25,917 bases of DNA from a virus, in IMG/VR virus record IMGVR_UViG_3300042691_009022, positions 1 through 25,917 of that record. One strand, 5' to 3'. A program made the position numbers and the translations under genes. The notes beneath the pieces were generated by a model. That model had not been told where the DNA came from. It did not search any database and saw nothing but the letters and a program-made list of their open reading frames with translations. This document shows, piece by piece, positions 1 to 25,917 of the stretch (within the stretch, counting starts at the first letter, position 1; every line of letters begins with the position of its first letter).

Positions 1-27
1 TTTTTTTTTCTGATGGAGGCTTGAATC

Positions 28-513
28 ATGGAAACGGTGCAAATCGACATCTTCGCATTCGATGAATTGAGCGAGAGTGCCAAAGAAAAGGCCCGGGAAT
101 GGTGGCGCTCGGATTGTGACCCTCTGGCATGGAGCGATGAATCCCGATGCTCCATCGAGGCATTCTGCAACCATTTCGGCGTAACTCTCAAGGAGTGGGA
201 GGTCGGGCCTTACATGTGCCCCAGTTACACCACAAACGCGGAGAATCGGCACTTTAGAGGTTTGCGTCTGTCGCAAGTAGACCGTTACGCTATGCCTACT
301 GGTTATTGCCTGGACGCTACTCTATGGACCACTTTTTACGATGAATTTAAAAGAACCGGGGATGCAAAGGGCGCGTTTGATGCTGCACTCTGGGAGGCTT
401 TCAAGGCATGGCGCAACGATATGGAATGGCAGTTATCCGATGAATGCGTCGATGAACTGCTGATGGTCAATGGTTACCGATTCGAGGAATCGGGCAAATT
501 TTGGAGGGCTTGA
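28..513 (+). CDS. Phage hypothetical protein, 161 aa
   Basis: I do not recognise a functional domain. The protein is acidic and rich in Trp, Glu and Asp. It opens with a short beta-strand-like segment and an FDELSESAKEKAREWW stretch, a kind of N-terminus I recall from uncharacterised phage proteins. The start is supported by GGAGG at 15-19, nine bases before ATG. There is no signal peptide or membrane segment. The stop lies 3 bases before the next gene, so 28-1018 looks like one operon. Just upstream, TGA at 22-24 could be the stop of a gene cut by the window edge. Function is unknown; the reading frame itself is secure. Confidence 0.85.
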   Translation: METVQIDIFAFDELSESAKEKAREWWRSDCDPLAWSDESRCSIEAFCNHFGVTLKEWEVGPYMCPSYTTNAENRHFRGLRLSQVDRYAMPTGYCLDATLWTTFYDEFKRTGDAKGAFDAALWEAFKAWRNDMEWQLSDECVDELLMVNGYRFEESGKFWRA

Positions 514-516
514 ATT

Positions 517-792
517 ATGAATCTGCAAACCTTGCAAACCTTTATTCGATCTGGCGGCTGTGCTTGGCCCGGTGGCTACCAAATGGCGCTTTTGATGCGC
601 GATGGTGAAATCATAGACGCCCAGTCTGCCCGGGAGAATTATCGTTTGATCCGGGATGCCATGCGCCATCCCGGGATCGCGAGGGATTGGGAGCCGGTGG
701 ATGCTTTCATTCATTGGGAGGGAGAGCCGATAGTCTGCGCACATAGTGGCCGAGACATCCCGTCTGCCTATGGCATCCCGGAGGAGGCGTAA
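517..792 (+). CDS. Phage hypothetical protein, 91 aa
   Basis: Small soluble protein with no domain I can name. It begins MNLQTLQTFIRSGG and has an even spread of charged residues and several Trp residues. The ribosome binding site GGAGGG lies inside the last codons of the preceding gene, which suggests translational coupling. This leader closely resembles the leader of the gene at 28 (GGAGG, CTTGAAT, ATG in the same order). A longer minus-strand frame covers 433-855, but it crosses two well-spaced plus-strand genes with good ribosome sites, so I treat it as a shadow. Function unknown. Confidence 0.75.
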   Translation: MNLQTLQTFIRSGGCAWPGGYQMALLMRDGEIIDAQSARENYRLIRDAMRHPGIARDWEPVDAFIHWEGEPIVCAHSGRDIPSAYGIPEEA

Positions 793-794
793 AA

Positions 795-947
795 ATGATA
801 AACGATCTTGAATGGTGGAGCGAATCCCTCGGCCGCATCGCCGAGCTGGAGTCAATCAATCGCACTCAAGAGTGCGAAGCCGACATTCTCCGGGACGAAT
901 TAACCGTAGCCCAGTATGAGCGGGCTTACCTAAGAGAAGACGATTGA
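795..947 (+). CDS. Small acidic hypothetical protein, 50 aa
   Basis: A short frame starting MINDLEWWSESLGRIAELE and ending YLREDD. It is strongly acidic and predicted by eye to be mostly helical. The start lies 2 bases after the preceding stop, and GGAGG at 780-784 sits about 10 bases before ATG. Its stop overlaps the start of the next small gene (TGATG). Tight spacing in a run of coupled genes is the main support. No family recognised. Confidence 0.6.
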   Translation: MINDLEWWSESLGRIAELESINRTQECEADILRDELTVAQYERAYLREDD

Positions 948-1018
948 TGCTAGCCCTTATTGCGGCCCTAGTGGCCGCTGTCCTACTACCCGTGATCGTC
1001 TGGCTGCTTGACCTGTAA
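947..1018 (+). CDS. Single-pass membrane micropeptide, 23 aa
   Basis: ATG at 947 overlaps the stop of the preceding gene. The peptide is almost entirely hydrophobic: MLALIAALVAAVLLPV, followed by IVWLLDL. It could form one membrane helix and nothing else. Such micropeptides are common in phage early operons, but their roles are mostly unknown. Coupling to the upstream gene and the terminator immediately downstream support a real last cistron. Its size makes the call tentative. Confidence 0.45.
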   Translation: MLALIAALVAAVLLPVIVWLLDL

Positions 1019-1042
1019 GCCTGACTGGCCTTTCAACCCCCG

Positions 1043-1067
1043 AACCCGGCCCTTGTGCCGGGTTTTT
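1043..1067 (+). terminator. Rho-independent terminator of the first operon
   Basis: Inverted repeat AACCCGGC (1043-1050) and GCCGGGTT (1057-1064) with a 6-base loop, followed by a run of T. It starts 25 bases after the stop of the 23-aa frame and ends before the helix-turn-helix gene, so it closes the 28-1018 transcript. Confidence 0.85.
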
Positions 1068-1089
1068 CCGACCCCGGAGAATCTACCCT

Positions 1090-1386
1090 ATGTCTACACC
1101 CTCGAACCCTTTCGCCGACCTTATGGACCGTCTGAACATGGACGACATTCGTGCAGCTCAGTACCTAGGTGTACCCGTCTATACCCTGCGCAAATGGGTC
1201 AAAGGCGAGCGCACCCCCAATGCTGCGACCCTTCGCCTACTCGAAGTGCTGGGGTTGATTGAAGCCATCGCTCCCGCGATTCATGCGGCGCTTTTGCCCG
1301 GGGAAATTGAACATGTCAAAAAATCCGGATTGAAAAGGTCAACCGATTCACCCGGGAAATTGAACATGTCAAAAAATCCGGATTGA
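1090..1386 (+). CDS. Helix-turn-helix DNA-binding protein, 98 aa
   Basis: Residues about 15-60 form a compact helix-turn-helix of the XRE/YiaG kind: MDDIRAAQYLGVPVYTLRKW, then a KGERTPNAATLRLLEVL wing and helix. This predicts a small DNA-binding regulator. The start has GGAGAA about 10 bases upstream. The last 27 residues or so are encoded by the 53-bp tandem repeat. Because 53 is not a multiple of 3, the repeat copy number decides how the protein ends, so this C-terminus may be an accident of repeat expansion. It converges on the primase gene. Target and partner are unknown. Confidence 0.8.
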   Translation: MSTPSNPFADLMDRLNMDDIRAAQYLGVPVYTLRKWVKGERTPNAATLRLLEVLGLIEAIAPAIHAALLPGEIEHVKKSGLKRSTDSPGKLNMSKNPD

Positions 1387-1456
1387 AAAGGTCAACCGAT
1401 TCACCCGGGAAATTGAACATGTCAAAAAATCCGGATTGAAAAGGTCAACCGATTCA
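1298..1456 (+). repeat. 53-bp direct tandem repeat, three copies
   Basis: Copies at 1298-1350 (one mismatch at its left end), 1351-1403 and 1404-1456 are otherwise identical. Each unit carries three short palindromes: CCCGGG, ACATGT and AATCCGGATT. The array overlaps the 3' end of the helix-turn-helix gene and ends exactly at the stop codon of the minus-strand primase gene. Lying beside a primase-helicase gene, it could be an iteron-like origin or a protein-binding array. It could also be a recent slippage expansion. Confidence 0.95.
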
Positions 1457-3937
1457 CTCCATCGTCTTCGGGTCATAACCCCTAACCAGCTTGCGCGCTT
1501 TGCCCTGGGCATAGGCATAGCGGTAGATGTAGTCCGCGTGCCTTTGCTTGGCTTTGATCACGGCCTCACGGTGATCACGGAACATGGTAGCGATGCCTGG
1601 GTTGATGGCCCACACGATGTGGTGCTTGGTCATCTTCTCCTCGATCTGCATCACCCAGCCAGCTTTCTCAAGTGTGTACATGGCGTCAATGACTAACTGG
1701 TCTTTCTGCCACTCGTTCTTACCATCGAGCTGCCTGCGGGCAGAGCGCTTTAAGCTCCGCAGATCGACGGTCTGCACGTCACTGCTGACCTGAATAATGT
1801 AGTCGGTCATCCACTGGTCGAACGAGTCGTCCAGCACCCCGGCCAACTCGCCCAAGGCGTAGCGGAACGCAGGGATGATGTAAGCCTTGACCAGGTGCAC
1901 CACGCGATGCACGATGTCCGCGTCCACCTCGGGGCTAAACGGCTGCTCCATCAGGTGCATGAGCAGGATCAGACGGCCCGCTGTGCCCTCGAGTTTGCCG
2001 AAGGCGGTCATGTACTCGCTTGAGGAGTTCAGCAACCGCTCGTCACGTTTGGCAAGTTCGTACCAGGCTTGGAACTCACGATAAGCGATGTACGCATCGG
2101 GGGACAGTTGATAGGTCTGTGGGGGCAGGGCATAGATCAGGCGCAGCGTGTTCTCCCATGCCCGGCTACTCGTCATGTACTCGGGCACTGGGTAACCCAG
2201 GCGCGTCTTGCTGCCCCGTAGGATCGCTGGTATGAACCGCTGCAACAGACCATCCGCTGCGAGAGAGGCCAAGTTTTGCTTAAACACTTGGGGCTGGATG
2301 TTACCGTAGATGCTCACAGCCAAGTTCTCGCAATGGATCGAGCCAGCACCCACGCGGTCCATCTCGTAGTGTTCTGACTCGTAGCTGACAACCCATGCCG
2401 AGCGGTCTTCACCACTCTGTTTGTCGGTGATCTTCCTGATCCATGAGTTCATCTCGTCGAGATGGCACAGCAAGCCCCGTGGACGCTCCGCAGCCGACCG
2501 CACCAGCTTCTGACTTGTGATGTCCGAGACCGTGATCTTCAGCGGCACAGGCTGCGGGGGCATCTCGGGCACTGCTGGAGGCTGGCCTCCGAGCAAAGCA
2601 TCGGGCGAGGCTGAGAAGTCAAGAAACGCCTTCTTGGCACTGGCGTAAGCCGCCTCCTTACCCTCCCAATTGAGCAGTTCTTTCTGATACCGTGGCCGGT
2701 CCTCAGCCTCGATATCCTTGAGCGGGGACAGCATGGGCCTCGAGCCTGGTGACTTCTTGTCCGCTGGATCGCCCAAGGTCATGAGCCAGAGCACCGGGGG
2801 CACTTTGAACCCAGGCATGAGTTCGAGTCTGATGCGGGCGTCAACGACTCCGCAGACAGCGCTCAACCCAGCGAACAAAGGGACCAAAGGGTCGCACCCT
2901 ACGCTGTCGGAAATCTCCAGCGCCCGTGTTTGCAGGATGGAAGGCCATACGCTCATATCCATGTCCGGCGGTGGTGGGCGCAGGCCCTGAAGCACGTCCA
3001 CGGGGGCCATCGGCGAGGTGCCCACCTTGCTGAACAAGGCTGCTGCATCGGGCGTGGGCCGTTGCCAGCCGTGTTGCTTGGCAATGTGAAAGAGCGTGCC
3101 CAGCTTAACCGCTGTGGCCTTGTCGGCTTTGAAGCTGGCCCACTGGTTGGCGATGCCGCGCTCGCCCGGGTATTTGCTGCCTGACTGCGCCGACCACTCG
3201 TTCCACAGGCTTAAAGCCTGGTCAAGCTGATCGGTCTGGGTGCCTGCCCAGTGCAGCGCCATGCCTGCGTTGATCCACTCCTCGCGGGAGCAGTCAGCCG
3301 GGATGGCCTCGAGGGCTTGACGGATCTCCTCCCATGACGCATCGACCGTGCCGTCGGTGGTGATGGTGCGTTCCTTGTCCTGCGCCAGCAGATTCTCCCA
3401 GATGTCGAGCAGTTGCTGCGGGATCGTGGGCAGGCGCGTCCAATGACCCAGGCCACCCCACTGGTAAGGCTGACGGGTGTCAGGGTGGATGCTTGGGGGC
3501 AGCACGTCTTGCACCGTCAGCCCGTTGGCCGTGGCGCAGCGTAGCTCATAAGCGGTTTCACCGTTGACAAGCACCTTCTTCGAGGGTAGCACAAGACCAA
3601 AAGGCATCGTGTAGAGCAGCTTGCCATGGCCCGGGCGTCCGCTGTTGATCACCACCGAGTCGGGGGCGTTGTAGAGCGCCTGGAGATCGAGGCCTTGGGC
3701 GACAGTGGCGTCCCAGTTGTCGATGTCGAACGCCATCGTGCCGCTGTACGCATGGGCCAGCCCGATGCCGAACCCGGGCGGCAGGTCAGTCTGTGATCGC
3801 AGGGTTGCTTCTCGCTGGTTCCAGCCTGCGGTGCGTGGCCCCTTGGTGCCCGCAGGGATGGGCACGAGGCTCCAGCCGTGCCGGATGTAGGCATCGACGG
3901 AAGCGGGGTGGGATTGCACGGTCTGAACGGCTGTCAT
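1454..3937 (-). CDS. Bifunctional primase-polymerase / DUF3987 helicase, 827 aa
   Basis: Probable replicative primase-helicase. Residues about 10-180 resemble the prim-pol (AEP) domain: an acidic metal-binding pair in AFDIDNWD (D71, D73) and the basic SGRPGHGK segment (99-106). Residues about 203-275 match a PriCT-2 primase C-terminal domain (EEWINAGMALHW, then GERGIANQWASF). The rest fits DUF3987, with a Walker-A-like loop GDPADKKSPG (389-398) and an acidic HLDEMNSW segment (DE at 494-495). I chose the ATG at 3937 because GAGGT precedes it; the frame could extend upstream to 4012. It is the only replication gene on the minus strand, away from the polymerase block at 4.1-12.8 kb. Confidence 0.9.
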   Translation of the reverse strand: MTAVQTVQSHPASVDAYIRHGWSLVPIPAGTKGPRTAGWNQREATLRSQTDLPPGFGIGLAHAYSGTMAFDIDNWDATVAQGLDLQALYNAPDSVVINSGRPGHGKLLYTMPFGLVLPSKKVLVNGETAYELRCATANGLTVQDVLPPSIHPDTRQPYQWGGLGHWTRLPTIPQQLLDIWENLLAQDKERTITTDGTVDASWEEIRQALEAIPADCSREEWINAGMALHWAGTQTDQLDQALSLWNEWSAQSGSKYPGERGIANQWASFKADKATAVKLGTLFHIAKQHGWQRPTPDAAALFSKVGTSPMAPVDVLQGLRPPPPDMDMSVWPSILQTRALEISDSVGCDPLVPLFAGLSAVCGVVDARIRLELMPGFKVPPVLWLMTLGDPADKKSPGSRPMLSPLKDIEAEDRPRYQKELLNWEGKEAAYASAKKAFLDFSASPDALLGGQPPAVPEMPPQPVPLKITVSDITSQKLVRSAAERPRGLLCHLDEMNSWIRKITDKQSGEDRSAWVVSYESEHYEMDRVGAGSIHCENLAVSIYGNIQPQVFKQNLASLAADGLLQRFIPAILRGSKTRLGYPVPEYMTSSRAWENTLRLIYALPPQTYQLSPDAYIAYREFQAWYELAKRDERLLNSSSEYMTAFGKLEGTAGRLILLMHLMEQPFSPEVDADIVHRVVHLVKAYIIPAFRYALGELAGVLDDSFDQWMTDYIIQVSSDVQTVDLRSLKRSARRQLDGKNEWQKDQLVIDAMYTLEKAGWVMQIEEKMTKHHIVWAINPGIATMFRDHREAVIKAKQRHADYIYRYAYAQGKARKLVRGYDPKTME

Positions 3938-3997
3938 ACACTTACCTCGCTGGTGATTGCAGTTGTCAGCATGGAAGTCTTCTTGGTGAAGTTGGTG

Positions 3998-4030
3998 CCC
4001 CGGGGTTCGCAAAACCCCGGGGTTTTTCTT
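3998..4030 (+). terminator. Strong plus-strand intrinsic terminator
   Basis: A 10-bp perfect stem, CCCCGGGGTT (3998-4007) with AACCCCGGGG (4013-4022), and a 5-base loop, followed by TTTTTCTTTT. Polarity is plus, since the minus strand has no T-run after the stem. No plus-strand gene lies directly upstream. It would therefore stop antisense read-through across the primase gene and insulate the 4122 operon. Confidence 0.8.
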
Positions 4031-4065
4031 TTCCGCATCATTTTTTCGCGCTCCTTAAAAATCTG

Positions 4066-4095
4066 TTGTGCAGTGTACAGTCATTGTGCTACAGT
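4066..4095 (+). promoter_or_regulatory. Candidate promoter and operator of the replication operon
   Basis: TTGTGC at 4066-4071 and TACAGT at 4090-4095 are separated by 18 bases. The -10 is preceded by TG, giving an extended -10 (TGCTACAGT). Two similar blocks, GTGTACAGTC and GTGCTACAGTC, sit side by side and could be binding sites for the ribbon-helix-helix protein encoded immediately downstream. It lies between a terminator and the first gene of the operon, where a promoter is expected. Confidence 0.5.
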
Positions 4096-4121
4096 CGCAA
4101 CATCGAATGAGGAGATCAGCG

Positions 4122-4325
4122 ATGACCACACCCAGACCCAAATCAGCGTACCTGACCGTGCGAGTCACGGCTCAGATGCGCTCCAAGTTTCACGCCAAGG
4201 CACAGAAGTACGGTGTACCGTCCGATGTGCTGCGTGAATTTATCGAGGCGTTTCTTGATGACCGCCTCGTCATCCGTCCCCCTGTAACTCGTGAGAAGGA
4301 GAGCCTGTATGTCATTGGAAAATAA
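4122..4325 (+). CDS. Ribbon-helix-helix transcriptional regulator, 67 aa
   Basis: The sequence KSAYLTVRVTAQMRSKF, followed by a helix and VPSDVLREFIEAFL, fits the Arc/MetJ-type ribbon-helix-helix fold: one beta strand (about residues 8-14) that pairs in a dimer and inserts in the major groove, then two helices. I chose ATG 4122 over an upstream in-frame start because GAGGAG lies 8 bases before it. As the first gene of the replication operon, next to a promoter with two similar direct blocks, it is likely an autoregulator. It overlaps the next start by 17 bases. Confidence 0.8.
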   Translation: MTTPRPKSAYLTVRVTAQMRSKFHAKAQKYGVPSDVLREFIEAFLDDRLVIRPPVTREKESLYVIGK

Positions 4326-4740
4326 GATTCAAGAGTTGACCGAGACCGTGAGCCGTTTGATTGACGCCCTGAACGCGCATCAAACTGCCACTGTAGCGCC
4401 AGCCGCCAACACTGTCACCATTACTGCCGCAGCCCCTGCGCCAGTGGTCGCACCCGCACCTGTAGCTGCACCAGTGGTGGCTGCTCCCGCTGTTGTGATG
4501 CCCGCACCTCCGAGCTTCATGGCTCCCGCACCTGTGGCTGCACCTGCTGCCGCTGGCGCACCGTTCAGCGATGGCAAAGGCCTGATTGACTACGTAATGG
4601 GTGCCTACAAGGCGCTCGGTCAGCAAAAAGGTGCTCAGATTCAAGGCGTTCTGACTGGCTTGGGCTACCAGAATATCAACGACGTTAAACCCGAACACTA
4701 CGGCTCTCTGTTCGCCGGTGTTGAAGCACTGAAAGGTTAG
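4309..4740 (+). CDS. Coiled-coil / Ala-Pro linker protein, 143 aa
   Basis: Three parts are visible. Residues 1-25 form a helical segment (MSLENKIQELTETVSRL) able to form a coiled coil. Residues about 26-90 are a low-complexity Ala/Pro/Val linker of repeated AP and AAPV units. Residues about 92-143 form a compact C-terminal domain with GKGLIDYVMGAYKALG. The design suggests an oligomerising N-terminus tethered flexibly to a binding domain. No named family comes to mind. The start has GAAGGAGAG upstream and lies within the regulator gene, so translation is probably coupled. Confidence 0.75.
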   Translation: MSLENKIQELTETVSRLIDALNAHQTATVAPAANTVTITAAAPAPVVAPAPVAAPVVAAPAVVMPAPPSFMAPAPVAAPAAAGAPFSDGKGLIDYVMGAYKALGQQKGAQIQGVLTGLGYQNINDVKPEHYGSLFAGVEALKG

Positions 4741-4742
4741 TC

Positions 4743-4991
4743 ATGACGATCAAAATTGAAAAAGACATTCCTCTTCCCATTTGCGCAACCCACAAGCGCC
4801 GCACCACTGAGAAGTACCCCGAACTCAGCCAGCTTGAAGTGAGCGAGTCCTTCACTGTGACCATCGGTGCCCCTGCACTGTCCCGTCACACCCGCCGCGT
4901 TGCCAAAGACACAGGGCGCAAGTTCGTCGTGCGCCCTGTGCTCAACAGCGTAGGTGAAGATGTCGGCGCTCGTGTGTGGAGGGTGGCGTGA
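4743..4991 (+). CDS. Phage hypothetical protein, 82 aa
   Basis: Small basic protein starting MTIKIEKDIPLP with a short conserved-looking core RHTRRVAKDTGRKFVVR. That core, between predicted strands, suggests a small alpha-beta fold, perhaps nucleic-acid binding, but I cannot assign it. It starts 2 bases after the previous stop and its TGA overlaps the GTG start of the DUF2800 gene. Position in a replication operon is the only hint of role. A minus-strand frame over the same bases is a shadow. Confidence 0.75.
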   Translation: MTIKIEKDIPLPICATHKRRTTEKYPELSQLEVSESFTVTIGAPALSRHTRRVAKDTGRKFVVRPVLNSVGEDVGARVWRVA

Positions 4992-6283
4992 GTGCTCACG
5001 CCCAACTGTCGCCCTCCAAACGGCACCGCTGGGCCTTGTGCCCGGGCAGTATCCGTGAGGAGGCAAAGTACCCCGACACCGGCAGCGGCCCCGCTGCTGT
5101 CGATGGCACACACTCGCACACGCTGCTGGAGCACTGCATCGAGAACGGCTTGTCTGACCCGATGGATCAAGTGGGTGAAGTGTTCGCTGATGATGACGGT
5201 GAGTTTAAGGTTGACCAAGACCGCGCTGCACGGGTCAAAATCGCTGTGGACTACATCCGTGAGCGTTCGATGAATGGTTTGCTGCCGGTCATTGCTGAGG
5301 AGCGTGTGGACCCCAAGCATCTACTGGGTCGTGACGATCTCAGCGGCACCGTGGACTGTCAGATTATCGGCCCTGATTGGATCGAGATCATCGACTACAA
5401 GGACGGCATGGGTGTGGTGAGCGCTGAGGGCAACATGCAGCTTGAGCAGTATGCCTGTGGTGTCCTGGCAGGCTACAGGCTGCCCGTCAACGGCGACTAT
5501 CCGGTCAAGACGATCCGCATGACCATCATCCAGCCCAAGCTGGCGCTCAAGGGCATGAAGCCAATCACATCGCATGAGGTTTCTGTGCGTGACTTGTTGG
5601 CGAACATGGGTACACTAGTTGCTCAAGCTGCGGCAACTGACAACCCAGACGCGCCGCTTGTCCCGGGCGAAAGTCAATGTAAATTCTGCCGCGCCAAAGG
5701 CTCCTGCGCCGCGCTGGCAGGTAACGTAATGAAGGAGGTAGGAATCATGTTCCAACCAGTCGTAAGTCAAACACTCGATGTCGCGCAGCAATCTGCTGAC
5801 AAAGACCCGGCAACCATGGACGATCAGCAGATCCGTCAGATCATGGAAGCCGCACCCCTGATGCGCCAGCTCCTCGAAGCCGTCGAGAAGGAAGCCCTTC
5901 GCCGTCTGGAGGCAGGCACCCCGATCCCTGGCCTGAAACTGGTTCATGGTCGTGGCTCTCGTGTCTGGTCACTCGGTGAAGACGAGATGGCCGAGAAGCT
6001 CATCAAGATGGGCATCCCCAAGTCGGCGGTCTACGAGATCAAACTCGTCACCCCTGCCAAGGCTGAGAAGCTGACGTGGGAAAAGCGTGACGGCACCAAG
6101 GTGCAACTGACTGACCGGCAACTCAAGCGCATGGAGCAAGAGTACGTCACCAAACTGGCCGGTAAGCTCACAGTCGCCCCTGAATCTGACAGCCGCCCCG
6201 CTGTCATCACCAACGCTGCACCCATGTTCAGCGCAGTCGAGGTAGCACCCGCTGCCGAATCCCTGCCCTCGTGGCTTTCTTAA
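4988..6283 (+). CDS. DUF2800 family PD-(D/E)XK nuclease, Cas4/AddB-like, 431 aa
   Basis: Matches DUF2800, a phage member of the PD-(D/E)XK nuclease superfamily. The catalytic core is GTVD (D123), then WIEIIDYKDG (E133, D136, K138). Four cysteines, C18 and C231-x2-C234-x5-C240, have the layout of the Fe-S cluster in Cas4 and AddB (C-xn-C-x2-C-x5-C). That predicts a cluster-stabilised DNA exonuclease acting on replication or recombination ends. The GTG at 4988 is preferred over GTG 4976 because GGAGGG lies 4 bases before it and it overlaps the upstream stop as GTGA. It neighbours DUF2815 and polymerase genes, an association known from other phages. Confidence 0.88.
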   Translation: MSAHAQLSPSKRHRWALCPGSIREEAKYPDTGSGPAAVDGTHSHTLLEHCIENGLSDPMDQVGEVFADDDGEFKVDQDRAARVKIAVDYIRERSMNGLLPVIAEERVDPKHLLGRDDLSGTVDCQIIGPDWIEIIDYKDGMGVVSAEGNMQLEQYACGVLAGYRLPVNGDYPVKTIRMTIIQPKLALKGMKPITSHEVSVRDLLANMGTLVAQAAATDNPDAPLVPGESQCKFCRAKGSCAALAGNVMKEVGIMFQPVVSQTLDVAQQSADKDPATMDDQQIRQIMEAAPLMRQLLEAVEKEALRRLEAGTPIPGLKLVHGRGSRVWSLGEDEMAEKLIKMGIPKSAVYEIKLVTPAKAEKLTWEKRDGTKVQLTDRQLKRMEQEYVTKLAGKLTVAPESDSRPAVITNAAPMFSAVEVAPAAESLPSWLS

Positions 6284-6298
6284 ACTGGAGTAACTGTA

Positions 6299-6463
6299 AT
6301 GTCCGCACCACCGATCCCTATCAGGCCACCACCGATCCCTATCAGGCCACCACCGATCCCTATCAGGCCATGCGTTGTTTGTCAAAAACCAACGAACGAA
6401 ACTCAATCAATTATTGGGGTATCCCATTACCAATGTTTTGTGAATTTCCGTTTCAATATCTAA
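6299..6463 (+). CDS. 54-aa protein with PPIPIRP repeats and CxxC motif
   Basis: A short frame with a good ribosome site (GGAG 12 bases upstream of ATG), whose TAA stop directly abuts the ribosome site of the DUF2815 gene. The N-terminus holds three in-frame repeats of PPIPIRP from a 21-bp tandem repeat. The C-terminus reads CVVCQKPTNE, then GVSHYQCFVNFRF. The CxxC plus later H and C could bind zinc. Its leader and first codons (GGAGTAACTGTAATGTCC) are identical to those of DUF2815, so it arose by, or shares, a duplicated initiation region. It fills an otherwise unexplained gap. Function unknown. Confidence 0.6.
   Translation: MSAPPIPIRPPPIPIRPPPIPIRPCVVCQKPTNETQSIIGVSHYQCFVNFRFNI
6308..6370 (+). 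repeat. 21-bp tandem repeat, three exact copies
   Basis: Units at 6308-6328, 6329-6349 and 6350-6370 are identical (CCACCGATCCCTATCAGG plus CCA). The length is a multiple of 3, so it adds the heptapeptide PPIPIRP to the 54-aa frame without shifting it. Confidence 0.95.
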
Positions 6464-6475
6464 GGAGTAACTGTA

Positions 6476-7150
6476 ATGTCCGACATCATTTTCCTGAGCA
6501 ATGTCCGTCTGTCTTTCCCGCACCTCGCTGAACCCCAGCGCCAAGTGAACGAGCAGACCGGCAAGGAGCGCATCTCGTACAACTGCGAGTTCATCATGCC
6601 GCAGGACCACGCTGGCTTCCAGCAGTTCATGCAGAAGTACGGTGCGATGGCACTGGAGAAGTGGAAGGAACACGCCCAGACAGTCATGGGTATGATCCAG
6701 AATGACCGCAAGCTGCGCTGCTTTGGTCGTGGCGAGGAGAAGGTCAGCAAGAAGACCTTCCAGCCCTACGATGGCTACGCCGGTCATGTGTTCATCACCG
6801 CTGGCCGTGACAGCCAACCCCAGATGATCCAGGCCGATGGTCAACCCATTGACCCGACTAACACGATGGTCTATCAGCAGCTTGCCCGCAAGATGTACGG
6901 TGGTTGCCGCGTCAACGCTGCCGTTAAGCCCTGGCTGCAAGAGAACAAGCATGGGCGCGGTATCCGCTGCGACTTGATCGCTGTGCAGTTTGCTGGTGAT
7001 GACACCGCGTTCGGTGAGGGTGCGGTCGATGCATCGAACCTGTTCGGTGCGGTTGCTGGTGCTCTTACTGGCATGTTCGCACCGCAAGCTGCCGCTATGC
7101 CCGCAGCACCCTTTGCGCCTGGCGTGCCCTCGTTCCTGATGAATCAGTAA
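6476..7150 (+). CDS. DUF2815 protein, probable ssDNA-binding protein, 224 aa
   Basis: Fits DUF2815: it starts MSDIIFLSNVRLSFPHL and has a long central domain ending in GCRVNAAVKPW and GIRCDLIAVQF. Members sit in phage replication operons beside DUF2800 and polymerase genes, and are thought to be OB-fold, single-stranded-DNA-binding proteins similar in role to T7 gp2.5. That role is family-level inference. The C-terminal 50 residues are Ala/Pro/Phe-rich and flexible. They end in FLMNQ rather than the acidic tip typical of many SSBs, which is a small oddity. The start has AAGGAG 10 bases upstream. A 102-base gap without a convincing gene follows. Confidence 0.85.
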   Translation: MSDIIFLSNVRLSFPHLAEPQRQVNEQTGKERISYNCEFIMPQDHAGFQQFMQKYGAMALEKWKEHAQTVMGMIQNDRKLRCFGRGEEKVSKKTFQPYDGYAGHVFITAGRDSQPQMIQADGQPIDPTNTMVYQQLARKMYGGCRVNAAVKPWLQENKHGRGIRCDLIAVQFAGDDTAFGEGAVDASNLFGAVAGALTGMFAPQAAAMPAAPFAPGVPSFLMNQ

Positions 7151-7252
7151 GTTTTGGGGCCGAAAGCGGATGCTGTGGTGTGGCCGTACCCAATCGGCGC
7201 ACAAAGCGGAACCGCACAGTGCAGCGAGTAGGCCTTACCTTTGGTAAACGTA

Positions 7253-9103
7253 ATGCGTGATTACATTTTCGATATTGAAACCTACCCCAACGTGTTCACG
7301 CTGGCTGTGGAACACGCAGATGCGCCGCTTTGCTGGATGTTCGAGATCAGCGACTGGCGTAACGACAGCCGGGACATCATCGCTTTCCTCCAGTTCCTGA
7401 AGGAAACGAATGCGCGAATGGTGGGCTTCAACAACCTGGGGTTCGACTACCCGGTCCTGCACCAACTGGTCCGCATGGGTGTCTCCAACGCAGAGACGCT
7501 GTACGCCAAGGCAATGGCGATCATCAACTCCCAAGATGACGACGGTAGCAAGTGGATGCATCTTGTCAAACCGTCCGATCGGTTTGTCACTCAGATCGAC
7601 CTGTTCAAGATCCACCACTTTGACAACAAGGCCCGGGCCACCAGTCTCAAGGTGCTGGAGTTCAACATGCGCTCGGACAACATCGAGGATCTGCCGTTCA
7701 AAGTGGGCACCACGCTGACCCGTGAGCAGGTCGAAGTGCTCAAGCGTTACAACGCACACGATGTGGCGCAGACCAAGGCGTTCTATCACAAGAGCCTCGA
7801 CATGCTGCACTTCCGCGAGGAACTGACGCGCAAGTACGCCCGGGATTTTATGAACCACAACGACACCAAGATCGGCAAGGACTACTTCGTCATGAAGTTG
7901 GAGGAGGCCGGTGTGCCTTGCTACGACTTCAGCGACAAGGGCCGCACACCCCGGCAAACCAAGCGTCCCGTGATCCACCTCAAGGACGCCATCCTGCCGT
8001 GGATCACGTTCATGACACCCGAGTTCAACCGGGTGATGGAATGGCTCAAGCAGCAGTCGATCACCGAGACCAAGGGCGTGTTCAATGATCTGACGGCCAC
8101 CGTGGACGGCTTTACCTTTGTGTTTGGCCTGGGCGGTATCCACGGATCAGTGGAGAGCGAGGTCATCGAGTCCGATGATGAGCACGTCATCGTGGACTTG
8201 GATGTCACTTCATACTATCCAAACTTGGCAATCACGAATGGGTTTTACCCGGCCCATCTCGGAAAAGAGTTTGTCAGCATCTACAAGCACCTGTTTGAGC
8301 AGCGCAAGCAGTACCCCAAAAAGTCCGCAGAGTCGGCCATGCTGAAGCTCGCGCTCAACGGCGTCTACGGCGACAGCAACAACCAGTTCAGCGTGTTCTA
8401 CGACCCGCTGTTCACCATGAGCATTACACTCAACGGGCAACTGCTGCTGTGCGTCCTGGCCGAAGGGCTGATGCAGATCCCCGGCCTGCGCTTGATCCAA
8501 GTGAACACCGACGGCTTGACCGTGCGGGTGCCTCGCGCAAGCAAGCTGCTGGTTGACCTGGCCCGTGCAGCATGGCAAGAGCGCACCGGACTGAACCTTG
8601 AGGAGGCTGTCTACAAGCGCATGTCGATCCGCGATGTCAACAGCTACCTTGCCGAGTATGAGGACGGCAGCGTCAAGCGCAAGGGAGCCTACGAGTGGAA
8701 AACGCAGTGGCACCAGAACGCCAGCGCACTCGTGGTGCCCAAGGTGGCCGAGAAGGTGCTGGTCGAGGGTGCGCCGATCAGGCAGACCGTGGAACAGTGG
8801 CCCGACCTCATGGACTTCATGCTGCGCACCAAGGTGCCCAGGTCGAGCTTCCTGTCCATCGAGGAGCAGCATGGCGTGCCGGTCAAGATCCAAAACACCA
8901 CGCGCTACTACATCGCCAAGGGCGGCGGGCACCTGTTCAAGTGGATGCCGCCGCTCAAGGGTAGGGACAGTTGGCGCAGGATCGGCGTTGAGTCGGGCTG
9001 GGGTGTGCAGGTCTGCAACGACATCAAGGACGCCGGGAAGCTGCCGGTAGATTTTGATTATTACGTCAGAGAAGTGGAGAAACTATGTCTGGGACTCGCA
9101 TAA
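7253..9103 (+). CDS. Family B DNA polymerase with 3'-5' exonuclease, 616 aa
   Basis: Replicative polymerase. The proofreading domain shows Exo I FDIETYPN (D7, E9), Exo II GFNNLGFDYP and Exo III YNAHDVAQT. The polymerase domain shows motif A DLDVTSYYPNL (D315), motif B KLALNGVYG (K365, N369, Y372) and motif C VNTDG (418-421). These are family B motifs, not family A. Motif C has N in place of the usual first Asp of DTD but keeps the metal-binding D420. At 616 aa it is short for the family, with a compact fingers/thumb region. I used ATG 7253; an in-frame TTG lies at 7241. The ribosome site is weak (GGT). It overlaps the next gene by 19 bases. Confidence 0.92.
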   Translation: MRDYIFDIETYPNVFTLAVEHADAPLCWMFEISDWRNDSRDIIAFLQFLKETNARMVGFNNLGFDYPVLHQLVRMGVSNAETLYAKAMAIINSQDDDGSKWMHLVKPSDRFVTQIDLFKIHHFDNKARATSLKVLEFNMRSDNIEDLPFKVGTTLTREQVEVLKRYNAHDVAQTKAFYHKSLDMLHFREELTRKYARDFMNHNDTKIGKDYFVMKLEEAGVPCYDFSDKGRTPRQTKRPVIHLKDAILPWITFMTPEFNRVMEWLKQQSITETKGVFNDLTATVDGFTFVFGLGGIHGSVESEVIESDDEHVIVDLDVTSYYPNLAITNGFYPAHLGKEFVSIYKHLFEQRKQYPKKSAESAMLKLALNGVYGDSNNQFSVFYDPLFTMSITLNGQLLLCVLAEGLMQIPGLRLIQVNTDGLTVRVPRASKLLVDLARAAWQERTGLNLEEAVYKRMSIRDVNSYLAEYEDGSVKRKGAYEWKTQWHQNASALVVPKVAEKVLVEGAPIRQTVEQWPDLMDFMLRTKVPRSSFLSIEEQHGVPVKIQNTTRYYIAKGGGHLFKWMPPLKGRDSWRRIGVESGWGVQVCNDIKDAGKLPVDFDYYVREVEKLCLGLA

Positions 9104-9420
9104 AGGCAGTGCCTGCGAAATACTTTGCTTTCGGTCCATACCGTGCCGAGCAAGTTGGTCCGAAATGGTGGGGTGTCATGAACGTCAACGGATTTAATTG
9201 TTTGACGTTCCCCGACAAGCCGGGTGCGGTAATAACTGACGAGGTGCACGCCAAGCAGATCGCCGATGAATGGAATGCGCGAACTGAACCATTCGAGTAC
9301 CCACCGAGCACCTATGTGCCGCCCAAAACGCAACAGTGGACGGAAGAACAAATGTCGGCGTATATCCGCAACCAGCGCTACAACTTTAAGACAAAACGTT
9401 TTGAAAACGGAAACACCTGA
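9085..9420 (+). CDS. Phage hypothetical protein, 111 aa
   Basis: Unrecognised soluble protein. It starts MSGTRIKAVPAKYFAFGPYR, has a Trp-rich GPKWWGVMNVNG segment suggestive of a beta sheet, then a basic, Tyr-rich tail (YIRNQRYNFKTKRF). GTGGAG upstream provides a ribosome site inside the end of the polymerase gene, and the 19-base overlap suggests coupling. It lies between polymerase and DUF3310, so a replication accessory role is possible, though nothing in the sequence shows it. Confidence 0.75.
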   Translation: MSGTRIKAVPAKYFAFGPYRAEQVGPKWWGVMNVNGFNCLTFPDKPGAVITDEVHAKQIADEWNARTEPFEYPPSTYVPPKTQQWTEEQMSAYIRNQRYNFKTKRFENGNT

Positions 9421-9466
9421 CATGATAACCGAAGTGACATCTGAAGAACTTGAGGAGTGGAATCGC

Positions 9467-9679
9467 ATGACAACATTAAACAAACAAGTAGCTGGCACTC
9501 ATTACAAAGACATGCCGATCCAACCTGTTGAGTACATCTACGCCAACGCGATTGGGTACTTCGAGGGTAATGTGATCAAGTACGTTTCTAGGTGGCGCAA
9601 GAAGAACGGCATCGCTGACTTGGAAAAGGCCAAGCACTACATTGAGTTGCTGATTGAACTGGAGAACCGCAGTGCTTGA
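9467..9679 (+). CDS. DUF3310 (SaV-like) protein, 70 aa
   Basis: Clear DUF3310 signature: NKQVAGTHYKDMPIQPVEYI, then EGNVIKYVSRWRKKNG and DLEKAKHYIELLIEL. The family is widespread in phage early regions and is often described as a nucleotide-kinase-like or SaV-like domain; its biochemical role is not settled. I chose ATG 9467 because GAGGAG precedes it at good spacing and family members begin near here. An upstream in-frame ATG at 9422 would add 15 residues but has a poor ribosome site. An exact 66-bp piece of this gene recurs at 10271-10336. Confidence 0.88.
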   Translation: MTTLNKQVAGTHYKDMPIQPVEYIYANAIGYFEGNVIKYVSRWRKKNGIADLEKAKHYIELLIELENRSA

Positions 9680-9959
9680 GAAACAAATCGAAGCCAAGGT
9701 CTGCGAATACGCCAAAACATGCGGACTGCTGGTTTACAAGTTCACCAGCCCCGCTCGTGCTGCGGTCCCTGATCGCCTGTTCATCCGGTCCGATGGGCAC
9801 ATGTGGTTCTGCGAGTTCAAGCGCGGAGGCCAGAAGCCCACGCCTGCGCAGGAGCGTGAGCACCACAGGCTGCGTCAGCACAAGGTGTCGGTGTTTGTGG
9901 TGGACAGCGTAGAAGACGGCAAGGCAATGGTGGACATGATGGTGATGGGGGTCGCATGA
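9672..9959 (+). CDS. VRR-NUC domain nuclease, 95 aa
   Basis: Standalone VRR-NUC domain of the PD-(D/E)XK superfamily. It has helix IEAKVCEYAKTCGLLVYK, the catalytic Asp in VPDRLFI (D34), the FCEFKRGG strand (E48, K50) and PTPAQ following. Related phage proteins act as structure-specific endonucleases and commonly neighbour an SNF2-type helicase gene, as in this operon. The GTG start at 9672 has GGAG 7 bases upstream and overlaps the DUF3310 stop. Its last 35 bases are copied exactly at 10332-10366. The size is typical of single-domain phage forms. Confidence 0.9.
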   Translation: MLEKQIEAKVCEYAKTCGLLVYKFTSPARAAVPDRLFIRSDGHMWFCEFKRGGQKPTPAQEREHHRLRQHKVSVFVVDSVEDGKAMVDMMVMGVA

Positions 9960-10177
9960 AATTGATTTCTGAAACAACGGTGTCTCGTTATCGAATTGTT
10001 GATCGCGTTGATCAATGGTCCAAAATGATGCAAGTTAATTGGGGCACATCTCGTCGTTATCGACACACACCTGATTTGCTGTCATTTTGGGGTTGGTTGG
10101 GATTGTCCGATCGCGTGGAAATTGAATGGGAGGCTGAGTGGTTTCCTGTGAAAGTGATGCCTGATGCTGACATCTGA
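9956..10177 (+). CDS. Hypothetical protein in an AT-richer insert, 73 aa
   Basis: Starts by ATGA overlap with the VRR-NUC stop and runs MKLISETTVSRYRIVDRVDQ to VKVMPDADI. No family recognised; it is basic and Trp-rich in the middle (SFWGWLGL, EIEWEAEWF). Codons such as TTG, CGT, TTT and TTA make this stretch visibly AT-richer than its neighbours, hinting at separate origin. Its last codons overlap the start of a truncated helicase reading frame at 10164. That resembles the normal overlap seen at real gene junctions here, so this gene may have arrived with that fragment from a related phage. Confidence 0.6.
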   Translation: MKLISETTVSRYRIVDRVDQWSKMMQVNWGTSRRYRHTPDLLSFWGWLGLSDRVEIEWEAEWFPVKVMPDADI

Positions 10178-10301
10178 CCTGCTTCACGACTACCAGAAGA
10201 AGGCGGTCAACTTCCAATGCACTCATGTCAACTCGATGCTGTGGTTGGACATGGGTCTAGGCAAGACCGTAACGCGATTGGGTACTTCGAGGGTAATGTG
10301 A
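10164..10301 (+). pseudogene. Truncated, diverged duplicate of the helicase 5' end
   Basis: The frame starts MLTSDLLHDYQKKAVNFQCT and reaches the Walker A loop MGLGKT, closely matching the first 35 residues of the helicase at 11055 with several substitutions at protein and DNA level. After GLGKTV it runs into an out-of-frame copy of DUF3310 sequence and stops after 45 codons. All later helicase motifs are absent, so it cannot be an active ATPase. The divergence from the intact gene argues against simple local duplication and suggests derivation from a related phage genome. Confidence 0.85.
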
Positions 10302-10336
10302 TCAAGTACGTTTCTAGGTGGCGCAAGAAGAACGGC
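10271..10336 (+). repeat. Exact 66-bp copy of an internal DUF3310 segment
   Basis: Identical to 9545-9610 (from AACGCGATTGGG to AAGAACGGC). It is joined on the left to the helicase fragment and on the right to a copy of the VRR-NUC 3' end. Not translated in the DUF3310 frame from any visible start. Confidence 0.95.
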
Positions 10337-10366
10337 AAGGCAATGGTGGACATGATGGTGATGGGG
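10332..10366 (+). repeat. Exact 35-bp copy of the VRR-NUC 3' end
   Basis: Identical to 9916-9950 (ACGGCAAGGCAATGG to GATGGGG). It overlaps the DUF3310 copy by the shared ACGGC and ends 5 bases before the methyltransferase ATG. It therefore forms the leader of that gene. Confidence 0.95.
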
Positions 10367-10371
10367 AGTAT

Positions 10372-11061
10372 ATGAATGAGTTGGCTCTTTTCGCAGGCGC
10401 TGGTGGTGGACTACTTGCGTCAGAACTCCTCGGGTGGCGCACAATCTGCGCCGTTGAGTACGCAGCATATCCCGCAAGCATACTGTGCGCCCGACAAAAT
10501 GACGGATTTCTCCCACCTTTCCCAATCTGGGATGACGTTTCAACCTTTGACGGAAGAACGTGGCACGGAGTTGTTGATATTGTATCTGGAGGGTTCCCGT
10601 GTCAGGCGTTTTCAACAGCAGCCAGAGGAGCCAACATCGCATCTAAAAATCTTTGGCCTCAGATGCGAAGAATTGTTCAAGAAGTCAGACCTAAATTTGT
10701 ATTTGCTGAAAACGTCACAGAAAACGCAATTGAAATGGCAGCCTGTGATTTATTGGCAGACGGGTACAACTCAAGGTACATCAAGCTCAGTGCATCAGAC
10801 GTGGGTGCAGATCATATTCGGGACAGGTTTTGGTTACTTGCATACACCGACGTGCACAGCAAATTTTGCAGCACGGTCAATGCAGAAACACAAAGGTTGT
10901 CGCAACTTTGTAACAGTGTTTGGCAAACCATCCCCGATCAACTTCGAGTTTTTGATGGGGTGGCCCATAGGATGGACAGACTTAAAGCCCTTGGAAACGG
11001 ACAAGTACCTCTTGTGGCAGCAGTCGCATTTCTTAAACTGTGGGAGGAAATAACATGCTGA
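10372..11061 (+). CDS. DNA cytosine-C5 methyltransferase, 229 aa
   Basis: Predicted to methylate cytosine at C5 in a short DNA target. Visible motifs are SAM-binding motif I LFAGAGGG (residues 6-13), motif IV GGFPCQAFS with catalytic C77, motif VI ENV (113-115), motif VIII GADHIRDRFWLLA, and motif X KALGNGQVP near 205-213. The target recognition region between VIII and X is only about 35 residues, so the enzyme is compact. No restriction partner is visible, which suggests self-protection against host restriction or regulation. I chose ATG 10372; upstream in-frame codons belong to duplicated VRR-NUC sequence. The gene is AT-richer than its flanks and overlaps the helicase start. Confidence 0.9.
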   Translation: MNELALFAGAGGGLLASELLGWRTICAVEYAAYPASILCARQNDGFLPPFPIWDDVSTFDGRTWHGVVDIVSGGFPCQAFSTAARGANIASKNLWPQMRRIVQEVRPKFVFAENVTENAIEMAACDLLADGYNSRYIKLSASDVGADHIRDRFWLLAYTDVHSKFCSTVNAETQRLSQLCNSVWQTIPDQLRVFDGVAHRMDRLKALGNGQVPLVAAVAFLKLWEEITC

Positions 11062-12461
11062 CACCTGACCTGCTCCACGGCTACCAGCAGAAGGCCGTCA
11101 ACTTCCAATGCACCCATCCACACTCGATGCTGTGGCTGGACATGGGGCTGGGCAAGACGGTGGTCACGCTGACAAGCCTCGCGCACCTGCTGCGCACCGG
11201 CTTCCTGCGAGGTGTAATCATCGTGGCTCCGATCCGGGTCATCCGGTTGGTATGGCGTCAAGAAAGTGCGAAATGGGAGCACACCAAGCACCTGAAGTTC
11301 AGCATGGTCGCGGGCACCAAGGATCAGCGCACCAGGGCGCTGCTGCGCCCTGCTGACATCTACATGATCAACTATGAGAACCTTGGCTGGATGGCCGAGA
11401 CGCTTCAGACCTATTTCGTCAAGAAGGATCGTCCGATGCCTTTTAACGGGATTGTCTGGGACGAGATCAGCAAAATGAAGAACAGCGCCACGAACCGGGT
11501 CAAGGCGTTTCGCAAGATCGCTGATCAGTTTGACTGGACCACGGGCCTGACCGGCACCCCAGCCAGCAACGGTTACAAAGACCTGCACGGGCAGTTCCTC
11601 GTCGTGGACAGGGGTGAGCGCCTGGGCACCAACAAGACGGCTTTCCGCACCCGGTTTTACCGAAAGGTGGGTCCGTACAAAGGGGTGCCCTACGACGATA
11701 CCGAAGACACGATAAAGCAACTCATCGGAGACATTACTCTGGAGATGTCAGCCGAGGACTACAACCCGCTGCCCGACCTGATCATCAACAATGTCGAAAT
11801 TGAGATGCCCGATGATCTTCGTGGCAAGTACGAACAGATGGAGCGCGAGTTCTTCCTGACGCTTGACAGCGGCACAAGTGTCGAGGTGTTCAACCAGGCC
11901 AGCCTCACCAACAAGTGTTTGCAGTTCTCCAACGGTGCCATGTACCCCGTGGCCGGGATGCCGCTGTGGGAGCCGGTCCACGACCTCAAGCTCGACGCGC
12001 TGGAGGAGATCATCGACGAAGCCCAAGGCTCGCCTATCCTCTGCTCGTATGCGTATCGCAGCGATGCCCAGCGCATCATGGACCGATTCGAACACCTCGA
12101 TCCAATCAACCTGACCGACTGCAAGAGTGAGGCTGCGCTGACAAACGCCATGTACCGCTGGAAGACAGGTGACTGCCAACTGATGATCGGCCACCCGGCC
12201 AGCATGGGTCATGGGATTGACGGCTTGCAAAACAATGGTCACATTCTCGTCTGGTATGGCCTGAACTGGTCGCTGGACCTGTACGAGCAGTTCAACGCTC
12301 GAGTGCGCCGTCAAGGTCAGGGTGCCCCGGTCATGTGCCACCGCATTCTGATGCAAGCCACGCTGGACCAAGCGCAAGCCCTAGCACTTGACGAGAAGGC
12401 AACAACACAAGCAGGACTGCGCAACGCGGTCAAACAGTATCGTCAATCCAAAGGAGCATGA
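11055..12461 (+). CDS. SNF2/DEAD-like superfamily 2 helicase, 468 aa
   Basis: Two RecA-like domains. The first carries motif I DMGLGKT (29-35, K34), Ia IVAPIRVIRLVW, II WDEIS (DE at 136-137) and III TGLTGTPASN (163-172). The second carries a QLMIGHPASMGHGIDGLQ segment and motif VI EQFNARVRRQGQ with paired arginines. It likely remodels or unwinds DNA with the nearby VRR-NUC nuclease. ATG 11055 has GGGAGG upstream and overlaps the methyltransferase stop. The length matches phage SNF2-like helicases. A diverged copy of its first 35 codons lies at 10164. Confidence 0.92.
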   Translation: MLTPDLLHGYQQKAVNFQCTHPHSMLWLDMGLGKTVVTLTSLAHLLRTGFLRGVIIVAPIRVIRLVWRQESAKWEHTKHLKFSMVAGTKDQRTRALLRPADIYMINYENLGWMAETLQTYFVKKDRPMPFNGIVWDEISKMKNSATNRVKAFRKIADQFDWTTGLTGTPASNGYKDLHGQFLVVDRGERLGTNKTAFRTRFYRKVGPYKGVPYDDTEDTIKQLIGDITLEMSAEDYNPLPDLIINNVEIEMPDDLRGKYEQMEREFFLTLDSGTSVEVFNQASLTNKCLQFSNGAMYPVAGMPLWEPVHDLKLDALEEIIDEAQGSPILCSYAYRSDAQRIMDRFEHLDPINLTDCKSEAALTNAMYRWKTGDCQLMIGHPASMGHGIDGLQNNGHILVWYGLNWSLDLYEQFNARVRRQGQGAPVMCHRILMQATLDQAQALALDEKATTQAGLRNAVKQYRQSKGA

Positions 12462-12463
12462 AC

Positions 12464-12769
12464 ATGAGCTACGCAGAAGTTGAGATGAAAGTGGTGCAGT
12501 GGGGCGAGGCCCGAGGCATTGTGCAAAACAGCACCCCGAGGTCGCAGGCTGTCAAGACGTTGGAGGAAGTGGCTGAGTTGTTTGACGCGCTCAACAAAAA
12601 CGATCTTGAGGCCACCAAGGACGCCGTGGGCGACATCGTGGTCACGCTGATCATGCTGTGCGCTGTGCTGGACATTGATCTGGTGTCGTGTCTCAGGGGT
12701 GCCTATGGTGAGATCAAAGACAGGAAAGGACATTTAACAAAAGAAGGTGTGTTCGTCAAAGAAGCGTGA
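12464..12769 (+). CDS. MazG-like nucleotide pyrophosphohydrolase, 101 aa
   Basis: The all-alpha NTP pyrophosphatase signature is present: LEEVAELFDAL (E34, E35, E38), followed by KDAVGDIVVTLIML (D53, D57), the E-x2-E and D-x3-D metal-binding pattern of MazG. Phage MazG-like enzymes hydrolyse nucleoside triphosphates or alarmone-type nucleotides and may tune nucleotide pools; the substrate cannot be read here. ATG 12464 is preferred over 12458 because AAGGAG is 7 bases before it. The first codons lie just after the helicase stop. Confidence 0.85.
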   Translation: MSYAEVEMKVVQWGEARGIVQNSTPRSQAVKTLEEVAELFDALNKNDLEATKDAVGDIVVTLIMLCAVLDIDLVSCLRGAYGEIKDRKGHLTKEGVFVKEA

Positions 12770-12775
12770 TACACT
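12767..12775 (+). promoter_or_regulatory. Candidate extended -10 promoter for the accessory operon
   Basis: TGATACACT (TG-n-TACACT) overlaps the MazG-like stop codon and lies 32 bases before the next ATG. It resembles the extended -10 proposed at 4088-4095. The -35 region is weak (GTGTGTT about 16 bases upstream). It would drive 12807-15502. Confidence 0.35.
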
Positions 12776-12806
12776 GTGCCACACCAACAACCCAAGGAGT
12801 AATGTC

Positions 12807-13439
12807 ATGATCACAACACTAAACAAAATAAGGGCTAAAGCTCCTTGCTCCGGCGGTTGGTCAAAACTGCTAAAAAACTTGGGCAAAACGCAAGCCGACG
12901 ACGAGCCTTTGGCGATTGCGACAATTCTTGAAAGTAACGGTCTCGACGATGCGCTGTGGTGCCTGAAAACAATTGAAGGGTATCAGCGTGAAATGCGTTT
13001 GTTTGCAGTTGAATGCGCCCGGGGCGTGCAGCATTTAATTACTGACCCGCGTAGCATCGCAGCAATTGACGTGGCTGAAAGATTTGCAAACGGTCTTGCT
13101 ACCGACGCTGAATTAGCTGCGGCACAGGCTGCTGCGGGGGCTGCTGCGGGGGCTGCTGCGGGGGCTGCTGCGCGGGATGCGTGGGATGCTGCGTGCGCTG
13201 CTGCGTGCGCTGCTGCGTGCGCTGCTGCGGGGGCTGCTGCGCGGGCTGCTGCGTGGGCTGCTGCGTGGGCTGCTGCGCGGGATGCGCGGGATGTTGCGTG
13301 GGCTGCTGCGCGGGATGCTGCGTGGGCTGCTGCGCGGGATGCGCAAGCAAATTTACTGGCCCTACTGTGCGCCGGGGCTTTTGATTCAAACGATGAGGCA
13401 ATCGAAGCCGCCCACGGCATTACAGGAGATAAGAAATGA
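12807..13439 (+). CDS. Imm-5-like protein with Ala-rich tetrapeptide array, 210 aa
   Basis: Residues about 1-100 form a helical domain with WCLKTIEGYQREMRLFAVEC and a RSIAAIDVAERFANG segment. This combination, followed by Ala-rich WAAARDA repeats, I recall from phage and bacterial proteins annotated as putative Imm-5-like or immunity-type domains; no function is established. Residues about 104-180 are a run of AAAx units (x = G, C, W, R) interrupted by RDA, probably a long Ala-rich helix. The last 30 residues (NLLALLCAGAFDSND, then IEAAHGITG) recur in the short paralogue at 14356. AAGGAG precedes ATG 12807. Confidence 0.75.
   Translation: MITTLNKIRAKAPCSGGWSKLLKNLGKTQADDEPLAIATILESNGLDDALWCLKTIEGYQREMRLFAVECARGVQHLITDPRSIAAIDVAERFANGLATDAELAAAQAAAGAAAGAAAGAAARDAWDAACAAACAAACAAAGAAARAAAWAAAWAAARDARDVAWAAARDAAWAAARDAQANLLALLCAGAFDSNDEAIEAAHGITGDKK
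13117..13345 (+). repeat. GCTGCTGCG-rich low-complexity array
   Basis: About 230 bases of imperfect 12-base units (GCTGCTGCGGGG and variants with TGC, TGG or CGG in the last codon) encoding AAAG, AAAC, AAAW and AAAR. The array is prone to slippage and is the part missing from the short paralogue at 14356. Confidence 0.9.
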
Positions 13440-14020
13440 CCGACGACGAGAAACTGATGCAGCAGGCGCTGGAGGCGCTGGACGAAGTAGAGGCGCTGCT
13501 TACAAGCATGGATGTGACACACCTGCTGATTTACGGTGATGTAGACAACGCCATCGCCGCCCTGCGCGAGAGGTTGGCGCAGCCAAGCAAGCCGCTGACG
13601 GAGGAGAAGATCGCAGAGATGATGATGCAGACATGGGGCTGCGCCAGCATTGCACCACGCCACGCACCAGCCTTTGCCCGAGCCATCGAAGCCGCGCACG
13701 GCATCACGGGAGAAACCAAATTGCAGCCGGCACCAGACGCCGGATGGCAGCCAATTGAGACTGCACCAAAGACTGGACGCAAGGTGATCTTGTTCTATCT
13801 GAACCTAAACAACTTGCCGCGCACTGTGATGGCGCGATGGTTGACCGACGAGCAGGCCGCAGAAACAGACGCGGATGGTGTTGGTTTGGAAGGTGGTTGG
13901 TACGAGTGCATAGACAACTGGGACGACTACACCGAGGTGGCTATACATGAGGGAGAGCCAACTCACTGGATGCCACTGCCTGCGCCACCAGTCGAAGCCG
14001 CCCACGGCATCAAGGGGTAA
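13436..14020 (+). CDS. DUF551 domain protein, 194 aa
   Basis: The C-terminal half is DUF551: GWQPIETAPKTGRKVILFY (about residues 102-120), ending PTHWMPLPAPP. This small beta-rich domain is common in phages and prophages and has no known biochemical role. The N-terminal half (QQALEALDEVEALL, RERLAQPSKPLTEE, APAFARAIEAAHGI) is a separate helical unit that ends in the EAAHGI module, so the gene looks like a fusion of two gene products. It starts by ATGA overlap with the preceding stop. The C-terminus again ends VEAAHGIKG. Confidence 0.82.
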   Translation: MTDDEKLMQQALEALDEVEALLTSMDVTHLLIYGDVDNAIAALRERLAQPSKPLTEEKIAEMMMQTWGCASIAPRHAPAFARAIEAAHGITGETKLQPAPDAGWQPIETAPKTGRKVILFYLNLNNLPRTVMARWLTDEQAAETDADGVGLEGGWYECIDNWDDYTEVAIHEGEPTHWMPLPAPPVEAAHGIKG

Positions 14021-14023
14021 CAC

Positions 14024-14359
14024 ATGACCACACAACCCGAAGCCCTGCGACTGGCTGATTTGCTGGAGACCTATCCTCTTAACGAGTGCGATAAAGAAGC
14101 CGCAGCCGAACTTCGCCGATTGCACGAAGAACTTGCAGTCACTGTGTACCAAGTCGAGTTGCTGAGCGACGACCTATCGCGGTGCAGCAAGATGAATGCT
14201 GAACTGCTGGAGGCCTTGTCAAGCGTGTGGCTGTGGATGAAAAACCAAGCCGACGGGCAGAGCAAAGGCGGCCACGCCACTTTTGATCTGATGATGCTCA
14301 GAGAACAGCGAGACATTGCCCGCGCCGCCATCGCCAAAGCAGAAGGAGAGCAATCGTGA
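14024..14359 (+). CDS. Coiled-coil phage protein, 111 aa
   Basis: Starts MTTQPEALRLADLLETYPL and continues as a long heptad-like helix (AAAELRRLHEELAVTVYQ, then SKMNAELLEALSSVW) ending REQRDIARAAIAKAEG. I recall similar N- and C-termini from uncharacterised proteobacterial phage proteins. It is probably a soluble coiled-coil dimer; no catalytic motif is seen. It starts 3 bases after the DUF551 stop and overlaps the GTG of the next small gene. Function unknown. Confidence 0.78.
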   Translation: MTTQPEALRLADLLETYPLNECDKEAAAELRRLHEELAVTVYQVELLSDDLSRCSKMNAELLEALSSVWLWMKNQADGQSKGGHATFDLMMLREQRDIARAAIAKAEGEQS

Positions 14360-14532
14360 TCACAACACTAAACAAAATAAGGGCTAACTCCCCTTGCTCC
14401 GGCGGTTGGTCAAAACTGCTAAAAAACTTGGGCAAAACGCAAGCAAATTTACTGGCCCTACTGTGCGCCGGGGCTTTTGATTCAAACGATGAGGCAATCG
14501 AAGCCGCCCACGGCATCAAGGGGGACGCATGA
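14356..14532 (+). CDS. Internally deleted paralogue of the 12807 gene, 58 aa
   Basis: GTG start with AAGGAGAG upstream, overlapping the previous stop. The first 30 codons nearly match the 12807 gene (MITTLNKIRA, then CSGGWSKLLKNLGKTQA), and the remainder matches that gene's C-terminus (NLLALLCAGAFDSNDEAIEA). The middle 151 codons, including the helical domain and the Ala array, are absent, and the join is in frame at the shared heptamer CGCAAGC (14438-14444). It may encode a functional miniprotein or be a decaying copy. Its stop overlaps the next ATG. Confidence 0.7.
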   Translation: MITTLNKIRANSPCSGGWSKLLKNLGKTQANLLALLCAGAFDSNDEAIEAAHGIKGDA

Positions 14533-14765
14533 AAAGATTACCAAAAGGACAGAAGGCTCAGATCATGGGAACTCAGATGTTCCAGACAATGTACACCACC
14601 GACCAGATGCGCGAGTACGCCAAGAAGGCCGTGGAGGCTGAGCGTGAGGCGTGTGCGAAGGTGTGTGATGACGCCGCCGAGCTGCTAAACAGGCTAACAA
14701 ACTACGCAGGTGCAGACGAAGCAAACGCTTGCGCAGCCGCCATCCGAGCAGGGGGGAACACATGA
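14529..14765 (+). CDS. Small phage protein with EREACAKVCD motif, 78 aa
   Basis: Helical protein with MREYAKKAVEAEREACAKVC at about residues 27-46 and an IRAGGNT end. Similar AEREACAKV helices are common in small proteobacterial phage proteins of unknown role. The same motif and a matching end (IRARGNT) occur in the next gene, so the two are likely diverged duplicates or share swapped modules. It starts by ATGA overlap; no catalytic or metal site is evident beyond two Cys in the motif. Confidence 0.75.
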   Translation: MKRLPKGQKAQIMGTQMFQTMYTTDQMREYAKKAVEAEREACAKVCDDAAELLNRLTNYAGADEANACAAAIRAGGNT

Positions 14766-15046
14766 GAGACGACATCATCCGCATGGCGCGGGAGGCTTGT
14801 GTAAACCTATCCGATAGACAAGCAGTGGGCCGTAATTTGTGGGATTGGCCGATGGAGTACCAAGAAAAATTGGCGTATCGACAAGCGCTTGAACGCTTCG
14901 CTGACCTTGTTGCCGCAGCCGAGCGTGAGGCGTGTGCTAAGGTAATAGAGGCGCTTCCGCTTTTTGCCGTTGGCGATATGCGGAAGTTTGAAAAGGCTGT
15001 GTTTGAGGATGCGGCTACACAAATCCGAGCAAGGGGAAACACATGA
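14762..15046 (+). CDS. Small phage protein with EREACAKV motif, 94 aa
   Basis: Starts MRDDIIRMAREACVNLSD and has a helix FADLVAAAEREACAKVIEAL, then a C-terminal AATQIRARGNT. I recall similar architecture from uncharacterised phage proteins. The upstream GGGGGGAAC inside the preceding gene's 3' end supplies a ribosome site, and the ATGA overlap indicates coupling. I used ATG 14762 rather than the in-frame ATG 14729 because the latter is internal to the previous gene and lacks a site. Function unknown. Confidence 0.75.
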   Translation: MRDDIIRMAREACVNLSDRQAVGRNLWDWPMEYQEKLAYRQALERFADLVAAAEREACAKVIEALPLFAVGDMRKFEKAVFEDAATQIRARGNT

Positions 15047-15285
15047 AATGCCCTCACTGCCACACCGAGTGCAATGCGCTGGTGCTTGAGACTCGCAAAG
15101 GAGACGACGGTGACTTGTTCCGCAAGCGGGTATGTGGCGCCTGCGGCAATCCATTCGTCAGCCGTGAATACGCTGACGCCAGCTTCGAGCTACCCACCCG
15201 GCCTGGTCGCTACAGGCCAAACAGCAAGCGAATCGAAGACGGTCCCAAAGCCACCAGCCTCGACGCCTTCCGGGCGTGGCGATAG
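15043..15285 (+). CDS. Zinc-ribbon protein, NrdR-N-terminus-like, 80 aa
   Basis: Two Cys pairs, CPHCHTEC near the N-terminus and CGACGNPF about 25 residues later, form a zinc ribbon. The spacing and the RKGDDGDLFRKRVCGACG segment recall the zinc finger at the N-terminus of NrdR, but the ATP-cone domain of NrdR is absent. Likely a small nucleic-acid- or protein-binding phage protein. The remaining C-terminal 35 residues are basic and Pro/Arg-rich. It begins by ATGA overlap with the previous gene. Confidence 0.8.
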   Translation: MKCPHCHTECNALVLETRKGDDGDLFRKRVCGACGNPFVSREYADASFELPTRPGRYRPNSKRIEDGPKATSLDAFRAWR

Positions 15286-15298
15286 ACAGGAGCACAAT

Positions 15299-15502
15299 AT
15301 GAACTGCTGTGACTATGACTGCAATCAAGGCCGCGAATGTTCCGCACGAGTGGCAAAAGTGAAACAGCGCACCCCGGCTGCGGAGTCTTTGCCGCCATCA
15401 ACGTGGCGAGAAAAACTGCGCAACTACTCGCGCTGGGCGCTGATCGCCGCAATCATTGCGGCCTATTTGCAGCCGTTGGCTTACTTCGTCTTGCGCGAGT
15501 AA
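15299..15502 (+). CDS. CNQGR-motif small membrane protein, 67 aa
   Basis: The N-terminus NCCDYDCNQGRECSAR has four cysteines, a pattern seen in many tiny phage proteins and possibly metal-binding. The C-terminus WALIAAIIAAYLQPLAYFVL (46-65) is a single membrane helix. This predicts a membrane-anchored, N-terminal Cys-rich peptide. CAGGAG precedes ATG 15299. It is the last gene of the plus-strand block; its final 22 bases overlap the 3' end of the holin gene on the other strand. Role unknown. Confidence 0.7.
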   Translation: MNCCDYDCNQGRECSARVAKVKQRTPAAESLPPSTWREKLRNYSRWALIAAIIAAYLQPLAYFVLRE

Positions 15503-15849
15503 AACAAGGTGCGGTCGCCGAACAAGTAGAACCCCACAGCCGCAGCGAAGTTGTCCACGGCATCGCTCGGCTGACCGGCCAACTTAAGCGCCGCCCAGGT
15601 GCCTAGCACGATCATCGCCACAGCGGGCCGCATGAGCCGCACAGCAGCTTCAACCCACGGGTATGAGGGGTTGCTACCTCCGGCATCGTTCATCGCTTTG
15701 AACATGTCCAGATCGAGCTGGCGCATCTTGACGTACTCATCCACATTGACGGGCTTGTAGCCATCAGTCTGGATGAAGCGCCCGATCAGGGATTTCCCTA
15801 AATCAACAGCCAACGGGCCAAGGGCTGCAAGGATGGTCAGCGGGTCCAT
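15481..15849 (-). CDS. Holin, 3TM GTA-type, 122 aa
   Basis: Hydrophobic N-terminal segment (PLTILAALGPLAVDLG), a basic/acidic middle (VDEYVKMRQLDLDMFKAMND) and two further membrane helices (AAVRLMRPAVAMIVLGTW, then VDNFAAAVGFYLFG) fit the three-TM holin family related to gene-transfer-agent release. It would permeabilise the inner membrane so that the endolysin reaches the cell wall. It is translationally coupled to the endolysin gene (TAATG). Last gene of the late operon, converging on the plus-strand block. Confidence 0.78.
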   Translation of the reverse strand: MDPLTILAALGPLAVDLGKSLIGRFIQTDGYKPVNVDEYVKMRQLDLDMFKAMNDAGGSNPSYPWVEAAVRLMRPAVAMIVLGTWAALKLAGQPSDAVDNFAAAVGFYLFGDRTLFYSRKTK

Positions 15850-16220
15850 TACGAATAGTCCCAGATGGTTGGCGAGGGTAGACCTGAACCACCGATGCCG
15901 AGGTGAATGAACGTCTTGGCGATGCCAATACGGGGAAACCCTAGCTGCAAAGCCAGCCGAATGATCTGGTAGCGGTCAGCGCCCGAGGTGCAGGCAATGT
16001 CGCAGCAGGTGCCCTGAGTGTGCTCACCAGTCGAATGCCCTTTGCGGGCCTCCACGGGGTGCGTGGCGTCACGAAAGCCACTGGTGATGGTCACGGGCTT
16101 GCCGTACATCGTACGCAGTGCTTGTAGCAGCTTCATGAACTCGGGCTTCATCTCGTTCTTACCCGTGTGCTTGCAGTCAAATTCTGCTTTGCTGAAGTTC
16201 GGGTAATCGGCCCAGTTCAT
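15849..16220 (-). CDS. Peptidase M15-type endolysin, 123 aa
   Basis: Zinc D,L-endopeptidase of the M15 family, cleaving peptide cross-links of the cell wall during lysis. Features visible: FSKAEFDCKHTG near the N-terminus, PVTITSGFR (42-50), the zinc ligands H67 and D74 in EHTQGTCCD, and H106 in TFIHLG. At 123 aa it is a single catalytic domain with no wall-binding module or signal peptide, so it needs the adjacent holin. ATGA overlap with the upstream gene. Confidence 0.88.
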   Translation of the reverse strand: MNWADYPNFSKAEFDCKHTGKNEMKPEFMKLLQALRTMYGKPVTITSGFRDATHPVEARKGHSTGEHTQGTCCDIACTSGADRYQIIRLALQLGFPRIGIAKTFIHLGIGGSGLPSPTIWDYS

Positions 16221-16486
16221 CTCAGATCAACCTTCTGCTTAATACCCGCTTGCAGCAATACGATTTGCAATTGCTGCTCAACGCGCTTGAGCGTCTCCAA
16301 CATCTCCGTGCGAGTGACGGTCTGCTCCAAGCGCGACTCAAGAATTTTGATCCGGTGCTCACTGGTGTTGATTTTGGAGGACAGTTCTTGGACCGTCTGC
16401 CAGATTCCCACGGCTGCGGTGCACACAGAGATCGTCATAGTCAGGAAAAGGCCAGGAAGCACCTTTTCTGCAAACCACTTACTCAT
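16217..16486 (-). CDS. Membrane-anchored coiled-coil lysis-cassette protein, 89 aa
   Basis: One N-terminal membrane helix (PGLFLTMTISVCTAAVGIW, about 11-29) followed by a long coiled coil (30-78, e.g. SSKINTSEHRIKILESRLEQ). This is the layout of i-spanin-like or accessory holin proteins. I cannot find an o-spanin lipoprotein partner, so the spanin call is open. The start at 16486 has AAGGAC upstream and overlaps the preceding stop; an upstream in-frame ATG at 16537 lies inside the previous gene. Lysis-cassette location supports a role in envelope disruption. Confidence 0.7.
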   Translation of the reverse strand: MSKWFAEKVLPGLFLTMTISVCTAAVGIWQTVQELSSKINTSEHRIKILESRLEQTVTRTEMLETLKRVEQQLQIVLLQAGIKQKVDLR

Positions 16487-16910
16487 GTTTTTGTCCTTGA
16501 TCATGCGCCACCAATGCAAGCAATGTTTCCGGAACAACTTTTTTGGTCGGGGATTCGCCGGTCAGCAGGTAGAAGCCAAGCTCGTAGCAGTACCACCACT
16601 GTTTAGCTGTGACGCGCCAGGGTAGTACAAACCCCAATAGACTGAACCAGTCATACGCCGCGTTTTCCACCTCTGCGAACCGCGATGCAACAATATCAGG
16701 GTTTATGTCAATGGGAAATAGATCCCAGCCGTTGTTGACAAAACTTGACGAATGAACACCCTTGGCGGCAGTTGATTCGTAGAGCGTATCGCCAATCACT
16801 ATCCCGCAGTGCGGGTACCGCGTCAGCAATCGCGCACGCGTGAGGTAGAAAAAGGCCTTTTGAAAAACTCCTTTGGGTGGGGTTCGACGAAGTGCGAGAT
16901 ATGTTTTCAT
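16479..16910 (-). CDS. Permuted NlpC/P60 (papain-like) hydrolase, 143 aa
   Basis: The order of the likely catalytic residues is that of circularly permuted NlpC/P60 (LRAT/YaeF-type) enzymes: His first in YPHCGIVIGDTLYES (H34), then Cys late in WWYCYELGF (C108). A conserved-looking YDWFSLLGFVLP lies between. Such phage proteins may cleave peptidoglycan peptides or amide/ester bonds; the substrate is not shown. It lies just downstream of the ejection proteins and upstream of the lysis genes, so it could be virion-associated. Stop and start overlap on both sides. Confidence 0.7.
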   Translation of the reverse strand: MKTYLALRRTPPKGVFQKAFFYLTRARLLTRYPHCGIVIGDTLYESTAAKGVHSSSFVNNGWDLFPIDINPDIVASRFAEVENAAYDWFSLLGFVLPWRVTAKQWWYCYELGFYLLTGESPTKKVVPETLLALVAHDQGQKHE

Positions 16911-18874
16911 TATTGAGTTTCAAGAACTCGCACGGGCTGACTCGCCAGCGCATTTGTGCTGTCTCTGTCAGGAGCCAATGCATTGACCCCGGCAGCCGTG
17001 GTGCCGCGCACAATGGTTTTGCCGGTGCTGCTCCATTGCGAAGGGTCGGAAATCAACTTCAGCACTCGACTGCGTTCTTCAGCAGGCAGTCGCTCAAGCA
17101 AATTTGCAGCACCTTCGGGCGACTGCATTGCTTCGGCCAGCACCTTCATGCTCTTGCCGCCCACAGCCTTTTCCAACTCGCTGATGGTCTTGTTGGCAGC
17201 AGCACCCCAGAAACTCAGCCAAGACGGCAGACGGAACTTTGAGGTGTTCTCGCGCAGCAACGTCGTCAGGGCCTTCTCGCCATCGCTTGCCTGCTTGCTG
17301 GCAGCAAGCTGCGCCAGGCGCTTGTCAGCCAGAGACTGAAGCGTGGACAACGTGTTCTCGGTCAACTCGGTGGCGATGTTGTACTTGCCTGGACCGAGGA
17401 ATTTCTCAACCACCTCTGGCGACTCGTTTTGCACCAGACGCACAAATGCATCTTTGTCGGTTTTGAACAAGCGTTGTGCTTCACCAGTCAATTGCTTCTC
17501 GGTGATTTTCTGCATTCCTTTGGCATGAGTTGTCAGGTAGTCGCGCCAGCCTGTGCCACCCGCCGATTCAATGGCATCGTCAATCAAAGGCTTTATGCGA
17601 CTCAGCACACCAGCAGCAGCGTTTCGTTGACTTGTGGCATCCATGCCGGGACGCAATTTGGCAATTGCGGCGTTGACTGAATTTTTACGAATTGCTTCAA
17701 GCGCGTTTGCGTCAATCACGCCACCATTGTTTGTCCATTTGGTAATGTCGTCAGCGATTTGTTTGGCAGACCCCTCAATCAGGTCATTGGCGGCAAATTT
17801 TGAATCTTGCGCAACGGCTTCAATTCGCTGAGCCAAGGGCGCACCCTCAAGTGGCTTGATGCCGACAGACCGCAACGCTTTTTCAGCACCTGTTGCTTGT
17901 GCCGCAAAACGAACAGGATCAATTTGACCACCGGAGCCAACCATTGTTGCAAGATCATTGGCTTCACGAAGGGCTGCGTCATCAGCAACAAATTTACCAA
18001 GATTTGCGCGAGCCAAGGAGCTTTCGCGCATGGGTCCAGTAATTGCACCAAGGTTCTTTTTCGCCATCTCCGCAGTGCCTCGAGCTTCTGCGGCAGTAAT
18101 ACCTCCGACGAGTTTTGCCAAGGCGTTGGCACCCTCTTGGTCGCTCATCGTGGCGAGTTTGTTCAGGTACTGCGCACCCGATGGGCTTTTTTCCAATGCG
18201 TCACGCACAAGAGCCTGCCAGGCAGGGTTCTGGATTTTTGCAGTGATCTCAGCCACGCTGGTGTTCGGAGGCGCAGACTTCAAGGCATTGAGAGTCTGTT
18301 CAAGATCCGGCCCCAGCGATGCGCGAGCCAGATTTGCGGCCTTGTTGGCTGGAATGTTCCGCAGGTCGGCAATCTTGCCAGCGACTTTGCCGATCACTGG
18401 GCCGAGCACACGACCACCAACTTCAAAGGTCGCACCTTCGAGCACGTCCTTTGCAGTTCGGGCTATAGCCCCACCAAGTGTTTCAGGAGGCTCAACACCC
18501 ATCGCAACATCGGCTGCTTTCAACGCTCCCTTTGCCGTTGCGTACCCCGCGCCTGCACCAGCAATTGCACCTACGGGGCCACCAAACGGCGTGCCCAGTA
18601 CAGCCCCACCAGCGGCCCCCAGTGCCTCAAGCGAAGGTGCTACATAGGGGCGCACAGCTTGGTAAACCCGCTGACCCGTAGTCAGTTCCTGACGTGTGCC
18701 AGGAATTGCGTCAGGTGACACTTGAACAGCGGAAGGCTGCATTGTTTGCAAGGCTGCGGGTTGCGGCGCAGTTCGCATTTGTCGAATTGCATCAGCAAGT
18801 GCTTTCGCATCTGCGGCATTGCCCGCAGCATCGGCCTTGACCAACGCCGCGCTGAGTTGTTCAAGTGTTGCCAT
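16910..18874 (-). CDS. Internal virion / DNA-ejection protein, 654 aa
   Basis: Large Ala-rich, mostly helical protein. Residues about 75-125 hold Gly/Ala hydrophobic stretches (LEALGAAGGAVLGTPFGGPV, then GAIAGAGAGYATAKGAL) of the kind that insert into membranes. The remainder is alpha-helical with repeated charged segments. Together with the next two genes upstream it resembles the trio of ejection proteins of short-tailed phages (P22 gp7/gp20/gp16 or T7 gp14/15/16), which enter the host to form a DNA channel. No lytic transglycosylase motif is visible. Sequence-based identity is weak; position and composition carry the call. Confidence 0.65.
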   Translation of the reverse strand: MATLEQLSAALVKADAAGNAADAKALADAIRQMRTAPQPAALQTMQPSAVQVSPDAIPGTRQELTTGQRVYQAVRPYVAPSLEALGAAGGAVLGTPFGGPVGAIAGAGAGYATAKGALKAADVAMGVEPPETLGGAIARTAKDVLEGATFEVGGRVLGPVIGKVAGKIADLRNIPANKAANLARASLGPDLEQTLNALKSAPPNTSVAEITAKIQNPAWQALVRDALEKSPSGAQYLNKLATMSDQEGANALAKLVGGITAAEARGTAEMAKKNLGAITGPMRESSLARANLGKFVADDAALREANDLATMVGSGGQIDPVRFAAQATGAEKALRSVGIKPLEGAPLAQRIEAVAQDSKFAANDLIEGSAKQIADDITKWTNNGGVIDANALEAIRKNSVNAAIAKLRPGMDATSQRNAAAGVLSRIKPLIDDAIESAGGTGWRDYLTTHAKGMQKITEKQLTGEAQRLFKTDKDAFVRLVQNESPEVVEKFLGPGKYNIATELTENTLSTLQSLADKRLAQLAASKQASDGEKALTTLLRENTSKFRLPSWLSFWGAAANKTISELEKAVGGKSMKVLAEAMQSPEGAANLLERLPAEERSRVLKLISDPSQWSSTGKTIVRGTTAAGVNALAPDRDSTNALASQPVRVLETQ

Positions 18875-18876
18875 GA

Positions 18877-20202
18877 TTATTTGTACTTCTCGAGGAGTGC
18901 GTCAATGTTAGGCGCGGTAGAAGCAGCACCTGCCGGGACAGCACCGCCTGCTTTACGTTGAGCGTTTACCACGCCTTTGCGAACGACTTCTTGCAAGTCC
19001 CGCGCTGCCGCCATGAACTCTTTTTCACTTTGAGCGGTAGACATTCGATTGATGGCACTGGTGGCTTTTGTTCCTTCCGTTTCCGTAATTGCGCCGCCAC
19101 CCTTGAGCGACTCAAAAGCTTCAAGAAACGATGCGCCTTTGATCTGGTCAAAGCGCGACATGAAGTCGGCGGCGTCGGTGCCTGGAACAAATCGTGCGCC
19201 AGGAAGCCAAGTTGCGCCAACCGCTCCTTGAAAGCCAGGATGCGGCTTTGTCGCAGGCTGAATGACCTTGCCATTCTTATCGCGCACTTCTTGTTTACCA
19301 ACCATCTCGTCGATGAGGAGCAACCCTTCTTCGGCGCGATTGACGATCTTGGGTAACGCTTGCTGTGCAGCCACATCACCCTTGGCGATTGCTTCACCGA
19401 CAGCTTTTGCACCAGCCATGCGCCGCTGAAATGCGGGATCAGCATCACGACGCTGATTTTCCTCAAGCACCATGGCACGACGGCCTTCAAGACCAAGACG
19501 TTGACCTTCTTGCCTGATGCGTTCACGCTCACGCTCATCTTGCAATTGCTGTGCTTGCGTAAGCGGAACGGCTGCGGCGCTACCAGCAGACACGGTGGTT
19601 TTACCAGTCAGTGGGTCAGTCAGCAGAATCTCAGCAATGTCGCCGCGAGTGCGAGAAGTGACAGTGGGCTTGCGTTCCGCAGCCGTAGCACCAGACTGCC
19701 TCAAGAGTTGAGCACGTTGTTCTGGGGGCATAGCCAGCAGTTGAGCGACTTCACGTTCGGCTACTTCCGGTGGGTAGATGCCTTGAATAACGGCGTCTTG
19801 CCCGAAGGCTTTTACGTTCTCATCCGAAGGGTTGGACGACAGGTCAAGTTTGACTTTATCCATGAAGCTGCGCTGCGCCGCCTTCAAATCAAACGCAGAT
19901 TTTTCTTGCGCTGCTTTTTGCGCGGCAGTGGCTGCGGCTTCTTTGCGGTACTGAATACCGAGTTGCGGGCTTACTTTGAAAAGCTGGGCTTCGTAATCGG
20001 GCGCAGTGGGGTTGAGTTGGCGCAGCGCGTTGCGCTCCTCCATAGCCGCCCGAGCCTCTTGCATCTTGAGCGCATTTAGTTGTTGTTGTTCCTGAGCGCC
20101 GACGATCTGTTGAATCTGCGCGTAGTCGGCTAATGCGTTACGCGGTTGATATTCCGTCGTCGGGCGGTACGACATTGCAATGTTGGGGTTGACGAGTGCC
20201 AT
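18877..20202 (-). CDS. Internal virion protein, coiled-coil rich, 441 aa
   Basis: Starts MALVNPNIAMSYRPTTEYQP and continues with long Gln/Ala/Glu-rich helices (YAQIQQIVGAQEQQQLNALK, then ALRQLNPTAPDYEAQLFKV). The C-terminal half has FLEAFESLKGGGAITETEG, a motif I recall from phage internal proteins. It is likely the second ejection protein of the particle. The gene lies between the p32-like and 654-aa proteins and is preceded by GGGAGG. No enzymatic signature seen. Confidence 0.65.
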   Translation of the reverse strand: MALVNPNIAMSYRPTTEYQPRNALADYAQIQQIVGAQEQQQLNALKMQEARAAMEERNALRQLNPTAPDYEAQLFKVSPQLGIQYRKEAAATAAQKAAQEKSAFDLKAAQRSFMDKVKLDLSSNPSDENVKAFGQDAVIQGIYPPEVAEREVAQLLAMPPEQRAQLLRQSGATAAERKPTVTSRTRGDIAEILLTDPLTGKTTVSAGSAAAVPLTQAQQLQDERERERIRQEGQRLGLEGRRAMVLEENQRRDADPAFQRRMAGAKAVGEAIAKGDVAAQQALPKIVNRAEEGLLLIDEMVGKQEVRDKNGKVIQPATKPHPGFQGAVGATWLPGARFVPGTDAADFMSRFDQIKGASFLEAFESLKGGGAITETEGTKATSAINRMSTAQSEKEFMAAARDLQEVVRKGVVNAQRKAGGAVPAGAASTAPNIDALLEKYK

Positions 20203-20208
20203 GACTGA

Positions 20209-20268
20209 TTAGTCCTCCCAGTCTGAGAAATTAGTGACGCCACCACCATAACCGCTGCCAAAAGACAT
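20209..20268 (-). CDS. Gly-rich micropeptide, 19 aa
   Basis: Possible cistron MSFGSGYGGGVTNFSDWED between two ejection-protein genes. AGAGGC is just upstream, and its last codons contain the GGGAGG that serves the next gene. It starts 5 bases after the upstream stop. Tiny size means it may simply be a leader that couples translation. Confidence 0.35.
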   Translation of the reverse strand: MSFGSGYGGGVTNFSDWED

Positions 20269-20272
20269 GCCT

Positions 20273-20950
20273 CTATTCCCTATTCCCGCGATTTAACGCC
20301 TGCTGAAGCAATGCATTTTGCGCTTGGTTTTGGCTGTAATTCAAATACTGGTTAAAGCCGCCTCCAATTGCGCCTGCGGTGCCCATGTACCCCGACGCGC
20401 GGGCTTGAGCACCTGCGCCAATGGTTTCAGCAAGATTGGAACCAAATTGACCGGCTTGACCTGCCAACTGTTGCGACGTTGTTTGACCCACACCCGCCAA
20501 TGATTGCAGCGGGCTGAGCCGCGCTTGGCGCTCGGCTTGATAGCGGTTGAAAGCGTTTTGGTACTCTTGGCTACCCATCTCTTGACCGTATCGCGTCAGA
20601 GCTTTACCAGTTGCACCAGACATTAGCCCGCCCCGTGCAGCCGCTGACCGCTCCAATGCCTTTTGACCTTCAGACAGCCGAAACGCATAGCCCGGGTCGG
20701 CTTGAAACTGCTGCATTCCGAACGGTGTGTATTCGGAAGCCAGTGGGATCAACTTGTTGAGCGCAGCCTCACCAGCTTCTCGGTATGGCCGCGCTAACTC
20801 AGTCTGCCGCTCAAAGATTTGGCGCTGTACATCACCAGCACGGTCAGCGGCTGCGGCTTGTGTTTTAGCTGCACTGCGAGAAGCGCTGGACCCCAGTAAC
20901 GCGCTTCCAATGGTGCCCGCAAGAATTGCGGTTCCGGTTCCTACTGCCAT
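20273..20950 (-). CDS. DNA transfer protein (p32/gp7-like), 225 aa
   Basis: An N-terminal Gly/Ala/Ser hydrophobic stretch (TAILAGTIGSALLGSSAS) is followed by a helix and a DPGYAFRLSEGQKALERSAA motif, then ARGGLMSGATGKALTRYGQE. This motif is typical of phage DNA-transfer or internal virion proteins related to P22 gp7. The C-terminus is Gln/Gly/Asn-rich. It would be packaged in the capsid and released into the host envelope at infection. It overlaps the acetyltransferase 3' end by 10 bases. Confidence 0.78.
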   Translation of the reverse strand: MAVGTGTAILAGTIGSALLGSSASRSAAKTQAAAADRAGDVQRQIFERQTELARPYREAGEAALNKLIPLASEYTPFGMQQFQADPGYAFRLSEGQKALERSAAARGGLMSGATGKALTRYGQEMGSQEYQNAFNRYQAERQARLSPLQSLAGVGQTTSQQLAGQAGQFGSNLAETIGAGAQARASGYMGTAGAIGGGFNQYLNYSQNQAQNALLQQALNRGNRE

Positions 20951-21408
20951 GCTGTGCTCTCTTTCATGAACGTGCGCTCCAACGGCCTAAATCCGGCGCG
21001 GGCATACAGATGCTCCATCTTCTTTGCGCGGGCGTCTTCCAAAGCAATCATAAAAAGTGCGGCGGCGTTTTTCTCTTTGGCCCACAGTTCGATTTGCTTG
21101 AACATCTTACCGCCCGCGCCGCTGCCCCGCGATTTTGGAGTCAACCACCACCACAACTCTTGGACAACTAGCGCCGACGGGTTAAAGTACATTGGGTAGG
21201 CCACTGCGCCAGAAATCCCTACGATCTCGCCGTCGATTTCAGCCAGCCAGATGCCCACGGAATCGTTTTGCAGCGACGAGATGAAGAAGTTTGCGTACCC
21301 ATCTCGGTCAAATTCAATGACGTTGTGCATGGGCGAAGCCATGTGAAATGACTCTGCCAGCACCGCATACTTGACTAGATCAGATTCAATGGCTTTTCGA
21401 ACTTGCAT
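20941..21408 (-). CDS. GNAT family acetyltransferase, 155 aa
   Basis: N-acetyltransferase fold: an N-terminal helix (MQVRKAIESDLVKYAVLAES), strand WLAEIDGEIVGISGAV, then the acetyl-CoA loop KSRGSGAGGKMFKQIE (the R-x-x-G-x-G/A signature) and the closing strand HLYARAGFRPLERTFMK. It may acetylate a virion or host protein, or a small amine; the substrate is unknown. I chose ATG 21408 overlapping the upstream stop (TGATG), with GAGGTG before it. Finding a GNAT enzyme inside a structural operon is unusual but occurs in some phages. Confidence 0.85.
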   Translation of the reverse strand: MQVRKAIESDLVKYAVLAESFHMASPMHNVIEFDRDGYANFFISSLQNDSVGIWLAEIDGEIVGISGAVAYPMYFNPSALVVQELWWWLTPKSRGSGAGGKMFKQIELWAKEKNAAALFMIALEDARAKKMEHLYARAGFRPLERTFMKESTAWQ

Positions 21409-21743
21409 CAAGTCACCTCACGTCCGCTGACGCGCATGTTGATGGCGCTGGCAGTTCCAGCGATTGTACTGATGAAGTCACCAGGCCCCAAGACCTGGCC
21501 GACCAGTTCCCAGAAGGCGTAGACTTCGGACGGCTGGAGCGTCTTGGTCTTGGTGATCAAGTTCTGGTTGCCCGCAGACCCGGCAACCGTGACGAGACTG
21601 ACGCTGATTGTCGCGGCCAAGGCGCTGTAATTGGTCGCCGTGAACTTGTCGATGATGGTCGTCACGCCAGTGGCTGTGTACTGGGTAGTCTGGGTCGCCT
21701 CGACGGTCTTGGCCGGGACAAGTACGCGAACGGTGACAGTCAT
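21408..21743 (-). CDS. Small beta-rich structural protein, 111 aa
   Basis: Thr/Val-rich sequence with alternating strands (MTVTVRVLVPAKTVEATQTT, then ATISVSLVTVAGSAGNQNLI) suggesting a beta-sandwich such as a decoration or tail-tube-associated protein. No named family recognised. It lies between the fibre-like protein and the acetyltransferase in the late operon with overlapping stop and start codons on both sides. Its last strands end INMRVSGREVT. Confidence 0.65.
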   Translation of the reverse strand: MTVTVRVLVPAKTVEATQTTQYTATGVTTIIDKFTATNYSALAATISVSLVTVAGSAGNQNLITKTKTLQPSEVYAFWELVGQVLGPGDFISTIAGTASAINMRVSGREVT

Positions 21744-22591
21744 TACTGCACTCCTTCAATGTTGTTGCTGACGGTAAGAATGATGCTGGGAATGGCTGGG
21801 TAAAACGCGGATGCGGGGAATGACTGCACCTGCACGCTCACGTCGCTGACGGCGTACATGATTTCAACATAATCGCCAGCGTCCAGATCAAAAAAGTATC
21901 CGACGGTGACAAGCTGCTCGGCATCATTGCCCTGAATTTGCACTTGACTAGTGCTGTCTGGAACGTCCACGCCGTTGATGCGTGCCCATACCCAGAAGTT
22001 GGCCGTGCCACCACTGGTCTTGTCCAATTGGATGCTGAACAAGAAGTTGTAGATTGCAGGCTCGTCCACATACACCCGCGACGCGGGCGTGCCCAAGTAC
22101 ACGCCATTGCTCACGTCCGTCGTGTTAAACGTAATACCATAGGGCGTGTTGATTGCCGCAGGGATTTGTACCGTGGTGTCGTAGAACTGCCCGTACCGCG
22201 CCCGCTTAAACTCTCTTGGCGGCGGCGTCACTTGCAGCGCCTGCACCTGCTTTTGTAGTTCGTCAATCTGCGCCAGCAATGCGGTTTGGTCTGTTGCAAC
22301 CTCAAGCGCCTGCACCTGCTTTTGCAACTCGGCAACCTGCTCAACCACCCCAGCTTGCGCTGGCTGCGACAGCGCCCCCTCGACATCAGCGATGATGTCG
22401 GAAAAGTTTTCTTGCTGCGCAGGCGGGGGACCGAGCTGCAAGTCGGTCAGCGACGTGGTGTTGCGCCCCTCGCCGGTCAACATGAACAGGTTGAGGAAGA
22501 ACCGATACCACTCACGCGAGATCAGCCCCGTGCGCGAGTCCGTCAGCGGAACTCGCGGGGGTGTGATGTTGGTAAGGTCAACGGCAGCCAT
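21743..22591 (-). CDS. Tail fibre-like protein with coiled coil, 282 aa
   Basis: An N-terminal virion-attachment-like segment (PPRVPLTDSRTGLISREWYR, FFLNLF) is followed by two repeated coiled-coil blocks (VEQVAELQKQVQALE at about 83-97 and QIDELQKQVQAL at about 107-118), then a Thr/Val-rich beta domain (residues about 140-280) reminiscent of C1q-like or jelly-roll tips. A trimeric fibre or spike-base protein is likely. It may mediate adsorption, but no receptor-binding or hydrolase motif is evident. It sits next to the gp10-like gene. Confidence 0.65.
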   Translation of the reverse strand: MAAVDLTNITPPRVPLTDSRTGLISREWYRFFLNLFMLTGEGRNTTSLTDLQLGPPPAQQENFSDIIADVEGALSQPAQAGVVEQVAELQKQVQALEVATDQTALLAQIDELQKQVQALQVTPPPREFKRARYGQFYDTTVQIPAAINTPYGITFNTTDVSNGVYLGTPASRVYVDEPAIYNFLFSIQLDKTSGGTANFWVWARINGVDVPDSTSQVQIQGNDAEQLVTVGYFFDLDAGDYVEIMYAVSDVSVQVQSFPASAFYPAIPSIILTVSNNIEGVQ

Positions 22592-22593
22592 GT

Positions 22594-24030
22594 TCAGGCA
22601 TTCGTCGGGCTGATGATCAACTCAGCTCCTGAAATCGCGGTCTTGACCGGATCGGTCATGGACAACTCGTATACACGGTCACGCAGCTTGAGCGTCATAC
22701 CCAAGCGCCGAAAGAACGTGCGGCGGTAGTACTCGCCGATCTTGCCAATCGGCGCGGTGTGGTAGTTCGACCAAGTGTGGCCGCCATCGTCGCTCCAGCG
22801 CAGCATGACCTCCGGGTCGCTGCCTTGACCCAAGTTCAGGCCAACGCCTGTCTCCAAGTCGATCTGGAGGCTGTGGTGTGTCGTGCGGCGCAGATTGTTT
22901 TGGCCTGGTGGCAGCGCCCGCCAGCTACGCAGCCATTTTTGAATTTGACCGTTGTCGGCATACGTCTCCATGTCAAAGGCGTATATGTTGCCGTTCTCGT
23001 AGTCGCCCACGATGATCTTGTTGTTGAACGCCATCTGGCAGTTGCTGCGGTGGCGCGTGAACAAGCCGTTGTTCCAGCCCGCCCGCTCATGCCAGGCCTG
23101 CGTGGCAACGTCATACACCCACGTCGTGTTGGCACTCGGGAAGATCAGCACGTAGAAGCTGTGACCATCCTGTTGATAAGTGTAGCCAATCGCGTCTGAC
23201 AGGTCGCCGTACTGCTGGATGTGCCACTCGACAGCGTGTGTGCTGATGCGCTGGCCGGTGTAGCCGTTGGCTCGGTAAACGATGCCTCGACCACGGGCGT
23301 CAGCGCCCAGCCAGAACAGACCGTTGTCCATCTTGGCAATCGAGTATGGGGCGGCGCAACCGATCTCGTTGAACGCGCCTTGGATGCGTTGGAGCGGGAA
23401 GTCTTGCGTACCCGCGTCGTACCAAACCTCAACGCTGTTGGTGCCGTAGACCCAGACCTCGCGGTGATCGACGACGATGCCGACCACGCCGTCAGGTGAG
23501 CCTTCAGCGCTGGCAAAATCCAGTGGGTCGATGCTGGTGCCGTCAAGCAGACTGGTAATCCAGATGCGCTGGCTGTTGGGTTCGTTGAAGACGAAGTAGC
23601 CGTCCAAGAACCCGACCGTCACCGCGCCGGGAAAGTCCGGGTCGGTGATTTGCCCAAAGACGTTGGTTGTGTTGTTGTAGATGTAGCTCGGACCGTTGGC
23701 CGCGATGAACAACTGGGTGCCGTTGTCGGCCATGCTGACCGGCCCTGTGCCCGCGATGGTGCCCAGCAGCGTGGCGCTGTAGTTGGTGTTGATCTTGTAC
23801 AGGCTGTTGCCCGAGACGACAAACGCCACATTCGCGTTGTTTGAGAACGCCCACAGCCCCCGGATCGGGCCATTGCCGACCGTTGCGAGAAACGCCAGCC
23901 CTGGGCAACGCTGGAGATACGCGGCTTCCTTGCCCTCTTGCACCACCTCGGGAAAAAGGTTCACCATGCGAGCGTCCGCAACATTGACGCTGCGGGCCAC
24001 ATACGTTGATCCGAGGATCGGGGTCTTCAT
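22594..24030 (-). CDS. P22 gp10-like packaged DNA stabilisation protein, 478 aa
   Basis: Resembles the phage stabilisation protein family of P22 gp10, the tail hub that plugs the portal and holds packaged DNA in place. Starts MKTPILGSTYVARSVNVADA followed by RMVNLFPEVV, a family hallmark. A series of WD/kelch-like beta blades follows (GLWAFSNNANVAFVVSGNSL, then DGVVGIVVDHREVWVYGTNS). Order after a gp4-like gene matches P22-type head completion. Length 478 is close to gp10 (about 470). Stop and start overlap the gp4-like gene. Confidence 0.82.
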   Translation of the reverse strand: MKTPILGSTYVARSVNVADARMVNLFPEVVQEGKEAAYLQRCPGLAFLATVGNGPIRGLWAFSNNANVAFVVSGNSLYKINTNYSATLLGTIAGTGPVSMADNGTQLFIAANGPSYIYNNTTNVFGQITDPDFPGAVTVGFLDGYFVFNEPNSQRIWITSLLDGTSIDPLDFASAEGSPDGVVGIVVDHREVWVYGTNSVEVWYDAGTQDFPLQRIQGAFNEIGCAAPYSIAKMDNGLFWLGADARGRGIVYRANGYTGQRISTHAVEWHIQQYGDLSDAIGYTYQQDGHSFYVLIFPSANTTWVYDVATQAWHERAGWNNGLFTRHRSNCQMAFNNKIIVGDYENGNIYAFDMETYADNGQIQKWLRSWRALPPGQNNLRRTTHHSLQIDLETGVGLNLGQGSDPEVMLRWSDDGGHTWSNYHTAPIGKIGEYYRRTFFRRLGMTLKLRDRVYELSMTDPVKTAISGAELIISPTNA

Positions 24031-24746
24031 CAGTAGTTACCGGCGTAGATGTTGAACCGCTGGCGCGTAGCAATCAGCGAGTACGGCAGGCTCATGATGT
24101 CGTCAGGATTGTTGATGCGCTTGAGATTGCGCTTGCTGTACATCGCAATGCGCTGCACCTGCGGCGACGGCTCCACGCCAAACTCAGGGGCCAACTCGCA
24201 GGCTAGGTTGTACGTGAACGCCCGCAGGTAGCCGGGCGGGAACAGAATCTGCGTGCTCAGATTGGCAGGCTGCGTCAACTCCTCAACGCTGACGAAGTGC
24301 CATTCAAGCAGCCGTGTCGGGTTGGGGTAGATGTACATCTCGATGTCCGGGTAGGTCATGTTGACCCACATGACTTGCGGATAGGTCGAGGTGACGGTCT
24401 TTACAGCAATGCCGTTGTACTGCTGCTGGTTGATCAGCTTGACCCCAAAGCTCACGTTGGTGCTGGGGTCGCGGAAGTAGGTCGAGTCGTCGATCAGGAC
24501 AGGGCGATTGCCCACAAAGTCGCCCGTGGGGCCAAACGTGCGCTTGATCGTGCTGGTGGGCCACAAATAGACCTGATCCTGCGTGGAGAACACCGCCAGG
24601 CGCTCTGTTGACCACGAATCAAGCATCTGATTTAAGGCCATCAGCGCGTCTTGAGACACGGCTGCGGAAGGCGTCTCGCCCTCGGCCAGAACGCCTAGCA
24701 GACGCAACGCCCGATTGATCTGATCGTTTGCGCTGTAGGTCGCCAT
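24030..24746 (-). CDS. P22 gp4-like head-completion / tail accessory protein, 238 aa
   Basis: The N-terminal helical domain (MATYSANDQINRALRLLGVL, then DALMALNQMLDSWSTERL) fits the tail accessory factor family of P22 gp4, which binds the portal below the head. In P22 gp4 also has muramidase activity; no clear catalytic site can be seen here. A beta-rich central part and a C-terminal helix with QVQRIAMYSKRNLKRIN follow. I chose ATG 24746 because GGAG precedes it and the family begins here; the frame extends upstream to 24839 inside the next gene. Confidence 0.8.
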   Translation of the reverse strand: MATYSANDQINRALRLLGVLAEGETPSAAVSQDALMALNQMLDSWSTERLAVFSTQDQVYLWPTSTIKRTFGPTGDFVGNRPVLIDDSTYFRDPSTNVSFGVKLINQQQYNGIAVKTVTSTYPQVMWVNMTYPDIEMYIYPNPTRLLEWHFVSVEELTQPANLSTQILFPPGYLRAFTYNLACELAPEFGVEPSPQVQRIAMYSKRNLKRINNPDDIMSLPYSLIATRQRFNIYAGNY

Positions 24747-24747
24747 G

Positions 24748-24966
24748 TCACTCTCCTTCGATGAGCTGCGGTGCGAGGAAATTAGGCACCGGTTCTTCAA
24801 ATTTCTTACGGCGTCCGCGCCGCGCAACCGGAGCGTCAACGTCCGGGGTTACTTCTTCGTCAGGATTGTAACGAGTCCAGCCGAATTGCTCATCAAAATC
24901 AGCTTCCAAATCCATCGTAGCCACTTTAGCACCGTGGACCGGGTGTGTCAGGTAAATTGCTGCCAT
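24748..24966 (-). CDS. Small late-operon protein, 72 aa
   Basis: Acidic N-terminal half (MDLEADFDEQFGWTRYNPDE) followed by a basic RRGRRKKF patch and an acidic tip LIEGE. No domain recognised; it could be a scaffold-like or head-tail connector accessory protein. No clear Shine-Dalgarno site precedes ATG 24966; instead a stable UUCG hairpin lies 12 bases upstream. The stop lies one base before the gp4-like ATG, so the two are likely coupled. Confidence 0.65.
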   Translation of the reverse strand: MAAIYLTHPVHGAKVATMDLEADFDEQFGWTRYNPDEEVTPDVDAPVARRGRRKKFEEPVPNFLAPQLIEGE

Positions 24967-24978
24967 GTGTGCAGAAGC

Positions 24979-24994
24979 GGGGGCCGAAGCCCCC
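24979..24994 (-). other. Intercistronic hairpin with UUCG tetraloop (copy 1)
   Basis: On the minus strand GGGGGC-TTCG-GCCCCC forms a 6-bp all-GC stem closed by C(UUCG)G, an exceptionally stable RNA tetraloop. There is no U-run after it, so it is not a classical terminator. It lies 12 bases before the 72-aa gene. Confidence 0.8.
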
Positions 24995-25001
24995 CACTTT
25001 A

Positions 25002-25238
25002 TCAGCCGATGCGCCAGTTGGCGCCGTCGCAGAACACAGGCACCACGTTGGAGCCCCCACCTGCAACAATCGCACCAATTCCAGCCGTCAAAGCTGCGTT
25101 GGAGTTGCTGACAGCCGACCGCGTTCCAGCCAGAGCGGCAGAAGCAGCGGGTAATTGGGCAACCGTGTACAACGTGAACTGCGCGTCATCCAAAAGCGGA
25201 TCAGCGTATGCAACACCAATAGGTTTAGTGTTTGACAT
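25002..25238 (-). CDS. Small structural protein, 78 aa
   Basis: Starts MSNTKPIGVAYADPLLDDAQ and has an Ala/Gly-rich middle (AVSNSNAALTAGIGAIVAGG) and a C-terminal SNVVPVFCDGANWRIG strand. The end resembles short C-terminal modules of phage structural proteins, but I cannot name the family. Start at 25238 has AAAGGAA upstream; an in-frame upstream codon would give 83 aa. It is bracketed by two near-identical UUCG hairpins, suggesting control of mRNA ends or levels. Confidence 0.65.
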   Translation of the reverse strand: MSNTKPIGVAYADPLLDDAQFTLYTVAQLPAASAALAGTRSAVSNSNAALTAGIGAIVAGGGSNVVPVFCDGANWRIG

Positions 25239-25255
25239 GATGGTTCCTTTCATTC

Positions 25256-25275
25256 GAGGGGGCCGAAGCCCCCTC
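25256..25275 (-). other. Intercistronic hairpin with UUCG tetraloop (copy 2)
   Basis: On the minus strand GAGGGGGC-TTCG-GCCCCCTC forms an 8-bp perfect stem with C(UUCG)G. Same core as copy 1. No U-run follows, so partial termination, RNase protection or processing is more likely than full termination. Confidence 0.8.
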
Positions 25276-25282
25276 TTAGTTC

Positions 25283-25711
25283 TTAGGAGATGCGGTAGAT
25301 GCTGTACGCCGCGTCGCCCGTCTTGCGGAAACGGAACGTGCCCGAGGTGTTGCTGGTTTTGGTCAGCGCATCTTGGATCACGTCGTTGCCGACCAGCGTG
25401 TTGCCAGCGCCAGCAGTGAAGGTCACGTCGTTTGCTGCGTTGTCGCCGATGTTGACGAACGAGCAGTCAAAGGTCGAACCAACCTTGAGGCTGGGGAAAG
25501 CAGCGTCAATCAGCGCACCAGTGGGGAACACATACGTGCCCGCGTCCGTGCCGCCCGAGTCCATCGTGCAAACACCGGCAGCCAGATTGGCCGGGGTGAT
25601 GGTGACGGACGCGCCGGTCAGTGCGACGGGTGCGGAGGTGTTCGAAAAGCTGATCTCGCTGAGATTGCCGTCGCCAAGCTGGTAGCCACCAGCGCCATTA
25701 GGAAGTGCCAT
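25283..25711 (-). CDS. Probable capsid decoration / structural protein, 142 aa
   Basis: Starts MALPNGAGGYQLGDGNLSEI and continues as a Thr/Ala/Val-rich beta sequence (ALTGASVTITPANLAAGVCT, then GSTFDCSFVNIGDNAANDVT) ending DAAYSIYRIS. Beta-rich composition, position directly downstream of the coat gene and good ribosome site (AAGGG) fit a small capsid-associated or tail-needle-associated protein. I do not recognise a named family. Confidence 0.7.
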   Translation of the reverse strand: MALPNGAGGYQLGDGNLSEISFSNTSAPVALTGASVTITPANLAAGVCTMDSGGTDAGTYVFPTGALIDAAFPSLKVGSTFDCSFVNIGDNAANDVTFTAGAGNTLVGNDVIQDALTKTSNTSGTFRFRKTGDAAYSIYRIS

Positions 25712-25739
25712 GATAATTTCCCTTCGAAAAAGTTACTGA

Positions 25740-25917
25740 TCAACCCCACATCCGAACCGCCATCTGCGGACGAATGGTGCTGTAGCCGTACAAAACGTCA
25801 ATACGGCAGGGCATACGGTCGTTGTTGATGTCGTACTGACGAACAATGCGCAGGCTGATGCCGTTATGGACAGCGCGAGCGGCCATGTCCACGCCTTGGG
25901 GCAGGAGCAGGTCGGCG
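25740..25917 (-). CDS. P22-like major coat protein, C-terminal part
   Basis: Partial gene running off the right edge. The readable end includes MAARAVHNGISLRIVRQYD, then INNDRMPCRIDVLYGYST and IRPQMAVRMWG. This tail (SLRIVRQYDINxDRxPCRxDxLYG) is the characteristic C-terminus of P22 gp5-type coat proteins. The coat forms the icosahedral shell; portal and terminase genes are expected further right. Stop TGA at 25742-25740. The remainder of the gene is outside this window. Confidence 0.85.
   Translation of the reverse strand, partial: ADLLLPQGVDMAARAVHNGISLRIVRQYDINNDRMPCRIDVLYGYSTIRPQMAVRMWG

Follow-up and report, generated by a model that had tools for sequence, protein, structure and literature searches.

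Illegitimate recombination near gene boundaries is the standard explanation for phage mosaicism (PMC3029335, PMC2327257). Joins of this kind have little or no homology and leave functional genes intact. The resulting boundaries are usually clean. Bad joins seldom survive, and so a clean mosaic boundary conceals the way in which phages acquire genes. A trace of such an exchange has been described in mycobacteriophage Island3, where an extra orphan gene lies beside a partial duplicate of the 3′ end of its neighbor: genes 68 and 67 have 60-bp 3′ ends in common, which was explained by a recombination whose partner may have been an unknown phage (PMC3029335). Slots for interchangeable cargo that are flanked by fixed core genes are known from the hotspots of P2-like phages and P4-like satellites (PMC9122126).

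Here, we analyzed a 25,917-bp IMG/VR virus record from an uncultivated freshwater-type phage (the window) in which a patch of about 200 bases, composed of pieces of three neighboring replication genes, separates two cargo ORFs. The nearest named relative is phage DSL-LC05 of the proposed family Luchaoviridae (OR003940; PMC10611076). It has the same block of DUF3310, nuclease and SNF2 helicase and matches the window with 84% nucleotide identity across 65% of a 3.1-kb query, but it has neither cargo nor patch between nuclease and helicase. Compared to Island3, which has one repeat of about 60 bp and requires one exchange, the patch combines fragments of three genes through two joints, and one of the fragments is an allele that differs from the window's own gene. 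Whereas mosaic boundaries are usually clean, the probable out-of-register join in the window has left readable gene fragments. In contrast to the P2/P4-like hotspots, the slot in this phage family is a single inter-gene boundary within the replication block and usually takes up one ORF that overlaps at both its start and its stop; a role of its cargo in defense is a candidate at most. The event itself is of an ordinary kind, but the window is a more complex, well-preserved and unusually legible example: a join that was probably made out of register has survived, and its sources, the joints and a deletion can still be read from it.

Gene order and intact genes of the locus

The genes of the locus are arranged in the order polB-like gene, orphan 111-aa ORF, DUF3310, VRR-NUC-type nuclease, 73-aa ORF, patch, C5 cytosine DNA methyltransferase, SNF2 helicase and MazG-like gene. 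The intact genes described here, both cargo ORFs and all parts of the patch lie on the plus strand. The intact DUF3310 gene (9467-9679, 70 aa; Pfam PF11753, E 1e-12) is followed by the intact gene of the small VRR-NUC-type nuclease (9672-9959), which starts with GTG at 9672 or TTG at 9675. The product matched PHROG 93 (endonuclease, E 7e-26) and PHROG 5702 (Holliday junction resolvase) but no Pfam or NCBIfam family; the label VRR-NUC is kept for convenience and goes back to the naming in the original prediction, together with the PHROG matches. The intact SNF2-type helicase, here called helicase B (11055-12461; PF00176, E 8e-18), has 80 relatives, but no match was found in bacterial and archaeal genomes.

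Two cargo ORFs lie between nuclease and helicase. The first, an orphan of 73 aa (9956-10177) with a low GC content of 0.45, starts in an ATGA in which it overlaps the VRR-NUC stop. It matched no Pfam, PHROG or NCBIfam family and had no convincing relative in phage records or IMG/VR, and a sensitive tblastn search of the related loci gave matches at chance level only. The second is an intact small C5 cytosine DNA methyltransferase of 229 aa (10372-11061; PF00145, E 7e-22; PHROG 363, E 1e-50), whose stop is overlapped by the ATGCTGA at the start of helicase B. Used as a query against IMG/VR it retrieved a broad phage family, with the nearest relatives at 58-64% amino acid identity and none of them directly beside this helicase. 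An alternative frame of 225 aa across the methyltransferase (10376-11053) was discarded as a mechanical ORF, since the family match belongs to the methyltransferase frame.

The patch consists of three gene fragments

The patch (10164-10366) had been predicted to be stitched together from three replication genes, and this was borne out by a repeat search and by BLAST of the window against itself. Piece 1 (10164-10270) is a diverged copy of the helicase 5′ end and matches 11055-11161 over 107 nt with 86.9% identity (E 2e-31). It spans the Walker A motif GLGKT and reaches into codon 36, and its frame is closed by the TGA at 10299-10301. Piece 2 (10271-10337) is an exact copy of DUF3310 positions 9545-9611 (67 nt, 100%, E 1e-28); the original prediction of an exact DUF3310 segment that starts at 9545 was right but one base short at 66 bp. 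Piece 3 (10332-10366) is, as had been claimed, an exact 35-bp copy of the VRR-NUC 3′ end (9916-9950), and the similarity can be extended to 41 nt (10326-10366 versus 9911-9950; 97.6%, one gap, E 8e-12). All matches are in direct orientation, stem from the immediate neighbors and are far beyond chance. Each piece is thus a truncated copy of a gene, DUF3310, VRR-NUC or helicase, that is also present in full beside the patch.

Both ends of the patch are tied to the cargo. The final 14 nt of the 73-aa ORF, including its stop, lie within the helicase fragment, so that the ORF ends 13 nt beyond the helicase ATG, just as the cargo does in five relatives (L003, L005, L007, L040, L064). At the other end, the methyltransferase starts in an ATGA overlap with the end of the VRR-NUC sequence; the corresponding junction reads ...GATGGGAGTATGA in L175 and ...GATGGGGAGTATATGA in the window. 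Judged from the sequences, it makes sense to regard the ends of the patch as the putative original neighbors of the two cargoes, the helicase for the 73-aa ORF and VRR-NUC for the methyltransferase. The patch would thus join the helicase of a phage of the 73-aa type to DUF3310 and VRR-NUC of a phage of the methyltransferase type.

An open frame (10217-10375) runs through the patch, keeps the native frames of DUF3310 and VRR-NUC across their joint and ends in the ATGA over the methyltransferase start. Within this frame, a GTG at 10298 overlaps the stop of the helicase fragment, and a GGGGAG motif is present in piece 3 just ahead of the methyltransferase start. On paper, stops and starts follow one another without a break from the 73-aa gene to the methyltransferase, and ribosomes may use this chain. 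As the ends of the patch moreover provide a stop codon and, probably, a ribosome-binding region, the open frame could be taken to mean that the patch is itself a functional element, i.e. a structured RNA, a regulatory site or a gene for a small peptide. We consider this highly improbable: the patch has no Rfam match, folds no better than shuffled sequences (z 0.79) and is absent from all 126 related loci. On the basis of the folding score and the lack of Rfam matches, a structured regulatory RNA was rejected. The insertion of a transposon or an intron was also rejected, because there are no inverted arms at the ends of patch or cargo and no Rfam match; no transposase or integrase was found among the ORFs of patch and cargo.

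The two joints have little or no homology

Pieces 2 and 3 share six bases, ACGGCA (10332-10337), which are common to DUF3310 (9606-9611) and VRR-NUC (9916-9921), and the 310 bp between the parent positions are missing. The original prediction had noted an overlap present in both parents, but gave it as ACGGC. As a random junction between the DUF3310 and VRR-NUC genes would have 6 bp or more in common at a frequency of only 0.0008, the microhomology is probably meaningful. To the left, the similarity extends imperfectly to AGAAG(A)ACGGCA.

The other joint, between helicase and DUF3310 at 10270/10271, has about 0-2 bp in common. It had been placed in a common AACGC, but this was not supported: codon 36 is followed by ATC ACG in the helicase family, with ATC as codon 37 in 70 of 81 relatives, which leaves the homology at this near-zero value. 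Both joins are non-homologous, with no or very short homology (about 0-2 bp and 6 bp), as is typical of illegitimate recombination.

Could the patch be an artefact of assembly or library preparation, that is, a chimeric join of strain variants in the metagenome? The window is a contig of an uncultivated phage from a strain-diverse population, and exact searches retrieved no independent copy of the pieces. However, a k-mer assembler needs spanning reads for joins of 0-2 bp and 6 bp, so that an artefact would require two independent chimeras to have arisen in the library only about 65 bp apart. In addition, the native reading frames and the ATGA start region of the methyltransferase are intact. 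An artefact is thus unlikely.

The helicase fragment comes from another phage lineage

The identity of 86.9% between piece 1 and the window's own helicase equals the median between population alleles (86.9%), and the closest relatives of piece 1 are L027, L029, L031 and L035 (94.4%). In residues D9, K12 and N23 the fragment has the common type, whereas the helicase of the window has G9, Q12 and H23. Piece 1 is thus a genuine different allele of the population, from another phage lineage, in agreement with the earlier suggestion that it came from a related phage. A search for a phage that carries this fragment had also been proposed; no relative with the 73-aa gene was found. Exact searches of IMG/VR with part of the helicase fragment and with the DUF3310 segment gave no match; the closest relative over the 67-bp DUF3310 segment has 91% identity. 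Two residues of the fragment, S4 and V22, were not seen among 103 distinct alleles, weakly suggesting relaxed constraint. This is weak evidence for decay because 12 of the 103 alleles likewise carry at least one unseen residue.

The exact match of pieces 2 and 3 (96 distinct bases) to the genes of the window itself, compared to 91% for the DUF3310 segment of the closest relative, could point to an origin within the genome: a tandem duplication from DUF3310 to the helicase 5′ end, after which the left cargo and the helicase 5′ end were replaced by homologous recombination with another phage. The foreign allele then demands an extra exchange, for which the right flank would be just the 107-bp helicase stub, and we regard this route as improbable.

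The VRR-NUC/helicase boundary is a cargo hotspot

The locus was compared with 126 non-redundant related loci from IMG/VR, 124 of which have both VRR-NUC and helicase; any stretch of more than 100 bp between the two was counted as cargo. Cargo is present in 54 of the 124 loci (44%), and in the other 70 VRR-NUC and helicase directly adjoin or overlap each other, mostly by the 7-nt overlap ATGCTGA, a motif that is found at the helicase start in 93 of 124 loci. In 51 of the 54 cargo loci, a start codon overlaps the VRR-NUC stop. Among the first 80 loci, cargo was found at this boundary in 40 of 80, at DUF3310/VRR-NUC in 1 of 69, at helicase/MazG in 0 of 25 and at polB/DUF3310 in 16 of 68. With its constant core flanks, its variable content and a frequency of cargo far above that of the neighboring boundaries, the VRR-NUC/helicase boundary is a hotspot. 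The polB/DUF3310 boundary is a secondary variable slot, which in the window is occupied by the orphan 111-aa ORF (9085-9420).

The cargo is diverse and includes C5-methyltransferases (L059, L069, L173, L175), HNH nucleases (L061, L064), a Mom-family protein (L063) and proteins with a PAPS-reductase domain (L026 and, weakly, L003), while several further cargoes are small unknown ORFs. Many relatives have small-ORF cargoes in this slot that overlap the helicase start, and the order DUF3310, VRR-NUC, C5-methyltransferase, helicase is found in L069 and L175 and, up to the end of the contig, in L173. The view of the patch as a frozen record of recombination or template switching between two gene orders thus gains support from the relatives. 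The window is nevertheless a singleton: none of the 126 relatives has a patch-like scar or a second copy of helicase, VRR-NUC or DUF3310, and a search for stubs in the gaps of the relatives gave nothing above chance. With at least 124 relatives and cargo in some 44% of the loci at one boundary, the family is well suited to the study of how slots are filled, how cargo is stacked and how it decays. In L038 (3727-4335), two cargo ORFs are stacked, the second of which begins at ATGCTGA like the helicase start.

An organized exchange site may be imagined at this boundary, at which the small nuclease, or breakage at the ATGCTGA overlap, drives the turnover of single-gene cassettes and of which the patch is an out-of-register product; we consider this quite improbable.

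A model for the origin of the patch

We favor an origin, with a probability of roughly 0.57, in which the patch is the scar of an out-of-register recombination of the illegitimate type, which placed two cargo genes next to each other at the hotspot and was followed by a deletion between short repeats. Parent A would have had the order DUF3310, VRR-NUC, 73-aa gene and helicase A, and parent B the order DUF3310, VRR-NUC, C5-methyltransferase and helicase B; in DUF3310 and VRR-NUC the two parents would have been nearly identical. The DNA of A, ending at codon 36 of helicase A just past Walker A, would have been linked, practically without homology, to codon 27 of DUF3310 of B. This would give an intermediate with DUF3310, VRR-NUC, 73-aa gene, truncated helicase A, truncated DUF3310, a second VRR-NUC, methyltransferase and helicase B. 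Next, 310 bp may have been deleted across the imperfect repeat AGAAG(A)ACGGCA, which would have fused 67 bp of DUF3310 to the last 35 bp of VRR-NUC. Parent A is hypothetical, because neither a relative of the 73-aa gene nor a close relative of the DUF3310 allele was found (best 91%). Parents of the required kind are realistic, since L016 and L042 form such a pair: they share 98.5% identity in VRR-NUC and 86.9% in the helicase 5′ end and carry different cargo.

The same anatomy and the same two parents would result from a single multi-step template switch between phages A and B, of the type of microhomology-mediated break-induced replication. A fork on B would have switched to A inside VRR-NUC, copied the 73-aa gene together with 107 bp of helicase A, returned to DUF3310 of B for 67 bp, slipped to the VRR-NUC 3′ end and continued through the methyltransferase. 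Serial template switching does yield tandem short templated pieces with joints such as those of 0-2 bp and 6 bp seen here, but the second joint is explained equally well by a simple deletion between short repeats, of which there are other examples in the window and in L036 (see below). We consider the single template switch unlikely, albeit the most plausible of the alternatives; one contig gives the same product either way and cannot distinguish one event from two.

The scar was most likely retained because both of its ends still work. Piece 1 would supply the stop of the 73-aa gene, and piece 3 the predicted ribosome-binding and ATGA start region of the methyltransferase. The shortened repeat, moreover, would be less liable to be looped out by homologous recombination.

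Deletions between short repeats elsewhere

The proposed deletion step has parallels, by analogy, in the window and in the family. The stretch 14354-14516 is a second copy of an alanine-repeat gene (12805-13420) that lacks 453 bp and whose two parts meet in frame at the 7-bp repeat CGCAAGC. Its sources are 12805-12895 (95.6%) and 13342-13420 (100%). As the first part and its source disagree at 4 of 91 positions, at least this rearrangement is no fresh artefact. In L036, the cargo at the VRR-NUC/helicase hotspot is reduced to its first codons and its last part. At 5882-6007 in L036 and at 129-242 in L023 there are remnants of an L072-type cargo: the bulk of the gene is missing, but its start, its end and the overlaps are retained.

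Further repeats were seen in the window. An array of 12-bp repeats (13083-13373) encodes an alanine-rich stretch of the ORF that ends at 13439. A segment of about 40 bp that encodes IEAAHGI.G or a close variant occurs four times (13398-13437, 13682-13721, 13988-14027 and 14494-14533), three times at ORF ends (13439, 14020 and 14532) and once in the interior of the ORF that ends at 14020. A 54-bp direct repeat (1298-1351 and 1404-1457), with 98% identity between its copies, lies close to the window's left end.
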